Part shown: positions 1 to 64,000 of the stretch, in pieces
Position numbering within the stretch: position 1 is the stretch's first letter
How the letters are laid out: every line of letters begins with the position of its first letter
Assembly: GCF_000374845.1 (NCBI RefSeq)
Contig: NZ_KB895422.1
Location: 62,001-126,000 of the forward strand
DNA: 64,000 bases
Source: Paenibacillus terrigena DSM 21567
GTDB taxonomy: Bacteria; Bacillota; Bacilli; Paenibacillales; Paenibacillaceae
Reading direction: 5' to 3'
Translations under genes and position numbers: made by a program
Notes under the pieces: generated by a model
The model's database searches: none
Told to the model about the DNA's origin: nothing
The model's input: the letters and a program-made list of their open reading frames with translations, nothing else

Positions 1-462
1 CGGTTCATGCTCAAGCTGAAGCTAGGCTACCCGACGTTTGATGAGGGGCTCCTTGTCTTGTCCCGATTCCGGGAACAACAACCGCTCGAACAGCTCGAGC
101 CCGTCGCTTCCAAAGCAGACATTATTCAGGCGCGAGCCAACTATACAAAAGTACATATTAGCGACGATATGCTGGAATATCTATTGAGAATCGTGGAACA
201 GACGCGCAAACACCCGGATATCGCACTCGGAGCAAGCCCTCGAGCGAGCCAAGCCTTACTGCGCGCCGTTCAAGCTTATGCTGTTATCCGCGGCCGGGAA
301 TTCGTATCTCCTGATGATGTGAAAGAGATGGTCACACCTGTGCTCGCCCATCGCCTGCTCTTCCGGAATGCTTCGCAGCTGCGAGATCAGCAAGCCGAGA
401 ATGTACTGGGACAAATTCTGAATCAAGTTCCCGTACCTTCCGAACCACTATTGAAGGGGTAA
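1..462 (+). CDS. MoxR-family AAA+ ATPase, C-terminal part (5' end outside window)
   Basis: The reading frame is open from base 1, so this is the last 153 residues of a longer protein. The Walker motifs lie upstream of the window. Visible are an arginine-rich segment typical of the MoxR lid domain and the sensor-2-like motif GASPRAS followed by a helix and a REFVSPDDV stretch, which is characteristic of MoxR C-termini. MoxR ATPases act as chaperones or activators for partners carrying DUF58 or VWA domains. The next gene encodes a DUF58 protein only 5 bp downstream, which fits a shared operon. The specific substrate is unknown. Confidence 0.85.
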   Translation, partial: RFMLKLKLGYPTFDEGLLVLSRFREQQPLEQLEPVASKADIIQARANYTKVHISDDMLEYLLRIVEQTRKHPDIALGASPRASQALLRAVQAYAVIRGREFVSPDDVKEMVTPVLAHRLLFRNASQLRDQQAENVLGQILNQVPVPSEPLLKG

Positions 463-467
463 TCGCG

Positions 468-1586
468 ATGCCATTGCATTGGTTCATTTTATTCGCCGTT
501 ATCGTTATTGGTCTACAAGCCCTCCTCTTTAAGGTGCGCGCGTTATCTCGCTTGGGCTATTCCAGAACGTTTACGAAGCATCGCCTATTCGCACAGGATC
601 AAGTAGAGATGACAGAAACCATTCGAAATGATAAGCTGCTGCCGCTGCCATGGGTTCGTCTCGAATCGATGCTGCCTAGTTCGCTTCATTTCGGGAATCA
701 GACGAACTTAGCGATCAATACAGGAGAACTGCTCCAGAATCATCGAAGCTTGTTCACCTTAAAATCATACACACAAATTGTGCGAAGACATCAGATTACT
801 TGTACGCGCCGCGGGATTTACCGATTGAACAGTGCCACCATGACCGCAGGAGATCTATTCGGGATGTTCGATGCCGTGCGCACCCTTCCGCTCGATCTCG
901 AATTGATCGTCTATCCGGAGATCGTGCCGCTGCATCAGATTCCATTCTCCAATAAGAGTTGGATTGGGGACATGACAGTACGACGCTGGATTCTCGAGGA
1001 CCCCTTCTGGAAATCCGGTGTGAGATCTTATCAACCTGGGGACCCGCTGAAAACCGTACATTGGAAAGCAACCGCGCGCACGAACCAGCTTCAAGTGCAT
1101 CAGCTTGATTTTACCGCTGACCGTAAGATCATGATTCTGTTAAATTTCGAGACAACGAAGGGCATGTGGTCCAAAGTCACGCACCCGGAGATGATCGAAC
1201 AAGCGATATCCTACGCCGCTTCGATCGCGAATACGACCATCCCGCAAGGCATTGAGACAGGCTTTGCCTGCAATGGAACGATGAAGACGCTCGCGAAAGG
1301 GCAGCCCGTTGTCATTCCTCCCGCGGCTGGTACGCATCATCTTACCGATGTATTCGAAAATATGGCGAAGCTCGAACTGGAGCTATCCGCATCCTTTCGT
1401 ACCTTTATGGAGATCTGGGAAGATGCTGCAGGAACAGACTTCATTATCCTGACCGCGATTCCGCTTACCGATATAGAGCCTTTGTTATCCCGAATCCGCA
1501 TGCGGGGGAATGGTATTGAAATCGTGGAGCTCAAACGCACAAATCAATCCGCACATGAAGTTGAGGAGGACACCATCTATGTTTAA
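468..1586 (+). CDS. DUF58 domain-containing protein
   Basis: A 372-residue protein with an N-terminal hydrophobic segment (about residues 3-20) that probably anchors it in the membrane. The DUF58 signature lies near residues 188-212 (YQPGDP, then HWKATAR). DUF58 proteins are regularly encoded beside MoxR ATPases and transglutaminase or DUF4129 membrane proteins, as here, and the set is thought to act in envelope assembly or stress; the exact role is unproven. The Shine-Dalgarno sequence (AAGGGG) overlaps the end of the moxR gene. The 3' end overlaps the start of the next gene by 8 bp, indicating translational coupling. Confidence 0.85.
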   Translation: MPLHWFILFAVIVIGLQALLFKVRALSRLGYSRTFTKHRLFAQDQVEMTETIRNDKLLPLPWVRLESMLPSSLHFGNQTNLAINTGELLQNHRSLFTLKSYTQIVRRHQITCTRRGIYRLNSATMTAGDLFGMFDAVRTLPLDLELIVYPEIVPLHQIPFSNKSWIGDMTVRRWILEDPFWKSGVRSYQPGDPLKTVHWKATARTNQLQVHQLDFTADRKIMILLNFETTKGMWSKVTHPEMIEQAISYAASIANTTIPQGIETGFACNGTMKTLAKGQPVVIPPAAGTHHLTDVFENMAKLELELSASFRTFMEIWEDAAGTDFIILTAIPLTDIEPLLSRIRMRGNGIEIVELKRTNQSAHEVEEDTIYV

Positions 1587-2910
1587 TCGTATCCTCCGTT
1601 CTGTTGGACTGATTCGAACCCTGACCGAATATGCCATGATGCTTCCTATCATTCTGCTGCTCCATATCTATCTCATACCGGATATACCATCACTTACGCT
1701 CTTGCTTACTCTCGTCTATCCGGCCTGTCACCGGATTGGTCAAATGACAAAATCATGGATTTACTGGCAACGTGATGTCTTATGGCTTACTGGATTGCTT
1801 ATCCTGACCGTCACCTTCATTGTAATGACAGGACCGCTGACCATGTCACACATGATACCGCCATTGATCGGCTTCACCCTATTCACGCGCGGTGTGAAAA
1901 TCGTAACCAGAGGAATGCCAATGTGGAGCACGGTGACCTGGTATTGGGGCGCGCTCGCAGCCTATTTCTTCACTTATGCTCTTGCCAGCATTCGGCCTGA
2001 AATTAGACAATTCGGGTTATATTTGTTAGCTGGCGGGTTATGGATGATCGTAACCACCCTGATGATGATGAATCAGAATATCCTGCATCGTGCGAATATG
2101 ACAAGGGATTCCGCTGCCAAACTGCCAGAGGGCATCCTTCGTCAAAATACAAAATATGTCTTCGCGCTGATTGCCATCACGTTGTTCTTCGCTGCGATGA
2201 TTTTCGGCAATCTCATGGATATCCTGATGCTATGGTTCCGTCAATTCGTCGCATGGTTGCTGCAAGATCGGCCCGCCGAAGTCGAACCCCGCCCCATTGA
2301 GCCTGTAGCAGAACCGCAGATGCCGCTCGCCGGACTCGAACCCGGGGAACCTAGTGCATTCATGAAATGGCTAGAGCAAATCATAATGATCTTGTTCTGG
2401 AGTGCGTTGATCATCGCAGTTATCGTCTTGTTGTGGCTGGGTCTACGGCATCTGATCAAGAAGCTGTTCCCGAAATTCTGGGCCGCTCTGCTGCGGTTCT
2501 TCGCACAGAAGCAGGAATTTACCCCATCGACCACTTTCTCTGATGAGCGAACCAATCTATTCGAGTGGGATAAGCTTCGTCAGCGTGTGTTCCGACCATG
2601 GGAAAATATCATGACCCGGTTCAGACAAAGAGATGTCCCTTATACCGAATTAACGAATAACCGTGATCGTATCCGCTATTGGTATCGATTCAAAATGAAT
2701 CAAGTGACGCGTAAGGGCTTCGCTGTGCAAGAGAGCTCCACCCCTTCTGAAACGCTCCGGCAAGTGAAGGAATGGGATGTACATGAAACCCCTAGCGACT
2801 TAGAGGAATTAGCTGAGACTTACAACGCGTCACGCTACGGGAGTCACGACATTCCCGATGAGACCGTCGATCGCCTGCGCAAGAAGTTCGGTAATTCATC
2901 TTCTTCGTAA
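1579..2910 (+). CDS. Multi-pass membrane protein with C-terminal DUF4129-like domain
   Basis: 443 residues. The ATG at 1579 is preferred over an upstream start at 1510 because GAGGAGG sits at 1563-1569 and the upstream start would lie deep inside the DUF58 gene. About eight hydrophobic segments fill roughly the first 330 residues. After a soluble linker, the last 80 residues contain an RIRYWYRF...GFAVQESSTPSETL pattern that resembles DUF4129, where a tyrosine-rich helix precedes a processed-helix motif. In related operons this position is often held by a TgpA-type transglutaminase fused to DUF4129; no Cys-His-Asp transglutaminase core is visible here. It is the last gene of the MoxR/DUF58 operon. 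Confidence 0.7.
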   Translation: MFNRILRSVGLIRTLTEYAMMLPIILLLHIYLIPDIPSLTLLLTLVYPACHRIGQMTKSWIYWQRDVLWLTGLLILTVTFIVMTGPLTMSHMIPPLIGFTLFTRGVKIVTRGMPMWSTVTWYWGALAAYFFTYALASIRPEIRQFGLYLLAGGLWMIVTTLMMMNQNILHRANMTRDSAAKLPEGILRQNTKYVFALIAITLFFAAMIFGNLMDILMLWFRQFVAWLLQDRPAEVEPRPIEPVAEPQMPLAGLEPGEPSAFMKWLEQIIMILFWSALIIAVIVLLWLGLRHLIKKLFPKFWAALLRFFAQKQEFTPSTTFSDERTNLFEWDKLRQRVFRPWENIMTRFRQRDVPYTELTNNRDRIRYWYRFKMNQVTRKGFAVQESSTPSETLRQVKEWDVHETPSDLEELAETYNASRYGSHDIPDETVDRLRKKFGNSSSS

Positions 2911-2914
2911 CAAA

Positions 2915-2948
2915 AATACCCCCAGTGACGATGGTCACTGGGGGTATT
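2915..2948. terminator. Bidirectional intrinsic terminator
   Basis: A perfect 15-bp inverted repeat with a GATG loop (arms 2915-2929 and 2934-2948), A-rich on the left and ending in TATT on the right. It lies between the convergent DUF4129-protein and FMN-reductase genes and can serve both. Confidence 0.85.
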
Positions 2949-2968
2949 GAGCTAATCGCTCATACCAT

Positions 2969-3526
2969 TTATGAATGCGCACAGGACTTCGATGACAACT
3001 GATCCGCAAGCGCGAGGAAAGTTCCTAGTACACGCATGATCCGTTTGCTCATCTCATGTTCGGGGTCGAGCTGCGGCTGCTCGAATACGTTGCGCTGTGC
3101 TCCGCCGACAGACAACCATTCCGGGCAATTGATGCCATGCAGATTCCGTACGATCGCTTGAATCTGCTGCAATGAACTTACGCCGACATCTCCGCCAGAT
3201 GAACTGACAGCCAGAACCGGCTTTAAGCTGAAATGATCTTTATTCATAAAATCCAGAGCATTCTTCAGCACACCACTCACACTCCCATGGTATTCGGGTG
3301 TCGCAAGCACAATAGCCTGGGAAGACAAGACGGCTTTTTTCATATCGCTGACATTCACGTCATTCGCATAAGACAGATCTGGCGAATATAAAGGCATCGG
3401 CTTCTCATAGAGATCAATGAAAATCACCTCATGACCTTGCTCTTGTATCGTTCTAGCCAGAACCTTAGCCACTTGAGTACTGGACGCACCTTTTCGATTA
3501 CTTCCTGCAATAATTGAAATTTTCAT
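2969..3526 (-). CDS. NADPH-dependent FMN reductase (flavodoxin-like fold)
   Basis: 185 residues, the usual size of the SsuE/ArsH-type NAD(P)H:FMN reductase or azoreductase family. The N-terminus has the phosphate-binding loop GSNRKGASS (residues 8-16) after a beta strand. The TPEYHGSVSGVLKNALD motif around residues 76-92 is diagnostic for the family. Such enzymes reduce free FMN or quinones and azo dyes using NAD(P)H in the cytoplasm. The substrate cannot be told from sequence. It is monocistronic between two terminators. Confidence 0.85.
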   Translation of the reverse strand: MKISIIAGSNRKGASSTQVAKVLARTIQEQGHEVIFIDLYEKPMPLYSPDLSYANDVNVSDMKKAVLSSQAIVLATPEYHGSVSGVLKNALDFMNKDHFSLKPVLAVSSSGGDVGVSSLQQIQAIVRNLHGINCPEWLSVGGAQRNVFEQPQLDPEHEMSKRIMRVLGTFLALADQLSSKSCAHS

Positions 3527-3665
3527 ACCAATCGAATCCTCTCACTAATAGTTGATGTACGACTATTTTACCTTATTTTCCCTTATCGTACATCCTTAGC
3601 AAGTCTGAATACGTAATACGACTTTAGTCTGATTTTGTCAGACTTCTGGAAATAAAGCACCACAC

Positions 3666-3698
3666 AAAAAAGCCTGCTAAGCATAACGCTTAGCAGGC
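3666..3698 (-). terminator. Intrinsic terminator of the 82-aa gene
   Basis: An 11-bp perfect stem (3672-3682 with 3688-3698) and a 5-nt loop. Read on the minus strand it is followed by a run of six T. Confidence 0.85.
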
Positions 3699-3704
3699 AT
3701 CTCA

Positions 3705-3953
3705 TTAATCTTCATCATCCATTTGGTTCATCGATTCCAGGAACTCTTCGGTCGCTCGATCTCGCGCACGGCCTTTATCCTTAAGCCGTTCAATGGCAGG
3801 CTGGATCAAGAGATCCACTTCCCGTTGCACGGTATAAGCAAGATCGTATCGCGTCTGCGATTCGAGATAGGAACCAACTTCCATCAACGCATTGTATCGA
3901 TCCAGTTCATCGCGGGTTAATAACCCACGAACTTGAACGCTGCAATGCCGCAT
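3705..3953 (-). CDS. Conserved hypothetical protein, 82 aa
   Basis: A small, charged, mostly helical acidic protein (a DRATEEFLESMNQMDDED-type C-terminus) with no signal peptide or membrane segment. I do not recognise the family. It starts 1 bp after the stop of the NADH dehydrogenase gene and is followed by a clean terminator, so it is most likely the second gene of a two-gene operon with the dehydrogenase. The Shine-Dalgarno sequence is weak (AAGGT, about 13 nt upstream), consistent with translational coupling. Confidence 0.65.
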   Translation of the reverse strand: MRHCSVQVRGLLTRDELDRYNALMEVGSYLESQTRYDLAYTVQREVDLLIQPAIERLKDKGRARDRATEEFLESMNQMDDED

Positions 3954-3954
3954 C

Positions 3955-5151
3955 TTATAGGAATTTACCTTTTTTCAATACGAGCGACAATCCGCCAATA
4001 ATGAACAGGTAACGAATATCGATAATTTTCTTCAATTGTGCAGCTGTGAAGCCCTTAAGCTTCTTCGTGCCTACGATACCAATCGCTTCGCCTTTACCAA
4101 GGGAGGCAACTGTACCTTTGTTGCTGAATACGAATTTCGTAGGTTGTTGGTTACGGATCGACGCAACGATATTGTTCGCACAAGTCACACCTTGCTGCAT
4201 CGCAATTTGCGCTGTTGGCGGATAAGGACGACCTTCTGGGTTGAACATCAAGGAGTTGTCTCCGATAACGAAGATGTTCTCTTGTCCAGGAACACGCAAG
4301 AACTCATCGACTTTAACGCGACCGCGCATCGTCTCGATACCCGCTTCTTCGATCATACGGTTACCACGAACCCCAGCAGCCCATACGACAGTTTGTGACT
4401 TGATCAATTCGCCTTCACCAACGATAACACCATCTGGTGTTGCTTCTTTGATCGGTGTACCAATTTTGAACGTAACACCTTTGTTCTGAAGCACGTTCAT
4501 CGCGTATTCTACAAGCTCAGGATCGAATCCTGGCAATGCAGATGGAGCTGCTTCTACGTTATAGATTTTTACAAGCGAAGGATCTACATCGTATTGTTTG
4601 CATAGTTCAGGAATACGATCTGAAAGCTCGGATACGAACTCGATCCCTGTGAATCCTGCGCCACCGACAACGAATGTAAGACGGTCAAGACGCGTCTCAT
4701 CCTGTTTGTACGCTGCAAATTGATACTCGATGTGCTGACGGATCATACGAACCGAGTTAATACTGCGAATACTCATCGCGTATTCTTTCATCCCTGGGAT
4801 ACCGAATGTTTCCGTCTCGCCGCCCACCGAAATAATCAGGTAGTCATAAGAAAGCGCGCTTCCATCCTCCAGAAGAACTTTCTTCTCTTGCGTACGAATT
4901 TGTTGTACCGTTGCTTTAACGAAATCAATTTTGAACTCATCGATCAACTTGGAAATCGCAACGCGTGCGTTCTCCATTTGATCCGTACCCGCAGCAGGCA
5001 TATGCAAATGCGTTGTGAAATAGTGGTAGTCATGCTTATTCACAAGCGTTACATCCGCTTCGTTATAGTTCAATTCTTTCTGTAGGCGCTGTGCTGTAAG
5101 AATACCGCCATATCCGGCACCTAAGATGACAATTTTAGGAATATTACTCAT
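3955..5151 (-). CDS. yumB: Type II NADH dehydrogenase (NDH-2, YumB-like)
   Basis: 398 residues, the normal length for bacterial NDH-2. The FAD-binding loop GAGYGG is at residues 11-16. The second dinucleotide (NADH) fold has GGAGFTGIE around residue 163. The FVIGDNS motif near residue 297 is the C-terminal FAD contact. The C-terminus is hydrophobic and basic, as expected for peripheral membrane attachment. It passes electrons from NADH to menaquinone without pumping protons. It is divergent from yumC, the order seen in Bacillus, and leads an operon with the 82-aa gene. Confidence 0.9.
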   Translation of the reverse strand: MSNIPKIVILGAGYGGILTAQRLQKELNYNEADVTLVNKHDYHYFTTHLHMPAAGTDQMENARVAISKLIDEFKIDFVKATVQQIRTQEKKVLLEDGSALSYDYLIISVGGETETFGIPGMKEYAMSIRSINSVRMIRQHIEYQFAAYKQDETRLDRLTFVVGGAGFTGIEFVSELSDRIPELCKQYDVDPSLVKIYNVEAAPSALPGFDPELVEYAMNVLQNKGVTFKIGTPIKEATPDGVIVGEGELIKSQTVVWAAGVRGNRMIEEAGIETMRGRVKVDEFLRVPGQENIFVIGDNSLMFNPEGRPYPPTAQIAMQQGVTCANNIVASIRNQQPTKFVFSNKGTVASLGKGEAIGIVGTKKLKGFTAAQLKKIIDIRYLFIIGGLSLVLKKGKFL

Positions 5152-5532
5152 GGTTGATCCCTTCCAATCCTTCTTGTGATTTATTGTATAGTATAAAACA
5201 TGAATATGTGAAAAATTACACTTACAAAATAAAAAAATGGTGTAATGCCACGTTCTATATTCAAATCAATGAACATTTCATGAACAAACTGTATCAGAAT
5301 TGTGCAGGATTCGACAACTGGTTTATTAACCCAAATGAAATCATACTGATTTTTCTCAAGAATATCAAGCTTTTCTTCAAAAAAGATTCGACATTTTTCA
5401 TTTTATTTTTTTTGCAACCCGATTAAGTTTATTTGTTGATTCAAAAATGAAAATAGGTTTCATTCCCTTGCTGAGAAGCTTATAATAATTAAGGATGTGT
5501 AACAAATAATATTGAATTTCGGAGGTGCCCCT
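5152..5532. promoter_or_regulatory. AT-rich divergent promoter region between ndh and yumC
   Basis: 380 bp without a credible gene; an open frame at 5154-5426 has no ribosome binding site and AT-driven composition. A TATAAT at 5481-5486 is a plausible -10 for yumC. A TATACT-like hexamer on the minus strand near 5189-5194 may serve ndh. Two exact TTCGACA heptamers (5310-5316, 5387-5393) are complements of the Spo0A-box core TGTCGAA. A loosely palindromic TGTGAA-N-ACAC sequence at 5206-5223 resembles a Rex site only partly. Confidence 0.4.
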
Positions 5533-6537
5533 GTGGACCAACAAAATCTAACGACTCAAGAGCCCGCTGATATCCTGATCATCGGTGGCGGACCTGCCGG
5601 TATGTTTGCAGCATTTTACGGAGGTATGCGTCAAGCGTCCGTTAAATTGATCGAGAGTATGCCACAATTAGGCGGACAATTGGCAGCATTATATCCTGAA
5701 AAATACATTTACGATGTAGCAGGCTTCCCGAAGGTCACTGCGCAAGAGCTCGTCGATAACTTGAGCAAACAGATGGAAATGTTCCAGACCGATGTACGAC
5801 TCGAAGAGAAAGTTATCGATGTCGTGAAGAAAGACGAGCGCCTCTTCGAAGTTACGACAGATAAAGGTGTTCATTATGCTAAAGCCATTATCATCACTGC
5901 AGGTGTAGGCGCATTTGAACCACGCCGTCTAGAGCTGCCTGAAGCTGCGCAATACGAGAAGAAAAACTTGAAGTATTTCGTTAGCGATTTACAGCAATAT
6001 GCGGGTCAAAAAGTATTGATCAGCGGCGGCGGTGACTCTGCACTTGACTGGGCTCTTATGCTCGAACCGATTGCAGAACAAGTTACGTTGATCCATCGCC
6101 GGGACAAATTCCGAGCACATGAACACAGTGTAGAGCGTCTCATGGCTTCGAAGGTAAAAGTCATTACGCCAACCGAAATTGTTAGCCTCCATGGCGCAGA
6201 TCAAATCGAGCAAGTTACGATCCAAGATGTGAAGACAAATGAACAGACGAAGATCGATGTTGATGCTGTTATCGTGACATTCGGATTTGTATCTTCACTT
6301 GGTCCAATTGCAGATTGGGGCATTAACATTCAAGGCGGTTCAATTGTTGTTGACACACGCATGGAGACAAATATCCCAGGTATCTTCGCTGCAGGCGATA
6401 TTACGACTTACCCTGGTAAATTGAAACTGATTGCAGTTGGCTTCGGTGAAGCACCTACGGCGATCAACAATGCGAAGGTCTATGTAGACCCAAGCGCGAA
6501 GCTATCCCCAGGACACAGCAGCAGCATGAAGGTATAG
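5533..6537 (+). CDS. yumC: Ferredoxin/flavodoxin--NADP+ reductase, thioredoxin-reductase type (YumC-like)
   Basis: 334 residues from GTG at 5533, chosen because GGAGGTG at 5521-5527 lies at the right distance; an upstream TTG at 5512 lies before that site. It has a [10 protein letters not shown] motif near the N-terminus, a [15 protein letters not shown] motif near residue 165, and GDITTYPGK at about 290. It lacks the CxxC redox motif of true thioredoxin reductases, so it belongs to the FNR group found in Bacillus YumC. It reduces ferredoxin or flavodoxin in the cytoplasm. It neighbours other electron-transfer and Fe-S genes. Confidence 0.9.
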
Positions 6538-6602
6538 TCCACTTTTTTATTATATGTTAGTACAATAAAGGGTATCCTACATTTCAGAACTTCTTAAAGG
6601 AA

Positions 6603-6630
6603 GTTCAAAGTCATCTTTTGACTTTTGAAC
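6603..6630. repeat. Short GTTCAAA-ended palindrome (mini-copy of an intergenic repeat)
   Basis: The arms GTTCAAAGTCA and TGACTTTTGAAC form an 11-bp stem with one bulge and a loop of about 5 nt. The left tip (GTTCAAAGTCATCTTTT) matches the left tip of the 159-bp element at 52918 apart from a 2-base gap. It lies just before the ribosome binding site of the zinc-ribbon gene. No T-run follows, so it is a poor terminator. Confidence 0.5.
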
Positions 6631-6663
6631 ATGCACTTTACATTTTCTGAAAGGGGGATACCC

Positions 6664-6921
6664 TTGTCTTATCGCTGTCCGCTATGTAACGGTTTCATCG
6701 CTTCCCATGTGACTTGTCCAGCTTGTCACCAGCTTGCGTCAGACTACGGCAAATTAGAGGATTACGAGGGACCCTACAGCCCTTATGCGGATTACTCCGC
6801 TTATTCTGAGCTCCACTCGATGAATCAAGATGCACCCGTCTGTACACATCTTCTCTACTGTGAAGTTTGTCAGCGATCATCCCCTCTCCAAGTCAGAGAA
6901 TGGGGCCCTAATCTGGAGTGA
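6664..6921 (+). CDS. Small zinc-ribbon-like protein
   Basis: 85 residues from a TTG at 6664, preceded by AAAGGGGG at 6651-6658. An upstream ATG would put that site inside the gene. The N-terminus has two CxxC knuckles (CPLC and CPAC) separated by about ten residues, typical of a zinc ribbon, and a third CEVC near the C-terminus. The middle is rich in Tyr and Ser. The function is unknown. The ferredoxin reductase gene upstream may or may not be co-transcribed. Confidence 0.6.
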   Translation: MSYRCPLCNGFIASHVTCPACHQLASDYGKLEDYEGPYSPYADYSAYSELHSMNQDAPVCTHLLYCEVCQRSSPLQVREWGPNLE

Positions 6922-6935
6922 ATAAAAGGTATGAA

Positions 6936-7061
6936 TTACTGCAACGGAAGCTGACGCAATCGTATCTCGGCTAAGAGCAGTCGGATAAATTCTCCCTCTA
7001 ACTGCAACTCTATCGCCTTATAATACGATTCTACCAATAGCTCATCGGATAGAATAGACAT
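6936..7061 (-). CDS. sda: Sporulation checkpoint antikinase Sda
   Basis: A 41-residue ORF. The sequence begins MSILSDELLVESYYKA and continues with an LxxxFI...EIRLR helix, closely resembling Bacillus Sda (a LSDELLIESYxKA helical hairpin). Sda binds sporulation histidine kinases and blocks autophosphorylation when replication initiation or DNA integrity is disturbed. The Shine-Dalgarno sequence (GGGAAGGAAG) is properly placed. The C-terminal tail is shorter than in Bacillus subtilis. In B. subtilis sda transcription is controlled by DnaA, and two or three DnaA-box matches lie directly upstream here (7142-7241). Identification is by sequence pattern and context. Confidence 0.85.
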   Translation of the reverse strand: MSILSDELLVESYYKAIELQLEGEFIRLLLAEIRLRQLPLQ

Positions 7062-7141
7062 CACACATACTTCCTTCCCTTTTATTTCCTGTTATTGAAT
7101 TTTACTATATCACGCACACGCAAACAGAACAAGCGTTCCGG

Positions 7142-7241
7142 TTATCCACACCACGTTGTGGAAATCCTGTGATCTAATTGTTAATAACTCCCAAATTAAG
7201 CGTACTTACGCCCTGTAATATGTGGATAATAGTTATTCACA
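7142..7241. promoter_or_regulatory. Cluster of DnaA boxes upstream of sda
   Basis: TTATCCACA is perfect at 7142-7150 and on the opposite strand at 7221-7229. TTATTCACA, which fits the relaxed TTATNCACA consensus, is at 7233-7241. A weaker two-mismatch site lies on the opposite strand at 7158-7166. All fall within 100 bp, starting 80 bp upstream of the sda start codon. This matches the known DnaA regulation of sda in Bacillus subtilis. Confidence 0.7.
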
Positions 7242-7351
7242 GGCTCATAACCGGAAAGCTGTATAAAAAAATTCTATTACACCGCCTATCACCAAAAATC
7301 AAAACTATCATATAATATGATAGAAAGAGAAAAGATGAATCTCCCCCTTTC

Positions 7352-8014
7352 TTATTGCGGACGAGTATTCACCTCAAAAATCCAAATCTTCCCACTCGTA
7401 TCGATTCCATAATCAAACCCTAGCTGCCCTATTCCCGGAAATTTCCGCTCCAGAATTGTCGTAGACAACACCGTCAATTGCCGCATTTCGCTCTTCTTCG
7501 CTGCTACTTGCCCTCCTGAAAATGATCTTCTAATTCCTTGAGACGCTGACAACTTTGCCCCGCCCTTGCACAAATTCGTCACGAACAACCCTCGCCGCGC
7601 CAATCGGCCGACCATCGCACGAATTTCCCAATACTCTCTAACCTTCACAACTTTGACTCGATAATCGATCGGACGGCCATCTATTTTTGCTAAATGAATT
7701 CCACGTTGAATGATGTAACGGCGTTTCTTCTTCACGCCGCTAAGGGAGCGAAACAAGCGGCCGAAACTCCTAAATGACCGGTGCTTCGACATGGCTGTAT
7801 AGGAATAGGTCTCCCCTTCCTTGGTTACCTTGATGACGCCATAGCCTCCGCCACCAACAACCGGTTTAATTACGACCATACCATATGCGGACAACATGGA
7901 GTGTAGGTTTGCAGCATTGTATCTCTTTGTCTGAGGAATATGAGCTGCGATTTTAGCGTCAGACAGTAATACTGCTGTCTTAACCCATTTGTTAGCCAGT
8001 TGTCTTCCAGCCAT
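7352..8014 (-). CDS. YheC/YheD-family ATP-grasp protein (spore coat-associated type)
   Basis: 220 residues with an ATP-grasp layout: KPVVGGGGYGVIKV near residues 50-64 forms the glycine-rich ATP loop, and the C-terminus has a GFDYGIDTSGKIWIFEVNTRP metal/ATP-binding strand with the essential E-x-N. YheC/YheD relatives in Bacillus are endospore coat-associated and usually 360-450 residues long. This is a short form with the ATP-grasp core only. A good Shine-Dalgarno sequence (AAAGGGG) precedes the ATG. Substrate and ligase activity are unknown. Confidence 0.75.
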   Translation of the reverse strand: MAGRQLANKWVKTAVLLSDAKIAAHIPQTKRYNAANLHSMLSAYGMVVIKPVVGGGGYGVIKVTKEGETYSYTAMSKHRSFRSFGRLFRSLSGVKKKRRYIIQRGIHLAKIDGRPIDYRVKVVKVREYWEIRAMVGRLARRGLFVTNLCKGGAKLSASQGIRRSFSGGQVAAKKSEMRQLTVLSTTILERKFPGIGQLGFDYGIDTSGKIWIFEVNTRPQ

Positions 8015-8177
8015 TCCGTCATCCCCTTTCTGAGAGTATACTTATACATACTCAGATTGAGGGTGAGCCTCCTGTATCATTGTCCCCGGTATATGCCTTA
8101 ATTTGGATAGATAATTGTGAGTATTCGAGATATTATAGAAGGACAACAACCAATATTAAGCAAGGAGGAACCTTCCT

Positions 8178-8378
8178 TTGGAACAATTCGTTCAGAATCT
8201 ATATACCCTTAGCTATTATGCGATGGCTGTAATTCTTGTCCTTGTAACACTCTGTATCTTCGTTGTAGGGATTAAAATGTTCATCGATCGCAAACGCGGC
8301 ATCGGCAGCGCATTCGTAGTCTTCTCGATCCTCGCAACCGGAATGATCGCAGTTATGCTCAATCTAAAGTTTCTGTAA
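8178..8378 (+). CDS. Small two-helix membrane protein, 66 aa
   Basis: Starts at a TTG with AAGGAGG at 8162-8168. There are two hydrophobic segments (about residues 15-36 and 43-63) joined by a basic loop (DRKRG), giving a helical hairpin in the membrane with the loop probably cytoplasmic. The family is not recognised. It is monocistronic and ends at a strong hairpin terminator shared with the convergent Fe-S gene. Confidence 0.7.
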   Translation: MEQFVQNLYTLSYYAMAVILVLVTLCIFVVGIKMFIDRKRGIGSAFVVFSILATGMIAVMLNLKFL

Positions 8379-8404
8379 TCCAATCCGATCCATACATAGA
8401 TGCC

Positions 8405-8439
8405 AAAAAACCCCCTGAAGTCTTTCTTCAGGGGGGTTT
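8405..8439. terminator. Bidirectional intrinsic terminator
   Basis: A 10-bp stem (8411-8420 with 8426-8435), TCTTT loop, A6 on the left flank and GTTTA on the right. It lies between the convergent 66-aa membrane protein and erpA-like genes. Confidence 0.85.
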
Positions 8440-8483
8440 AGCATGTCTTATGGCGTTCACGCAAGCGTAACGCTATTCGTGTA

Positions 8484-8843
8484 TTAACATTGCTCTGGTG
8501 CAGGCGTACCTGCATCTGTAGCCGTACGGAATGACGATCCGCATCCGCAAGTCGCACTCGCATTTGGATTGTCAATCGTGAATCCACCCGACATACCGGA
8601 TTCTTTGAAGTCAATAATAAGTCCATTCAAATATTTGATGCTGTCTTCTTCAACGACAACCTTAAGGCCTTTCACATCAAATACTTTATCATTGAAATGC
8701 TGCTCATCATCGAATCCCATCCCGTATTGAAACCCGCTGCATCCGCCGGATTGAACACCTATACGCAAGAACATGTTCGGAATTTCCTCTTGTGCAAGCA
8801 TTTCCTGTATCTTAGCAATCGCTGCATCTGTAATATTGATCAT
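8484..8843 (-). CDS. erpA: Fe-S cluster carrier of the HesB/IscA family (ErpA-like)
   Basis: 119 residues from the ATG at 8843, which is preceded by GAAGGAGGG; the frame is open further upstream without a site. It carries the three conserved A-type carrier cysteines: one in GVQSGGCSGFQ (near residue 36) and two in CGCGSSF (near residue 101). It delivers [4Fe-4S] or [2Fe-2S] clusters to apoproteins in the cytoplasm. The glutamine-cysteine tail is unusual but short. It neighbours an NfuA-like scaffold gene and several flavin/Fe-S redox genes, as in the Bacillus yut cluster (yutM). Confidence 0.85.
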   Translation of the reverse strand: MINITDAAIAKIQEMLAQEEIPNMFLRIGVQSGGCSGFQYGMGFDDEQHFNDKVFDVKGLKVVVEEDSIKYLNGLIIDFKESGMSGGFTIDNPNASATCGCGSSFRTATDAGTPAPEQC

Positions 8844-9128
8844 CTGAATCCCTCCTTCTGTTACTATATCTTCAGTATACATGAACGATGCATTTTGCCA
8901 CAAGTGTGAGAAACTACCGGTTGAAACAAAGGTTTACCTTTTTTGTCACATTCTATTGCTCCTCATCACAACGAGGTTTATAATGGGGTTACGACCGAGT
9001 TCTATTGGTCATTTTTTCATGAGATTTTTGATACACATCGGTTGATCTTGTAAGAAATTTCACATACAAAAAGAAAATACGAAGCGTTCCCGAATGGAAC
9101 TCTAATTACAAAGGAGGAACGATCCGAC

Positions 9129-10238
9129 ATGACGACACTTGTGACAAGCCATACGGACTCTCGGATGGCAGAAATCATCGAAAAAGTACAGCGAGGAGAA
9201 CGTCTTTCACTGGAAGATGGCGTCTATCTGTACCAGAGTGACGACATATTAACCATCGGTCAATTGGCCAATGAGGTCAATCTTAAGAAAAATGGGAAGA
9301 AAGTCTATTTCATCGAGAACATGAGCCTCTATTTCACGAACGTCTGTGAATCCCGCTGTGCCTTCTGCAATTTCCGCAAAGATGAAGGCGACGAAGGTGC
9401 TTACACCCTTTCCGGCGCTGAGATGATCGAATACGTCGAACAGCATATCAATCCAGGTGTGCGTGAATTTCATATCGTTGGCGGACATAACCAACATGTA
9501 TCATTTCAATATTATGTCGATTCCCTTCGTGCACTGAATGAGAAATATCCAGATATTACCTTAAAGGCGTATACAGCCGCTGAAATTGATTTCTTCACAC
9601 GGATTAGTGGACTAAGCATTGCCGAAGTCCTTCAAGAGCTGATGAAAGCTGGACTTAAGACCCTCACAGGGGGCGGTGCTGAAATTCTCTCCGATCAATA
9701 TCGTGAGAAAATGCATGTGGACAAAGCGAATGTGGATCGTTATCTGGAAGTGCACCGTGTTGCTCATGAGCTTGGCTTGCGTACACATACAACAATGCTC
9801 TACGGTTCCATCGAGAGCCATGAAGATCGCGTTCGACATATGCTGCAGATTCGCGAACTTCAAGATGAGACGAATGGATTCATGGTATTCATTCCATTAT
9901 CCATGCAGCCGAAGAGTAAATCAGCTGATATTCGCCGCCGCAACTCAGCTTATGAAGACCTTAAGACCATTGCGATCAGCCGATTGATGCTCGACAATAT
10001 CCAACATATCAAAGCTTACTTCATTAATATCGGAACGCAGTTGACCCAAATGGCATTAGCATTCGGCGCATCCGATGCGCATGGAACCATTGTGAAAGAG
10101 CGAATCAGCCATGCTGCGGGCGCTCTAACACCTGAAGGCCTAACTCGCGCTGAGTTGATCTGGCTCATTAAAGGCGCGGGCCGAATTCCAGTAGAACGCG
10201 ATACGTTCTATAACGAAGTGAAGGTATATGAATCTTAA
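9129..10238 (+). CDS. mqnE: Radical SAM aminofutalosine synthase (MqnE-like)
   Basis: 369 residues. The radical SAM cluster motif CESRCAFC places cysteines at 73, 77 and 80 (CxxxCxxC). Downstream EFHIVGGHNQ, a GGGAEIL motif, HTTMLYG and PVERDTFYN match the MqnE/MqnC/CofH group, best MqnE. MqnE joins 3-enolpyruvoxybenzoate to SAM to make aminofutalosine in the futalosine route to menaquinone. No other mqn gene is in the window. It could be a related paralogue of different specificity. A strong Shine-Dalgarno sequence (AAAGGAGG) precedes the ATG. The next gene follows after about 50 bp. Confidence 0.8.
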   Translation: MTTLVTSHTDSRMAEIIEKVQRGERLSLEDGVYLYQSDDILTIGQLANEVNLKKNGKKVYFIENMSLYFTNVCESRCAFCNFRKDEGDEGAYTLSGAEMIEYVEQHINPGVREFHIVGGHNQHVSFQYYVDSLRALNEKYPDITLKAYTAAEIDFFTRISGLSIAEVLQELMKAGLKTLTGGGAEILSDQYREKMHVDKANVDRYLEVHRVAHELGLRTHTTMLYGSIESHEDRVRHMLQIRELQDETNGFMVFIPLSMQPKSKSADIRRRNSAYEDLKTIAISRLMLDNIQHIKAYFINIGTQLTQMALAFGASDAHGTIVKERISHAAGALTPEGLTRAELIWLIKGAGRIPVERDTFYNEVKVYES

Positions 10239-10285
10239 TTGAAGTTAAGGACAATTATTTGAGGCATACGGGGAGAGAGCTACTC

Positions 10286-11347
10286 ATGAAAAAATTGGTC
10301 ATCCTGGGCGGGGGCTATGGTGGACTTGCAGTTGCTAATCGGTTGTTAGAAGGTGAAATCCCGGTGGACACATCGGTGATGTTAATCGATCGCCAGCCCT
10401 ATCAAGGACTTAAGACAGAATATTATGCACTCGCAGCTGGTACAGCATCTGATCTTCAAATCCGCGTTGCCTTTCCGATAGACCCGCGAATTGAACTCAA
10501 ATACGGTGATATTACACGTATCGATTTGCAGGCCAAACATGTCTACTTAAATGCAGAAGAAGTTATTCCTTATGATCAACTTGTTATTGCACTGGGATGT
10601 ACAGATAAATTTCATGGTATTCTCGGCGCAGAACAATATGCAGAGAGCATTCAATCCTTATCACGAACACGCCGGACGTATCAGATGCTCAATGATGTGA
10701 AGCCTTACGGCCAAGTGAACATTATGGGCGGGGGTTTAAGCGGTGTCGAAGTCGCGGCTGAACTTCGTGAGAGTCGACCGGATTTGAACATTCGGATCAT
10801 TGACCGCGGACCTCGCGTACTCTCTGCTTTCCCAGAGAAGCTGTCCGCATTCGTCTCGGAGTGGTTCCACGAGCATCATGTCGATCTGAGCTCGCACATT
10901 TCAACGACCCAATTAGAGCAAGGCGGCATTATCCATCAGAACGGCGTTATCTATAGTGACGTTACCGTATGGACCGCAGGTATCCAGCCAGTTAAGCCAG
11001 TTCAAGACCTAGATGTTCCGAAGGATCCGCAAGGACGCGTTCTTCTTAACAACCATTTCCAAATTCCAGGCCATGAAGAAGTCTATGTGGTAGGTGACTG
11101 TGCTTCCCTCTCCTTCTCTCCAAGCGCGCAAGCTGCCGGAGCACAAGGAGAGCAAGTTGCAGATGTCATCCAAGCAGGATGGAAAGGTGAGGAGCCGAAG
11201 CTTGGCAAGATTAAGCTAAAAGGCGTTCTTGGTTCCTTAGGGAAGAAGAGTGGATTCGGACTATTAGGAAATAGAACGATGAAGGGACGTGTCCCTCGTG
11301 TCTTGAAGATGGGCGTCCTGTGGAGATCCAAGCATCATTTCGGTTAA
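10286..11347 (+). CDS. yutJ: NAD(P)/FAD-dependent oxidoreductase, NDH-2-like (YutJ-like)
   Basis: 353 residues from the ATG at 10286 (GGGAGAG upstream). The FAD loop GGGYGG lies at the N-terminus, a second GGGLSGVE nucleotide fold near residue 150, and VVGDCAS near residue 270, the standard NDH-2 architecture. It is shorter than the yumB-type enzyme at 3955-5151, with a reduced C-terminal membrane segment. In Bacillus the yutJ-yuzB-yutI order is the same. It probably oxidises NAD(P)H with a quinone or protein acceptor; the acceptor is not determined. It is likely co-transcribed with mqnE. Confidence 0.85.
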   Translation: MKKLVILGGGYGGLAVANRLLEGEIPVDTSVMLIDRQPYQGLKTEYYALAAGTASDLQIRVAFPIDPRIELKYGDITRIDLQAKHVYLNAEEVIPYDQLVIALGCTDKFHGILGAEQYAESIQSLSRTRRTYQMLNDVKPYGQVNIMGGGLSGVEVAAELRESRPDLNIRIIDRGPRVLSAFPEKLSAFVSEWFHEHHVDLSSHISTTQLEQGGIIHQNGVIYSDVTVWTAGIQPVKPVQDLDVPKDPQGRVLLNNHFQIPGHEEVYVVGDCASLSFSPSAQAAGAQGEQVADVIQAGWKGEEPKLGKIKLKGVLGSLGKKSGFGLLGNRTMKGRVPRVLKMGVLWRSKHHFG

Positions 11348-11349
11348 TG

Positions 11350-11598
11350 CTAGTCGCTGCTCTCTAGAGCTTCAACGGCACGGATTTCTTGCATAATTTT
11401 GTCTTCTAATTCATCAATCGTCTCTGCAGCGACAATATCACCATTCACATAAGCGAACGGGAAGAGATAACATTCTCCACAATTCCCAAGGCAGCCATAT
11501 TCGATGACATCGTAAGCTGGATTATGCTCCAGCTTCTTCATCACAAGGTCTGTCCCGTGATGCATGTTACTGACGCAGAACTCGATGATCGGTCGCAT
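11350..11598 (-). CDS. yuzB: DUF1450 family protein (YuzB-like)
   Basis: 82 residues from the ATG at 11598; the open frame extends upstream but conserved sequence starts at MRPIIEFC. It contains a CLGNCGEC cluster that with the N-terminal Cys suggests metal or Fe-S binding, followed by an LFPFAYVNGDIV segment, as in YuzB. It sits convergent to the yutJ-like gene (2 bp between stops) and divergent from the nfuA-like gene, matching Bacillus order. The function is unknown. Confidence 0.8.
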   Translation of the reverse strand: MRPIIEFCVSNMHHGTDLVMKKLEHNPAYDVIEYGCLGNCGECYLFPFAYVNGDIVAAETIDELEDKIMQEIRAVEALESSD

Positions 11599-11690
11599 TG
11601 AATCACCCGCTTTTGCTGAAGTCGTTTGTTTGAGCCATTTTAATTTAAACATCTTTATACTATAATAAGGTGAGAAAGGAGTTGAAGCAA

Positions 11691-11933
11691 ATGAGTGAAA
11701 ATACAGCTCAAATGTATGATGAAGTTCTAGAAGTGCTTGATAAACTTCGTCCATTCCTACAACGTGACGGCGGCGACGTTGAACTCGTTGATGTGGAAGA
11801 CGGTATCGTTAAATTAAAATTGATGGGTGCTTGCGGCAGCTGCCCAAGTTCCACAATTACTTTGAAAGCAGGGATTGAGCGCGCTTTGGTTGAAGAAGTT
11901 GAAGGCGTTCAAGAAGTTGTTCAAGTATTCTAA
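11691..11933 (+). CDS. yutI: NifU C-terminal-domain Fe-S scaffold (NfuA/YutI-like)
   Basis: 80 residues from the ATG at 11691, preceded by AAAGGAG. It is a complete Nfu domain: [16 protein letters not shown] then the cluster-binding ACGSCPSS motif (CxxC) and a [10 protein letters not shown] helix. As a stand-alone Nfu protein it holds and transfers an [4Fe-4S] cluster. A TATAAT-like -10 lies at 11661-11666. It ends at a strong terminator. Confidence 0.9.
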
Positions 11934-11969
11934 TTTGAATATGATCGAAGCCCTGTAAATGGCAATAGA

Positions 11970-12000
11970 AGCAGTCAATCCTCGGATTGGCTGCTTTTTT
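11970..12000 (+). terminator. Intrinsic terminator of yutI
   Basis: A stem of about 10 bp (11971-11980 with 11985-11994, one G-U pair) followed by a run of T from 11995. Confidence 0.85.
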
Positions 12001-12026
12001 GTGCTGATGATGTCACCATATATCCA

Positions 12027-12055
12027 GAATAAAGTAAATCATACAGGAAATACTA
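12027..12055 (+). promoter_or_regulatory. Possible forespore (sigma-G-like) promoter of the ger operon
   Basis: A GAATAA -35-like hexamer (12027-12032), a 16-bp gap and AATACTA at 12049-12055, upstream of the germination operon. It matches the sigma-G consensus only partially. It is assigned mainly because ger operons are normally sigma-G dependent. Confidence 0.3.
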
Positions 12056-12087
12056 TGGGCACCAAATGGACTTGAGGAAGGATCGTT

Positions 12088-13560
12088 ATGTCATCCCAAC
12101 AGCAACAGCGTGCCACAATAAGCAATAATCTATCGGACAATATTACACAGATCAAATCGCTCTTCCAGGGATCTCCTGATCTGGTTATTCGTGAGTTTAT
12201 CATCCAATCTATCCGCAAAACCGCAGCGCTTGTCTATTTAGGCGGGCTTACGGATAAGAATTCCGTGAATAATAATGTACTTGAGCCACTCATGTTCCAA
12301 TTGAATATGAACCCCACCGTATCCATCAGTCATCTGATTACAGAAGACCAGTGGAGAGCGATATCAGCCGCTATTTTAGGAGGCAGCAGTGTCCTATTCG
12401 TGAATGGGAACGCGGAGGCTTCCATCCTCGATACACAAGGGTGGCCGCAGCGATCCATCGAAGATCCGCAGATCGAAGCATCCCTAAAGGGCGCACATCA
12501 GGGCTTTGTCGAGACCGGAAGCCAGAATATCGCGCTTATTCGCCGCTATATTCCAAGTACTGAGCTCAAGATTAAGGAGCTTAGGGTCGGCCAACGTGGT
12601 GCTACGACCGTGTCGATTATGTACTTGGGAGATGTCGCACAGCCCGAGATTCTCGATGAACTGGTGGAGCGCATCCAGAAGATTAATGTGGATGCCATTA
12701 TTAATGCCGGAGAACTCGGAGAATTCATTGAGGATAATCCCTATTCCCCCTTCCCACAATTCATCTCTACGGAGCGTCCTGATTCTGCGGCTTCGCAAAT
12801 TTTGCAAGGGCGATATGTCATGGTGGTGGATGGGTCTCCAAATGTGCTGATCGGTCCGACGACCTTTGTATCCTTCTTCCAGAGCATTGACGATTATAGT
12901 ACGCGGTGGCTCATCTCTTCTTTTATTCGCGTGACTCGTTATTTTGCCTTTTTCATTGCACTCTTCCTGCCTGCCATCTATATCGCGCTTATTTCCTATA
13001 ATTATGTCATCATCCCTGTTAAATTGATCATTTCGATCGGCGAGTCGAGAGAACGTGTTCCTTTCCCCCCTTTTGCCGAAGCGATATTGATGGAGATTAC
13101 ACTGGAGATGCTCCGTGAAGCAGGGATTCGATTGCCTGCGCCGATAGGACAAACGGTAGGAATCGTTGGCGGGATTGTCATCGGGCAAGCTGCCGTGCAA
13201 GCCGGTATTGTAAGCAACATCATGGTGATCGTCGTCGCTTCGACAGCCATCGCCTCCTTCATCATACCTAACTATGATATGGGGGCCGCCGTCCGCTTCC
13301 TTCGGTTTCCCATGATGATCATTGCCTCGATATTCGGTATCGTCGGGATTGCCGCGGGACTGATGACATTAATTATCCACCTAATCACCTTGAAATCACT
13401 CGATACGCCTTACGGCAGCCCGCTAGCTCCTGTTCGATTCACGGACTGGAAAGACACCTTCATCAGGGCGCCGTTATGGATCATGAAGAAAAGGCCGGTG
13501 AATGCTCATCCGGTTCAATTAGAACGGCAAGACTCGCCGCAGCCTGAGGAGAACCCTTGA
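12088..13560 (+). CDS. Spore germinant receptor subunit A (GerA family)
   Basis: 490 residues, the usual length for GerAA/GerKA-type subunits. A soluble N-terminal half (about residues 1-270) is followed by about five membrane segments between residues 280 and 450 and a short Pro-rich cytoplasmic tail. The RVTRYFAFFIALFLPAIYIAL and ERVPFPPFAEA segments are typical. It forms an inner-membrane germinant receptor in the spore together with the B and C subunits encoded next. The germinant is not predictable. The downstream gene overlaps by 1 bp. Confidence 0.92.
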   Translation: MSSQQQQRATISNNLSDNITQIKSLFQGSPDLVIREFIIQSIRKTAALVYLGGLTDKNSVNNNVLEPLMFQLNMNPTVSISHLITEDQWRAISAAILGGSSVLFVNGNAEASILDTQGWPQRSIEDPQIEASLKGAHQGFVETGSQNIALIRRYIPSTELKIKELRVGQRGATTVSIMYLGDVAQPEILDELVERIQKINVDAIINAGELGEFIEDNPYSPFPQFISTERPDSAASQILQGRYVMVVDGSPNVLIGPTTFVSFFQSIDDYSTRWLISSFIRVTRYFAFFIALFLPAIYIALISYNYVIIPVKLIISIGESRERVPFPPFAEAILMEITLEMLREAGIRLPAPIGQTVGIVGGIVIGQAAVQAGIVSNIMVIVVASTAIASFIIPNYDMGAAVRFLRFPMMIIASIFGIVGIAAGLMTLIIHLITLKSLDTPYGSPLAPVRFTDWKDTFIRAPLWIMKKRPVNAHPVQLERQDSPQPEENP

Positions 13561-14669
13561 TGCAGAAATCGAAATCCATTCAAATTACATGGCTACAATT
13601 TGTATTGCTCATTCACGGCACGCAAGTTGGGGTCGGTTTCCTGACGCTCCCCAGGGAATTAGCAAAGGTCGCTGGCACGGATGGGTGGATCTCCATCATA
13701 TTAGGTGGGGTACTCTCCGTGGTAGCCAGCTTATTCATTATTCATGCAATGAAGAGACAGCCTGAGGCAACCTTGTTCGATTTGTTCAACCATTACTTTG
13801 GCAAGTGGGTCGGAAAAACAGCTTCCGTCATTTTTCTTTTCTATCTGATTGGAGGTTCATTGGCAATCATATTTTCTATCGTCTCCATCTTGAGGATATG
13901 GCTAATGCCAAAAACGCCGGATTTTATGCTCATCCTCCTCTTAGCGGTCCCGACGTATATGATTGTACATCATGGAATTAAGATGATCGGGCGTTATGCC
14001 GAGCTAATTTTCTATTTTTCACTCTGGATCATTATCCTGCTTGCCTTTCCTTTGAATCATAGCCATTGGTTGTATCTGCTTCCGTTCATCAAAGAAGGCT
14101 GGATGCCTATCTTATCCGCTACGAGGCTGACCATTCTATCGTACCTTGGATTTGAGATTACATTCATTCTCTATCCGTTCCTTATGAACAAGAAGAAAGC
14201 GGTCTCCGCTGTGATTGTTGCAAATACGTTGACGATGTTATTTTACATATTAACGACATTGGTCTGCTTCTCCTACTTCAGTTCGCTGGAAATTCTTCAG
14301 TATACTTGGCCGACGCTCAGCCTTCTGAAGGTCATTCGGGTACAATTCTTGGATCGGTGGGATGTCATCTTCCTTGCAATGTATATGATTGTCATCTCCG
14401 TAACCTGGATTGTGTATATGAGCCTAGCCGTCTTCGGCGTGAAGCAATTGATTCCAAAATCGAAGCCCAGCATTACAACAGTGGTGATTCTATTGATTAC
14501 ACTAGCCCTCTCCCTTGTCTTGGACCTCTCGCATACCCAGGTGACCCAAATGACGAGAACGATGAGTAATATCGGAATAGTTATCGCTTACGTATTTCCG
14601 CTGTGCTTGTGGGGCTATGTGAAGCTACTTGAAGGCATTCGCCGTAACCATGGAGGAGATTCATCATGA
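13560..14669 (+). CDS. Spore germinant receptor subunit B (GerB family, APC-type permease fold)
   Basis: 369 residues from the ATG at 13560, which shares a base with the preceding stop (TGATG); GAGGAG lies upstream. About ten hydrophobic segments span the whole length. The TQVGVGFLTLPRE motif near residues 20-32 is a family hallmark, matching the unwound first helix of amino-acid permeases that binds germinant. It works with subunits A and C in the spore inner membrane. Its stop overlaps the next start by 4 bp. Confidence 0.92.
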   Translation: MQKSKSIQITWLQFVLLIHGTQVGVGFLTLPRELAKVAGTDGWISIILGGVLSVVASLFIIHAMKRQPEATLFDLFNHYFGKWVGKTASVIFLFYLIGGSLAIIFSIVSILRIWLMPKTPDFMLILLLAVPTYMIVHHGIKMIGRYAELIFYFSLWIIILLAFPLNHSHWLYLLPFIKEGWMPILSATRLTILSYLGFEITFILYPFLMNKKKAVSAVIVANTLTMLFYILTTLVCFSYFSSLEILQYTWPTLSLLKVIRVQFLDRWDVIFLAMYMIVISVTWIVYMSLAVFGVKQLIPKSKPSITTVVILLITLALSLVLDLSHTQVTQMTRTMSNIGIVIAYVFPLCLWGYVKLLEGIRRNHGGDSS

Positions 14670-15790
14670 AGTATTATTGGCTCAAGATATGTATTATCGT
14701 GGTCCTCTTAGGACTGCTGCCCGGTTGCTACGATAAAATGTATTTGGAAGATGCCACGCTCATTCTTGTGCTAGGATTTGATATAGAAGAGGACCGATTT
14801 ATCGTGTATAGCTCCAGTCCCCTGTTCAATAAGGATGCGAAGAAGAAAACAGAAGAATTCTATGATGATAAACCGGTGTCTGTCCGGCATAGCAAGAACA
14901 ATTTTGACACGATGTCCTCGGGAATTCCGAGTGCAGGAAAAATCCAGACCATCCTCATCGGCAAAAAATTACTGGAGCATGGGAATTGGTTCTCTATGCT
15001 GGATACGCTGTTTCGCAATGCGGAGTCCTCGGTCAATGCCAATGTGGCTGTTGTGAACGGACCTGTATCCGAGGTTGTTTATTACCATGCCGATGACAAG
15101 CCGCCACTCACGCTGCTGCTTCCCAAATTGATCAGCTCTTCTTCCAAGAAAAATGCAACGTTGGACACGACCCTTCAAGAATTTCACCGGCAAATGTACG
15201 ATCAAGCGATGACCCCTGCTTTGCCGATGATTAGGAAGAATACGAACCTTGTTGCCGAAGGAGCGGCATTGTTGAATGAACAGGGCAAATACGTCACAAG
15301 TCTCGATCTGCAAGAGACCACGCTGCTACGTGTTCTCCAGCGTAATTTGACGGGTGTTGGTTCTTATACTGCCAACGTGCCGGAGTCTCAGGCTGGTCAA
15401 CCTAATCCGATTGTTCAGAGCAAACTGAGCGTTGATATCGCTAAGTTATCTGTCCGCATCCGAACATCCTATGAGCATGGCCGATTCATATTCAATCTTC
15501 GATATAAGATGAAAACCAGAATAACGGAAAGAACCTTTCCGTTCAACACGACCATGCGAAAAACTCAGCTGCAAAAGCAATTGGATTCCCTCATACAGCG
15601 AGATCTTATGGCGCTAATCCATAAAATACAGAAAAACTGCATTGACCCCATCGGGCTCGGAATTATCGCACAAGCTTACCAATACCATGCTTGGAAGAAG
15701 GTCAAAGACCATTGGGGTGATGCGCTATCTGAAGCAGACATTCGATTGTCAGTGAAAACAGAAATGCTGGATAGCGGGGTTCTACAGTGA
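14666..15790 (+). CDS. Spore germinant receptor lipoprotein, Ger(x)C family
   Basis: 374 residues with a lipoprotein signal peptide ending LLPGC (lipidated Cys 21). The rest shows the Ger(x)C pattern: an ILVLGFDIEED strand, the FDTMSSGIPSAGKIQTILIGKKL segment and a later VAEGAALLNEQGKYV motif. It is the surface-exposed C subunit of the receptor and needs lipidation by Lgt. It overlaps gerB by 4 bp (ATGA) and is the last gene of the operon. Confidence 0.92.
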   Translation: MKYYWLKICIIVVLLGLLPGCYDKMYLEDATLILVLGFDIEEDRFIVYSSSPLFNKDAKKKTEEFYDDKPVSVRHSKNNFDTMSSGIPSAGKIQTILIGKKLLEHGNWFSMLDTLFRNAESSVNANVAVVNGPVSEVVYYHADDKPPLTLLLPKLISSSSKKNATLDTTLQEFHRQMYDQAMTPALPMIRKNTNLVAEGAALLNEQGKYVTSLDLQETTLLRVLQRNLTGVGSYTANVPESQAGQPNPIVQSKLSVDIAKLSVRIRTSYEHGRFIFNLRYKMKTRITERTFPFNTTMRKTQLQKQLDSLIQRDLMALIHKIQKNCIDPIGLGIIAQAYQYHAWKKVKDHWGDALSEADIRLSVKTEMLDSGVLQ

Positions 15791-15837
15791 ATGGTAGAAT
15801 AGCATATTCTTCTACGACAAATATAACAATCTTACGA

Positions 15838-15870
15838 AAAAAGCTGACACCTGTATGTACAGATGTCAGC
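15838..15870 (-). terminator. Intrinsic terminator of metNIQ
   Basis: A 12-bp stem (15843-15854 with 15859-15870, one wobble) with a 4-nt loop. On the minus strand it is followed by six T. It also faces the end of the convergent ger operon. Confidence 0.8.
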
Positions 15871-15886
15871 CTCTCTTATTTCGTAA

Positions 15887-16726
15887 TTATTCAAATGCCG
15901 GCAATACCGCTTCGCCATATTTCTCTGCAATGAATTTCTTTAATTCTGGCGAATGAAGCGCTGCTGCCAGCTTCTTCATCGCATCGGAGTCTTTGTTGTC
16001 TGGACGAGCAACAAGGATATTGGTGTAAGGAGAATCGCTTCCTTCAATAAAGAGCGCATCTTTCGTCGGTGACAGCTCTGCTTGCAGCGCATAGTTCGTG
16101 TTAATAATCGCAGCATCGAATTCGTCAAGGACACGTGGAAGCATTGCTGCTTCTAGCTCTTTAAATTTCAAATTTTTCGGGTTTTTCGTAATATCGCGGA
16201 TCGTTGCGTCCGCTACTTTGCCTTCGGCAAGCTCAATTAACCCTTGTTTTTGCAATAACAACAAAGCGCGCGCGCCGTTCGAAGCATCGTTCGGGATAGC
16301 AATGGTTGCGCCATCTTTCAATTCGTCAACCGATTTGATCTTTTTGGAGTATGCGCCGATCGGTTCAAGATGGACGCCTACCACGCTGACAAGATCCATG
16401 TTGCGATCCTTATTCATTTGATCCAAGTACGGCTGATGCTGGAAGAAGTTCGCATCAAGCTGCTTCTCGAACACTTGCACGTTCGGCTGTACGTAATCCG
16501 TAAATTCCTTCACTTCAAGCGTAACGCCTTCCTTCTCCAACATTGGCTTCAAGAAGTTCAGAATTTCAGCATGCGGTACGGCTGTAGCTCCGACTGTTAG
16601 TGTCGTCGTCTCTTGCTTGCTTCCGTTGCTCTCCTCACCGCTGCTTGCACTGTTCTTCTCGCCGCAACCTGCTGCAATCACCGCAAACGCGAGTACTGCT
16701 GTTAATGTGATCAACCATTTTTTCAT
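15887..16726 (-). CDS. metQ: Methionine ABC transporter substrate-binding lipoprotein
   Basis: 279 residues from the ATG at 16726 with GGGGG upstream. The lipoprotein signal ends VIAAGC (Cys 21). It has the NlpA/MetQ body: TVGATAVPHAEIL near the mature N-terminus, VFEKQLDANFFQHQPYL, and IAIPNDASNGARALLLLQ. It captures D/L-methionine outside the membrane and delivers it to MetI/MetN. It is the last gene of an operon led by a SAM riboswitch, which supports methionine as ligand over other NlpA ligands. Confidence 0.92.
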   Translation of the reverse strand: MKKWLITLTAVLAFAVIAAGCGEKNSASSGEESNGSKQETTTLTVGATAVPHAEILNFLKPMLEKEGVTLEVKEFTDYVQPNVQVFEKQLDANFFQHQPYLDQMNKDRNMDLVSVVGVHLEPIGAYSKKIKSVDELKDGATIAIPNDASNGARALLLLQKQGLIELAEGKVADATIRDITKNPKNLKFKELEAAMLPRVLDEFDAAIINTNYALQAELSPTKDALFIEGSDSPYTNILVARPDNKDSDAMKKLAAALHSPELKKFIAEKYGEAVLPAFE

Positions 16727-16767
16727 TGTAAATCCCCCCATGATAATGTGAATTTATTGCATCTATA

Positions 16768-17448
16768 TTATTTTCTAGAAAACCGTTTAACAAGAATATC
16801 ACCAAGCACTTGGATCAACTGAACGATAATAATCATTAAGATGACAGCAACGACCATAATCTCCATCTCATACCGTTGATAGCCATATCGAATGGCCAAA
16901 TCCCCAAGACCGCCGCCCCCAATCAATCCGGACATCGCCGTGTAGGAGACTAACGTTACAATCGTGATGGTGATGCCCGCAATCAGACTCGGCATGGATT
17001 CTGGCAGTAATACTTTACCCACGATCTGTCCTTTTGAAGCTCCCATCGCTTCAGCCGCTTCGATCACCCCGCGATCCACCTCACGAAGTGAGGTCTCCAC
17101 GAGTCTGGCGAAGAACGGAGCCGCTGCGAGTACGAGCGGTGGAATGGAACCAAGTACACCGATCGAAGTCCCAACAATTAATTTCGTCAAAGGGATAATC
17201 GAGATCATCAGAATGACGAAAGGCACGGAACGCAAAATATTGACGATGAACGAAATCACCCGATAGAGCATCCGGCTCCAAACCGAATTTCCTCTTGCGG
17301 TCATGAATAGCAGGATGCCGATCGGAAGCCCGATAATAAATGTGAATATCCCAGAGAAGAACAACATGCGCAGCGTGTCCCACGTTGCCGTCCAAATTTC
17401 GGACCAATAGATTTTCGAGAAATCAAACCCCGTAGATAGGAGTATCAT
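16768..17448 (-). CDS. metI: Methionine ABC transporter permease
   Basis: 226 residues, the usual MetI size, with about five membrane segments. The permease EAA loop ([20 protein letters not shown]) lies near residues 134-153 and contacts Met[19 protein letters not shown] near residue 170 is conserved in MetI. It overlaps the 3' end of metN by 4 bp, so the two are translationally coupled. Confidence 0.93.
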
Positions 17449-18464
17449 CCGATTACCTCCAATTCATGTACCTGTGTGCGCAACATCTCATACGTCTTCG
17501 CAATCGCTTCTTTATCCCCTTCAAAGCGCACGATGAGCTGACCATACGGCGTGTCCTTCATCGTGGCAATCGTCCCTTGCAGAATCGCAAAGGAAACGCC
17601 TGTCGCCTGAACAGCCTCAGATAGAATCGGTTGATACGTTGATGTCCCTAAGAAGTTAATCTTCACGACCTCGGTATGATCATTCGATGGTAACGAAGCA
17701 ATTAGACGGTCCAGCAGCTCCGCGCTCTCATTTTCTTCCCGAATAAAATCTCGGGTAACTGCATGCTGCGGCTTCAAGAAGACCTCGGTCACTGGTCCTT
17801 GCTCTACAATGCGGCCATCATGAATAACTGCTACCGTATCGCAAATCGTCTGAATGACGTGCATCTCATGTGTAATGAGCACAATCGTAATGCCGAATTG
17901 CTTATTAATATCGAGCAGCAATCGTAGAATCGATTGCGTCGTCTGCGGGTCTAGCGCGGATGTAGCCTCATCGCACAAGAGCACCTCGGGATCATTCGCT
18001 AGCGCACGAGCGATACCCACACGCTGCTTCTGTCCACCGGACAGCTGCGATGGATATTTATTCCGGTGCTCTTCTAGACCGACAAGTTTCAGAAGGTTGT
18101 CCACCTTCTGTTCGACTTCTGCTTTGGGTGTCCGTACTAACCGCAGCGGAAAGGCAATGTTATCAAAAATGGTGGCAGACGATAATAAATTGAAATGCTG
18201 AAAGATCATTCCGATCTTGCGACGCTGTCCTTGCAGATCTACATCCGACAAAGCCGTAAGATTAGTGTCGCCAATCCACACTTCACCTGCCGTTGGGCGT
18301 TCGAGCAGATTGATACTGCGCAGTAGCGTACTCTTGCCCGCACCCGAATGTCCAATGATTCCGAAAATTTCGCCTCGATCAATGGTTACATTGATGTCTG
18401 AAAGCGCAACGGTCTGTTTATGCTTACTGCCGTAGGTCTTCGACAGTTGTTTAAGCTGTATCAT
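17445..18464 (-). CDS. metN: Methionine ABC transporter ATP-binding protein
   Basis: 339 residues from the ATG at 18464 (GAGGGG upstream); the frame runs upstream into the riboswitch, so earlier starts are not credible. Walker A is GHSGAGKST (near 38), the signature LSGGQKQR (near 140) and Walker [13 protein letters not shown] (near 160). After the nucleotide-binding domain a C-terminal NIL domain of about 80 residues, which senses methionine in MetN proteins, is present. It is the first gene of metNIQ. Confidence 0.93.
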
Positions 18465-18515
18465 GATTGTCCCCTCTCGTTTCTGATCGAGTAATGAGAA
18501 AAACTTTTTGTGGTC

Positions 18516-18707
18516 AAAAAAGCCCTTTTCCGGCACAACGGAAAAGGGCTGACAAGTCATCATAGTCCTCTTCTCATCTACCAGAATTCTGACATGAATT
18601 CTGAAGGATTTAGCACCATGACACTCCATATCCGTATAATTACTGGATCTGGAATCGGTTGCCGGGCTTCACAGGGCCTGTCCCTCCGCCGCTCTCGATA
18701 AGAAAGT
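18516..18707 (-). ncRNA. SAM-I (S-box) riboswitch with terminator, leader of metNIQ
   Basis: Read on the minus strand the leader starts TTCTTATCGAGAG, then carries GGCGGAGGGA and AAGCCCGGCAACC, the most conserved S-box segments (P1/P2 and core). It ends in a 12-bp terminator hairpin (18521-18532 with 18539-18550) followed by six T at 18520-18516. S-box RNAs bind S-adenosylmethionine and terminate transcription when it is abundant. This fits the downstream methionine importer. Confidence 0.95.
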
Positions 18708-18731
18708 ATCGTTTGTATTAAATTTAAATTG

Positions 18732-18760
18732 AGTATAGTGTTGATGCAATTAAATGTCAA
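18732..18760 (-). promoter_or_regulatory. Sigma-A-type promoter of the S-box leader
   Basis: On the minus strand, a perfect TTGACA (18760-18755), a 17-bp spacer and TATACT (18737-18732), about 25 bp before the S-box core. Confidence 0.85.
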
Positions 18761-18777
18761 ACAGAAAAAAATTCCAA

Positions 18778-19569
18778 TTATCGTTGATACTTGTTACGCA
18801 GCATTATTTCGATATATTCGAACGCCGCTTGCAAGGTATCACAGGCCATTCGATAACCTAGCTCCAGATCATTTTGACGTTGCTGAATATCCTCCAGTTT
18901 AATCTTTCCATCGAGTGTCTGATCTCGTTGATTAAGATCGTCCTGCATCTCCATATTCATGTAATGAATTTCGATATTACGCCATTTGCGAAGATGGCGA
19001 AGCGGTTCATTATATTGTTCCTTCAATGTATTTAGCTTATCCATGAGTGCCAAATGCACACCCAAATATTGAAATTGCCGCAAGACGGTAAAAAAAGAAA
19101 AATGAGCTTTGGCTCGTTCGGTATGGAGTTCAAAGAGGTCATTCATCAATGTGCCGAGCTTATCCAATATCGAGAATACCCGAATAAATCCGTCCTTGTA
19201 GAAATAGACATGCCTGTGATAATCCGTATTTTCTTGCTGCGACATTTCATCTTGATACGAATTCCGAACGCGATCCGCAAAATGGCCCGCTAAGAAAACA
19301 CTCTGCTCCAACTCATCTAAGGATTCGATCAGACCTTTCGTCCAAATCTCATGTTTACGCCAAATATGCTCGGGATCATGTCCCTCGGAGATACGTTTCT
19401 GAAGCTGGCTCAACACATGCTGCATGGCCTCGACAGCACCTTGCATTTCAGCGAGTTCCGCGCGAGGAGGCAGTCCTAACAAGATTCGCAGCATATCGTT
19501 CACACTCCCTTGATGATTGATAAATGATGATATGTATTCCGGGTAAAACAAAAAGTTCTCGAACTTCAT
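18778..19569 (-). CDS. HEPN-like helical protein (Cthe_2314-type)
   Basis: 263 residues, helical, without membrane segments. The segment around residues 120-145 (YFYKDGFIRVFSILDKLGTLMNDLF, broken here by no gap) and the motif RNIEIH near residue 202 fit the HEPN fold; RNxxxH (R-x4-H) is the catalytic or substrate motif of HEPN ribonucleases. Similar stand-alone proteins occur in Clostridia and Paenibacillus as Cthe_2314-like HEPN. No nucleotidyltransferase partner is adjacent. The start is uncertain: an internal ATG at 19494 has a better Shine-Dalgarno sequence (AAGGGAG) and would shorten the protein by 25 residues. The function is unknown. Confidence 0.65.
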   Translation of the reverse strand: MKFENFLFYPEYISSFINHQGSVNDMLRILLGLPPRAELAEMQGAVEAMQHVLSQLQKRISEGHDPEHIWRKHEIWTKGLIESLDELEQSVFLAGHFADRVRNSYQDEMSQQENTDYHRHVYFYKDGFIRVFSILDKLGTLMNDLFELHTERAKAHFSFFTVLRQFQYLGVHLALMDKLNTLKEQYNEPLRHLRKWRNIEIHYMNMEMQDDLNQRDQTLDGKIKLEDIQQRQNDLELGYRMACDTLQAAFEYIEIMLRNKYQR

Positions 19570-19608
19570 ATGCTCGACAACTTTCGTTTCATTTTAGTAT
19601 ATCCGATT

Positions 19609-20541
19609 TTATCGTTTGCCCATTTGCCATACCCTGACACTCATATAACATAACACGCCGAACAGACCTGCAATGAGTACAGTATGGAACAAGCCCGCGA
19701 ACAAGCCCGCATTCTCATCCCCTAACGTAAATACAACCCATGCCCCGCTCAGAATTTGTGCAGCACATAAGATTAGAGCACAAACACCTATAATCCGTAA
19801 CTCACGAATTTGCTTATGATTGTGATATGCGAAATGCGCTAGCGTCGCTACAGCGATGAATAGGATGAGTGCTGCAACACGATGAATAAATGCAATCAGT
19901 GTCGTTCCATGAAGTTCTGGAATAATCTCTCCATTACAGAGCGGCCAGCCTTGGCAGCCACCATAGGCTTCCGTATGCCGCACAAATGCACCAATATAGA
20001 CAACGACATAGGCATATAACGTCACAATCCATGTCGCTGTTCGGAATCTGCCGGATACGTACACATCGGATGGCGCATTGTCATCCAACCCCCGGCTCCA
20101 CTTGTTCAAGACAATCGAGAGCAGCAGTGTCCCTGCAAAAGCGATAAGCGAAAATCCGTAATGCAGTGCCATAACGGCTGGAACTTGTCCAAGCACGACG
20201 GCAAGCGCACCCATAATGGCTTGAATAAATGTAAATAAAAATGCGATCAAAGCATACCACCAAGCATCTTTACGTTCTTTCACATGGCGCCATACTGCGA
20301 TGAACAGGACTAGCACAAGAATTCCTACAAGTCCGCTCACAGCACGGTGCGAATATTCGATCATTGAAGTGATCGTATAAGCAGGCACAAATTTGCCATT
20401 GCACAGCGGCCATTCCGCGCCACATCCCTGACCGGAACCTGTCTTCGTGACTAATGCACCATTCAAGAGAACCAGCATCATCCCGATACAAGTAATATAA
20501 GCAAGCCACTTTAATGTATTCGCTCTCAATCCTTCACCCAC
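19609..20541 (-). CDS. ctaA: Heme A synthase
   Basis: 310 residues, GTG start. It has eight predicted membrane segments in two related halves. Each half has conserved histidines in the helix following the GAEWPLCNGK or GGCQGWPLCNGE loop (EYSHRAVSG and AFIHRVAAL), plus the paired loop cysteines of Bacillus-type CtaA. It oxidises the C8 methyl of heme O to make heme A for aa3 oxidase. Its partner ctaB lies about 10 kb away rather than adjacent and divergent as in B. subtilis. A TATAAT -10-like hexamer lies upstream. Confidence 0.92.
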   Translation of the reverse strand: MGEGLRANTLKWLAYITCIGMMLVLLNGALVTKTGSGQGCGAEWPLCNGKFVPAYTITSMIEYSHRAVSGLVGILVLVLFIAVWRHVKERKDAWWYALIAFLFTFIQAIMGALAVVLGQVPAVMALHYGFSLIAFAGTLLLSIVLNKWSRGLDDNAPSDVYVSGRFRTATWIVTLYAYVVVYIGAFVRHTEAYGGCQGWPLCNGEIIPELHGTTLIAFIHRVAALILFIAVATLAHFAYHNHKQIRELRIIGVCALILCAAQILSGAWVVFTLGDENAGLFAGLFHTVLIAGLFGVLCYMSVRVWQMGKR

Positions 20542-20650
20542 TTACTCTCTCAAGAAGTAAATTTCACCATTTCTCATTATACCTGATTTCAAGTTGAAAA
20601 CGAAGGCGGAATTGTGACAAAACACATTGTAAATGGACAAAAAAGGATAT

Positions 20651-20685
20651 TAAAAAAAGCCACATCATCGTGAGATGACATGGCT
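20651..20685 (-). terminator. Intrinsic terminator of the thioredoxin gene
   Basis: A 12-bp stem (20658-20669 with 20674-20685, two wobble pairs) and a GTGA loop. Seven T follow on the minus strand. Confidence 0.8.
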
Positions 20686-20694
20686 TATCCGAAC

Positions 20695-21045
20695 TTATTT
20701 GGATTTCTTAACGGTATTTGCGACTGCGATTGCACGATCCATGAATGCTTCAATCTCTTCACGTGTCTTACGCAGCTTACTTACGAACCGAATCAGCTCT
20801 TGGCCATCTACATAGGCGATAAAACTCGGTATCCCGAGAATGTTATATCGCTCGCACAAGTCCGGTAATTCATCGCGGTCAATATGAACGAAGGTGAGTT
20901 GATCGGCATACTTCGCTTCAACCTCCGGCATAAATGGATCGATAAAATGACAGTCCTTGCACCATACGGCTTTAAATACACCGATCGTTGGTTTCGACGA
21001 GGCGATGACCTCGTTAAATTGCGCTTCTGACGTTAATTTCTCCAT
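20695..21045 (-). CDS. Thioredoxin-family protein
   Basis: 116 residues from the ATG at 21045, preceded by AAGGAG. The active site is WCKDC (Cys 29 and 32) instead of the classical WCGPC, and the cis-proline motif is GIPSF. There is no signal peptide, so it is cytoplasmic. The altered dipeptide suggests a specialised oxidoreductase rather than the main TrxA. It is preceded by the flippase gene after 33 bp and may be in one operon with it. Confidence 0.85.
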   Translation of the reverse strand: MEKLTSEAQFNEVIASSKPTIGVFKAVWCKDCHFIDPFMPEVEAKYADQLTFVHIDRDELPDLCERYNILGIPSFIAYVDGQELIRFVSKLRKTREEIEAFMDRAIAVANTVKKSK

Positions 21046-21078
21046 TGTAAACACTCCTTCATAGGGAATTGAATTCCA

Positions 21079-22716
21079 TTAGGAATCTGAAGATTGAACG
21101 GCTTGTCCACGCTGCAATCGCATCAATGGCTGGAATACCTTGCGAAGCGGACGCGGATAACTGCTAAGCTCCTGCTGCGTAACGACACGGAACACGACCA
21201 GCATCACGGGATAGAGTACAATCAACACCAATCCGACTAAACTGGATGAGATGAAATACGCGATACGCGCATGCATAACATGAGTTAATTGATTACCTGC
21301 CCATTCGATAAGATAGCCAATACCTGCTAAGGCAATGACCGTCGTCAAGAAACCAGCCCACCGTGAGCCCAGGATCTTAAAATCGACGATTTGCTTGAGC
21401 GAACGTTGATTCAAATACATCGTAACGGCAAAGCAAAGCATCGTTGAACCAACAATCCCATAAATGCCGAAAACATAACCCAGCGTGAAACTTCCGGCTA
21501 ACTTTACGGCAATACCAATCATCACATGAAACATCGGTGTCTTAGGTCGTCCAAGACCGAACAGAATCGAACCCGATACCATCATAACAATTTGGAAAAT
21601 GGTACAGAACGTTAATAACGAAATAATTCCGCTACCATTCGTACTACTGAATAACAGACCATTCACGGAGAAGGCAGCGGTGCAAAGAATGAGCACGATT
21701 GGCGTCCCAGACAGAATCGCAATCCGAAGAGCTAAGGTTACCTGCTTATTCAGATGATCCATCTCTTTGCGCGCAAAAGCGCTTGAAATAATCGGAATGA
21801 TCGATGTACTTAGTGCGATCGCCAGAATCGGGGGAATACCTGCAATGGATTGTGCATTCATCGTTAAGACTTTAAGTGCTTCCTTCGCAAGAGGCTCGCC
21901 AATCTGTCCTTTCAGAATTGGAACGATTATACTCGAATCAATGAAATAAATGATAGGTACTGCAAGCGATGTAATGACGATCGGAATCGAAAGCTTGAAA
22001 ATATCCTTGTATATTTGACGAAGAGGCATAATAACGCTCTTATCTTGCCCATTCCGGGCTAGTCCCGCTTCACGGTCTGCCTTCTTCAGCTTCCTAGCAT
22101 AATACAACATCACGAGAAAGGCACCGATACTGCCAAGCACGCCGCCGAAGGAAGCGCCTGCAGCCATTTTCTCTTCACTGTAGCCCCACGTTAAGAACAG
22201 ATACGCAAGACCAACAGCTGTTATTACACGTAAAATTTGCTCAATAATTTGCGATATCCCGCCGGGTGCCATTTGATTTCGCCCTTGGAAATAACCGCGC
22301 ATCATCGCGATAACAGGGAACAAGATCAGCGCTGGCGCTAAAGCCCGAATAGCAAGCGTTGCCTCCGGAACAGAACTCATCGCTGCATAGACAGGCGCGA
22401 ATATGTAGAGCAGCGCTGTGATGATCCCCCCCATACCTAGGCCGAATAGAATAGCAGCAAAATAAATCCGCTGCGCCTCTTGTGGGCGATTCAGCGCATA
22501 TTTCTCGGACACCATCTTACCTAACGTGCTTGGAATGCCGGCTGTCGCAAATGTCAGCAGCATTAAATAGACATTCGATGCTAATCCAAAGGCCGCCCCT
22601 CCGCTTACCCCAAGCATATGCTCCAAAGGCACCCGCTGTACCACACCGAGCACGCGCGCGATTAACGCAGCTGCTGCGAGTATGAGCGTCCCTTTGATAA
22701 ATGATTCTTTTGCCAC
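21079..22716 (-). CDS. MOP-superfamily flippase of the YtgP/SpoVB type
   Basis: 545 residues with about 14 membrane segments. The GTLILAAAALIARVLGVVQRVPL N-terminus and the FATAGIPSTLGKMVSEK segment are typical of Bacillota polysaccharide-biosynthesis/SpoVB/YtgP proteins. Members flip lipid II or related lipid-linked sugars; YtgP is a MurJ equivalent, SpoVB acts in spore cortex synthesis. Length is closest to YtgP (about 544), but I cannot separate the two from sequence alone. GTG start with AAGGGAAG upstream. Confidence 0.85.
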   Translation of the reverse strand: MAKESFIKGTLILAAAALIARVLGVVQRVPLEHMLGVSGGAAFGLASNVYLMLLTFATAGIPSTLGKMVSEKYALNRPQEAQRIYFAAILFGLGMGGIITALLYIFAPVYAAMSSVPEATLAIRALAPALILFPVIAMMRGYFQGRNQMAPGGISQIIEQILRVITAVGLAYLFLTWGYSEEKMAAGASFGGVLGSIGAFLVMLYYARKLKKADREAGLARNGQDKSVIMPLRQIYKDIFKLSIPIVITSLAVPIIYFIDSSIIVPILKGQIGEPLAKEALKVLTMNAQSIAGIPPILAIALSTSIIPIISSAFARKEMDHLNKQVTLALRIAILSGTPIVLILCTAAFSVNGLLFSSTNGSGIISLLTFCTIFQIVMMVSGSILFGLGRPKTPMFHVMIGIAVKLAGSFTLGYVFGIYGIVGSTMLCFAVTMYLNQRSLKQIVDFKILGSRWAGFLTTVIALAGIGYLIEWAGNQLTHVMHARIAYFISSSLVGLVLIVLYPVMLVVFRVVTQQELSSYPRPLRKVFQPLMRLQRGQAVQSSDS

Positions 22717-22742
22717 GACAACAATCTTCCCTTCTCCTCTAC

Positions 22743-23234
22743 TTACGCACTAACAACCCAGATGATGAAGATTACGATCATGGCAAGCTGCAACACAATC
22801 TTCACGAGGGTACTTGTGAACAAGCCCACTAATGAGCCAAAACCAACCTTAATCGCACGATTCATATCGGAACCCGTCATCATCTCACCAATCATTGCAC
22901 CGAGCAGCGGCCCGAGCAGTAGACCTGCAACCGGGATCACAAAGGGGCCAATAATAATCCCAATCGTACTCCCAATTATGGATGCGCGTGAACCACCATA
23001 TTTCTTGACACCCCAGGCGCTGACCACATAATCGGCGATGAACAGCACAATAACGATGACTGTCTGAATACTCCAGAACCATATTCCAAAAGGCTCGAAG
23101 CTAATACATAGTCCGTAAACGAAGTATGCCGCATAAATGGCCACTGCCCCCGGTAGAATCGGGTAGATTGTACCAGCCATGCCTACTGCGAATAAGACGA
23201 CAACCAAGATCCAGCCGATGATCTCTAGAGTCAT
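22743..23234 (-). CDS. DUF456 family membrane protein
   Basis: 163 residues with four or five membrane segments. The family pattern is clear: a glycine-rich GMAGTIYPILPGAVAI near the N-terminus, YGGSRASIIGSTIG...GPFVIPVAGLLLGPLLGAMIGE in the middle, then a final hydrophobic helix. The function is unknown. A Shine-Dalgarno sequence (AGGAG) precedes the ATG. It lies 12 bp upstream of nothing coding on the same strand except the HAD gene at 23247, so these genes may form one operon. Confidence 0.8.
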   Translation of the reverse strand: MTLEIIGWILVVVLFAVGMAGTIYPILPGAVAIYAAYFVYGLCISFEPFGIWFWSIQTVIVIVLFIADYVVSAWGVKKYGGSRASIIGSTIGIIIGPFVIPVAGLLLGPLLGAMIGEMMTGSDMNRAIKVGFGSLVGLFTSTLVKIVLQLAMIVIFIIWVVSA

Positions 23235-23246
23235 CCCGAACTCCTC

Positions 23247-23990
23247 CTATGTCAATAAAAATTTACGGATCACTTCAGCGACACCGTCTTCTTCATTCGA
23301 AGCTACGACTTGGTCTGCCGCTTCCTTCACCGTTTCTTGTGCATTGCCCATCGCAACCCCGAGACCAACAGCTTGAATCGCTGCTAGATCATTAATACTG
23401 TCGCCAACGGCAACCACTTCATGCATACCAATCCCGAGCAGCTCACATACATCCAGAAGTCCTGATGCCTTAGATATGCCCTTCGGATTTAATTCAATAT
23501 TGGTCGGCGAAGAATTCGTAATCTCCAGCCCGCCCATTGCTCGAAGCTGGGATAAGATCTCATGACGCATCCCATCATCTTCAACGGTATATCCGAATTT
23601 GAGCCATTCTTTATCCTCGAAGATGATCTCGTTATCCCAGCTCGAGCGCAGATAGATTTGACCTACCGAATAAGCCCAGAACCATACATCATATCGCTTC
23701 ACGATCTGATACAGCTCCTTCATGACTCCTGCATCCATCAGATGTCTGCGATGAAGCTGATAGGGCGCTGACCATACCTCGCCGCCGTTCACCGTAATCA
23801 TCGGTGAGTCCAGTCCAAGCTGCTTTGCGTAAGGCATGGCAGAATCGAATCCACGACCCGTTGAGAAGCTGACCGTAATGCCTGCCTTCACAGCCTCCTG
23901 TATCCAATACGCTGTATCCGGTGTAATCTGCTGTTGATCATTTAATACTGTTCCATCCATGTCGAGTGCCAGCAATTTATAGCTTCCCAT
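23247..23990 (-). CDS. Cof-type HAD-IIB phosphatase
   Basis: 247 residues from the ATG at 23990, which follows GGAGGAG; the longer open frame upstream is discarded. HAD motif I is DMDGT (Asp 10 and 12), motif II STGRG, and motif IV VGDSINDLAA near residue 198, with a C2b cap between. Such enzymes dephosphorylate sugar phosphates, pyridoxal phosphate or flavin mononucleotide; the substrate is unknown. Confidence 0.9.
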   Translation of the reverse strand: MGSYKLLALDMDGTVLNDQQQITPDTAYWIQEAVKAGITVSFSTGRGFDSAMPYAKQLGLDSPMITVNGGEVWSAPYQLHRRHLMDAGVMKELYQIVKRYDVWFWAYSVGQIYLRSSWDNEIIFEDKEWLKFGYTVEDDGMRHEILSQLRAMGGLEITNSSPTNIELNPKGISKASGLLDVCELLGIGMHEVVAVGDSINDLAAIQAVGLGVAMGNAQETVKEAADQVVASNEEDGVAEVIRKFLLT

Positions 23991-24057
23991 TGTCTCCTCC
24001 AATTCTCTATCTGATATTCCGCATTTGCTGCATATCGACATTTTACCATAGATCGTG

Positions 24058-24129
24058 TTAAAAAGTTAAAAAGACAAGGGCCATCAGAAACCGTTTCAGG
24101 GAGGAACTCCATTTACGCCCTTTACGCAT
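24058..24129 (-). CDS. Possible 23-aa cationic membrane-active peptide
   Basis: A short ORF (begins MRKGRKWSSSLKRF, ends in a hydrophobic LMALVFLTF) preceded by GAGAGGTGGG. A second in-frame-shifted ATG 5 nt upstream gives only a 14-codon ORF. The basic N-terminus and hydrophobic C-terminus could insert in a membrane. No coding evidence exists beyond start, ribosome site and composition, so it may be spurious. It lies in the 299-bp gap between the HAD and Eis-like genes, in which I otherwise see only the terminator at 24251-24276. Confidence 0.25.
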   Translation of the reverse strand: MRKGRKWSSSLKRFLMALVFLTF

Positions 24130-24250
24130 CGCATCATCCCACCTCTCGTGAGGGGTTAATTTGTCCCCTTATACTCCATTAAATGCAGGACCTTATCCGA
24201 TTGTTCCGCCCCTCCAAAAAAGTTGGATATAGGAAACTATTGGACGAAAG

Positions 24251-24276
24251 AAAAAGAGAGCAAATTTCTGCTCTCT
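24251..24276 (-). terminator. Intrinsic terminator of the Eis-like gene
   Basis: An 8-bp stem (24255-24262 with 24269-24276). On the minus strand it is followed by a T-rich run. Confidence 0.75.
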
Positions 24277-24289
24277 TATCGCGCATGTG

Positions 24290-25432
24290 TTATACGAAAT
24301 TCAATCCGCCATTGAAGGGGAGTGGAACGGGAAAAACATGGTTCAGGAGGGTTCTTAATTCCTCCTCCATGGAAATGGCTTCATTTGAACCGAATAGCAC
24401 ATCCAGCAGCTCTTCTGGTGTGACTTCGACAGATCGATCACCGACGGTAATCCATGTATGACCATTTTCCAATGACGATACAGCGATCTGTTCTGCAACC
24501 TCCGATGATTGCGTCGCCAGATACGGACGCAGTTGTTCGAGCAGTCGCTCTGAACGAATAATCTTCAACGTCCCTCCGCATTTCCGTTCTTCATGATGTA
24601 CATGCTTCAATTGTTCTTGCATCTCGAGATCATGAGCAGGTACGGTTATGTTCAATCCTGCTGCAGCAAGGGTTGCCATCGCGCGCTCGAACAACATATG
24701 AATCGTAGCCCGATCTCCTGCGTAATGATACACCTCAGGGCTGACCTCGGTCGATGCTGCTGTAGGGATACTGTAGACAATAAAAGCCTGAACCTTACCT
24801 TCACGCTCAGCCACCAGTGAGTGCATCGTATGCTTTCTATTGCTCGCGACCGCACCGGCTTCAATCAATTGCGCTAAGTCCCATAGGCTCTGCTCGTACC
24901 GTACGGATTCACCTTGGGTTAGATGATGTAGCTGAAACCAATCTGTCGATTGAATTTCCCTAATTACGAAATGATCTATTGCCTCTCTGAGCTCCTGACT
25001 GGATAAGTGGGATGAATCGTATCGACATCCATACACTCGTCCGAATGGGTAACAACCTGCCCGAGAATACAAAGAACGACTGCCGGATACGAACAACATG
25101 GTTCCATCTGCATCATCGATATGTGAGAATATTTCGCTCAATATATCCCCAGCAATCCCTTGGCCCCGATAATCGGGATGTGTACATACCGAGCCTAGAC
25201 TATATACATTCAACGCTGCGGGGCCTATGCGAATTACAGCAGGCACGAGTCCCATAAATGAAACTAATCTCCCATCAACAAATGCACCATAGGATTGACC
25301 TAAACTACTGGAGAACACATAAGGATATGCTTCACCCATCGAACGATGCTCATGATCCCGAAATGTAGCATCTGAGAGGGCAATTGCCTCTTTCCATTCT
25401 TGCTCGGATTGTAATCTTCGAATATCTGCCAT
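24290..25432 (-). CDS. GNAT acetyltransferase of the Eis type
   Basis: 380 residues from the ATG at 25432 (GGGGAGG upstream). The N-terminal GNAT domain carries the acetyl-CoA loop HPDYRGQGIAGDIL near residue 88. A second GNAT-like domain and a C-terminal sterol-carrier-like domain (EVTPEELLDVLFGSNEA) follow, the three-part layout of Eis-family N-acetyltransferases. Eis enzymes acetylate amines, including aminoglycosides in some cases; the substrate here is unknown. It is transcribed alone. Confidence 0.8.
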   Translation of the reverse strand: MADIRRLQSEQEWKEAIALSDATFRDHEHRSMGEAYPYVFSSSLGQSYGAFVDGRLVSFMGLVPAVIRIGPAALNVYSLGSVCTHPDYRGQGIAGDILSEIFSHIDDADGTMLFVSGSRSLYSRAGCYPFGRVYGCRYDSSHLSSQELREAIDHFVIREIQSTDWFQLHHLTQGESVRYEQSLWDLAQLIEAGAVASNRKHTMHSLVAEREGKVQAFIVYSIPTAASTEVSPEVYHYAGDRATIHMLFERAMATLAAAGLNITVPAHDLEMQEQLKHVHHEERKCGGTLKIIRSERLLEQLRPYLATQSSEVAEQIAVSSLENGHTWITVGDRSVEVTPEELLDVLFGSNEAISMEEELRTLLNHVFPVPLPFNGGLNFV

Positions 25433-25523
25433 ACTATGAACCTCCCCATGCATTACTTGAACAGTTTGATTAACAACATACTTTGACAAAAGCAATCATT
25501 TTCCTGCCTAAATCATTCAGAAA

Positions 25524-25555
25524 CAAAAAGAAACCCCAAACTTTCAGGGTTTCTT
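25524..25555 (-). terminator. Intrinsic terminator of the PBP gene
   Basis: A 9-bp perfect stem (25528-25536 with 25547-25555) followed on the minus strand by TTTTTG. Confidence 0.75.
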
Positions 25556-25582
25556 AATCCTATTACGTCCGTAGTTCTTGTG

Positions 25583-27736
25583 TTATCTACCACTATTACT
25601 CGTGGAACCATTACTTCCGTTTCCACTCGTGGTTGTTGAATTTGTACCTGATGTACCCGTTTGTTGGCCATTCGCAGGTGTCTCTGGCTTCTTCGTTGGG
25701 TTCTTCGGCACGCCGTCGAGTCCCACTTCTGCATCATACGCATCGAAAATTTCACGTGCGATCGGGGCTGCCCCCTGTCCGCCGTATCCACCTTCCGGCA
25801 CAACGACAGCGACAGCGAGAACGGGATTCTCTGCCGGAGCATAGGCAATAAATACCGCATTCTCGACTTTAATATTAGAGCCAACATCTTGCTGTGATGT
25901 ACCTGTCTTACGGTTAAACGAATATGGGAAACCTTCGAATCCCGTTACACTAACTTTGGCCATCCCAGCTTCGATCGTCTTCCAATATGATTCATTGAAC
26001 TTAACCTCGTTAAGCACTTCTGGCTTAAAAGTTTTTACTACATTTTTGTCTGTATCTTGAATTTCTTTAACAAACTGCGGTTTCAACCGTTTACCGTGAT
26101 TTGCCAGCATCGTGACATATTGGGCAAGTTGCAGCGTTGTATAGCGACCTTGCTGTCCAAACGCAGCATATGAAAGAGCCGATTGGGCACTACCCGTTTT
26201 AATCTCTTTGTAGTAATCCACTGTACCAACACTCTCATTCAACAATCCGCTTTCTGTCGATACGCCGAGTCCGAATTTTTTCATATATCTATCCCAAAGT
26301 TCAACCCCAGCTTCACCATCTCGCATATACAGATTATTCCCAACCATTTCAGCCATAAATGCGTTAGATGATTTCTCAATCGCTCTTGACGCTGTTATCG
26401 ATCCATTTGCTTTGTTCGATGCATTTCGGATCTTAACTTCATGTCCTTTTTTACCAAATTGGAAAAACCCATGATCTTGATACACAGTCCTTGAAGTGAA
26501 CAATTGCTCCTGCAATCCAATGAGTACAGATAATGGCTTAATTACAGAACCCAATGGAACAATGGAAGACGGATGTCTGTTCTGTTCCTTCTGCGTCTTA
26601 TATTTCTGCGATACCGAACGAATCGTCCCGTTCACATAACGGCTCTCAATCTCGTTATAATCATCTGTGCTAATTTTGCCCCCACGCCAAATGTTCGGAT
26701 CATAATCCGGCATACTGGCCATGGCGACGACATTGCCTGTCTTCACTTCCATTGCTACCGCATAACCTGCACGAGGATTTGGTTTAAAGCCTCTGGATAA
26801 ATGAGCTCTATCATTAATGCGCTTAATCCCATCCATAATTGCCTGCTCGGTTTTCAATTGGACGTTCTTATTGATCGTTAAGATCAAATTATCGCCTTTC
26901 GTCGGCTTCGTCAGTTCCATCGGTCCAATAATACGACCTGCGTTATTCACCGGGAACTTCTTAATTCCGTTCTTGCCACGTAATTCCTTCTGGTACAACA
27001 ACTCCAGCCCATCAAAGCCTACATCTTCATTTTGCAAATATTTCTCATCGGATTTACTATCCAAATTATTACTATCTTCTTCAATTTTCCGGTAGTAATC
27101 TAGACCACCCTGTGGATTGACCGCGGATTTATATTTCTTCAGATAACCGACCAATTGAACAGCCACTGTATCGGGATCATAGTTCCGAATGCTTTCTTCG
27201 ACAATATCAATGCCTTTGAACTCTTCCTTATGCTGCATGAAATAAGCGATTTCCTTCTGTGTCAGACCGGATTTAATCCGCCGAGGCACATAACCATAAT
27301 TGAGCCGTGATTCGACATCCATCTGGTAGCGAATGTCGTCTTCGTTCATCTGAGGCACGTTCGGATCTCCGTATTTATCGAATACCTTTTTCAAGCTGGA
27401 TATGATTTGATTTAATTCTGCCTTATTCTCGTCCAAGGTGTAATTCTTATTTAACGTAAAGTATAAAGACTGTGTCGAGGTGGAATAGGCGATAGGCTCC
27501 CCGGTTGAATCATAAATCGATCCACGAATCGGCGGGATTGGTACTTCTTTTGTTCCCATTTTATCTGCCATCGCCTTCAATTCCGGCCCTTCGACGAATT
27601 GTAGAATAGCAAGTCTCACAATTAATACCGAGAAGACAATAAATGAAATGAAGAAAAATATATTAAGCCGCATAGAGAAGTTCCGTCGGTTCGTGATTTC
27701 CCGTTTTTGCTGGTCATCCATCGAATGATTGCTCAT
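25583..27736 (-). CDS. Class B penicillin-binding protein 2 (transpeptidase)
   Basis: 717 residues. A membrane anchor lies at about 24-47, then a PBP dimerisation domain and a transpeptidase domain. The catalytic SxxK is in GSVIKP (Ser about 397), the SxN motif in SSNAF (about 456) and KTG in RKTGTSQ (about 609). Similarity is closest to PBP2/PbpA/PbpH, which act with RodA/SEDS proteins in elongation. The last 40 residues are a Thr/Ser/Asn/Gly-rich low-complexity tail, probably wall-exposed. No RodA gene is adjacent. Start ATG at 27736. Confidence 0.9.
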   Translation of the reverse strand: MSNHSMDDQQKREITNRRNFSMRLNIFFFISFIVFSVLIVRLAILQFVEGPELKAMADKMGTKEVPIPPIRGSIYDSTGEPIAYSTSTQSLYFTLNKNYTLDENKAELNQIISSLKKVFDKYGDPNVPQMNEDDIRYQMDVESRLNYGYVPRRIKSGLTQKEIAYFMQHKEEFKGIDIVEESIRNYDPDTVAVQLVGYLKKYKSAVNPQGGLDYYRKIEEDSNNLDSKSDEKYLQNEDVGFDGLELLYQKELRGKNGIKKFPVNNAGRIIGPMELTKPTKGDNLILTINKNVQLKTEQAIMDGIKRINDRAHLSRGFKPNPRAGYAVAMEVKTGNVVAMASMPDYDPNIWRGGKISTDDYNEIESRYVNGTIRSVSQKYKTQKEQNRHPSSIVPLGSVIKPLSVLIGLQEQLFTSRTVYQDHGFFQFGKKGHEVKIRNASNKANGSITASRAIEKSSNAFMAEMVGNNLYMRDGEAGVELWDRYMKKFGLGVSTESGLLNESVGTVDYYKEIKTGSAQSALSYAAFGQQGRYTTLQLAQYVTMLANHGKRLKPQFVKEIQDTDKNVVKTFKPEVLNEVKFNESYWKTIEAGMAKVSVTGFEGFPYSFNRKTGTSQQDVGSNIKVENAVFIAYAPAENPVLAVAVVVPEGGYGGQGAAPIAREIFDAYDAEVGLDGVPKNPTKKPETPANGQQTGTSGTNSTTTSGNGSNGSTSNSGR

Positions 27737-27839
27737 ACTTCGTTAGTCCTTCCTTTTTACCAAATGTCCGTTAAAACTACCAGAAGTAGTGTACCATATT
27801 TCACCCCTCTATTGCATCTTTACTATGATTCTTCCCACA

Positions 27840-27872
27840 CAAAAAAACGCCTCGATCACTCCATCGAAGCGT
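27840..27872 (-). terminator. Intrinsic terminator of the 144-aa membrane protein gene
   Basis: An 11-bp stem (27845-27855 with 27862-27872, one wobble) and a following T-run on the minus strand. Confidence 0.8.
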
Positions 27873-27894
27873 TTTCTATGTAACGAATGAAATA

Positions 27895-28329
27895 TTACTT
27901 GGTCGCCTGCTCCATAAACGATTTGACCGTCGCATCATTTAGGCTCATTTCGCCGAGCGATATGCCACGGAATGACACCTTCACTTTATCTTCCTTCGCT
28001 TTTCCTGTAATTTCGAGGTTATCTGTCTTTATGCTATAAGTTCCGTCATCATTTTGTGTATATTCAGCATTTTTGGCTTCTTTCAGCATGGCGTTCGTCG
28101 CTTGATCTTTGAGTGTCTGAACAGCATCATCTTTGACTGTCGTAACAACCTTGTTAAGATCATCAATCGTATACCCGCTGTAGATCGCCACCCCAAGGAT
28201 GATTCCGATTACGAGCACCCATTTCAATACCGTCTTCAGGAAGCTAACGACTACGAATAGGACAACGACTGCAACGGCAAGCAGCATCCAATTCTCTTCG
28301 AGAAACTTCATAATTACTTCTTGACTCAT
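27895..28329 (-). CDS. Single-span membrane protein, unknown function
   Basis: 144 residues from the ATG at 28329 (AAAGGAGGG upstream). One or two hydrophobic helices (about residues 13-50) are followed by a soluble region of about 90 residues with beta-rich NDDGTYSIKTDNLEITGKAK pattern. It probably exposes the C-terminal part outside the membrane. I do not recognise the family. It is monocistronic. Confidence 0.65.
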   Translation of the reverse strand: MSQEVIMKFLEENWMLLAVAVVVLFVVVSFLKTVLKWVLVIGIILGVAIYSGYTIDDLNKVVTTVKDDAVQTLKDQATNAMLKEAKNAEYTQNDDGTYSIKTDNLEITGKAKEDKVKVSFRGISLGEMSLNDATVKSFMEQATK

Positions 28330-28467
28330 GGTATTCCCTCCTTTCCACATCTTAACATTATACATGATAGCCATTTTATTCGTAAATCTTACCTTTGAAT
28401 TAAAATAAGGGCATAAGTTCGTCCCGCGAGGCGTACAAGTAGATAGCAGAGGAGATTACAAATAATT

Positions 28468-28541
28468 GTTCATTAATCCAGCTATTCAGCATTGAACCTG
28501 CTCCTTGATTAACTCCGTGATCAAAAGTTGGATTTTTGAAC
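28468..28541 (+). repeat. 74-bp imperfect palindromic element with GTTCA ends
   Basis: The ends GTTCATTAATCCAGCTATTC and, inverted, GTTCAAAAATCCAACTTTTG match at about 15 of 20 positions. The right end continues CTACCTTTAAGGAG and provides the ribosome binding site of the MFS gene. Its ends resemble those of the 159-bp element at 52918-53076. Confidence 0.5.
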
Positions 28542-28563
28542 TACCTTTAAGGAGTGAGTGGCT

Positions 28564-29712
28564 GTGAAAATTGCTATATGGTTGTATCTGTTCTTATTCG
28601 TCGCTTTTTTTGATCTGCATGCGCAGTATCCTATATTAACACCTTTTGCAATTTCTCTCGGAGCCGCCCCGTCCTTTATCGGTCTCATGATGGGAATTTA
28701 CTCATTCACACACCTGCCTGGTAACTTACTTGCCGGGATAGGCGTAGACCGTTACGGCAGCCGAATTTTCATTCTCGGAAGTTTATTTGGTGCGGGTCTA
28801 ATTCTTCTGTTCCAAGCGCATGTGACGAATCCATGGCAACTGCTCGTACTCCGCTCCATCAGCGGATTCGTGCTCGCCTTCCTCTCTCCTGCCTGTATGT
28901 CGCTACTCGCAAGACTTGCCCAAGATCATATCACGCAAGGAAAGCTCATGGCTGGCAATGGTCTAGTCCATACGTTAGCCTCTGTTGTCTCTCCTGCGGC
29001 TGGCGCCCTCCTCGTAGCGAAAATAGGCTTCTCTCAAGCCTTTAATGTACTGGGCTGGGTATTAATCGCTATCGCTGCGATTGCCGTATTTGCCATTCAT
29101 GATCGACCTGCAGCAGTCACTGATTCCCAAGAGGCGATTTCGCTCCCTGAAAATGCGCCATTACCACAAATGCCGTGGCGATTCTTCATCTTGCCGCTTG
29201 CCATCTCCTGTTCACAAGGCATTCTGTTTTTTGAACTGCCCCTGATGAAAGAAGCACTTGAATCGATCATGAAAGCTGGCGTTTTTTTCTCCGTCATCAG
29301 TCTTGGCGCTTTGCTTACACTAAGCTTACTGTTCTTGAATCGATTTTCGCCTTATGTGAGAACATGGATCGGTAGTCTGTCTCTTGCCATTTCCTTTTTT
29401 GTTATCGCGATTCCTACGCCGTTCCCCTTAATCGTACTTCTCTTTGTTGTCGGGATGTCGAAAGGTATCATTTTCCCAGCTATGTCCTCCTACCTTATTG
29501 AACTGAGTGGCGGCACGCGTTATGGGCAGATGTTCTCCACGATGTCAATCGCATCGTCTATTGGTTATTTTTTCGGACCTTTATTAGCAGGAAATCTGCG
29601 CACCTTCGTCTCTCCTTACTTTATTGCATTTTTCATTCTAATGACCGCACTCGTCATACTGCCTGCGCATCATAGAACGCGCACGCAACTCACGCCAACA
29701 TTACATGAATAG
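28564..29712 (+). CDS. Major facilitator superfamily transporter
   Basis: 382 residues from GTG at 28564, about 8 nt after AAGGAG at 28549-28554; the GTG at 28558 is too close to that site. Twelve hydrophobic segments are visible. The MFS loop motif GVDRYGSRIF lies between helices 2 and 3 and a second-half GMSKGIIFPAMSSY motif is present. Substrate is unknown; the fold is drug-efflux-like. It is monocistronic. Confidence 0.85.
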   Translation: MKIAIWLYLFLFVAFFDLHAQYPILTPFAISLGAAPSFIGLMMGIYSFTHLPGNLLAGIGVDRYGSRIFILGSLFGAGLILLFQAHVTNPWQLLVLRSISGFVLAFLSPACMSLLARLAQDHITQGKLMAGNGLVHTLASVVSPAAGALLVAKIGFSQAFNVLGWVLIAIAAIAVFAIHDRPAAVTDSQEAISLPENAPLPQMPWRFFILPLAISCSQGILFFELPLMKEALESIMKAGVFFSVISLGALLTLSLLFLNRFSPYVRTWIGSLSLAISFFVIAIPTPFPLIVLLFVVGMSKGIIFPAMSSYLIELSGGTRYGQMFSTMSIASSIGYFFGPLLAGNLRTFVSPYFIAFFILMTALVILPAHHRTRTQLTPTLHE

Positions 29713-29769
29713 GGATTCACCCATTTTCATAGGCATGGGTATTCGCACAGCACGATAGCCCCCTCCACA

Positions 29770-29778
29770 CATACTATA
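29770..29778 (+). promoter_or_regulatory. Possible sigma-K -10 element (CATACTATA)
   Basis: CATACTATA fits the sigma-K -10 consensus CATANNNTA. It lies 41 bp upstream of a YjcZ-like small sporulation protein. The -35 element is not distinctive. Confidence 0.35.
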
Positions 29779-29819
29779 ACATTGTCTCTAACAAGAGCTT
29801 GAAAGAGAGGTGACTTAAA

Positions 29820-29993
29820 ATGGGTTTCGATAATTGTGGAATTATATCCCCAGTAGCTGTATCGCCAGTCGTTCCTTGTGGTCCTGCCGTAGGCGGTATT
29901 GGATGCGGTGGTTTGGGGACGACAACTGGTGTGATCTTGGTGTTGTTCATCTTGCTCGTTATTGTTCTTCGTGCAATGCGCCATCACATTTAG
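29820..29993 (+). CDS. Small YjcZ-like membrane protein
   Basis: 57 residues, too short for most ORF filters. The N-terminal half is Gly/Pro/Cys-rich (VPCGPAVGGIGCGG), the C-terminal half is a single hydrophobic helix (GVILVLFILLVIVL) ending in basic RAMRHHI. That layout resembles YjcZ-family tiny sporulation proteins, but sequence identity is limited. A GAGAGGTGA ribosome site precedes the ATG. A sigma-K-like -10 lies upstream and a terminator downstream. Confidence 0.6.
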   Translation: MGFDNCGIISPVAVSPVVPCGPAVGGIGCGGLGTTTGVILVLFILLVIVLRAMRHHI

Positions 29994-30045
29994 TCAATTG
30001 ACTCCTTGATTTTTTGCCAAGTTGCGATTCTTTCCTCTACCCTTG

Positions 30046-30071
30046 GGCTCGCGATGTGCGGGCCTTTTTTT
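30046..30071 (+). terminator. Intrinsic terminator of the YjcZ-like gene
   Basis: A 7-bp stem (30046-30052 with 30058-30064) followed by seven T. Confidence 0.8.
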
Positions 30072-30266
30072 GTTATGATCGCATTTATCAGTTTGGAGTC
30101 CCCGCAAGTACCTGAATTTGCTTCGGATTCAGAGCGTCACTTTGTGGTGTAATTTTGCATAAAGCTTGTCTAACGCTGTACACTATTGATAAACGGCGCA
30201 CGACCCGATTGTTAAATATCGACATTTCCCGGGGAATATATACAGATCAGAAACGAGGGATGCAGC

Positions 30267-30614
30267 ATGGAGCCCATAATAATCGTCGAAGGAAAGAACG
30301 ACCGTAGCCGGCTGAAGCGGTTATTGTCGCCTGACATCACCATACTCTGCACATACGGCACCCTGAGCACAGATCGTCTAGAAGATTTAAAAAGGAAGGT
30401 TGGAGATGAGGCAGTCTATTTGTTCATGGACAACGACGCATCAGGCAAAAAAATACGAGGCATCCTGCGCGATGCGTTTCCTGATGCAGAACAAATCTAT
30501 ACAAGGCGTGGGTACGCGGGTGTTGAAGGAACACCTGATGAATACATCATTCAACAATTAGAAAAAGCGGGGTTGGAGGAGTATATACAATACCCCGACC
30601 CAACCCCGTTCTAA
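30267..30614 (+). CDS. Stand-alone Toprim-domain protein
   Basis: 115 residues, comprising one Toprim domain: VEGKND (catalytic Glu 8) near the N-terminus and the DxD motif in MDNDASGKKI near residue 59. It resembles the Toprim half of RNase M5 without the C-terminal domain. Toprim domains make or break nucleic-acid phosphodiester bonds; function of this short form is unknown. It is preceded by a 270-bp gap containing a terminator and weak hairpins but no gene that I can support. Confidence 0.75.
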   Translation: MEPIIIVEGKNDRSRLKRLLSPDITILCTYGTLSTDRLEDLKRKVGDEAVYLFMDNDASGKKIRGILRDAFPDAEQIYTRRGYAGVEGTPDEYIIQQLEKAGLEEYIQYPDPTPF

Positions 30615-30622
30615 TTAATGTT

Positions 30623-30787
30623 TTTAAAATATCCCACGATTATAACGAAGGAACTCAGGAAGTAGTTCGACATCGAAGCTTGAATTCAACCGGGAATTCC
30701 GGTACTCACGTAGTCTCGCCTACGCTCCGTTTCCTCATTCCCTAGTTTCATCCAACCTTCTCGGTTCTTATCGCGGAATATTTTAAA
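30623..30787. repeat. 165-bp intergenic element with terminal inverted repeats
   Basis: The ends TTTAAAATATCCCACGAT and, inverted, TTTAAAATATTCCGCGAT match at 16 of 18 positions, and the similarity extends into the next 12 bases (ACGAAGG versus GAGAAGG). It sits between the convergent Toprim and ctaB genes. The segment TTCGACATCGAAGCTTG resembles TTCGACACCGAATCTTG in the 52918 element, suggesting a distant relationship. It has no ORF. Confidence 0.5.
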
Positions 30788-30813
30788 TTCTTATTTTTGA
30801 TTACAATCTGACC

Positions 30814-31746
30814 TTACTTATGCGCCGTATCAATAATCATGATGATGAAGACCACCATGAGATAGTTGATCGACATGAAGAAATGTTTCTTCGCCCAAAT
30901 TTCGTCGACCTTTGCCTTAAATCCGATAAAAGTCATGAATAACCATGCCGCGGAAAGTAATGTTGCAACGCACAAAAAGATCCAACCAACATATCCATAT
31001 ACATAGAATAAGATGGATACAAGCACGAGCAACGCGACATAAGGAATCATCTGGAACTTCGTGCGGCGTATACCTTTGACAACAGGTAATAACGGGAAAC
31101 CCGCAGCGCGATATTCTTCCACTCTACGGATGCCTAGCGCCCAGAAATGCGGCGGCTGCCATAAGAACAACAGAGCGAATAACAAGATCGCCCCCATATC
31201 TATAGCGTTCGTTACTGCCACATACCCGATAACCGGTGGCATGGCCCCCGAAATTGCACCCACGGATGTGCTCCATGTCGAAGTACGTTTAAGCCACAAC
31301 GTATAAATTCCACCATATACCAACATTCCGACAAGACCAAGTACACCTGCTAATACGTTCGTGAATACGAAGAGGACGGCAAGCCCGAGAACTCCAAGCA
31401 CAATGGAATACCATAACACAACAGTCGGTGTTAATCGGCCTGTTGGAAGCGCGCGATCACGCGTGCGTGTCATTTTCATATCCAATTCACGATCGTAATA
31501 ATTGTTAAAGGCACAAGAAGAAGCCATAACAAGCGTTGTACCAAGCAACATCCAGACGAGACTGACAAAGTTAATATCCCATTGTGATGCTAGCCAGAAA
31601 CCGCCGAATGCAGCAATCAAATTCGAACGTAAAATCCCAGGCTTAATCACATTAATAAAGTCTTTCCAGGAGCCTGCTTGTATCGAAACTTGAGAAAGGG
31701 GTGCCGAGTCGGAAGAAGGAGCTTGGTAACTCAACTGTTTATCCAC
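30814..31746 (-). CDS. ctaB: Protoheme IX farnesyltransferase (heme O synthase)
   Basis: 310 residues from a GTG with AGGAGGA upstream. It is a UbiA-family prenyltransferase with about nine membrane helices. The first Asp-rich motif is NNYYDRELDMKMTRTRDR, and a second region carries the WQPPHFWALGIRR loop characteristic of CtaB. It attaches farnesyl diphosphate to heme B to make heme O, the substrate of CtaA. A good promoter lies upstream (31795-31824). Confidence 0.93.
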   Translation of the reverse strand: MDKQLSYQAPSSDSAPLSQVSIQAGSWKDFINVIKPGILRSNLIAAFGGFWLASQWDINFVSLVWMLLGTTLVMASSCAFNNYYDRELDMKMTRTRDRALPTGRLTPTVVLWYSIVLGVLGLAVLFVFTNVLAGVLGLVGMLVYGGIYTLWLKRTSTWSTSVGAISGAMPPVIGYVAVTNAIDMGAILLFALLFLWQPPHFWALGIRRVEEYRAAGFPLLPVVKGIRRTKFQMIPYVALLVLVSILFYVYGYVGWIFLCVATLLSAAWLFMTFIGFKAKVDEIWAKKHFFMSINYLMVVFIIMIIDTAHK

Positions 31747-31794
31747 GTTTGAAGATCCTCCTCTAATAATTACAATTACACTACTGTGAGATTT

Positions 31795-31824
31795 ATCATA
31801 TCAAATGCATTCGATGTTTGACAA
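31795..31824 (-). promoter_or_regulatory. Sigma-A-type promoter of ctaB
   Basis: On the minus strand, TTGTCA (31824-31819), an 18-bp spacer and TATGAT (31800-31795), about 50 bp upstream of the GTG start. Confidence 0.7.
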
Positions 31825-31976
31825 TGTTCGCCGTCACAGTTCATCAATTTGACAATACATTGATAGGATTTAGGAAGTAATCGACGACTTCGCTCATATT
31901 AATATGTATTTCCGTTCATAATAAGTTTAAATATGGTAAATATTGAATAGAACATCATCATGAAGGAGAGAACGAT

Positions 31977-32972
31977 TTGGATACAGGCACACATCTTGTT
32001 ATGGGCCTTGGTATTGCAGGCCTATCCTATATCGATCCCGCTGTCGCAGCGGATCCTGCTCTGGCATCTGCCGTATTCTTTGGCGCAGTCATTGCAGGGC
32101 AAGTGCCTGATTTCGATGGATTTCTTCGACTCAAGAGCAACACCTTGTACATTCGTCATCACCGCGGCATTACGCATTCCCTCCCCTTCCTACTGCTATG
32201 GACAGTTCTGATTACAGGGATTTTCTCCTTCTTATGGGGCTTTGCATGGGGAAGCGCTGCAATCTTCCATCTCGGCTTTTGGGTCCTTCTATCGACTTGT
32301 TACCATGTCTTCTCCGACTTATTTAATACGTACGGAACACAGGCGGCCAGACCCTTCTCCTCCAAATGGATTTCGTGGAATATCATTCACATCTTTGATC
32401 CGACTATATTCACGACCCATGTTATCGCCATTGTGTTATGGGCATTTGGACTCGCCAAACCCGAGGTCATCTTTCCCATTCTCTACGGGTTCATCGCAAT
32501 ATATTATGTATGGCGAACCGTCGTCCACTGGATTCTAGAACGCCGGTTACCAGAGATAGATCCTGACCATGAACGAGGGGATACGTACATCGCAATCCCA
32601 ACCGTTTCACTAACGCATTGGCATATCGTCAAAACCAGACGGGACGGATGCTTTGTTCTTGGTCATTATGACCGTACAGGACTTCGATTTATGGAGACAG
32701 CTAAATGCGCTAAGCATGCGGCAGTCGAAGGATCCAAAGCAGATCCAACCGTTCAGTCCTTCCTCTACCTGACGAATTATGCTTGTGCTGAGGTACGAGA
32801 AATCCGTGCTGGCTATATTGTGCGCTGGTCCGATGTTCGCTATCGGCATCGCAAGCAGTATCCGTTCGTTGCTATTGTCATGATGGATCGTAAGTTCAAA
32901 ACAATTGATTCCTATGTCGGCTGGATCAGTGACAGCCAAATTGAGAAAAAATGGAGCCTCTTGTTATCTTAG
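31977..32972 (+). CDS. YfhP-like membrane-bound metal-dependent hydrolase (DUF457)
   Basis: 331 residues starting at TTG 31977, preceded by AAGGAGAG. The N-terminus MDTGTHLVMGLG contains a His, followed by PDFDGFLR and HHRGITHSLP, the family's metal-ligand motifs, then a helix with YHVFSDLFNTYGT. About five membrane segments fill residues 50-190, and the C-terminal 130 residues are soluble. The family is called metal-dependent hydrolase from motif content; biochemical function is largely undefined. Confidence 0.85.
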   Translation: MDTGTHLVMGLGIAGLSYIDPAVAADPALASAVFFGAVIAGQVPDFDGFLRLKSNTLYIRHHRGITHSLPFLLLWTVLITGIFSFLWGFAWGSAAIFHLGFWVLLSTCYHVFSDLFNTYGTQAARPFSSKWISWNIIHIFDPTIFTTHVIAIVLWAFGLAKPEVIFPILYGFIAIYYVWRTVVHWILERRLPEIDPDHERGDTYIAIPTVSLTHWHIVKTRRDGCFVLGHYDRTGLRFMETAKCAKHAAVEGSKADPTVQSFLYLTNYACAEVREIRAGYIVRWSDVRYRHRKQYPFVAIVMMDRKFKTIDSYVGWISDSQIEKKWSLLLS

Positions 32973-32993
32973 AATTGAAGAAGCACGCTATCT

Positions 32994-33021
32994 ATTGACG
33001 CATTCATTCGAATGCGTCAAT
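32994..33021 (+). terminator. Hairpin downstream of the YfhP-like gene
   Basis: An 11-bp perfect stem (32994-33004 with 33011-33021) with a 6-nt loop, but only a short T-poor tail. It is a possible terminator. Confidence 0.5.
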
Positions 33022-33041
33022 ATTATGTTCGAATGGAAATT

Positions 33042-33082
33042 GCCAAAAAGAAAGACCCAGAGCAGTCTGCTCTGAGCCTCTC
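33042..33082 (-). terminator. Terminator of the SASP gene
   Basis: A strong stem (CAGAGCA 33058-33064 with TGCTCTG 33068-33074, extended to about 18 pairs with wobbles), then a T-rich tail on the minus strand. Confidence 0.75.
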
Positions 33083-33094
33083 TCTTATGGATGC

Positions 33095-33319
33095 TTAGCG
33101 AGTGCGGTTCGATGAGGAGCCTGCAAGAGACTGCTCAGCGATTTGCACAAGGCGCTTCGTGATATATCCACCAAGGGATCCTGCTTCACGAGAAGTAACA
33201 TCGCCATAGTATCCACTGGAAGGGATTGAAACACCCAATTCTTGTGCAGCTTCCATTTTCAATTGCTCAAGAGCTGCTGAAGATTGAGGTACAACTAAAG
33301 AGTTACGTCCATTTGCCAT
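33095..33319 (-). CDS. Alpha/beta-type small acid-soluble spore protein
   Basis: 74 residues with both family signatures: ALEQLKMEAAQELGV near residue 16 and GYYGDVTSREAGSLGGYITKR near residue 37. The germination protease GPR cuts within the first (after the Glu-rich core). Alpha/beta SASPs coat and protect spore DNA and are degraded at germination. A strong AAAGGAG ribosome site precedes the ATG. Expression is expected in the forespore under sigma-G; I could not define a clean promoter. Confidence 0.95.
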   Translation of the reverse strand: MANGRNSLVVPQSSAALEQLKMEAAQELGVSIPSSGYYGDVTSREAGSLGGYITKRLVQIAEQSLAGSSSNRTR

Positions 33320-33444
33320 TCGTAAAAACTCCTTTCACCCTGCTTCTAAAATATGTTTGCTTGCAAGCTTGCAAACTTATTATGACCTTCTTCTAGAATG
33401 TTATTCTCAGATATTCAGCCAAATTTGATGGAGGGTATTTCCAA

Positions 33445-33621
33445 ATGACAAAGTCGCTATCGCTCCTTTTTGCCGTCATTAATATCTTGTTCATGCTAGC
33501 TATCGCCATCTCCATTGCCATCAGTATATGGCTGGTCTTGTTATTCACGTTATGCCTCATTGGATTCATGGGATTTAGCTTCGCTATGAAAGCACGCCTC
33601 GATCGCAAAAAAGCGGAGTGA
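33445..33621 (+). CDS. Small DUF5325-like (YlaF-like) membrane protein
   Basis: 58 residues, missed by a 60-residue cutoff. Two hydrophobic segments (about residues 5-27 and 29-48) and a short basic tail (KARLDRKKAE) resemble YlaF/DUF5325 proteins. GGAGGG at 33430-33435 precedes the ATG. The opposite strand also has an open frame here (33393-33626), but it lacks a ribosome site. Confidence 0.6.
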   Translation: MTKSLSLLFAVINILFMLAIAISIAISIWLVLLFTLCLIGFMGFSFAMKARLDRKKAE

Positions 33622-33635
33622 ATCACTCCGCTTTT
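33608..33635. terminator. Bidirectional intrinsic terminator
   Basis: A 12-13-bp stem (33609-33620 with 33624-33635), AAT loop, A-run on the left and T-run on the right. It serves the YlaF-like gene and the convergent trpS. Confidence 0.8.
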
Positions 33636-33669
33636 GCTTTAGTTTAGGATTTTAAGTTTTCGGGGTTAT

Positions 33670-34653
33670 TTAAGGGAGCAAAAAGCCCATCCGTTCCTTC
33701 ACATCGCGTACGGTCTGATCTGCCACAGCAGCAGCACGTTCAGCGCCCTGACGCAGAATGTTATGAATCTCGCCAGACTCACGGATCTCACGATAACGCT
33801 GCTGCAGCGGCTCAAGGACCGATACAACAACCTCTGCTAAATCCTTTTTAAACGCCCCATAGCCTTGTCCCTCGTATTTCGCTTCAATCTGTTCAATGGA
33901 CAACCCCGCACAATGCGAGTAGATGCTGAGTAGATTACTTACTTCCGGTTTATCCGCAGGATCGAATTTCACTTCACGACCTGAGTCTGTTGTTGCCCGG
34001 CTAATTTTCTTCCGTACCACATCTGGCGGATCCAGAAGTGCGATGAAGCTGCCAGGGTTCGGATTGCTCTTACTCATTTTCTTCGATGCGTCATCCAGTG
34101 ACATCACGCGTGCACCAATCTTCGGAATATAAGGCTCTGGTACAGTGAAATAGTCTCCATAACGACTGTTGAACCGACCTGCGAGATCACGAGTCAATTC
34201 CAGATGCTGCTTCTGATCATCTCCTACAGGTACTAGATCCGCGTTGTAGATCAGAATATCTGCAGCCATAAGCGCTGGATAGACGAACAACCCCGTGCCA
34301 ATCGACTCTTTGCCGGCTGACTTATCTTTGAACTGCGTCATCCGCTCTAATTCGCCCATATAGCTTAACGTCGTTAATAACCAACCTAGCTCCGCATGTC
34401 CGCGCACATGGGATTGCATGAAGATGTTCGCTTTGGCCGGATCGATCCCTGCCGCCACATACAATGTTGCAACCGCCTCCGATTGTTCGCGCAGCGCAGC
34501 TGGATCTTGCGGCACAGTAATTGCATGCAAATCCACCACCATGAAATAACATTCATGATCATTCTGTAACTTCACGAAATTCTGCATCGCTCCAATGTAA
34601 TTCCCGAGGGTAAGCTGACCACTCGGCTGAATCCCTGATAATACTTTTTTCAT
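33670..34653 (-). CDS. trpS: Tryptophanyl-tRNA synthetase
   Basis: 327 residues, the normal size for bacterial TrpRS. The class I HIGH equivalent is PSGQLTLGNYIG near residue 15 and the KMSKS loop is intact near residue 192. It charges tRNA-Trp in the cytoplasm. The gene is preceded by a T-box leader with a UGG specifier, so expression should rise when tRNA-Trp is uncharged. Confidence 0.96.
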   Translation of the reverse strand: MKKVLSGIQPSGQLTLGNYIGAMQNFVKLQNDHECYFMVVDLHAITVPQDPAALREQSEAVATLYVAAGIDPAKANIFMQSHVRGHAELGWLLTTLSYMGELERMTQFKDKSAGKESIGTGLFVYPALMAADILIYNADLVPVGDDQKQHLELTRDLAGRFNSRYGDYFTVPEPYIPKIGARVMSLDDASKKMSKSNPNPGSFIALLDPPDVVRKKISRATTDSGREVKFDPADKPEVSNLLSIYSHCAGLSIEQIEAKYEGQGYGAFKKDLAEVVVSVLEPLQQRYREIRESGEIHNILRQGAERAAAVADQTVRDVKERMGFLLP

Positions 34654-34687
34654 TTCCTATGACCCCCTTCATTCCTTATCAAACAAT

Positions 34688-34975
34688 ACAAAAAGGCCTC
34701 CCGCCGCAAGGGACGAGAGACCGTGGTGCCACCCTAATTTATCTGCTGCCAGTCATTCCTCAGCAGCAAATCTTTCGTATTCCGTAACGTGGAACTGACG
34801 GCTGGCATACTAGACCCGGCTTACGCAAGTAAGCTCCATAATCGTTCTGCGCTCAGCACTCCAGGGTCCATTCGGTTCATGTGATACACCGGTTCGCAGC
34901 GAACACCGGCTTTCTGAAGTATCATTCCATCAACTTACTTATCCCTTTCACGGCTTTAAACAAATATTTGCGCTA
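34688..34975 (-). ncRNA. T-box riboswitch (tRNA-Trp responsive) leader of trpS
   Basis: The minus strand holds the antiterminator element AGGGTGGCACCACGG (34735-34721) and, upstream, a stem I region with the specifier sequence GAATGGACC; the codon UGG is at 34870-34868. A terminator (GGTCTCTCG pairing with CGGGAGGCC, then T5) follows. All classic T-box parts are present, and the specifier matches the Trp synthetase downstream. Confidence 0.95.
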
Positions 34976-35039
34976 ATCATAACAATCTGACCCCTAATTG
35001 TCAATCAAGAAGGGACAGACTGTGAACCTAGGTGCACTT

Positions 35040-35068
35040 ATGACTTTACACGGAACATCTGGTATGAT
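35040..35068 (+). promoter_or_regulatory. Possible promoter of the epimerase gene
   Basis: An ATGACT -35-like hexamer (35040-35045), 17-bp spacer and TATGAT (35063-35068), 47 bp before the ATG. The -35 is weak. Confidence 0.4.
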
Positions 35069-35115
35069 GAAGTAGTGAGATGTCGGTTATTATCCATAAA
35101 AGGAGTTGAGCAACT

Positions 35116-36084
35116 ATGTATCAAGTGACGAAAGGCCAGTGGAGCGGACAAGATACATATATATTAAATAGCGATCAGCTTGCCGTTACGCTGCTGCCTG
35201 GGCTTGGAAATAATGTGATTCGAATTTGGGACAAAGTGCTAGAGCGCGATGTACTGCGTAAACCGGAAGAATCAGATTATGAGTTCTACATGCAGAAGCC
35301 TTATCACTTTGGGATTCCTATCCTAATCCCGCCAGGCAGAATTCGTCGAGGCAAATTCGAATATTCTGGCGTACAGTACCAATTCGACCAAAATACAGCG
35401 AACAATAATCATATTCACGGCCTGCATCGTACACAATCTTGGAAGGTTACCGATTTGCAGGAGCAAGATGATTACTGTTCGATTACGACAACCTTCTATA
35501 CGAAAGAAGATCCAAATTGGATCCGTCAATACCCTACCCCATTGAAGCTCGAAGTCGTTCTTGAGCTCCGGGGCACAGAATTGAAGCAGACTTTGCATGT
35601 TCAGAATCTAGGAGAACAATCTGCTCCGTTCGGATATGGCGTTCATACGTGGTTCATGATCGATGGGACTCCAGATCAATGGAATGTACAAGTCCCTGTT
35701 GATGCAATCTATGCATTAGATGAAGAACTGATTACAACAGGCGAAGTCGTATCACTCGGTGAATTTAGCGAATTGCCTAACGGATTGAACTTACAAGGAG
35801 TCAACTTGGATACCGTCTTCCGCGGCACTCAAGATCAACCCTTCGAGGCTCAATTAACGCGCAATGACGGACTCAAGATCAAATATAGCGCAAATCAACC
35901 ATACTTCAAACATTGGGTATTATATACAAAAGGTGAGGCCGATCAATTCATTTGCTTAGAGCCATACACCTGGTTAACCGATGCGCCTAACTCCAAATTC
36001 GGCAGTGATGTTACAGGATTAATCGACATGCAGCCGCAGGAGCAAATTGAGCTCACGATTACACTTGATATCGAACATCCCTAA
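35116..36084 (+). CDS. Aldose 1-epimerase family protein
   Basis: 322 residues of the galactose-mutarotase fold. HIHGLHRTQSW near residue 94 carries a catalytic His of the family, GYGVHTWF near residue 175 the second, and FICLEPYTW the catalytic Glu region. It interconverts alpha and beta anomers of aldoses; the exact sugar is unknown and it could be a YeaD/YihR-like variant. AAAGGAG precedes the ATG. It lies convergent to the DeoR regulator of a sugar cluster and may be functionally related. Confidence 0.85.
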   Translation: MYQVTKGQWSGQDTYILNSDQLAVTLLPGLGNNVIRIWDKVLERDVLRKPEESDYEFYMQKPYHFGIPILIPPGRIRRGKFEYSGVQYQFDQNTANNNHIHGLHRTQSWKVTDLQEQDDYCSITTTFYTKEDPNWIRQYPTPLKLEVVLELRGTELKQTLHVQNLGEQSAPFGYGVHTWFMIDGTPDQWNVQVPVDAIYALDEELITTGEVVSLGEFSELPNGLNLQGVNLDTVFRGTQDQPFEAQLTRNDGLKIKYSANQPYFKHWVLYTKGEADQFICLEPYTWLTDAPNSKFGSDVTGLIDMQPQEQIELTITLDIEHP

Positions 36085-36090
36085 CATAAT

Positions 36091-36147
36091 AAAAAAGCAA
36101 TGCCGGTTTACGCTTTACAGGCGCTAACCATGGCATTGCTTTTTTTG
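36091..36147. terminator. Bidirectional intrinsic terminator
   Basis: AGCAATGCC (36096-36104) pairs with GGCATTGCT (36132-36140), and inner GGTTA with TAACC. A6 is on the left, T8 on the right. It separates the epimerase from the convergent DeoR gene. Confidence 0.85.
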
Positions 36148-36154
36148 ATTCGAA

Positions 36155-36940
36155 TTACATCCCATAAATACGTTGAATGCCTAATTCTTCGAACACAGCA
36201 TCCATCGAAGATTCGAGGGGAGCGTCCGTAACACAAGCGTGCAATTGATCTAGTGGAGCTATCGAGAATAAAGAGGCTTTGTTGACCTTCGTGCGGTCGA
36301 ATACCGCAATTGTATGCTTCGCGCGGCTCATGAGCATTCGCCCTGTCTGTGCCTCGAGCTCAGAATACGTCGTAATCCCCTGCTCCGCAGATATTCCATC
36401 CACTCCAATGAATAACTTCTCGATATTCAAATGAGCGATCGTCTTCTCCGCAAGTGGTCCGCAAAGCTCAAAGCTCTTATTCCGCATAACCCCTCCGACG
36501 ACAACGACTTGAATCCCTTCGCTATCCGCAAGTTCCATCGCGATATTGACGGCATTCGTGACGACGGTTACGCCATGGCGCTGCTTCAATTCCCGCGCAA
36601 TCAGGAACGTTGTCGTGCCACCTGTCAGACAAATGCTGTCTCCTTCTTCAATCAGCTCAACAGCTTTGCGGGCAATGGCTTCCTTCTCGAGCCACAAATG
36701 CTGCTTCTTCTCTGCAAAAGGCATTTCACGGATAGGGGAGATCCCATCGAATAGTGCCCCACCAATCGTACGTATAATTTCACCTTTGCGATCAAGCAGA
36801 TCGAGATCTCGACGCGCCGTTGCCTCAGAGCAGTCGAACTGATCAATAATTTCCTGTATCGTGATACGACCTTGTTGTTTCAACAATTGCAACATTTGTT
36901 GTCTTCGTTGCTCGCCTTTGGAAGGGTTCAAGCCTGCCAT
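36155..36940 (-). CDS. DeoR/GlpR-family transcriptional repressor
   Basis: 261 residues from the ATG at 36940. The N-terminal winged helix-turn-helix contains ITIQEIIDQFDCSEATARRDLDLL, and the C-terminal sensor domain has the LTGGTTTFLIARELK and VVVGGVMRNKSFELCGP motifs that bind sugar phosphates. It probably represses the adjacent isomerase and the divergent aldolase/kinase genes. A perfect 6-bp palindrome with a 3-bp gap in the divergent promoter (38070-38084) is a candidate operator. It is downstream of and co-oriented with the SIS gene. Confidence 0.9.
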   Translation of the reverse strand: MAGLNPSKGEQRRQQMLQLLKQQGRITIQEIIDQFDCSEATARRDLDLLDRKGEIIRTIGGALFDGISPIREMPFAEKKQHLWLEKEAIARKAVELIEEGDSICLTGGTTTFLIARELKQRHGVTVVTNAVNIAMELADSEGIQVVVVGGVMRNKSFELCGPLAEKTIAHLNIEKLFIGVDGISAEQGITTYSELEAQTGRMLMSRAKHTIAVFDRTKVNKASLFSIAPLDQLHACVTDAPLESSMDAVFEELGIQRIYGM

Positions 36941-36959
36941 CAATTATCACACCTACTAT

Positions 36960-38018
36960 TTATATTTCTACGAATTGCGTAAGATTGCGTGGATCATCCG
37001 GATTAAGTCCTAATTTCATCGCTGTATAGTAGCCATTATACTGAATCCATGGTAAGTATAGCACACTTCTTGCTTCATCGCTAAGCGATTGTCCACCTGT
37101 TTCAAGTACAAGATCAGCAAAAGTGGTATCGCTTCCTGCAGCTGCCGTAATGATCACGACAGTTGCACCGTAGCCTTTCATTTCACGAGCGACTTTAAGC
37201 TCGAACTCACGTGCAGACTCCGACAACATCAATACAACTTGCGAGCCAGGTTCGATAATGGATTTCGGGCCGTGACGGAACTCAAGCGTACCGTAAGCCT
37301 CTGTCCATGTGCAAGTCATCTCTTTCAATTTCAAGCACGCTTCAAGTGCAAGTCCACCAAAGGCACCCATACCAAGGAAGACTGTACGGGAGAATTCATG
37401 GGTCTGAACCCAATCTTTCATGACATCATCGGCTTTTTTGACAAGAGCTGCATCAAGGGCCAACACTTGCTCAAGTTCAGCCATCAATTCTGGTTTGCCT
37501 GCCACAAGAGCAATCGCTGCTTGCATCATGAATGTCATACTGCTAAGCGATTTCGTCATGACGGTACTTTTTTCTTTTCCTAATGGAGATAGAAGACAAT
37601 CCGTCATTTGCGCCATTCTACTCGTCTCGTGACATGTGATACCGCAATGATCCCAGTTCGCAACGTCTTTGAACGAATCCAGAGCAATGATCACTTCATG
37701 AGATTCACCAGAACGAGATACCCCTACAATAAGAAGCTTCTTATTCACATTCAATGTCTGTTCACGGAACAAGAAGATGTCGGAGGATGGATACGCTGCC
37801 GCACTGCGTCCTGTCCATTTGCGGTAAGTAGCAGCCATTGTAAGCGCTTGATAGTAGGACGAACCTGATCCGATGAAAATAACTTCCTCGTACTTCTCAT
37901 TTCCTATATATTGGGCCACCCAATCTTTCTGCTGTTGCAATTGTTCCCATGCTGCATTTAAAGCTTCGGCTTGAGCACTAATTTCCGTATACGTAAGTTC
38001 ACCTGCACCAATTGACAC
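36960..38018 (-). CDS. agaS: SIS-domain sugar isomerase/deaminase (AgaS-like)
   Basis: 352 residues from a GTG preceded by AAAGGAGG. There are two SIS domains: GSGSSYYQAL and SRSGES (near residues 50 and 99) in the first, and LEFRHGPKSII near residue 237 in the second. This matches AgaS-type ketose/aldose isomerases, which deaminate and isomerise galactosamine-6-phosphate to tagatose-6-phosphate, but other SIS enzymes (fructosamine deglycase, GlmS-like) look similar. The partner aldolase and kinase support the tagatose-6-phosphate route. Confidence 0.75.
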   Translation of the reverse strand: MSIGAGELTYTEISAQAEALNAAWEQLQQQKDWVAQYIGNEKYEEVIFIGSGSSYYQALTMAATYRKWTGRSAAAYPSSDIFLFREQTLNVNKKLLIVGVSRSGESHEVIIALDSFKDVANWDHCGITCHETSRMAQMTDCLLSPLGKEKSTVMTKSLSSMTFMMQAAIALVAGKPELMAELEQVLALDAALVKKADDVMKDWVQTHEFSRTVFLGMGAFGGLALEACLKLKEMTCTWTEAYGTLEFRHGPKSIIEPGSQVVLMLSESAREFELKVAREMKGYGATVVIITAAAGSDTTFADLVLETGGQSLSDEARSVLYLPWIQYNGYYTAMKLGLNPDDPRNLTQFVEI

Positions 38019-38069
38019 TGTTAAAGTCCTCCTTTATAATCGAGTTAATGAAATTATAAATCATATTTT

Positions 38070-38084
38070 TGATTGTTTCAATCA
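38070..38084. promoter_or_regulatory. Candidate operator of the divergent sugar cluster
   Basis: A perfect inverted repeat TGATTG-TTT-CAATCA in the 88-bp divergent promoter region, between the SIS and aldolase genes. Its position suits binding by the DeoR-family repressor encoded next door. It is about 20 bp upstream of the aldolase start, overlapping the expected promoter. Confidence 0.45.
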
Positions 38085-38106
38085 TTTTATTGGGAGGGTT
38101 TTGGAA

Positions 38107-38979
38107 ATGGGTCATTTGATATCATCAACAAGAATGCTTGAAGTCGCGCGGGCAAACGGATACGGTGTTACAGCCTTCAATGTCCATACATTAGAAATGC
38201 TGCAAGCCGTCGTCGAAGCAGCTGAGGAAGCACAAGCTCCACTCATTCTTCAGACAACGGTAGGAACAGTAAAACACTTAGGACCGGAATATATCGTAGC
38301 TGCTGCACAAGTCGCTGCCAAGCAGTCTTCCATCCCGATTGCACTGCATTTAGACCATTGTACGGACTATGAATTGCTTGTCCAATGTATTCGTGCAGGC
38401 TATACTTCCGTGATGATCGATGCGTCCATGCATCCATTCGAAGAGAACGTTCGTCGTACGGCTGAAGTGGTACGTGTTGCTCGTGCAGCAGGTGTGAATG
38501 TCGAAGCTGAGCTGGGCAAAGTCGGCGGCGTTGAAGATGACATTATCGTCAGTGAAGAAGATGCACGCCTTGCAGATCCTAACGAATGTGTGGAATTTGT
38601 AGAACGGACGGGTGTAGCTACTTTTGCACCAGCGATCGGTACAGCGCATGGCATTTACAAAGGTGAGCCGAATATCGCATTCCATAAACTTGAGCAAATT
38701 TATAATCTCGTTCAAGTTCCACTTGTCCTGCATGGCGGTTCCGGTATCCCTGCTGAGCAAGTGAAACGCTGTGTCGCGCTGGGTATGGGTAAAATGAATG
38801 TTGCAACTGAACTGCGTATTGCATTCTCCGATGCGATCAAGCATATTTTCGAACAGAATCCTAATGAAAATGATCCTCGTAAATATATGGTTCCAGCAAA
38901 ACAAGCAGTGAAGAAATTAGCTCTCGAGAAAATGCAGCTTACAGGTTGTGTAGGACGGGCGAAAGATGTCTATATCTAA
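38107..38979 (+). CDS. Class II ketose-bisphosphate aldolase (tagatose- or fructose-1,6-bisphosphate)
   Basis: 290 residues from the ATG at 38107, after GGGAGGG at 38093-38099. Class II signatures are LHLDHCTDYE (Zn-binding His, catalytic Asp, near residue 80), EAELGKVGG (near 132) and VLHGGSGIP (near 207). The size and sequence fit GatY/KbaY-type tagatose-1,6-bisphosphate aldolase as well as FbaA. It splits the bisphosphate into DHAP and glyceraldehyde-3-phosphate. The gene overlaps the following kinase by 14 bp. Confidence 0.85.
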   Translation: MGHLISSTRMLEVARANGYGVTAFNVHTLEMLQAVVEAAEEAQAPLILQTTVGTVKHLGPEYIVAAAQVAAKQSSIPIALHLDHCTDYELLVQCIRAGYTSVMIDASMHPFEENVRRTAEVVRVARAAGVNVEAELGKVGGVEDDIIVSEEDARLADPNECVEFVERTGVATFAPAIGTAHGIYKGEPNIAFHKLEQIYNLVQVPLVLHGGSGIPAEQVKRCVALGMGKMNVATELRIAFSDAIKHIFEQNPNENDPRKYMVPAKQAVKKLALEKMQLTGCVGRAKDVYI

Positions 38980-39946
38980 TCCCAATATGAATTCACAAAT
39001 TGTGACCGTGACATTAAATGCAGCGATTGATAAGACTTACACGGTACCTCAATTTAATCTGAATTATGCCTATCGCGTGAATGAAATGGTAGCGACTGCT
39101 GGCGGCAAAGGAATTAATGTTGCCAGGGTCGCTTCGACCTTACAGCAGCCTGTTATTGCATCTGGTTTTGTTGCAGGTTCCCAAGGACGTTTCATTACGG
39201 AGGGACTGAATCAAGAAGGAATTACACATGATTTTGTTGAGGTTCCGGGCGAGTCGCGAGTATGTATCACCATCTTAGACCCTGCCAGACCCAATGAACA
39301 GACGGAGCTTCTCGAGCCTGGGCCGCGAATTACGCCAGACGCGATTGATGCGTTGTCGTTGAAATTGCAAGAGCTCGCGAAGACTTCTACCTGCATGGCT
39401 TTCTCAGGAAGCTTGCCGATGGGTTGTCCTACGGACACCTACGCTAGACTCATTCGGGATGTGAGGACCAGTAATCCGGATCTTCGGATTGTACTCGACG
39501 CAAGCGGTGATGCCCTCGTCGCTGGACTCGAAGCGAAGCCTTTCCTCATCAAACCCAATGAACATGAAATTGAGAAGCTTGTCGGCAAAAGCATCCAGTC
39601 GCCTGATGAACTGCACGAGTGCATTCTCTCATTAATGGCTGACGGCGTCGCTTGTGTCGTCGTGTCTCTAGGAAAAGACGGGGCGATTGCTGGCTATGAA
39701 GGCAAGCTATACCGCGTCACCTTCCCACCGCTCGAGATTGTAAATCCCGTCGGAAGCGGCGACTCCATGGTCAGCGGTATGATAATTGCCCTAGAACGTG
39801 GCTATAGCATTGAAGATACGCTGCGACTAGGCTCTGCGTGCGGCAGTGCAAATGCGCTCATGATTGGTGCTGGCTCTGTTCAACCGATAGATGTCGAGCG
39901 ATTGTTCGCGAATGTCCACGTCGAAGTAATTCCTGTTGAAGGCTAG
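38966..39946 (+). CDS. PfkB-family 1-phosphofructokinase / tagatose-6-phosphate kinase
   Basis: 326 residues. The VTVTLNAAIDKTY N-terminus, the GGKGINVARV motif near residue 48 and the NPVGSGDSMVSG signature (catalytic Asp near 262) define the LacC/FruK branch of the PfkB family. It phosphorylates a ketose phosphate to the 1,6-bisphosphate used by the aldolase. The start at 38966 lies inside the aldolase gene; an ATG at 38987 is possible but has no ribosome site. Confidence 0.85.
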   Translation: MSISNPNMNSQIVTVTLNAAIDKTYTVPQFNLNYAYRVNEMVATAGGKGINVARVASTLQQPVIASGFVAGSQGRFITEGLNQEGITHDFVEVPGESRVCITILDPARPNEQTELLEPGPRITPDAIDALSLKLQELAKTSTCMAFSGSLPMGCPTDTYARLIRDVRTSNPDLRIVLDASGDALVAGLEAKPFLIKPNEHEIEKLVGKSIQSPDELHECILSLMADGVACVVVSLGKDGAIAGYEGKLYRVTFPPLEIVNPVGSGDSMVSGMIIALERGYSIEDTLRLGSACGSANALMIGAGSVQPIDVERLFANVHVEVIPVEG

Positions 39947-39954
39947 AATATAAT

Positions 39955-39995
39955 AGAACACCTCCAGAATTGATGTTCGATTCTGGAGGTGTTCT
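39955..39995. terminator. Bidirectional intrinsic terminator
   Basis: A perfect 16-bp stem (39955-39970 with 39980-39995), 9-nt loop, then a T-rich run to the right. It is between the kinase and the convergent 136-aa gene. Confidence 0.85.
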
Positions 39996-40037
39996 TCATT
40001 TTTGTACGTATGCGAATCACGAATTAAAATTAAATAA

Positions 40038-40448
40038 TTATGAGTCCAAGTTCGATCCTGCATACACATTCGTATTACGTTGGTTCATTCGAATCATGAC
40101 GTTCGCCATATTGTAATGCGATTCAAATTGTGCGCTTGCGATAAGCATCTGTTGGCGAATTGTAAAATCGAAACAAATTTCTCCGTGGGTCCAGCCCTTC
40201 TTGAAGTTCAAAGCCTCAATAGCCATATTGCGGAATGCTCTCTGCTGTGATGCATCTAGGCCCTTAGAAGGTCTACTCCCAGTGCTTTCGATACAATCAA
40301 TTGGATTATGACGTATGCCAAATTTACCAATTGTATTGTTTCGAATTTGAAGGAATAATGTTCCCGAAGTTAAGGTACCTAGCTCCTCACCCAGTTCTTT
40401 AAACGCCATGTCTGTCTGTCTAGCAAGAGAAATTTGTTCTAAATTCAA
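40038..40448 (-). CDS. Conserved hypothetical protein, 136 aa (lineage-restricted)
   Basis: Starts at a TTG with GGGAGG upstream. The sequence contains FLQIRNNTIGKFGIRHNP near residue 32, a polar middle, then an NFKKGWTHGEICFDFTIRQ segment and a final helix. It has no membrane span and no recognised catalytic motif. I recall similar Paenibacillus proteins sometimes labelled O-methyltransferase, but no SAM-binding motif is visible, so that label is unsupported. Monocistronic. Confidence 0.6.
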   Translation of the reverse strand: MNLEQISLARQTDMAFKELGEELGTLTSGTLFLQIRNNTIGKFGIRHNPIDCIESTGSRPSKGLDASQQRAFRNMAIEALNFKKGWTHGEICFDFTIRQQMLIASAQFESHYNMANVMIRMNQRNTNVYAGSNLDS

Positions 40449-40647
40449 TTAATTCCCTCCCATTCTGTTGTCAGTTTAGGTCATAATTTGTAGGACTTAT
40501 TCCTCATTATACGGAAGGATTTTCCTTTTTACAACAATTTAATACAAAATATTGGAATATATTTTAAATTGTGCAAATCGTTCTTATAGACCATTTCTGA
40601 ATTGACTGATATAATATGGATTAATCTTCCCATAAAGGAGCGTTCAT

Positions 40648-41907
40648 ATGAACTGGTTCCATTCTCTATCTTTTAAGCTTAAATTGCTAATTGGCTGTTA
40701 CACGCTTGTAGGTATTTTCTCCCTTGCGACAATTATCCTACTCCTGACAGCGGGCGGTTCATTTATTCCCGGATTGATCGTCATTGTTGTGTTGGTCGCA
40801 GCTAGCTATCCGCTCATCAATTGGCTGGAACAGTTATTAACAGAACCGATTGTGAACATCTCTCGTGTTGCATTGAACATTTCCAAAGGGGACTTCTCCA
40901 CCAAAATCAACGTATCATCGAATGATGCACTAGGACAATTAGGGCATTCGTTCAACAGTATGATCGATAAATTGAAAGAAATCCTGAATGATACATCGAA
41001 TATTTCCCGACTCGTCGCTGACGCAAGCCGAGATATCTACTATAAGAACAACAACATGAAGCTTGTTATGGAACAAGTCGCATCCTCTTCCAATGAGCTT
41101 GCAACAGGCGCATCGGAGATTTCGGAAGATGTCGCATCCGTATCGGAATCCATCAAGGATATCGAGAGCAAAGTCGAAGCTTATGCCCACTCGACCAAAG
41201 CGATGAATAATCGCTCCGAGCAGACGATCCAGCTCGTCGAGAAAGGTCGAAGCGCTGTCGAAAGCCAGAGCCACGGCATGGAGAAAAATATTGAAGCGAC
41301 AGCAAATGTTGCGATGACGATAGAAGAATTGGCGAAGCAAGCCGATGGGATTACGAAAATTACGAGGACGATCTCTGAAATTGCTGAGCAGACGAATTTG
41401 CTGTCCTTGAACGCTTCAATAGAAGCCGCTCGTGCTGGTGAGCACGGTAAAGGATTCGCGGTTGTTGCTCAGGAAGTACGCAAACTGGCTGAAGAATCCT
41501 CCGCATCGACGAAAGAAGTCTTCCTACTCGTTCGCGGTATTGAGCAAGGTATTAAGAAAGCGATCACAAATATTCAGACGAATGAAAATATTGTTCAAAT
41601 TCAGACCGAACTCATTCGTGAAACCGAGCGCGTATTCGCAGAGATTGTGAACAGTGTCAGGTTCATTACAGAAGAAATTTATAACTTCTCCAAAGAAAGC
41701 GATGTCATGCTTGAAGGTGCACAGAAAATCTCAAGCACGATTGAGAACATATCGGCTATTACGCAACAATCTGCAGCTGGAACAGAGCAGGTCTCAGCTT
41801 CCATGAATGAACAGATCCAATCGGTTCTCGCCATGGTTGAGCAGACAGAGAAGATGCAGCAAGTCGTTGTTCAGTTGCAACGAACGATTTCCGTCTTTAA
41901 ACTCTAA
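40648..41907 (+). CDS. Methyl-accepting chemotaxis-type signal transducer without extracellular sensor
   Basis: 419 residues. Two membrane helices (about 12-36 and 40-65) are nearly back to back, leaving no extracellular ligand domain. A HAMP domain follows (about 68-120), and then a coiled-coil signalling domain with the hairpin tip [21 protein letters not shown] around residues 245-265. It lacks a CheR-binding pentapeptide at the C-terminus. It can contact CheA/CheW but must sense an intracellular or membrane-derived signal. AAAGGAG precedes the ATG. Confidence 0.88.
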
Positions 41908-41923
41908 TACATACATACGAATG

Positions 41924-41952
41924 AACAGGACTGAACTTCAGTCCTGTTTTTT
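41924..41952 (+). terminator. Intrinsic terminator of the chemoreceptor gene
   Basis: An 11-bp perfect stem (41924-41934 with 41938-41948) followed by T6. Confidence 0.85.
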
Positions 41953-41983
41953 CAAATCAAATTATAGAAATGAGGCACCTTAG

Positions 41984-42484
41984 ATGAAAACACATTATGA
42001 AATTGTAGATGCAGCCTTAGCTGATCTGGATCGTATTGTTGAAATTTACAACTCCACCATAGCGGGACGCATGGTGACGGCGGATCTTGACCCCGTCACT
42101 GTGGAGAGCCGTATGACATGGTTCGATGAGCATTCACCAGATTTCCGCCCTCTGTGGGTTTTGAAACAGGATGGGCGAATTGCAGCATGGTTAAGCTTCC
42201 AATCCTTCTATGGCCGTCCAGCATACAATGCAACAGCTGAGATTAGCATCTATATTGCTGAGGAATACCGAGGGCAAGGGATCGGAAATCTCCTCATTCA
42301 ACGGGCGATTGAAGCATGTCCAAGGCTTGATATCTACACCTTGTTAGGGTTCGTATTCGGTCATAATGAACCTAGCTTGGCACTGCTTCGCAAGTTCGGT
42401 TTTGAGGCTTGGGGAACCTTGCCGCAGGTAGCGAATTTGGACGGGATCGAGCGTGATCTGGTGATCGTGGGGAGAAGAATTTAA
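41984..42484 (+). CDS. GNAT acetyltransferase, phosphinothricin-acetyltransferase type
   Basis: 166 residues of the PAT/YncA-type GNAT group: [20 protein letters not shown] near residues 85-104 is the acetyl-CoA loop, and [20 protein letters not shown] near 122 is the conserved C-terminal region. It acetylates an amino group of a small molecule such as phosphinothricin or methionine sulfoximine; the substrate is unknown. It ends at the palindromic element. Confidence 0.85.
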
Positions 42485-42665
42485 ATCGAGAGTGTGAGCT
42501 ATTGGGCATCCCATAGGGGAAGTGAGGGACTCCTTCCGGTCGCTTCTTGTCCGCCATTTACTTTGATGAGATAGAAGGCGGTAAATGGCTCCCAAAGAGC
42601 GAACGCAGGCTCCTACACGAGTTCCCTCCCTTCCCTTTCATGCCCTTTAGCTCACAAGAGATTTA
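42482..42665. repeat. 184-bp near-palindromic intergenic element
   Basis: The ends TAAATC...TGTGAGCTATTGGGCATC and, inverted, TAAATC...TGTGAGCTAAAGGGCATG pair along roughly 50 bases with small gaps, and an inner pair GCCATTTAC/GTAAATGGC (42553-42561, 42580-42588) closes a second stem. It starts at the stop codon of the GNAT gene and has no ORF, so it could fold into one long hairpin. No flanking duplication is evident. Confidence 0.7.
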
Positions 42666-42696
42666 AATTCTTCTCCGAAGTAGAGGAAGTAGGGAA

Positions 42697-42733
42697 AAGT
42701 AAAGGAGGCAGCGACCACGCTGCCTCCTTTTTG
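42697..42733. terminator. Strong hairpin terminator
   Basis: A 13-bp perfect stem (42701-42713 with 42718-42730), ACCA loop, T5 to the right and a T-rich tail on the minus strand. It serves the minus-strand GNAT gene and possibly transcripts leaving the palindromic element. Confidence 0.8.
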
Positions 42734-42738
42734 TTTAA

Positions 42739-43152
42739 TTAATACCTCTTATACATGCCCACAGAACGAGGAGCCGTATGAGCAAAACCATATTTCTGAT
42801 ATAACTGATCCGCTGGAACATCTGCGATCAGACTCACATAGGAGTCCTTCGGTGCATACGTATCCAAGTAATTCATGAGCTCAGCCATTATCGTTTTGCC
42901 ATAGCCTTTTCCTTGGTATGCTGGGTCCACGGCAATATCTACGATTTGATAAAAACAACCGCAATCACCAATGATCCTTCCCATTCCTATAAGCTGTTTA
43001 TCCGCATTTCTCAACGATACGGCGAAGACGGAGTTTTGCAGTCCGATCTTCGCACCTTCTATACTTTTCGGACTTAGTCCTGCTGTGACGCGGAGTGCCA
43101 TATATTCATCTGCATCTGGTACCTGATGAATGACATCGATAGAAGGATTCAT
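42739..43152 (-). CDS. GNAT acetyltransferase, 137 aa
   Basis: A compact GNAT domain: ALRVTAGLSPKS near the N-terminus, the acetyl-CoA loop VDPAYQGKGYGKTIM near residue 75 and a DVPADQLYQKYGF C-terminal motif. These features match the small YkkB/YvbK-like acetyltransferases. Substrate unknown. It starts 4 bp after pepF, so the two are probably co-transcribed. Confidence 0.85.
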   Translation of the reverse strand: MNPSIDVIHQVPDADEYMALRVTAGLSPKSIEGAKIGLQNSVFAVSLRNADKQLIGMGRIIGDCGCFYQIVDIAVDPAYQGKGYGKTIMAELMNYLDTYAPKDSYVSLIADVPADQLYQKYGFAHTAPRSVGMYKRY

Positions 43153-43156
43153 AGGC

Positions 43157-44938
43157 TTATTCTGTCATTGCCATGAACTCACGAACATCGGCAATCGAGA
43201 GATCCACTGCTTTTTGCCAGAATTCCGGCTTCGTCAGATCGACGCCTAGATGCTTCTGAGCCAATTCCTCAACCGTCATACGTGCTGTATCACGCAGCAA
43301 ATCGATATAACGCTGCTCGAATGCTGCACCTTCTTGCATCGCTTGCGCATAAATCCCTGCGCTGAACAAGTACCCGAACGTATACGGGAAGTTATAGAAC
43401 GGCACATCCGTGATGTAGAAATGAAGCTTTGACGCCCAGAAGTGCGGATGGTACTCGGAGAGTGCATCACAAAAAGCTTCCTTCTGTGCCGCCACCATCA
43501 GCTCATTCAATTCCTCAACTCCGACGAGTCCTTCCTTACGCTTCGCATAGAAACGCGTCTCGAATAAGAACCGTGCATGAATATTCATGAAGAATGCGAT
43601 GGAGTTCTGAATTTTGTTTTCGAGCAATGCCAACTTCTCATCGTCGCTCTTCGCCATCTTCACAACAGAATCCGATACGATCAATTCCGCGAAGGTTGAT
43701 GCCGTTTCTGCCACATTCATTGCATATTCTTGCGCCATCGCTGGCAATCCATCGGTCACGTATTGATGATAGGCATGCCCTAGCTCATGGGCTAACGTTG
43801 AGACATTTGAAGGCGTTCCCGCATACGTCATGAAGATCCGCGTCTCTTTGCTCACCGGTAATGAAGTACAGAACCCACCAGGACGTTTACCTGCACGATC
43901 TTCGGCTTCGATCCAACGCTTCTCGAACGCTTGAACGGTGAAATCCGCCAGTTTAGGGCTAAATTTGCGGAATTGTTCTTCAATGATCTGTGCACCTTCA
44001 TCATAGGAAATCACTTGACTCGAAGCACCCACTGGTGCCTCGACATCCACCCAGCTTAGACGTTCCGTACCGAGAAGCTTCGCTTTCCGATTCAAATACT
44101 CGATGAAGATCGGTTTATTCTTAATGATGACATCCCACATGACATTCAATGTCTCTTCGGACATCCGGTTAATGGCAAGCGGCTCTTTGAGGATCGAATC
44201 CCAGCCGCGTTTCTCATATAATTTCAGACGGAACCCTGCCAAGTGATTCAAGGCATCGCCACAGAAATCTGCTTTCTCGCCCCATGCCTCTTCCCACTTC
44301 TTGAACATTTCAGCGCGAACTTCACTGCTGCCATCTGACAATTTATTGTACGCTTGACCAGCGGACAAGTGCGTTGTCTTATCGCCTTCTTGCCAAGGAA
44401 TCTGTACGCTGCCGACAATCGTGTTATACAGCTCTCCCCATGCATGATACCCGGAAACCGCAAGATCCCCTGCAAGTGCTTCGAGCTCTGGAGATAGCTT
44501 TTCTTTGGCCCATTCGCGACGTTCATTCAAGTTAAATGCTACCTCAGCGATCTCAGACTGCTTCAGCCATTCGCTCCAGACTCCGTCATCCAACGAACGG
44601 ATTTGCTCATCAAACACCGTCATGACGGACAACAACTGCGCATTGATTGTCGTAACACGTCCTACGAGCATGGTCGCTTTTTTATCCTTCTGATTCTCTG
44701 CTGTTAGACAAGAAGCGAAGGAAGCTGCCTCACGAACACGAAGCGTAATATCTTGAAGCGATTGAAGCGATGCTCTAAATGAATTCACATCTGTAGAACC
44801 TGCAGCCGATGTTAATTGTTGTTGGAGTCCCTTAATATCGCTCTCGATCTGTAGTAGAAATTGTGCGAACGAGTCCGAGGAGGAACCTCCTGCAAAGATG
44901 GATTCTAGATCCCATGTTTGTTGTAATGGTTGTTGCAT
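43157..44938 (-). CDS. pepF: Oligoendopeptidase F-type M3 metallopeptidase
   Basis: 593 residues from the ATG at 44938; the open frame extends upstream but lacks a ribosome site. The zinc motif HELGHAYH (HExxH) is near residue 380, with the third ligand Glu about 25 residues on (NVAETASTFAE). N-terminal helical PepF domain is present. It degrades peptides of 7-17 residues in the cytoplasm. The GNAT gene follows directly. Confidence 0.92.
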   Translation of the reverse strand: MQQPLQQTWDLESIFAGGSSSDSFAQFLLQIESDIKGLQQQLTSAAGSTDVNSFRASLQSLQDITLRVREAASFASCLTAENQKDKKATMLVGRVTTINAQLLSVMTVFDEQIRSLDDGVWSEWLKQSEIAEVAFNLNERREWAKEKLSPELEALAGDLAVSGYHAWGELYNTIVGSVQIPWQEGDKTTHLSAGQAYNKLSDGSSEVRAEMFKKWEEAWGEKADFCGDALNHLAGFRLKLYEKRGWDSILKEPLAINRMSEETLNVMWDVIIKNKPIFIEYLNRKAKLLGTERLSWVDVEAPVGASSQVISYDEGAQIIEEQFRKFSPKLADFTVQAFEKRWIEAEDRAGKRPGGFCTSLPVSKETRIFMTYAGTPSNVSTLAHELGHAYHQYVTDGLPAMAQEYAMNVAETASTFAELIVSDSVVKMAKSDDEKLALLENKIQNSIAFFMNIHARFLFETRFYAKRKEGLVGVEELNELMVAAQKEAFCDALSEYHPHFWASKLHFYITDVPFYNFPYTFGYLFSAGIYAQAMQEGAAFEQRYIDLLRDTARMTVEELAQKHLGVDLTKPEFWQKAVDLSIADVREFMAMTE

Positions 44939-45046
44939 GAATTTTTCACCTGTCCTTTTGTCCATTTCTGATGAATGGTATACTGGAATAGCATTGAATT
45001 GCATTTGAACTGAACCCGAATTATTGTCCCACAAAGGAGGAACTGT

Positions 45047-45220
45047 ATGAAACCTTTACAAATATCGCCTGAAACTGCTATCGCATTGTCTAAGAAGCTT
45101 GGTGTCCCGCTTGAGCATCTAATGCATATGCCGCAACATATTCTAATGCAGAAAATTGCCGATCTTGCCAAAGCTGATACAGCAATAACAGACGCCCCGT
45201 CTAAAGAGGATAAGCAATGA
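45047..45220 (+). CDS. yycC: YycC-like small protein
   Basis: 57 residues, below most ORF cutoffs. The LQISPETAIALSKKLGVP and MHMPQHILMQKI segments match the YycC family (B. subtilis YycC), of unknown function. A strong AAAGGAGG at 45032-45039 precedes the ATG. Its stop overlaps the start of the next gene (ATGA), so the two are translationally coupled. Confidence 0.75.
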   Translation: MKPLQISPETAIALSKKLGVPLEHLMHMPQHILMQKIADLAKADTAITDAPSKEDKQ

Positions 45221-45456
45221 TTCCGTTCGAAAATACATGGCCTTATGAACAGATCATGAACGATATTTACATCCACGCCTGCCCATTCTGCAGCAAAGAG
45301 AATGTTCTCTTGCCCTTGAAGCCGAAGGAGCTGCAAGACATTCATGACGGGAAAAAGAAGCTGCTCGTCTTCCCATGCTGCTCGCATCGTGTTACCTTGG
45401 TCGATATGGATCATGACTATCTGCTAGCATCGGAACCTCTACGAGGACGGCGGTAA
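45217..45456 (+). CDS. Small Cys-rich (zinc-binding?) protein, 79 aa
   Basis: The N-terminus contains CPFC and the middle contains FPCCSH, a CxxC...CC-x-H arrangement that could bind zinc. There is no membrane span. It starts by ATGA overlap with the yycC-like gene. I do not recognise the family. It ends before a long hairpin terminator. Confidence 0.6.
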   Translation: MIPFENTWPYEQIMNDIYIHACPFCSKENVLLPLKPKELQDIHDGKKKLLVFPCCSHRVTLVDMDHDYLLASEPLRGRR

Positions 45457-45474
45457 ACTGGAAATCAAGATGAA

Positions 45475-45545
45475 GACGCAACAAAGCCGCAATCCAAACC
45501 TAGGACATTCCATTCTTCATGGTACGTGCGGCTTTTTGTTGCGTC
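45475..45545 (+). terminator. Long-armed hairpin terminator
   Basis: The arms 45475-45491 (GACGCAACAAAGCCGCA) and 45527-45545 pair almost fully with a 35-nt loop, and the right arm contains T5. Convergent with the DUF2225 gene, it may stop both directions. Confidence 0.65.
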
Positions 45546-45566
45546 CATTATGTATACAAGCACTAA

Positions 45567-46271
45567 TTACTTCGCTTCGCTCATTTCCTCAGACAAATCC
45601 ATATGCTGCTCCTGCATTTCTTCGCGAAGGAGTTTCCACTGTTCACGTGACGCATGAATCATCGCAGAATCCACAATATTCTTATCGTTGATTACACGAG
45701 AGAACCATTTCACGGCTTCATGATTGTTACCCACGCGGCGGTATAATTCTCCGATGAGGTACAATAACCTCGCGTTATTCGCACCCACCCCATCCAGCTC
45801 ATACACATGAATATACGCCTCAAGCGAGAATTTAAGGAATCTCTGCTCTTGTTCGATATTCTCTTGATAACGATAGAGCCAGGCAATATGCTGCAGCAGA
45901 CTGGCAATAAGCCTTTCAGAATCTTGAATCGTCTGCGCGCACAAGAGCGCAAGTTGATAGGTCTCAAGTGCTTTCTCCCATGTCCGTTCCCCGCCATACT
46001 CACGCTGGACCCAGCGCGGCTGAATTTGTTCAGCAAATGCTTTTCGCTGCTTATCTGTCAGCTTTTCCGTCCCATTCTCCGTCGAAGCATAGCCGCAATT
46101 CGGACAGACCCGTACAACATAAAAATCCGGATTGGCTTCTTTATAATGCGAACAAAAATCGCTATCTGTCTTGTACGGTTTCTTAAGACTTTGGCGTACG
46201 CGTGAAGTACGATATTCCATTTCACAGAAAATACAGTTCACTTTAATTTGATAAAGCGGTTCGAGCGCCAT
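45567..46271 (-). CDS. DUF2225 family protein (Zn-ribbon plus TPR-like helices)
   Basis: 234 residues. The N-terminus has two CxxC pairs: CIFC near residue 14 and CPNC near residue 56, forming a zinc ribbon. The C-terminal two-thirds is helical and TPR-like (LLYLIGELYRRVGNNHEAVKWFSRV). DUF2225 proteins are of unknown function and typical of Firmicutes. GGAGG precedes the ATG. Confidence 0.85.
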   Translation of the reverse strand: MALEPLYQIKVNCIFCEMEYRTSRVRQSLKKPYKTDSDFCSHYKEANPDFYVVRVCPNCGYASTENGTEKLTDKQRKAFAEQIQPRWVQREYGGERTWEKALETYQLALLCAQTIQDSERLIASLLQHIAWLYRYQENIEQEQRFLKFSLEAYIHVYELDGVGANNARLLYLIGELYRRVGNNHEAVKWFSRVINDKNIVDSAMIHASREQWKLLREEMQEQHMDLSEEMSEAK

Positions 46272-46291
46272 GTGTCTGCCTCCAATACTGT

Positions 46292-46669
46292 CTAAGGTGT
46301 ATTCACAAAATGATAAGCCGGACCTGATAATCTCTCTAACACAAAATTGCGCAGACTATCCTCAATTTCAATTTCTTGTAGCGCTTCGTTCATACACTGG
46401 AGCCAAGCATCCGCGTGCTCCTTCGTTACCGGGAAATGCATATGTCTTGCCCGCATCATCGGATGTCCGTACTGATCAGAGTATAAAGAAGGGCCTCCAA
46501 AAAACTGGCTCAAGAACATATACTGTTTCTCTTGCACAGGCACAATATCTTCTGGAAACAGCGGTCCGAGCAGCGCATTGCGCTGCACGCGTGGATAGAA
46601 GGCTGCCACCAAGCGACGAACAGAATCCTCACCACCCAAAGCTTCGTAAATTGTACTATTCGGTTTCAC
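46292..46669 (-). CDS. yjbI: Group II truncated hemoglobin (YjbI-like)
   Basis: 125 residues starting at GTG. The two-over-two globin layout is clear: IYEALGGEDSVRRLVAAFY at the N-terminus, FFGGPSLYSD and HPMMRARHMHFPV, whose histidine is the proximal heme ligand. Group II trHbs bind oxygen and are implicated in oxygen/NO chemistry. Monocistronic or co-expressed with the DUF2225 gene downstream. Confidence 0.88.
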   Translation of the reverse strand: MKPNSTIYEALGGEDSVRRLVAAFYPRVQRNALLGPLFPEDIVPVQEKQYMFLSQFFGGPSLYSDQYGHPMMRARHMHFPVTKEHADAWLQCMNEALQEIEIEDSLRNFVLERLSGPAYHFVNTP

Positions 46670-46761
46670 GTTCCACCCATCCTCTCTTTATCTTCGTTGC
46701 CTCATTATTATAACAAAAATAAACGCGCTGCATATCTGCTAAATGTTACTCGAGTATACGC

Positions 46762-46794
46762 AAAAGAAATCCGTGCCTCATAGACACGGATTTC
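46762..46794 (-). terminator. Possible terminator of the 31-aa gene
   Basis: A 10-bp perfect stem (46766-46775 with 46785-46794) with a short T-run (CTTTTG) on the minus strand. Confidence 0.6.
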
Positions 46795-46850
46795 CTTATC
46801 TCATAGCCTCAGGCAGTCAGATAACAGCCCTACATCATGGTTCTAAAGGT

Positions 46851-46946
46851 CTAGCTATCCCACTCTTCTTCGCCGGGTGTTAAAGACGCTCTAATAACAT
46901 AAACAAAAGCACATACGAGAATGCCCGCCACAAGACTCATCTTCAT
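46851..46946 (-). CDS. Possible 31-aa single-span membrane protein
   Basis: A short ORF (MKMSLVAGILVCAFVYVIRA, then an acidic tail ending EEEWDS) with a GAAAGTGG ribosome-like site and a downstream hairpin. It is a single hydrophobic helix with a basic-to-acidic asymmetry, plausible as a small membrane protein. The remaining 496-bp gap between the globin and ylbJ holds only this, the terminator and the ylbJ promoter. Confidence 0.45.
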   Translation of the reverse strand: MKMSLVAGILVCAFVYVIRASLTPGEEEWDS

Positions 46947-47088
46947 CACACCACTTTCTAAAAAATGTATTTCTGCCGTTGACCCCTCTTTTTTCGTATA
47001 TAGTTCTATTGTAGCATAGGATGCGAAAAATTAAACATGTTTTGTAACCGTTTTCTTAAACTATTTTTCATCCCTTGTCCTATCCAAG

Positions 47089-47119
47089 GGTCATGTTTGT
47101 CCTGCTTTTTTCATATATT
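47089..47119 (+). promoter_or_regulatory. Sigma-E-type promoter of ylbJ
   Basis: GGTCATGTT (47089-47097) matches the sigma-E -35 consensus and CATATATT (47112-47119) the -10, with a 14-bp gap. It lies 47 bp upstream of the TTG start. Confidence 0.65.
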
Positions 47120-47165
47120 GGCTAGGAAGAACTCTAACATTTTGACGAGCAGGAGGCTTACCCAT

Positions 47166-48221
47166 TTGCGATTACGATTAACAATGACACCTATCATTGC
47201 TTTGATAACATGTGCAATTGTCGTATTCATGATCATTTTTCCGAGCGCGACCCTGGAATCCTCAGTTCGCGGTCTTGCCATTTGGTGGGATGTCCTGTTT
47301 CCCGCTCTGTTTCCCTTCTTTGTCATTTCGGAAATGCTGCTCGGCTTCGGAATTGTCCATTTCGTAGGTACCCTATTGGATCCGCTGATGCGTCCGATTT
47401 TTCGCATTCCTGGGACAGGCGGGTTCGTCGTTGCGATTAGCTTCGCTTCTGGCTATCCTGTAGGTGCCAAATTAACGGCTCAACTCTGGGATCAGAAACT
47501 GGTCAATCGGGAAGAAGGGGAACGGCTTGTCGCCTTTACGACAACTTCAGACCCGATCTTTCTCATCGGTGCTGTATCTGTTGGCTTTTTCCAAGATGCC
47601 CGTGTTGCGCCTATTCTTGCACTTGCTCACTATGGTGCGGGGATACTTATTGGTTTTCTTATGCGATTTCATGGTGCACGTTCATCTTCGACGAAGCCCA
47701 TTCAGCCCTCAACGGGAGTATCCAGAGAAAGCCGAATCCGCCTTGCCATTCGCGCGATGCATCAGGCCCGGCTTCGTGATGGCCGAGATCTAGGGAAGCT
47801 ATTGAGCGATTCCCTCCAATCCTCCCTGAAGCTCATGATGGTCGTCGGCGGACTTGTCGTCTTTTTCTCTGTTATACTCGAATTACTCACCTCCGCACAC
47901 GTCATGAACGGCATGTATAGTCTGATTCAGTCCATCTTGGGGTTGTTCGGCATGCCACCTGAAATGTCCAAATCGATTATGAACGGCATCTTCGAGGTTA
48001 CACTCGGTGCAAAATCGGCCGGAACCGCGGGAATCGATATTCCGCTTGTTACCAAGCTTGCCATTGCCGCATTTGTTCTCTCTTGGGGTGGGCTATCCGT
48101 ACACGCCCAAGTTGCAAGCATTCTGAACGCAACGAACTTACGCTACTGGCCTTTCCTCATCGCAAGATTCGCACACGGGATCTTCGCTATGATCTTTGTC
48201 TTCTTATTCTACAAATCCTGA
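47166..48221 (+). CDS. ylbJ: Sporulation integral membrane protein YlbJ
   Basis: 351 residues from TTG 47166, preceded by AGGAGG at 47151-47156. A longer ORF begins at 47037, but that ATG lies upstream of the sigma-E promoter and has no ribosome site. SSVRGLAIWWDVLFPALFPFFVISEML and FRIPGTGGFVVAISFASGYPVGAKLTAQLW are family hallmarks; about eight membrane helices. YlbJ is a nucleoside-transporter-like protein expressed in the mother cell during engulfment and needed for spore cortex formation. Confidence 0.88.
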   Translation: MRLRLTMTPIIALITCAIVVFMIIFPSATLESSVRGLAIWWDVLFPALFPFFVISEMLLGFGIVHFVGTLLDPLMRPIFRIPGTGGFVVAISFASGYPVGAKLTAQLWDQKLVNREEGERLVAFTTTSDPIFLIGAVSVGFFQDARVAPILALAHYGAGILIGFLMRFHGARSSSTKPIQPSTGVSRESRIRLAIRAMHQARLRDGRDLGKLLSDSLQSSLKLMMVVGGLVVFFSVILELLTSAHVMNGMYSLIQSILGLFGMPPEMSKSIMNGIFEVTLGAKSAGTAGIDIPLVTKLAIAAFVLSWGGLSVHAQVASILNATNLRYWPFLIARFAHGIFAMIFVFLFYKS

Positions 48222-48310
48222 CAAACAAACATTGTATTCTCTCTGCAGATTGATTATGATCTAATGAGGCAAGCATATCATTTTCACAAGACAAAGGGGC
48301 TCTTATTCCA

Positions 48311-49126
48311 TTGAGATACAATGTGCAAAATCGTAATGATGAAATATCCAACCAACTCACAGCGAATTTTCATCGCTTGGCTGCGGATCGCGGTATGAAA
48401 TTTGATGAGGAAGCACCCGAAGTTGTCGTATCGATCGGCGGCGACGGCACGATGCTGCACGCTTTTCATAAATATAGCGATCAATTGGATCGTATTTCTT
48501 TCGTTGGGGTCCATACGGGGCATTTGGGCTTCTATGCCGATTGGCAAGCCGATGAACTAGAACAGCTCGTTAACTTGATGGCAGGTACGAAGCTCCCAGA
48601 CTCGATTACACCTCGCATTGTACAATACCCGCTCATTGAGCTAGAGATTGTCAGCGAACATGGCCTCGAGAAATATCAAGTACTGAATGAATTTACGTTA
48701 AAAGGGGTCGACGGTACACTCGTAGCCCAAATCGATATCAATGATCAAATATTCGAAATGTTCCGTGGGGATGGCATCTGTATCTCAACACCATCAGGCA
48801 GTACGGCTTATAACAAAAGTGTCGGCGGTGCCCTGATCCATCCGAGTATTGAAGCACTGCAAATCGCCGAAATTGCGTCCATTAACAACCGGGTATATCG
48901 TACGCTGGGTTCCTCGCTGATTCTGCCGAAGCATCATCATTGCGATATTTACTCCAGCAAAACCCAACGTCTTATCTTATCACTCGATCATTTAACCATC
49001 GCGGTAGATCAACTACAGTCCATTCGTTGTGCTGTATCCGCTAAAAAGGTAAGCTTTGCAAGATTTCGTCCGTTTCCCTTCTGGAATCGGGTCAAACAAG
49101 CCTTCATCGGGCAAGGCTTTCAATAA
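48311..49126 (+). CDS. nadK: NAD kinase
   Basis: 271 residues from TTG 48311 with AAAGGGG upstream. The NAD-kinase signature GGDGTMLHAFH lies near residue 45, NEFTLKG near 120 and GDGICISTPSGSTAYNKS near 148. It phosphorylates NAD+ to NADP+. The gene is monocistronic and ends at a terminator. Its size and start fit the family; the TTG start is unusual but well supported. Confidence 0.92.
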   Translation: MRYNVQNRNDEISNQLTANFHRLAADRGMKFDEEAPEVVVSIGGDGTMLHAFHKYSDQLDRISFVGVHTGHLGFYADWQADELEQLVNLMAGTKLPDSITPRIVQYPLIELEIVSEHGLEKYQVLNEFTLKGVDGTLVAQIDINDQIFEMFRGDGICISTPSGSTAYNKSVGGALIHPSIEALQIAEIASINNRVYRTLGSSLILPKHHHCDIYSSKTQRLILSLDHLTIAVDQLQSIRCAVSAKKVSFARFRPFPFWNRVKQAFIGQGFQ

Positions 49127-49141
49127 AATAAATTTCATTCA

Positions 49142-49176
49142 AACCAGGTCTGCGTACAACGAGATCTGGTTTTTTA
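49142..49176 (+). terminator. Intrinsic terminator of nadK
   Basis: A 10-bp stem (49142-49151 with 49162-49171, one wobble), then T6. Confidence 0.8.
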
Positions 49177-49212
49177 TTATGAAATATGTCCCAATGAAAA
49201 AAACGAGACTCC

Positions 49213-49776
49213 CTATTCGGAAGTCCCGCTGCTCGCTTGTACGAGTGGTTGTGTTGATGATGATGGTTGTTGGCCTTTTTCTGCTTTCTCAGGCTTGTTG
49301 TCAGCCTTATTATCAACCTTTTGTTGCTGTTGCTGAGTCTGCTGCTGTTTCTTCGCATGCTGCTTCTGCGCGGGCTGCCCGCCGCCATCCTGCTGCACCT
49401 TTTCAGGTTTATCCGATTTCTCGGACTTCTCGGTTTTCTCTGGCTTGTCCGTCTTCTCTGTCTTTTCTGGCTTCTCAGGTTTGTCAGATTTCTCTGGCTT
49501 CTGCTCACGCACTTTCTCCACCACGAAATAAGCACATCCGAAGTTGCAATACTCATTAATGTAATCGACCATACTGGCAATCATCGTATCCTTGGTCGCT
49601 TTGGAGTTATTATCTCGGAAAAACCCTTTAAGTCTGAGCTGATTGTATCCCCAGTCGCCAATGATGTAGTCGTAACGGTCGAGCACATCACTATACCGTT
49701 CTTTGAACGCTTCTGGGTTCCATCCGTTCTTATGATCCGTTATTACCTCATACGTTTTGCCGGTGATATGAATCAA
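49213..49776 (-). CDS. yutD: YutD (DUF1027) with a long charged low-complexity tail
   Basis: 187 residues from a TTG preceded by GAGGAGAGGG. Residues 1-92 form the DUF1027 domain (DYIIGDWGYNQLRLKGFF and YINEYCNFGCAYFVV). Bacillus YutD is only about 100 residues. Here residues 93-187 are low-complexity: repeats of KPEK/TEK/SDK, then a Gln-rich run (QQQTQQQQQ) and a Ser/Thr end. The tail could be a disordered nucleic-acid or protein-binding extension. It precedes lipA in the same orientation, as in Bacillus. Confidence 0.85.
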   Translation of the reverse strand: MIHITGKTYEVITDHKNGWNPEAFKERYSDVLDRYDYIIGDWGYNQLRLKGFFRDNNSKATKDTMIASMVDYINEYCNFGCAYFVVEKVREQKPEKSDKPEKPEKTEKTDKPEKTEKSEKSDKPEKVQQDGGGQPAQKQHAKKQQQTQQQQQKVDNKADNKPEKAEKGQQPSSSTQPLVQASSGTSE

Positions 49777-49824
49777 GCCTACCCTCTCCTCGACCCTATG
49801 AACTGATTAACACTACATATAAGC

Positions 49825-50718
49825 TTATACTTGTTGTGCTGCATCTGCCTTCGACGCAGATTGTACTTGCTCATGTGCATGGTACGAACTACGAACTAAT
49901 GGTCCGGATTCCACATGGCTAAATCCACGCTTCATGCCTTCTTCCTTCAATTTCGCGAACTCGTCTGGATGGTAATATTTCTCGACATTTAGATGCTTCT
50001 TCGTCGGCTGCAAATATTGACCAATCGTTAAAATATTACAACCCACGGCACGCAGATCATCCATCGTCTGAAGAATTTCATCCCATTCTTCGCCAACGCC
50101 AAGCATAATACTTGATTTCGTCGGGATCTGTGGCTGCATCTCTTTCGCACGACGCAACAGCTCCAGCGTACGATCATATTTCGCTTTGGCACGTACACGA
50201 TCCGATAGACGTTCAACCGTCTCGACGTTATGATTCAGAATATCTGGCTTCGCATCCATTACAACGCGCAGCGCATCCTCATTCCCCATGAAATCTGGAA
50301 TCAATACCTCGACACTGCAGAACGGCATTCTACGGCGAATCGCCTTAACGGTCTCTGCGAAGATCATCGCACCGCCATCTTGCAAGTCATCACGCGCAAC
50401 CGAAGTGACGACGCAATGCTTAAGTCCCATCTGTTCTGTAGACTCAGCGACCCGTTCCGGCTCTTGCAAGTCAAGTTCCGTGGGCAATCCCGTATTTACC
50501 GCACAGAAACGGCAAGCCCGTGTACAAATATCCCCAAGAATCATGAATGTAGCTGTTCGATTCGCCCAGCATTCATAAATATTCGGGCAACGTGCTTCTT
50601 CACATACCGTATGCAATGTTTTGGAACGCATCATATTTTTAATTTCGGTATAATTCTCACCGGTTGTAAGTTTTATTTTGATCCATTCTGGTTTACGTTC
50701 TCGCTGTTCCGTTGTCAT
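49825..50718 (-). CDS. lipA: Lipoyl synthase
   Basis: 297 residues from the ATG at 50718 (GAAGG upstream); the longer frame is discarded. Two cysteine clusters: [12 protein letters not shown] (auxiliary cluster) and CTRACRFC (radical SAM cluster, CxxxCxxC). It inserts sulfurs into protein-bound octanoyl groups to make lipoyl cofactor. The order yutD-lipA-lytH-yunB is the Bacillus order. Confidence 0.95.
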
Positions 50719-50856
50719 GCTGCTACCTTCTTTCGTATAACAATCACATTTGATTTGGCTCATACCTTCGTAATTATACCACATAATTAGCTTGGATAAA
50801 ATGAACATCCTTGATTCAACCTAATGATATGATAAAAAAATTGGAGGGAACTGTTT

Positions 50857-51954
50857 GTGCTCTGGAACCATCGAACGTTACGGATCGGCTTACGTTGTCT
50901 GGCTGCGACAACAGCAATCAGTCTGTCGATTGTCTTGATTGACACCACTTCCCATCGTATAGCAGCACACGCTAAAGTTGACACTGAGCAAGCATCACAG
51001 CCTGAATCAAAGGAAGAGACTCTACGTAAACGAAAAAACATTTATGACAATATTCAAGCTAAGACACGTCTTTCCTGGAATCGACTGGCTGCCATTGACC
51101 AATATGAACGCACGATTGCGAAGACACCGAAAAAGTCGGCTGCTACTACCATTCAACAACAAGCTACCAATCGAATTACCGCAATAGCTATTCAGGAACC
51201 GGCATGGAGCGGCTGGCTAAACCCAGACTATGCAGATCAGAATCCGAAGTCAATCTCGATCTATTCAGGACTTGGCAAAGACGGCTCCGGTGATGGAATT
51301 GCAGATCCGACCAACGATCTCGATCTCCTCTATAGCATCGCGTCCTACGTTAGCAGCTATGGAACCTCAGCGGACGATTTCAGCATCGGACTCTGGAATT
51401 ATTACCATAACTCGAACGCTGTGACACGTATTAATCAGTTCGCCAACATCTACGCGACATTCGGCTATGGAGCCCTTGATGAGCATGCTTTCCCTGTCCC
51501 GCTTCATGCGGATTATTCATACCGCAGTACATGGGGGACTTCCCGCAGCTGGGGTGGTTTTCGTATCCATGAGGGAACGGATATCTTCGCAAGATATGGC
51601 GTACCTGTACGCAGCACCTGCTATGGGATCGTAGAGACAAAGGGTTGGAATCCATTTGGAGGCTGGCGCGTTGGAATTCGTGATTTGAGTAATTATTACC
51701 ACTACTATGCGCACTTATCAGGATTCGAGAAGACGCTGAAAGTCGGAGATCTTGTCAAGCCAAGCCAAGTCATTGGTTGGGTCGGCAGTTCGGGATACGG
51801 CAAACCAGGCACACAAGGAAAATTCCCACCGCATCTGCATTATGGAATTTACCGTGATCGGGGATGGACAGAGTGGTCCTTCGACCCTTATCCACTCCTA
51901 CGCAAGTGGGAGAACGATGAACGACGCGCATTGAAAAAGGCAGGCAACCAATAG
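50857..51954 (+). CDS. lytH: M23 metallopeptidase, LytH-like spore cortex endopeptidase
   Basis: 365 residues from GTG 50857 with TTGGAGGG upstream. A membrane anchor or signal lies near residues 12-30. The C-terminal LytM/M23 domain has HEGTDIFA (zinc His and Asp) and HLHYGI (second zinc His). Position beside lipA and yunB matches B. subtilis lytH, whose product removes peptide cross-links during spore cortex maturation. The middle region may be an inhibitory or wall-binding segment. Confidence 0.85.
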   Translation: MLWNHRTLRIGLRCLAATTAISLSIVLIDTTSHRIAAHAKVDTEQASQPESKEETLRKRKNIYDNIQAKTRLSWNRLAAIDQYERTIAKTPKKSAATTIQQQATNRITAIAIQEPAWSGWLNPDYADQNPKSISIYSGLGKDGSGDGIADPTNDLDLLYSIASYVSSYGTSADDFSIGLWNYYHNSNAVTRINQFANIYATFGYGALDEHAFPVPLHADYSYRSTWGTSRSWGGFRIHEGTDIFARYGVPVRSTCYGIVETKGWNPFGGWRVGIRDLSNYYHYYAHLSGFEKTLKVGDLVKPSQVIGWVGSSGYGKPGTQGKFPPHLHYGIYRDRGWTEWSFDPYPLLRKWENDERRALKKAGNQ

Positions 51955-51990
51955 AGGTTGACTGCCTTACTTTTCGTTCCAACAGAGAGA

Positions 51991-52827
51991 TTATTTCTTG
52001 CCTTCTAGATTCGCATTAACATCGACAGAAACATTCGACTGTTGTTCATGCGAATCGGTAATGACCGTTGTCGTCGTGCCTTGTGATTTTTTCTGTTCCG
52101 AAGAAGGTGTGTTAAGACCCGGTAACGCCAGGCTAGGCGCTCCCGCACTATTGTCACCTATGGCTTTACCTTTATTGTCATAATAATATTGCGGAACATT
52201 GCCAACCACCATCATATAGGAGATCGGTATATTAGACTCGACCACTTCGGGTTCGGTATCGAACGGGATAATGATGGATACCTCTGCTACAATACGGATG
52301 TATACTTCGACCAGAACCATATTAATGCCTGCATCCTGCTGTTTTGTATTCAACTCCACTTTTACGGCGCCTTGTGGTTCTAAGCGAATCGGAATTTGAG
52401 GCCCGAAAGAGGCAATCACGGCGCTCCCTAATGCTTGACCGAGCGGAATATGCTCGTTCAAATCTTCAATGTTCTTCAAGGTACCCTCGACAACCTCTTT
52501 GGTACGAGAAGTAATTCGCATATTCTCCGCATAATTCATCATAAATCCAGCGACCTTGCCATCCCGATCCGTCTTCCAATCAATCAAATTCTGAAAGTTA
52601 CTGCCGCTGGCAATTTGTTCCGAGATCGCATTATTGATGGCCTGGGTCGCGATTTGTTTAATCCGGATTTTGGCTAGCGCCATAATTGGCGGCTTTAGAT
52701 TCTTCTCTAAGAATATTAATGATTGCATCGATAGTAAGGTAAAGACGACGAGTGCGATAAAGAACAGTTTTCGTTTGCTCCCGGGCTTGCGGGTAGGCTT
52801 GCTTCGCCACCCTTTCCTAATCTGCAT
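51991..52827 (-). CDS. yunB: Sporulation protein YunB
   Basis: 278 residues from the ATG at 52827, preceded by AGGAGG. The N-terminus is basic with one membrane span (about 20-40), after which KIRIKQIATQAINNAI and the ELNTKQQDAGINMVLVEVYIRIVAEVSIIIPF strands match YunB. YunB is a sigma-E-dependent spore-assembly protein of unclear role. Convergent with lytH and 37 bp from it. Confidence 0.88.
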   Translation of the reverse strand: MQIRKGWRSKPTRKPGSKRKLFFIALVVFTLLSMQSLIFLEKNLKPPIMALAKIRIKQIATQAINNAISEQIASGSNFQNLIDWKTDRDGKVAGFMMNYAENMRITSRTKEVVEGTLKNIEDLNEHIPLGQALGSAVIASFGPQIPIRLEPQGAVKVELNTKQQDAGINMVLVEVYIRIVAEVSIIIPFDTEPEVVESNIPISYMMVVGNVPQYYYDNKGKAIGDNSAGAPSLALPGLNTPSSEQKKSQGTTTTVITDSHEQQSNVSVDVNANLEGKK

Positions 52828-52917
52828 AGGCGTTCCTCCTGTGGGACACATCATACCGTTAACTCTAACAGCTTATGCAGCATGGCCCAGAAAAAGAAGA
52901 ACAGGCTATCAGTGGTA

Positions 52918-53076
52918 GTTCAAAAAGTCATCTTTTACCCACGAAGTGCTACAAGAAGCGAATTCGACACCGAATCTTGCGTTCCTCCTTCTTCGGATTC
53001 TCACAACCTCAGCTGATACTTACGAAGCAAGTTTTCTTTGAAAACTCTTAGGTGCTGAAAAGCCGACTTTTTTGAA
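52918..53076. repeat. 159-bp intergenic element with GTTCAAAAA terminal inverted repeats
   Basis: The left end GTTCAAAAAGTCATCTTTT and the right end, inverted, GTTCAAAAAAGTCGGCTTTT match apart from two bases and one insertion. The inner GCTAC and GTGCTG segments pair only partly. The interior has no ORF. Short forms occur at 6603-6630 and 28468-28541, so this is a dispersed repeat family in the window. It fills most of the 335-bp gap between yunB and the TrmH gene. Confidence 0.65.
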
Positions 53077-53109
53077 CACGCATTATATTTTATTGCATCG
53101 CTTCGACAT

Positions 53110-53140
53110 GAAAAAGAGCACGGCATACACCCGTGCTCTT
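53110..53140 (-). terminator. Intrinsic terminator of the TrmH-type gene
   Basis: A 10-bp perfect stem (53114-53123 with 53131-53140) and a T-run on the minus strand. Confidence 0.8.
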
Positions 53141-53162
53141 CCCTTCTGATCATCATATGCAA

Positions 53163-53954
53163 CTATGTAAATCGCCGCTGCCTAAGCGCCTCATATAGCA
53201 ATACGGATGTCGCCATCGCAACATTAAGCGATTCCGCACGGCCCGGCATCGGGATAATAATCCGATCATCGACATAGGCTTCTGCCTCTGCCGATACCCC
53301 CTTGCCTTCATTCCCGACGAGCAGCCATGTCGATGGACGAAAATCATAGGCATAGCACGTGTGCTCCGCTTGTAAGCTGGTACTCACAATCCGTGCGCCA
53401 CCTTGCTTGGCTGCAGGGAGTAATTCATTCAGATTCCCTTCCAGAATCGGCAAATGAAACATTGAACCCATCGTTGCGCGAATCGTCTTCGGATTGTACA
53501 GATCCACTGTGCCTTTCCCGAGAATCACTGCATCAGCCAGCACAGCATCCGCGCTGCGAATGATCGTGCCGAGATTACCTGGATCTTGTACGCCATCTAC
53601 GACGACGACTAGCGCATTCTCTCGTTCCATTAAGGCGCCCATGTCCGAGCTTTGCTTGTGAACGACTGCGAAGACAGGCTGCGGCGTCTCGGTCGAGCTG
53701 CATTTGGCGATGATCGCTGACGTAACGCCGATCCATTCCACATCCAAGTGCGATGCTGTCAGCTTCTCAATTTCCGCAGGCATGCCCTGCTCCAAGCTAT
53801 ACACGATACATTCAACCGATGCACCTGAGATAAGCGCTTCCTGTACCAGATGAATGCCTTCAATAATATATTTGTGTTCTTTATCTCGCGTTTTTTTCTC
53901 CAGAAGCTGCGCCCATTGCTTCACCCGCGGATTCTGTAAAGATGTAATTTCCAT
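53163..53954 (-). CDS. TrmH/SpoU-family RNA 2'-O-methyltransferase (YsgA-like)
   Basis: 263 residues from the ATG at 53954 (GAGGGG upstream). An N-terminal substrate-binding domain is followed by the SPOUT catalytic domain: DGVQDPGNLGTIIRSADA (near residue 115), LVGNEGKGVS and the trefoil-knot motif IPMPGRAESLNVAMA near 228. It methylates a ribose in rRNA or tRNA. Adjacent to sspI, as ysgA is in Bacillus. It is 7 bp from the Ktr gene upstream. Confidence 0.9.
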   Translation of the reverse strand: MEITSLQNPRVKQWAQLLEKKTRDKEHKYIIEGIHLVQEALISGASVECIVYSLEQGMPAEIEKLTASHLDVEWIGVTSAIIAKCSSTETPQPVFAVVHKQSSDMGALMERENALVVVVDGVQDPGNLGTIIRSADAVLADAVILGKGTVDLYNPKTIRATMGSMFHLPILEGNLNELLPAAKQGGARIVSTSLQAEHTCYAYDFRPSTWLLVGNEGKGVSAEAEAYVDDRIIIPMPGRAESLNVAMATSVLLYEALRQRRFT

Positions 53955-53961
53955 GTACCCC

Positions 53962-54627
53962 TCACCCATTCGAATAGTGAATCTCCATCTTCTGAAGATC
54001 CTTGTTAGCCCCGACAATAATGAGAATATCATCGGATTTGATGCCATCATCCGCATTTGGAGAAATGTTCATTTTCCCATTATTTTTAATCGCCATGACG
54101 TTGCACCCGAATTTCGCACGCACATCTAATTCCTTCAAGTTCTTGCCTACCATCTGAGGCGCGGCTTGCATCTCGATAATACTATGATCACTCGACAGTT
54201 CGATAAAATCCATAATGTTCGGGGAGACTAAATGATGCGCGACGCGAAGTCCCATATCCCGCTCCGGATAAATAACTTTATCCGCCCCAATTTTATTGAG
54301 CACTTTTCCGTGCAATTCATTCTGCGCTTTGACAATAATCCTTGGAACACCAAGATCTTTAAGAATCAACGTTGTCAAAATACTGGATTGAATATCTTGT
54401 CCAATCGAAACAACGACCACATCGAAGTTACGAATACCGAGTGCTTTTAACGCTTCTTCATCTGTCGAATCGGCAGATACGGCATGTGTGACAATATTGA
54501 CGATATCCTGCACACGACCTTCATCACTATCGATCGCTAGAACCTCAAACCCCATATCGCTAATGGCACGAGCCACACTAGAGCCGAATCGCCCCATCCC
54601 AATGACTGCAAATTGTTTTTTAGCCAA
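53962..54627 (-). CDS. Ktr/Trk potassium uptake regulatory subunit (RCK domains)
   Basis: 221 residues from TTG 54627, with GGGAAGG at the right distance; the frame's first ATG is upstream of that. The RCK_N domain has FAVIGMGRFGSSVARAI (nucleotide-binding loop) and the DSDEGRV segment; RCK_C follows from about residue 140. Length equals KtrC/KtrA (221-222). It gates a membrane KtrB/D-type channel in response to ATP/ADP or c-di-AMP. The channel gene is not in the window. Co-transcribed with the TrmH-type gene. Confidence 0.88.
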   Translation of the reverse strand: MAKKQFAVIGMGRFGSSVARAISDMGFEVLAIDSDEGRVQDIVNIVTHAVSADSTDEEALKALGIRNFDVVVVSIGQDIQSSILTTLILKDLGVPRIIVKAQNELHGKVLNKIGADKVIYPERDMGLRVAHHLVSPNIMDFIELSSDHSIIEMQAAPQMVGKNLKELDVRAKFGCNVMAIKNNGKMNISPNADDGIKSDDILIIVGANKDLQKMEIHYSNG

Positions 54628-54709
54628 TTCTGTCACCTTCCCCGTAGAAATCTCAATTGTGCTTATTATACCACACAACCTTCGAACGCATAAAAGCACA
54701 TTTTCTCAA

Positions 54710-54739
54710 GAATCATTCCGGTTAATCTTGGGCATAGTA
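54710..54739 (+). promoter_or_regulatory. Possible sigma-G promoter of sspI
   Basis: GAATCA (54710-54715), 17 bp, and CATAGTA (54733-54739), 31 bp upstream of the ATG. CATAGTA fits the sigma-G -10 CATNNTA pattern. Confidence 0.45.
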
Positions 54740-54769
54740 CACAAGAATCCACTCTGGAGGTGCAAGTAC

Positions 54770-55000
54770 ATGGGTATACAACTGGATTTGCGACAAGCTA
54801 TTCTCCGTAAAGTACAGAATAAGACCGATGCCGAGATTGCCGACATGATTGAGGATTCAATCGATTATGACGAAAAGGCGCTTCCCGGGCTTGGCGTGTT
54901 GTTCGAGTTGATCTGGAAACAGGTTGATGACAAGACACATCATGAGCTTATCCATGCGCTGCAAGAGAAGCTCTCCACCGACGCCCCCGCTCACTCGTAA
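54770..55000 (+). CDS. sspI: Small acid-soluble spore protein SspI
   Basis: 76 residues from the ATG at 54770, preceded by CTGGAGG. The LDLRQAILRKVQNKTDAEIADMIEDSI N-terminus and the KALPGLGVLFELIW core match SspI of Bacillus (71 residues). It is a minor SASP made in the forespore. In Bacillus it lies next to ysgA as here. A longer open frame upstream (from 54488) is antisense to the Ktr gene and rejected. Confidence 0.9.
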   Translation: MGIQLDLRQAILRKVQNKTDAEIADMIEDSIDYDEKALPGLGVLFELIWKQVDDKTHHELIHALQEKLSTDAPAHS

Positions 55001-55009
55001 ATAATCGCG

Positions 55010-55040
55010 AACCTTTCCCTATATTGGGAAAGGTTTTTCA
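55010..55040 (+). terminator. Intrinsic terminator of sspI
   Basis: A 10-bp perfect stem (55010-55019 with 55026-55035), TATATT loop, then TTT. Confidence 0.8.
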
Positions 55041-55239
55041 CATTTTCATCACATTTCAATGCAACAAATTTCGTAGAAAAGAGAAACGAAAAGCCTTCTG
55101 ATACGTTCTAGTATAGTATTTACATAAAATAGGGTTCAGAAAGGTGACTTCTTTTTGAGCTGCCTTTATGGCGATGAAGGGGAAGCTAATAGATTCGTCG
55201 TCTAATTCCATAGCACCATACTAGAAAGGAGGCTGCATC

Positions 55240-55935
55240 TTGCTGCGTGTAGAACATTTATCCCACGTCTTTCGCAATGGGAGCGAAGACACTCCAGTCC
55301 TCAGAGACATTAATTTCACCATACATAAGGGCGAGATCGTCGCACTGCTCGGCAGTTCCGGTTCTGGTAAATCCACGCTGCTCAACTTGATGGCAGGTCT
55401 GATGAAACCGACGGAAGGAACGATCTTGATTGCGGATCAAGCCATTGAGAAAATGAGCGAGAATAAACTGGCCGAATTTCGGCGTACGAACATTGGCTTT
55501 ATTTTTCAGGCCTATGAATTAATCTCGCACATGACCGTACGCGAGAATGTGGAGCTTCCTCTTGTATTCCAAGGGGTCAAGCCTAGCAGCCGTAAAGAGA
55601 GAGCTCTATCCCTGCTCGAGAAGGTTGGACTCAAAGAAAAGACCGAGATGTTCCCTTCTCAGCTCTCCGGTGGACAACAGCAGCGTGTCAGTATCGCGCG
55701 ATCGCTTATTACGATGCCTACCATTGTGTTCGCAGATGAACCTACAGGGAACTTGGATACAAAGACAGAGAATGAAATTATCGATCTACTCGTTGAATTG
55801 AACCAATCGCTTCAGCTGACCTTCGTCATCGTCACTCACGAGAAGGAAGTTGCTGATCGTACGAAAAGGATCATTCAACTGCGGGATGGCTATTTGATCG
55901 ACCAGATGGTTGAGACGGGAGGTCAGGCCACATGA
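55240..55935 (+). CDS. ABC transporter ATP-binding protein, MacB/LolD/YknY type
   Basis: 231 residues from TTG 55240 with AAAGGAGG at 55226-55233. Walker A is GSSGSGKST (near 40), the signature LSGGQQQR (near 142) and Walker B IVFADEPTGNLD (near 162). The ISHMTVRENVELPLVFQG region is typical of the MacB/LolD group. It drives the permease encoded next; the stop overlaps the permease ATG. Confidence 0.9.
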   Translation: MLRVEHLSHVFRNGSEDTPVLRDINFTIHKGEIVALLGSSGSGKSTLLNLMAGLMKPTEGTILIADQAIEKMSENKLAEFRRTNIGFIFQAYELISHMTVRENVELPLVFQGVKPSSRKERALSLLEKVGLKEKTEMFPSQLSGGQQQRVSIARSLITMPTIVFADEPTGNLDTKTENEIIDLLVELNQSLQLTFVIVTHEKEVADRTKRIIQLRDGYLIDQMVETGGQAT

Positions 55936-57293
55936 GAATACGCGATTATTTGAACATTGGTTGGGACCAGCTCAAACGGCGCAAAGTCGTTACGGCCATG
56001 TGTACCATCGGAATCGCCATCGGTTCCGCTGCTATTATCGTTGCCTTATCCTTAGGCGAGTCCGCACAGCAATACGCGCAGGAACAAGTCAATTCTTTTC
56101 TCAAAATTGATGAGATTACGATAACGAATGAAGCTAACACCTCTCAAGATAGCAGTTCATCCGATTCAGATCGTGGCATCATTACAAAACAGAAGCTCGA
56201 TATTATTGCGCAGCTTCCTCATGTCAAGGCCGTAGGAACCTACAAAAGTATTGGAAACTTCGGATTCAGTGTCGATGAGACCAAGGAAGGACGTCTAGAG
56301 CTGACTGCGACCAATTTGGAATCGCTCGAAGCGTTCGATAACAAATTCAAGCAAGGCGGCATCTCGGAACAAGAGAATACCGTCGTGCTCAGTTATGGCG
56401 CGATGATGGGGCTTATGGATCAAGAAGCGATGGAGGCACGGGACAAGCAAATCCGGGCCAACCCGAATGATGAAGCCCTCTGGGAGCAATTCCGAGAGAT
56501 GGATAAAATCGTGACACCACTCTACCAGAAGCAGTTGAAGCTGAAAGTCGACGTCACCCAAGATCTGAACAATCCCAAAATCGTAGAAATCCCGCTCCGA
56601 GTTGTTGGCGTGCTAGCCAAACCATCTGGTGTATCGGATAATCAAGTCTCCTGGATGAAGGATGCTTATATCTCCCATGCACTAGCTGACCAAATTACCG
56701 ACTTAATGAAAGCTGCGCGACCTGGCACCGAACTTACTCCAGAGCTAAGCGCAGAATTCAACAAAGCTGTCGTCAAAGTCGATGACATCAAGAATGTCGA
56801 GACATTAGACAAAACGATCAAGAAACTAAGGTTAACACCTCAGAACAATTTACATCAGCAGGATCGACTCGCAGAACAATTCGCCATCGTTCGTACGGTT
56901 GCACTTGGGGTCGGGTTATTCGTCTTGTTCATTGCATCCATATCGATTGTTGTTGCCATGACCATGTCAACCTATCAACGAAGAAGACAGATCGGGATTA
57001 TGAAGGTGCTTGGTGCGAACCTCGCGCAAATCCGCAACATGTTCATCGTAGAATCGGCACTCCTCGGACTTGTCGGCGGTGTGTTCGGCATTCTATTTTC
57101 CTATTGGGTCGTCTGGGGGATTAATGCACTCCTCATGGCAACCGAGGGCGGAGACCAGAGCATCCTCTTTATTTCCACCTGGATTCTTGGCGTTGGCATT
57201 TTCTTCGCCGTCCTGACCGGTATATTATCTGGCATTTATCCAGCGATCAGCGCATCGAGAACGGATGCTCTAACAGCCATCAAACGAGACTAG
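55932..57293 (+). CDS. ABC transporter permease, MacB/FtsX type (YknZ-like)
   Basis: 453 residues. One N-terminal membrane helix (about 18-38), then a large extracytoplasmic MacB_PCD-like domain (about 45-310), then three helices (about 320-350, 370-395, 410-440), the FtsX fold. GIMKVLGANLAQIRNMFIVESALLGLVGG is the conserved cytoplasmic coupling region. It overlaps the ATPase gene by 4 bp (ATGA). With the adaptor gene downstream it forms a MacB/YknXYZ-type exporter. Substrate unknown; YknWXYZ of Bacillus confers resistance to SDP toxin. Confidence 0.88.
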   Translation: MRIRDYLNIGWDQLKRRKVVTAMCTIGIAIGSAAIIVALSLGESAQQYAQEQVNSFLKIDEITITNEANTSQDSSSSDSDRGIITKQKLDIIAQLPHVKAVGTYKSIGNFGFSVDETKEGRLELTATNLESLEAFDNKFKQGGISEQENTVVLSYGAMMGLMDQEAMEARDKQIRANPNDEALWEQFREMDKIVTPLYQKQLKLKVDVTQDLNNPKIVEIPLRVVGVLAKPSGVSDNQVSWMKDAYISHALADQITDLMKAARPGTELTPELSAEFNKAVVKVDDIKNVETLDKTIKKLRLTPQNNLHQQDRLAEQFAIVRTVALGVGLFVLFIASISIVVAMTMSTYQRRRQIGIMKVLGANLAQIRNMFIVESALLGLVGGVFGILFSYWVVWGINALLMATEGGDQSILFISTWILGVGIFFAVLTGILSGIYPAISASRTDALTAIKRD

Positions 57294-57326
57294 AACACGA
57301 ACTATTACAGGAGAGTGACATCGATC

Positions 57327-58403
57327 ATGAAAAAGAAAATATGGCTTGGGATCGCGGCCTTAATCATTATTGGGATTAGCTTCGGTCTCTACAGCCTCAG
57401 CTCGCCGAAACCGCCTGTTGTTGCCGATGGGCTGGACTCGACCTTGCAATTTGAAGTTACCAAAGAGAACTTATCCAAGACCATTGATGTAAAAGGCAAG
57501 TCCTCCTATCTCAATGAGACGGTCATTTATGCCCCTTATGACGCTTCCATCCTCAAATGGAATGTCAAGGACGGCATGCAGATCAAGCAAGGAGCGACGT
57601 TATTTTCCCTAGATCGTACGAAGATACATAATGAGATTGCGCAGCTCGAAGCGCAGCTTCAGAAATCTGCTCTTGAAGCCAGACTTAGTGACCTTCAGGC
57701 CAATGTTGCGGATACAGAAGCCACGTTAAGCCTATCTGAGGCGGACGCGAAGCGTGGGTTCGTGGAACGTGAGAAGAACAAAATTATGAATGAGCTGAAC
57801 CAAGTGAATGACCAAATCAGCAAGACAGAGTTGGATTCGAAACGCAAGAAGCTGCAGCAATCGGATTTCAAGACACCAGCTTCCGGAATCTTCTTGTTCG
57901 ATGATGCGAATGCGATTCCGAAGTCGGTGCATGAGAATGATCGGATCGGTAAAATTGTCGACTTAGATAAGCTTCAGCTCGTGAGCTATGTCGGCGAACA
58001 AGATGTCTTTCAGATCAAGGAAGGCATGCCTGTCAAAGTAAAAATCAATGCGCTCAAGAACGTTACGCTTACCGGGAAGGTCGTTAGCGTATCGAAATTC
58101 GCGAAAACAGGCACCGAGCAGAATGCCTCCCAATCCGCACAGTTCCAAGTTAATATCAGCCTGTCCAAAAATGAAAACCTCATCGCGGGTCTCAGCTTAA
58201 CGGGATCCATTGAGGTTGCAAATAAACCGGATGTATTGGTCATTCCGACAATTGCTGTACAACGTGAGAAAGATCAATATTACGTCATGCTCAAATCAGG
58301 AAATGGCCTGGAGAAGAAATATATCAAAATTGGCCTTGAAACGCCGGATAAGACGGAAGTCGTTGAAGGATTGAAGGAGAAAGACACGGTCGTATTGCAG
58401 TAG
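57327..58403 (+). CDS. Membrane-fusion (periplasmic adaptor) protein, HlyD/YknX type
   Basis: 358 residues from the ATG at 57327; AGGAG lies 12 nt upstream. An N-terminal membrane anchor (residues 5-23), two lipoyl-like halves around a coiled-coil hairpin (about 95-175) and a C-terminal beta-barrel domain (VGEQDVFQIKEGMPVKVKINALKNV). It forms the outward channel of an ABC exporter with the two preceding genes, as YknX does with YknYZ. The last gene of the operon. Confidence 0.88.
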   Translation: MKKKIWLGIAALIIIGISFGLYSLSSPKPPVVADGLDSTLQFEVTKENLSKTIDVKGKSSYLNETVIYAPYDASILKWNVKDGMQIKQGATLFSLDRTKIHNEIAQLEAQLQKSALEARLSDLQANVADTEATLSLSEADAKRGFVEREKNKIMNELNQVNDQISKTELDSKRKKLQQSDFKTPASGIFLFDDANAIPKSVHENDRIGKIVDLDKLQLVSYVGEQDVFQIKEGMPVKVKINALKNVTLTGKVVSVSKFAKTGTEQNASQSAQFQVNISLSKNENLIAGLSLTGSIEVANKPDVLVIPTIAVQREKDQYYVMLKSGNGLEKKYIKIGLETPDKTEVVEGLKEKDTVVLQ

Positions 58404-58437
58404 ATGAATCGGAATTAACAAATTAACAACCCCGGGA

Positions 58438-59040
58438 TTATATTAATATTTCATACAAACCGATAAGGCACAACAGGATGCCTGCTAACACATTGGAGTA
58501 ACGCCCGAACCATGTTCTAGCCATTCTCCTGCCGACGTTGGAGCCTACGCCGATGAATAATACAGAGAGTATACCAGTGATTACCGTCGTCCAGAGCGCT
58601 GATATTCCTGTTGCGCCGGCGCCAATGCCGGTAGCAATATTATTCAGCGTAAGCGCTAGGCCAAGTGCTAGAGATTCTTTCCATGAAATCACTTGATTAT
58701 GATCCTGATCCGCATGGATCGGATTGCGCAGTACCTCAGATAAGGTAGGAGCTTCAAGCTCCTCCTTGGAGTCTGAGGACCGTATACTTCCCCATAGCGT
58801 CCAAATCCCGATAAGAATAATAACAAGCGCTCCTGACAAATTCGCCATGTCGCTTGAGATGAATTGGACCAGCCATTCGCCCATCCGCATCGAGAAATAA
58901 GTACCGATCATTGTGATACATGCAATCAGAATATTCGGTAGCCAAGGAATTCGAGTTCTTTTCATTCCAAAAGACAAACCAATCCCCAAATTATCCAAAT
59001 TGGAAGCAACTGCAAACATAATCACAGATATCCAATGCAA
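58438..59040 (-). CDS. ytaF: Sporulation membrane protein YtaF (MntP-like)
   Basis: 200 residues from TTG 59040; the frame's first TTG at 59046 overlaps the ribosome site GAGGTGA. Six membrane helices and the MFAVASNLDNLGIGLSFGMKR / LGLALTLNNIATGIGAGA repeats match YtaF, a relative of the manganese exporter MntP. YtaF is a sporulation membrane protein. Two repeat halves suggest internal duplication. Confidence 0.85.
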   Translation of the reverse strand: MHWISVIMFAVASNLDNLGIGLSFGMKRTRIPWLPNILIACITMIGTYFSMRMGEWLVQFISSDMANLSGALVIILIGIWTLWGSIRSSDSKEELEAPTLSEVLRNPIHADQDHNQVISWKESLALGLALTLNNIATGIGAGATGISALWTTVITGILSVLFIGVGSNVGRRMARTWFGRYSNVLAGILLCLIGLYEILI

Positions 59041-59113
59041 ATTCAATCACCTCTTCTATATCCCCTCCTACTCTATGCCCATTTTAAGAAGATGTGACAG
59101 AAACCGATATCTA

Positions 59114-60151
59114 TTATCCAAATTGGATTGTGTCCGTCGAAGGAGCCACTACATTAGCACGAGGATCGATCTGCTCCATCAGCTTGATAAGCGCTTGCCG
59201 TTGCTGTTCCTCAAGCTCATTCGCCATAGCGCCTAACTCCGGACGCAACTGAAATTCAATCGACGTATCCCGCTTCAGCCACGCCGTATTCCTTCTTGCC
59301 GCACTACGCTGTACATCCTCGATCGTTGCCATAGGAACCGCGTGCGCTTCACCATATGCTGCAGAAATCGCAGCTTGACGGTACGATTGACGCAGCTCGA
59401 TCACAGGTCTGATCGTACCGATCCCAACCGTTACATTCGTTCCATACATGTAATCCAAAAGCTTATAGAGGCGTTCAGCACGTAATAATGCAGCTTTACC
59501 TAGCGAGGTCTGATCATCTTCAGTGATGAAGAAAATCGTCATATATCGATTCATCATAGGGCTAGCTACGCATGGAGCTAGCTGCTTTGCAAATTGATTC
59601 ACAGCATCATAATATCTAGATAAGCGCATATGATTCTCCGTCGGGCTTATCCCCTCAATTTGGGGGAAAGCAATCATCATCGCATACCCTGTATTCCATT
59701 GAAGATTGAGAATTTCTGTAAGCTGCCGGAACTTGGTATCCTGCATCGTCTCCATCATAAGGGAAATGGCCAATAAATTCTCAGTAATCGAGATTAACGT
59801 TGTTGTTGGCTTTGATGCCATACGGAGCTCTAACCGCTTCCATTGCTCCAGATCTAAATCCTGTACCTGTCTGCGAAGTGCATTTAGTAAATCTTCATCC
59901 GAATCCTGAGCGTCCGGGATAGTGTATAATATCCTGCATTGAGGGTCGAGCTGCTTCATCGCACAAGAGCGATTAACATCTGTATCATTCAACAACAGGA
60001 TATCGGTTCCCCTCTGCTCGATACACCGTATCATTATCTCTTCGTTTTCTACTCGAAGGAGCTGGAATATCCCTGGCAACCGCCGAGTAATGAGCTCCTC
60101 TAACCTATCCTGTTCCTCAGGCTCATCGTTTACGATGAGTAACCGATACAT
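59114..60151 (-). CDS. Response-regulator-like protein with degenerate receiver and no HTH
   Basis: 345 residues from the ATG at 60151 (AAGGAGGG upstream). The N-terminal 115 residues look like a receiver (LLIVNDEPEEQD, then ILLLNDTDV), but the phospho-acceptor Asp position is Asn and the T/S...K pattern is unclear. The middle (about 130-290) resembles the spacer of YesN-type response regulators (VTVGIGTIRPVIELRQSYRQAAISA). Such proteins normally end in an AraC HTH of about 100 residues, which is absent here; the C-terminus is a short helix and an IQFG tail. Function unknown. Confidence 0.65.
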   Translation of the reverse strand: MYRLLIVNDEPEEQDRLEELITRRLPGIFQLLRVENEEIMIRCIEQRGTDILLLNDTDVNRSCAMKQLDPQCRILYTIPDAQDSDEDLLNALRRQVQDLDLEQWKRLELRMASKPTTTLISITENLLAISLMMETMQDTKFRQLTEILNLQWNTGYAMMIAFPQIEGISPTENHMRLSRYYDAVNQFAKQLAPCVASPMMNRYMTIFFITEDDQTSLGKAALLRAERLYKLLDYMYGTNVTVGIGTIRPVIELRQSYRQAAISAAYGEAHAVPMATIEDVQRSAARRNTAWLKRDTSIEFQLRPELGAMANELEEQQRQALIKLMEQIDPRANVVAPSTDTIQFG

Positions 60152-60263
60152 AGTAATTCCCTCCTTAGCTACAATCCATAGTACCTGCTGCTGCGCTAAT
60201 TTCGCCTCACCCTCTTTCCTTGGATGCGCTTTCACGAATTGGTAATATGATACAGTTTATCAT

Positions 60264-60307
60264 AAAAAAATAAGGTTATCGATAGCCAAAGCTGATCGAT
60301 AACCTTA
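60264..60307 (-). terminator. Intrinsic terminator of prfC
   Basis: A 13-bp perfect stem (60271-60283 with 60295-60307), 11-nt loop; T7 follows on the minus strand. Confidence 0.85.
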
Positions 60308-60326
60308 AGTTTTGATGAATGTTTTG

Positions 60327-61922
60327 TTACGGCGCTGTTTCAAGGAATTTTGCCGTTGGATTCTTGTCCATTGCCGTCCGCATCGCGTATTCATTCTCGA
60401 AGAGGACAACATAATTGCCCTTCTTATCCGTGACGAGCTGCGAATTAATACGGAACTTGCCTGGATCGATTTTATTCTCCTCATCCACGATCCATCGTGC
60501 GAATTGATATGACATACGCTGCAATTGCACATCGACGCCATACTCGCCCTTCATCCGGTATTCGAATACCTCGAATTGGAGTTGTCCGACGACGCCTAGG
60601 ATCGTCTCATCGAAGCCGCTAGCCGAATGGAAGACCTGAATCGTACCTTCTTCTGTCAGCTGGTCAACGCCTTTTTGATATTGCTTATGCTTCAATGCGT
60701 TCTTCACCGTTACTTTCGCGAAGATCTCCGGCGAGAACGTCGGCAGCTCATCGAATACGACCTCACTGCTCTGACTTAACGAATCTCCAATACGGAATAT
60801 ACCGGGGTCGAATAAACCAATTATATCCCCTGGATATGCATATTCAACAATATCCCGATCTTGTGCAAGGAATTGCTGCGGTTGCGACAACTTAATGTCC
60901 TTACCCGCACGTACATGGCGTACACTCATGCCGCGTTGGAACTTCCCAGAGCAGATGCGCAAGAAAGCAATTCGGTCACGGTGAGCCGGGTTCATGTTCG
61001 CTTGAATTTTGAAAACATATCCTGTAAACTTCTCATTCTCGAGCGGATCGATTGGACCAGCCGTACTGTTACGTGCTGTTGGTTTCGGTGCAAGCTCCAA
61101 GAAGTTCTCGAGGAATGTCTGCACCCCAAAGTTATTAATCGCGCTTCCGAAGAATACAGGTGTTAATTCACCCCGTTTGACTTTCTCGAGATCGAACGGA
61201 TCGCCCGCAACATCTAACAGCTCAAGCTCCTGACACAATTGATCATGCAAGAATTCGCCCGCCATCTCACGAATGACTGGATCCTCGTAGCTATCAACCT
61301 TGCGAACTTGAATTTCGGAATGATCATTTCCTTGGAACAATTCCACTTGGTTATGGACACGATCATAGACGCCGCACAACTCACGGCCTGTGCCGATTGG
61401 CCAGTTCATCGGTACCGAACGAATGCCGAGCACTTCCTCCAGCTCTTCCATCAGTTCGAATGGGCTGCGGCCTTCACGGTCCAATTTGTTAATGAACGTG
61501 AAGATTGGAATCCCACGCTTCGCGCAGACTTGGAACAATTTCACGGTCTGAGCCTCGACCCCTTTGGCGACGTCAATCAACATGACTGCGCTATCCGCAG
61601 CAGTCAGCGTACGGTACGTATCTTCACTGAAGTCTTGGTGACCTGGCGTATCCAGAATGTTAATCCGATGACCTTTATAATCAAATTGCATCACAGAGGA
61701 CGTTACCGAGATACCACGCTGCTTCTCGATCTCCATCCAGTCCGATGTTGCATGCTTGCTTGCCTTACGCGCTTTTACCGATCCAGCTTCGCGAATCGCG
61801 CCTCCGAATAAGAGCAATTTCTCCGTCAATGTCGTTTTACCAGCATCCGGGTGAGAAATGATTGCGAACGTGCGTCGTTTATCGACTTCAATCTGTAATT
61901 CTTCGGCTAATGTTTTGCTCAT
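60327..61922 (-). CDS. prfC: Peptide chain release factor 3
   Basis: 531 residues from the ATG at 61922 with AAGGG upstream; the 70-codon N-terminal extension of the open frame has no homologous sequence. GTPase G1 is HPDAGKTT, G3 DTPGHQDF and G4 NKLD. Domains II-IV of RF3 follow. RF3 recycles RF1/RF2 from the ribosome after termination using GTP. Confidence 0.95.
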   Translation of the reverse strand: MSKTLAEELQIEVDKRRTFAIISHPDAGKTTLTEKLLLFGGAIREAGSVKARKASKHATSDWMEIEKQRGISVTSSVMQFDYKGHRINILDTPGHQDFSEDTYRTLTAADSAVMLIDVAKGVEAQTVKLFQVCAKRGIPIFTFINKLDREGRSPFELMEELEEVLGIRSVPMNWPIGTGRELCGVYDRVHNQVELFQGNDHSEIQVRKVDSYEDPVIREMAGEFLHDQLCQELELLDVAGDPFDLEKVKRGELTPVFFGSAINNFGVQTFLENFLELAPKPTARNSTAGPIDPLENEKFTGYVFKIQANMNPAHRDRIAFLRICSGKFQRGMSVRHVRAGKDIKLSQPQQFLAQDRDIVEYAYPGDIIGLFDPGIFRIGDSLSQSSEVVFDELPTFSPEIFAKVTVKNALKHKQYQKGVDQLTEEGTIQVFHSASGFDETILGVVGQLQFEVFEYRMKGEYGVDVQLQRMSYQFARWIVDEENKIDPGKFRINSQLVTDKKGNYVVLFENEYAMRTAMDKNPTAKFLETAP

Positions 61923-62019
61923 GCCCCATGTCCCTTCATCTACAAAATCATAACTTATATTGTAACATATTGAAGCGTGAAAATGTATTCGAATTGGAAG
62001 TGATAGCACCCATTTCATA

Positions 62020-62059
62020 AAAAAGACGCCTTCCTCTACCTCACGGCAGGAAAGCGTCT
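62020..62059 (-). terminator. Intrinsic terminator of the 150-aa gene
   Basis: A 12-bp stem (62024-62035 with 62048-62059, one wobble), then a T-run on the minus strand. Confidence 0.8.
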
Positions 62060-62070
62060 CAATATATCTC

Positions 62071-62523
62071 TTATTGGGCTGCCAATGCACGAATAACAAC
62101 CGATATGACTTGATCCTCACCTTGACGTTCATGTTCGATAACGACCCAATTGGCAGCTAGGGCTGATTTTAATGAATCAACATTCACTGAAGATAGACGA
62201 AGCTGATCTACACGTCCTTCACTCGCCGTGAAGTCACGCCCCGCTTCAACACCGAAACGCTCGAAGAGCCAGATTTTCAACCCGTTATTCGTATTGAAAG
62301 TAATCTTGTAGCCTTCGCGAATCGCTTGCTCTAGAGGCTCGCCATTCTCTTCTGCATAAGAGAGAAAATCATCATAGCTGTAATACTCTTCCTCAGCAAC
62401 TTTAAGCGGTGATAAATCACCTGTTTGAACCACGTTAAGCAGCACATCATCGGTTATACCGAAGCGGTGCGCCCGCTCCACCATAATCGCCGTATTCTGC
62501 GAGATTCTTACGATATTGCTCAT
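62071..62523 (-). CDS. Conserved hypothetical protein, 150 aa
   Basis: Begins MSNIVRISQNTAIMVERA at 62523, with a GGAAGGGATG region upstream. It is soluble, mixed alpha/beta, with an acidic middle (EEEYYSYDDFLSYAEENGEP) and no recognised motif or membrane segment. I do not recognise the family. It lies between the prfC terminator and oppF with its own terminator, so may be the last gene of the opp transcript. Confidence 0.6.
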   Translation of the reverse strand: MSNIVRISQNTAIMVERAHRFGITDDVLLNVVQTGDLSPLKVAEEEYYSYDDFLSYAEENGEPLEQAIREGYKITFNTNNGLKIWLFERFGVEAGRDFTASEGRVDQLRLSSVNVDSLKSALAANWVVIEHERQGEDQVISVVIRALAAQ

Positions 62524-62560
62524 AGCCAGCACATCCCTTCCCCATGATTCCAAGTTTCAC

Positions 62561-63538
62561 TTAGTATAAATGACAGGCTGTATAATGACCTGGCGATATT
62601 TCTTTCCATTCCGGCTCTTCTGCACGGCAGTGATCTGTCGCGAATGGGCACCGGGAAGCGAACTTGCAGCCCTGCATGTCATTCAGCGGACTCGGCAAAT
62701 CGCCCTTGAGCAATTCGGACGGCATCGCAGCAGCCTTCGGATCGGGTACCGGAATGGCGGATAGCAGCGCTTGTGTATAAGGGTGTGCCGGATGGGTGTA
62801 GAGCTCATCACTCGGTGCCAGTTCAACCAGCTTACCCAAATACATCACCCCGATCCGATTCGAGATATGCCGAACCATCGATAGGTCGTGGGCAATGAAT
62901 AGGTACGTCAGACCGAATTCACCCTGTAAATCCTCCAGCATATTCACCACTTGTGCTTGTACAGACACGTCTAGCGCCGAGATCGGCTCATCACATAGGA
63001 TGAATTCCGGATTGACGGACAAAGCCCTTGCGATACTGATCCGTTGTCTCTGCCCACCACTAAACTCATGCGGGTATCGATCAATATGTTCGGATTTTAG
63101 CCCTACCTTATTGAGAAGCTCGAGCACACGATCCTGACGATCTTGGCGGCTGCCGAACCCGTGAATCTCCATCGGTTCATTAATGATTTGCGAGACGTTC
63201 ATGCTTGGGTTCAGTGAAGAATAGGGATCTTGGAAAATCGCCTGCATCCGCTTGCGGAATGGCTTAAGCTCCTTCTCCTTCATCTTCGCGACATCTTTGC
63301 CGTCGAACCAAATTTCACCGTCTGTCACCTCATGAAGACGTACGATGCTTCGACCTGTTGTTGATTTCCCACAACCAGATTCGCCGACAAGTCCAAATGT
63401 TTCGCCTCGGTTGATATGAAAGCTGATATTATCAACTGCCTTAAGTACCTTCTTTTCACGCCCGAAGCCTCCGGAACCCATTGGGAAATATTTTTTCAAA
63501 TTTCGAACATCGAGCAATACATCGTCCTTCTTAGTCAT
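62561..63538 (-). CDS. oppF: Oligopeptide/dipeptide ABC transporter ATP-binding protein (OppF-like)
   Basis: 325 residues, start ATG at 63538. Walker A is GESGCGKST (near 53), the signature FSGGQRQRI (near 160), Walker [12 protein letters not shown], and the C-terminal oligopeptide-transporter motif with CPFATDHC-type cysteines (near 294). OppF pairs with OppD as the motor of a peptide importer. It overlaps oppD by 4 bp. Confidence 0.92.
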
Positions 63539-64000
63539 TGTACTTCCTCCCCTCGACCCTTAGCACCATGCTTCATGTCATCTGAGAGCAACCAGCAGAG
63601 CGAACGATGTCCTTCTTCTGGTACGAAATAAGGCGGCATCTCACGGCATTTGTCCATCGCATGCGGGCAACGTTCCATAAATGGGCAACCTGAAGGCGGA
63701 TGAAGCAAGTTCGGCGGCGTCCCTTCAATGGACGCCAGGCGCTCACGCTGCCCTTCCTTTACGCGCGGAATCGATCGCAGCAAGCCTTGCGTGTAAGGAT
63801 GGCTTGGACGTTCGAAAATATCCTCAACCGTGCCCTCCTCCATAATCATCCCACCGTACATGACGATGACGCGTGTACATACCTGAGCAACGACGCCCAA
63901 ATCATGTGTAATCAGCAGGATCGAAGTCTTCGTGTTATCGCGCAGCTGCTTCATGAGCGCAAGAATTTGCGCTTGAATCGTTACATCGAGCGCCGTCGTC
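63535..64000 (-). CDS. oppD: Oligopeptide ABC transporter ATP-binding protein (OppD-like), partial
   Basis: The frame is open to the window edge, so the N-terminus (with Walker A) lies outside. Visible are [12 protein letters not shown] (after Walker B), the switch [15 protein letters not shown], the [17 protein letters not shown] segment and [14 protein letters not shown], the C-terminal motif of the OppD/DppD family. It pairs with OppF. The permease and binding-protein genes are presumably upstream, beyond the window. Confidence 0.92.

Follow-up and report, generated by a model that had tools for sequence, protein, structure and literature searches.

The window, by which we mean the whole stretch of 64,000 nucleotides analysed here (Paenibacillus terrigena DSM 21567, contig NZ_KB895422.1, positions 62,001 to 126,000), carries a small gene for Sda and, directly upstream of it, DnaA boxes, a predicted SOS operator and promoter-like hexamers (Table 1). 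A first-pass annotation had called the 41-residue reading frame Sda, and the call is borne out by a match to the Pfam Sda family (PF08970) with an E value of 4.9e-16 and a score of 58.6 bits (cut-off 22.6). Among solved chains this protein matches three (3d36_C, 1pv0_A and 3fyr_A), all of them Sda proteins, and a search of NCBIfam with it gave nothing at E ≤ 0.001. Residues L21 and F25, given as the KinA contacts of Sda in the available part of PMC7430163, are present in the window's protein and are invariant across 13 aligned Sda sequences including it. The gene is confirmed as a real sda gene. Its shortened C-terminus, also pointed out in the annotation, stands when compared with the 46 residues of the solved chain 1pv0 and fails as a family feature, because the median length of Sda in the window's family is 47 residues; it is therefore a trait of the window's species group.

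Table 1. Features of the sda locus in the window (positions counted from the first letter of the window; box scores are matches out of 8).
Feature	Positions	Strand	Remarks
sda	6936..7061	-	41-aa Sda; ATG at 7061, alternative start GTG at 7064
Purine-rich ribosome-binding-like stretch GGGAAGGAAG	7070..7079	-	putative, read from the sequence
-10-like hexamer TATAGT	7104..7109	-	17 bp from the -35
-35-like hexamer TTGTTC	7127..7132	-	right half of the SOS operator
Predicted SOS/LexA operator GAACGCTTGTTC (GAACN4GTTC)	7127..7138	-	overlaps the -35
Proximal DnaA box TTATCCACA	7142..7150	+	exact; reverse orientation relative to sda
Weak DnaA box ATTTCCACA	7157..7165	-	6/8; at -15 from the proximal box
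DnaA box TTATTAACA	7179..7187	-	7/8; at -37 from the proximal box
DnaA box TTATCCACA	7221..7229	-	exact; 12 bp from the distal box
Distal DnaA box TTATTCACA	7233..7241	+	exact; 91 bp from the proximal box

The three exact DnaA boxes lie 81-180 bp upstream of sda and span 100 bp, with 80 bases between the ATG and the nearest of them; the distance of 80 bp and the cluster of three boxes within 100 bp, two of one form and one of another, are as first annotated. Counted from the distal box, the boxes of the array stand at 0, 12, 54, 76 and 91, the middle ones being degenerate. The proximal box is 3 bp upstream of the SOS operator. We take GAACN4GTTC to be the Bacillus form of the LexA operator, and this form is valid in the window's organism too, since its genome holds one LexA match and the promoter of its own lexA carries two exact sites. 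Membership of the LexA regulon is recognized by an operator at the promoter together with the same operator at the organism's own lexA promoter, and both were found for sda; so was an array of DnaA boxes directly upstream, by which a DnaA-regulated sda promoter is recognized.

Conservation was measured over 151 sda loci from 138 genomes, namely the window and 150 loci of relatives. The loci were chosen, not drawn at random, as the best listed PF08970 matches across different genera, with some second copies added, and gene copies per genome are counted among the matches listed. An array was scored where the 400 bp upstream of sda held at least three boxes with 7/8 matches inside 130 bp. On this measure 128 of the 151 loci have an array, against 12 of 3,987 control windows cut from these loci; the boxes, whose absence from relatives the annotation had named as grounds for refuting its reading, are conserved. 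The 128 genomes concerned (of 138) belong to 74 of the 80 genera and 34 of the 38 families sampled. Second copies add three genomes (G093, G971 and G639), making 131, and in 7 of the 138 the array is absent from every fetched copy, including the second copies of G949 and G959. Density gives the same picture: within 300 bp upstream of sda the family, order and class sets have 6.3, 6.1 and 7.4 exact boxes per kb, against 0.03, 0.04 and 0.06 in the remainder of these loci, while the reversed pattern occurs once across all three upstream sets together.

The outer boxes mostly keep one spacing. Among 96 exact reverse-reverse pairs upstream of sda the distance is 90 bp in 47 and 91 bp in 32 (79 of 96 in all). 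A count of exact reverse pairs alone, which finds 87 of the 151 loci, was rejected as a measure of the array, being too strict: some families carry a proximal box with one mismatch, and we therefore recounted with one mismatch allowed. With up to one mismatch in the distal and two in the proximal box, an outer pair at 88-93 bp is present in 109 of the 128 arrays. A profile of box positions over 55 exact-pair loci, each from a different genus (background 0.0004 per position), places an extra box of at least 7/8 at +11 from the distal box in 71% of them, and boxes of the same quality at -37, -26 and -15 from the proximal box in 53%, 49% and 65%. An exact SOS operator stands beside 101 of the 128 arrays and at 1 of the 23 loci without array, and a promoter of the form TTGTTC-like, 17-19 bp, TANNNT is found at 124 of the 128 array loci. 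Within the protein, the spacing motif A-x4-L-x3-F occurs at 122 of the 128 array loci and 17 of the other 23. A near-fixed layout is thus common to most relatives examined, and the combination of array, SOS operator and promoter is probably ancestral to the sda-bearing Bacilli. The annotation's proposal of DnaA control over sda fits the conserved boxes and had missed the SOS operator; since the operator is also there, the conserved logic would be that of DnaA and LexA, not of DnaA alone.

The specificity of this layout for sda was assessed with the pattern TGTGNATAA-N0-4-GAACN4GTTC, the reversed pattern serving as control. In the window's family 89 of 148 genomes contain the pattern and one contains the control. 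Of the 91 family matches, 86 have a listed sda no more than 400 bp away, two further ones (G042 and G142) proved on inspection to be at sda, and three are elsewhere; with Sda present in 134 of the 148 genomes, the exact pattern stands at sda in 88 of 134. Family genomes without it have in part one-mismatch boxes and in part lost the operator. Across the class, 96 of 398 genomes have the pattern and two the control, with Sda in 163 of 398; family f159 mostly misses the exact pattern through a one-mismatch proximal box. Eight class matches without the TTGTTC half were fetched, and none had an Sda match. A scan of named genomes with a stricter pattern (genome_contigs, 84,980 species) returned at least 119 stretches. 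Among the 119 matches listed, 117 have Sda within 600 bp (E < 1e-5), and in 115 of these 117 a distal box lies 89-92 bp away; the remaining two stop 161 and 39 bases past the beginning of the site, and one has a weak Sda match (E 1.2e-4). We take the 80 titles listed to be Bacilli, save one titled only Bacillota bacterium. The pair of boxes alone (87-93 bp) is present in 113 of 148 family genomes (control, 1) and was rejected as a marker of sda, as it also occurs away from sda, for instance on contigs C6 and C9 of the window's own genome.

Some combined sites stand away from sda. At L228, L229 and L230 a DnaA box and an SOS site precede genes for similar proteins of 123-134 residues; one of the three, that of L229, was searched and has no match in Pfam or NCBIfam. 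In three families (L231, L232 and L238) DnaA boxes and GAACN4GTTC lie upstream of tsaC/ywlC-like genes, the one product searched, that of L231, being Sua5_yciO_yrdC; ywlC is another known DnaA target in B. subtilis according to excerpts of PMC4447404. Family f144 has a repeated TGTGCATAACCAGAAC-N4-GTTC stretch (L233, L234 and L235), one site being at a contig end.

The available text of PMC3533761 places sda in most bacilli and not in clostridia, and in our phylum set Sda was found in 12 of 398 genomes, all of the window's class. Eighty genomes were tested for Spo0A: it is present in 25 of the 25 with sda (22 class genomes and three reached through named loci; in G574 by a partial match) and in 48 of the 55 without, being absent in seven. 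Within this set, therefore, Sda occurs only alongside Spo0A, and Spo0A often without Sda. Bhargavaea and Filibacter, to our knowledge described as lacking spores, keep the sda module and Spo0A (L241, L290 and L281), with a weak Sda in the truncated L290.

Activation of sda by DnaA and its repression by LexA are already known in B. subtilis. Direct activation by DnaA is stated in excerpts of PMC4447404 and PMC8203912, the former giving eight DnaA sites at sda and a preference for ATP-DnaA of about 50-fold at 55 nM, and the sda promoter is called a sensor of DnaA activity in the portion available of PMC6399470; one review, in the section available, describes the effect of DnaA on sda as indirect (PMC12448304). 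Passages of PMC11925247, PMC5445613 and PMC4689574 report repression by LexA, and passages of PMC7430163 and PMC5295017 report that Sda inhibits the kinases feeding Spo0A. The window shares with the B. subtilis promoter a protein of the Sda family, an upstream array of DnaA boxes and, opposite the LexA control known there, a predicted operator. The same grid is found at two loci of family f2 whose Sda is nearest to the Bacillus form: the outer boxes are 91 bp apart and GAACGATTGTTC follows, with the proximal box 154 bp from the start codon as against 89 bp in the window. The window differs from B. subtilis in its neighbourhood and in its 41-residue Sda, which is without the SS tail.

Because the same parts occur in the same order, the same logic is the best reading of the window. 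We consider it very probable that this stretch is an sda promoter module, with activation by DnaA and repression by LexA, through which replication or DNA damage would block sporulation; the annotated idea of a conserved DnaA-sda checkpoint is supported, as judged from comparison of sequences. By analogy with B. subtilis we infer DnaA activation, LexA repression and kinase inhibition in the window's organism. The phased array ends beside the -35, where replication-active DnaA would help the polymerase and switch sda on; LexA on its operator would cover the -35 and keep sda off until DNA damage removes LexA. Sda would inhibit the sporulation kinase here, and so stop the feeding of phosphate to Spo0A. 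A cell starting replication or repairing its DNA would then not sporulate, since the kinase feeding Spo0A would be blocked.

In two genera the parts of the module have been lost separately. In genus g17, LexA is present in 13 of 13 genomes and the exact operator stands at lexA in 12 of them, while the combined DnaA-box and SOS pattern occurs in only 2 of 13; the six sda loci fetched first all have the array and no exact operator. In genus g8 it is sda that is missing. PF08970 found Sda in none of the 14 whole genomes, and a hidden divergent Sda was dismissed after an HMM built from the examined sda loci gave a best E of 1.1 over 14 stretches of 14.0-14.5 kb; Spo0A is present in 14 of 14. Eight of these genomes nevertheless keep the array beside the oxidoreductase gene, at the place syntenic to sda of relatives. 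Its boxes stand at 0, 11, 19, 53, 64 and 90, exact at 0 in 8 of 8, 7/8 at 11 and 6/8 at 19; the proximal box at 90 is 6/8 in seven genomes and 7/8 in one, a box at 75 reaches at least 6/8 in six of the eight, and a further one at 182-194 is exact in seven and 7/8 in the eighth. Neither SOS operator nor sda promoter was seen in the examined g8 stretches. The array is degraded in G107 and missing from 5 of the 14 genomes, and the box pair search (87-93 bp) also matches in three g8 genomes. Once the columns fixed by the search pattern are set aside, the eight genomes agree fully in 28 of 36 box columns and in 9 of 34 spacer columns (p = 1.7e-5). The eight include a near-duplicate pair, G080 and G131; with one of the two left out, the full-array counts stayed the same (53/62 vs 11/37). 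Since box columns are more invariant than spacer columns, the g8 array appears to be under selection without sda.

It follows that conservation of the array is not to be credited to sda alone, and that retention of the boxes is not by itself proof of a checkpoint. With the grid kept in 8 of 14 g8 genomes without sda, SOS operator or sda promoter, the array probably does more than drive sda, a role such as DnaA titration being one candidate. On this ground the array might be kept mainly as a chromosomal DnaA sink that tunes initiation, regulation of sda being a second use, a reading that we hold possible without favouring it. The greater invariance of the g8 box columns speaks for a sink, and so does B. 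subtilis, where six DnaA-box clusters are proposed to hold DnaA away from oriC and their deletion leads to early initiation (available parts of PMC5295017 and PMC13220808, citing Okumura 2012). Those clusters, like the present array, are boxes arrayed outside oriC, and the sda region is itself one of eight regions of high-affinity DnaA binding in vitro (excerpts of PMC4447404); the g8 array would be such a cluster without its sda gene, with a titration role suggested by analogy. The datA and DARS elements of E. coli, in the sources as far as available non-coding DnaA-binding elements that tune initiation, are likened to it by role only.

The window's genome holds further clusters of DnaA boxes. 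In 6.36 Mb there are 270 copies of TTATNCACA against 170 of the reversed control (TTATCCACA alone has 68 positions, a full list), and the cluster at sda is matched or exceeded elsewhere. Ten stretches with many boxes were examined, chosen among the places listed; in them, five exact boxes stand at oriC by dnaA, five on the ydiF side, four at C9 287-525 and three at C22 6612-6704, so that the window's cluster is not unique in its genome. The reading frame beside the C22 boxes is presumably ribosomal protein S9, and the one downstream of the C9 boxes we take to be a sugar kinase, both names resting on the look of the sequence. Outside the window, the five exact boxes at C6:313055-313292 (L182, about 10055-10292) sit next to ydiF (ABC-F), with tsaD/gcp nearby and one small gene in between, which makes them a second such cluster and a point in favour of a sink. 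This is close to the place of a known DnaA-binding cluster of B. subtilis (excerpts of PMC4447404).

Against a sink stand the fixed geometry relative to the -35 and the SOS operator at most sda loci, the eight second sda copies of the family and the 5 of 14 g8 genomes without array, and the g8 proximal box, which is down to 6/8 in seven of eight arrays; titration alone, moreover, needs no fixed 90-bp grid, and the part of PMC5295017 available states that no clusters with significant roles in initiation control were identified in B. subtilis. In a related form of the idea, the array may be a rigid platform for DnaA assembly on a 90-bp grid that limits initiation and remains selected after loss of sda, its promoter and the SOS operator, the sda checkpoint having been built on it. 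We put this forward tentatively.

It is unlikely that the g8 array was instead rewired to the divergent promoter of a small membrane protein, so that the array always serves transcription. The protein is, by eye, a homologue of that encoded at 8178-8378 of the window, and a conserved -10-like TATGAT, also placed by eye, faces its gene 34-35 bp from the distal box. However, G107 keeps the -10-like site though its array is degraded, no -35 was seen at the divergent site in g8, and the window's 66-residue protein matches no Pfam or NCBIfam family.

The promoter module of sda proposed here is found in several neighbourhoods. The usual neighbours of sda in the window's family are a YheC/D-like ATP-grasp gene on one side and, on the other, a small conserved reading frame followed by a pyridine-nucleotide oxidoreductase gene. 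Many Bacillaceae-like loci have it beside genes for a HAD-type phosphatase, presumably YqeG-like, and phosphatidylserine decarboxylase; in f159 a class-III aminotransferase gene lies by sda, and in f149 and f163 a ChlI-domain gene. One protein of each kind was tested for these identities. In each of these four settings the array is found. That it regulates the ATP-grasp gene (7352-8014, minus strand) and not sda is highly improbable: it does lie between the two genes, but at the 3' end of the former and upstream of the latter, and because it moves with sda through neighbourhoods in which the ATP-grasp gene is replaced by others, a role only for that gene is rejected. Least credible of all is that the copies of TTATNCACA came together by chance in AT-rich intergenic DNA, for although the motif is short and has 270 copies in the genome, none of 300 third-order Markov sequences as long as the window had three exact boxes within 100 bp, as the annotation's view of the cluster as unlikely by chance would have it, the six copies in the window (2.03 expected) were reached in 2 of 100 shuffles, and chance would not give the array at so many sda loci and so few control windows.

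Some second copies of sda are without the array. In the window's family eight of them, at L081-L084, L086-L088 and L090, have no exact box in 500 bp, and four of these (L081, L083, L084 and L088) are paralogues lying between clpP and an HPr-like gene, without array. Some genomes of the order set have the array at the lower-scoring of their Sda copies (for example L099, L105 and L114). G061 has six Sda-family matches, with an array at one of the three copies fetched.

Taken as a whole, the regulatory DNA of sda is one near-rigid module, running from the distal box through a second one 11-12 bp on and the middle boxes to the proximal box at 90-91 bp, and then to the SOS operator and the -35. Such a layout suggests that DnaA forms a defined complex on this DNA, one open to structure determination or reconstitution, and g17, where most SOS operators are gone, and g8, where the array stands without sda, are natural tests of each part. 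Whether DnaA-box clusters outside the origin are gene switches, DnaA sinks or both becomes a testable question. In the literature as far as it was available we found no description of the near-fixed DnaA-LexA-promoter geometry throughout Bacilli with sda, or of the orphan arrays; they may stand in Burkholder 2001 or Okumura 2012.

The distance from the module to the gene varies. The proximal box is 75-99 bp from the start codon in the window's family, among the rows listed, and 110-251 bp from it in those of L131-L150 with an exact pair, several of which have a recurring TACCATTATATG-like stretch in between. On the other side, the window has no Spo0A-box core (TTCGACA; consensus from the available part of PMC5295017) upstream of sda, unlike 40 of the 48 class-set array loci outside its order (L131-L180); in its family 2 of 53 array loci have one. 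Where the distal box can be placed, 26 of 37 cores at array loci sit 26-29 bp upstream of it.
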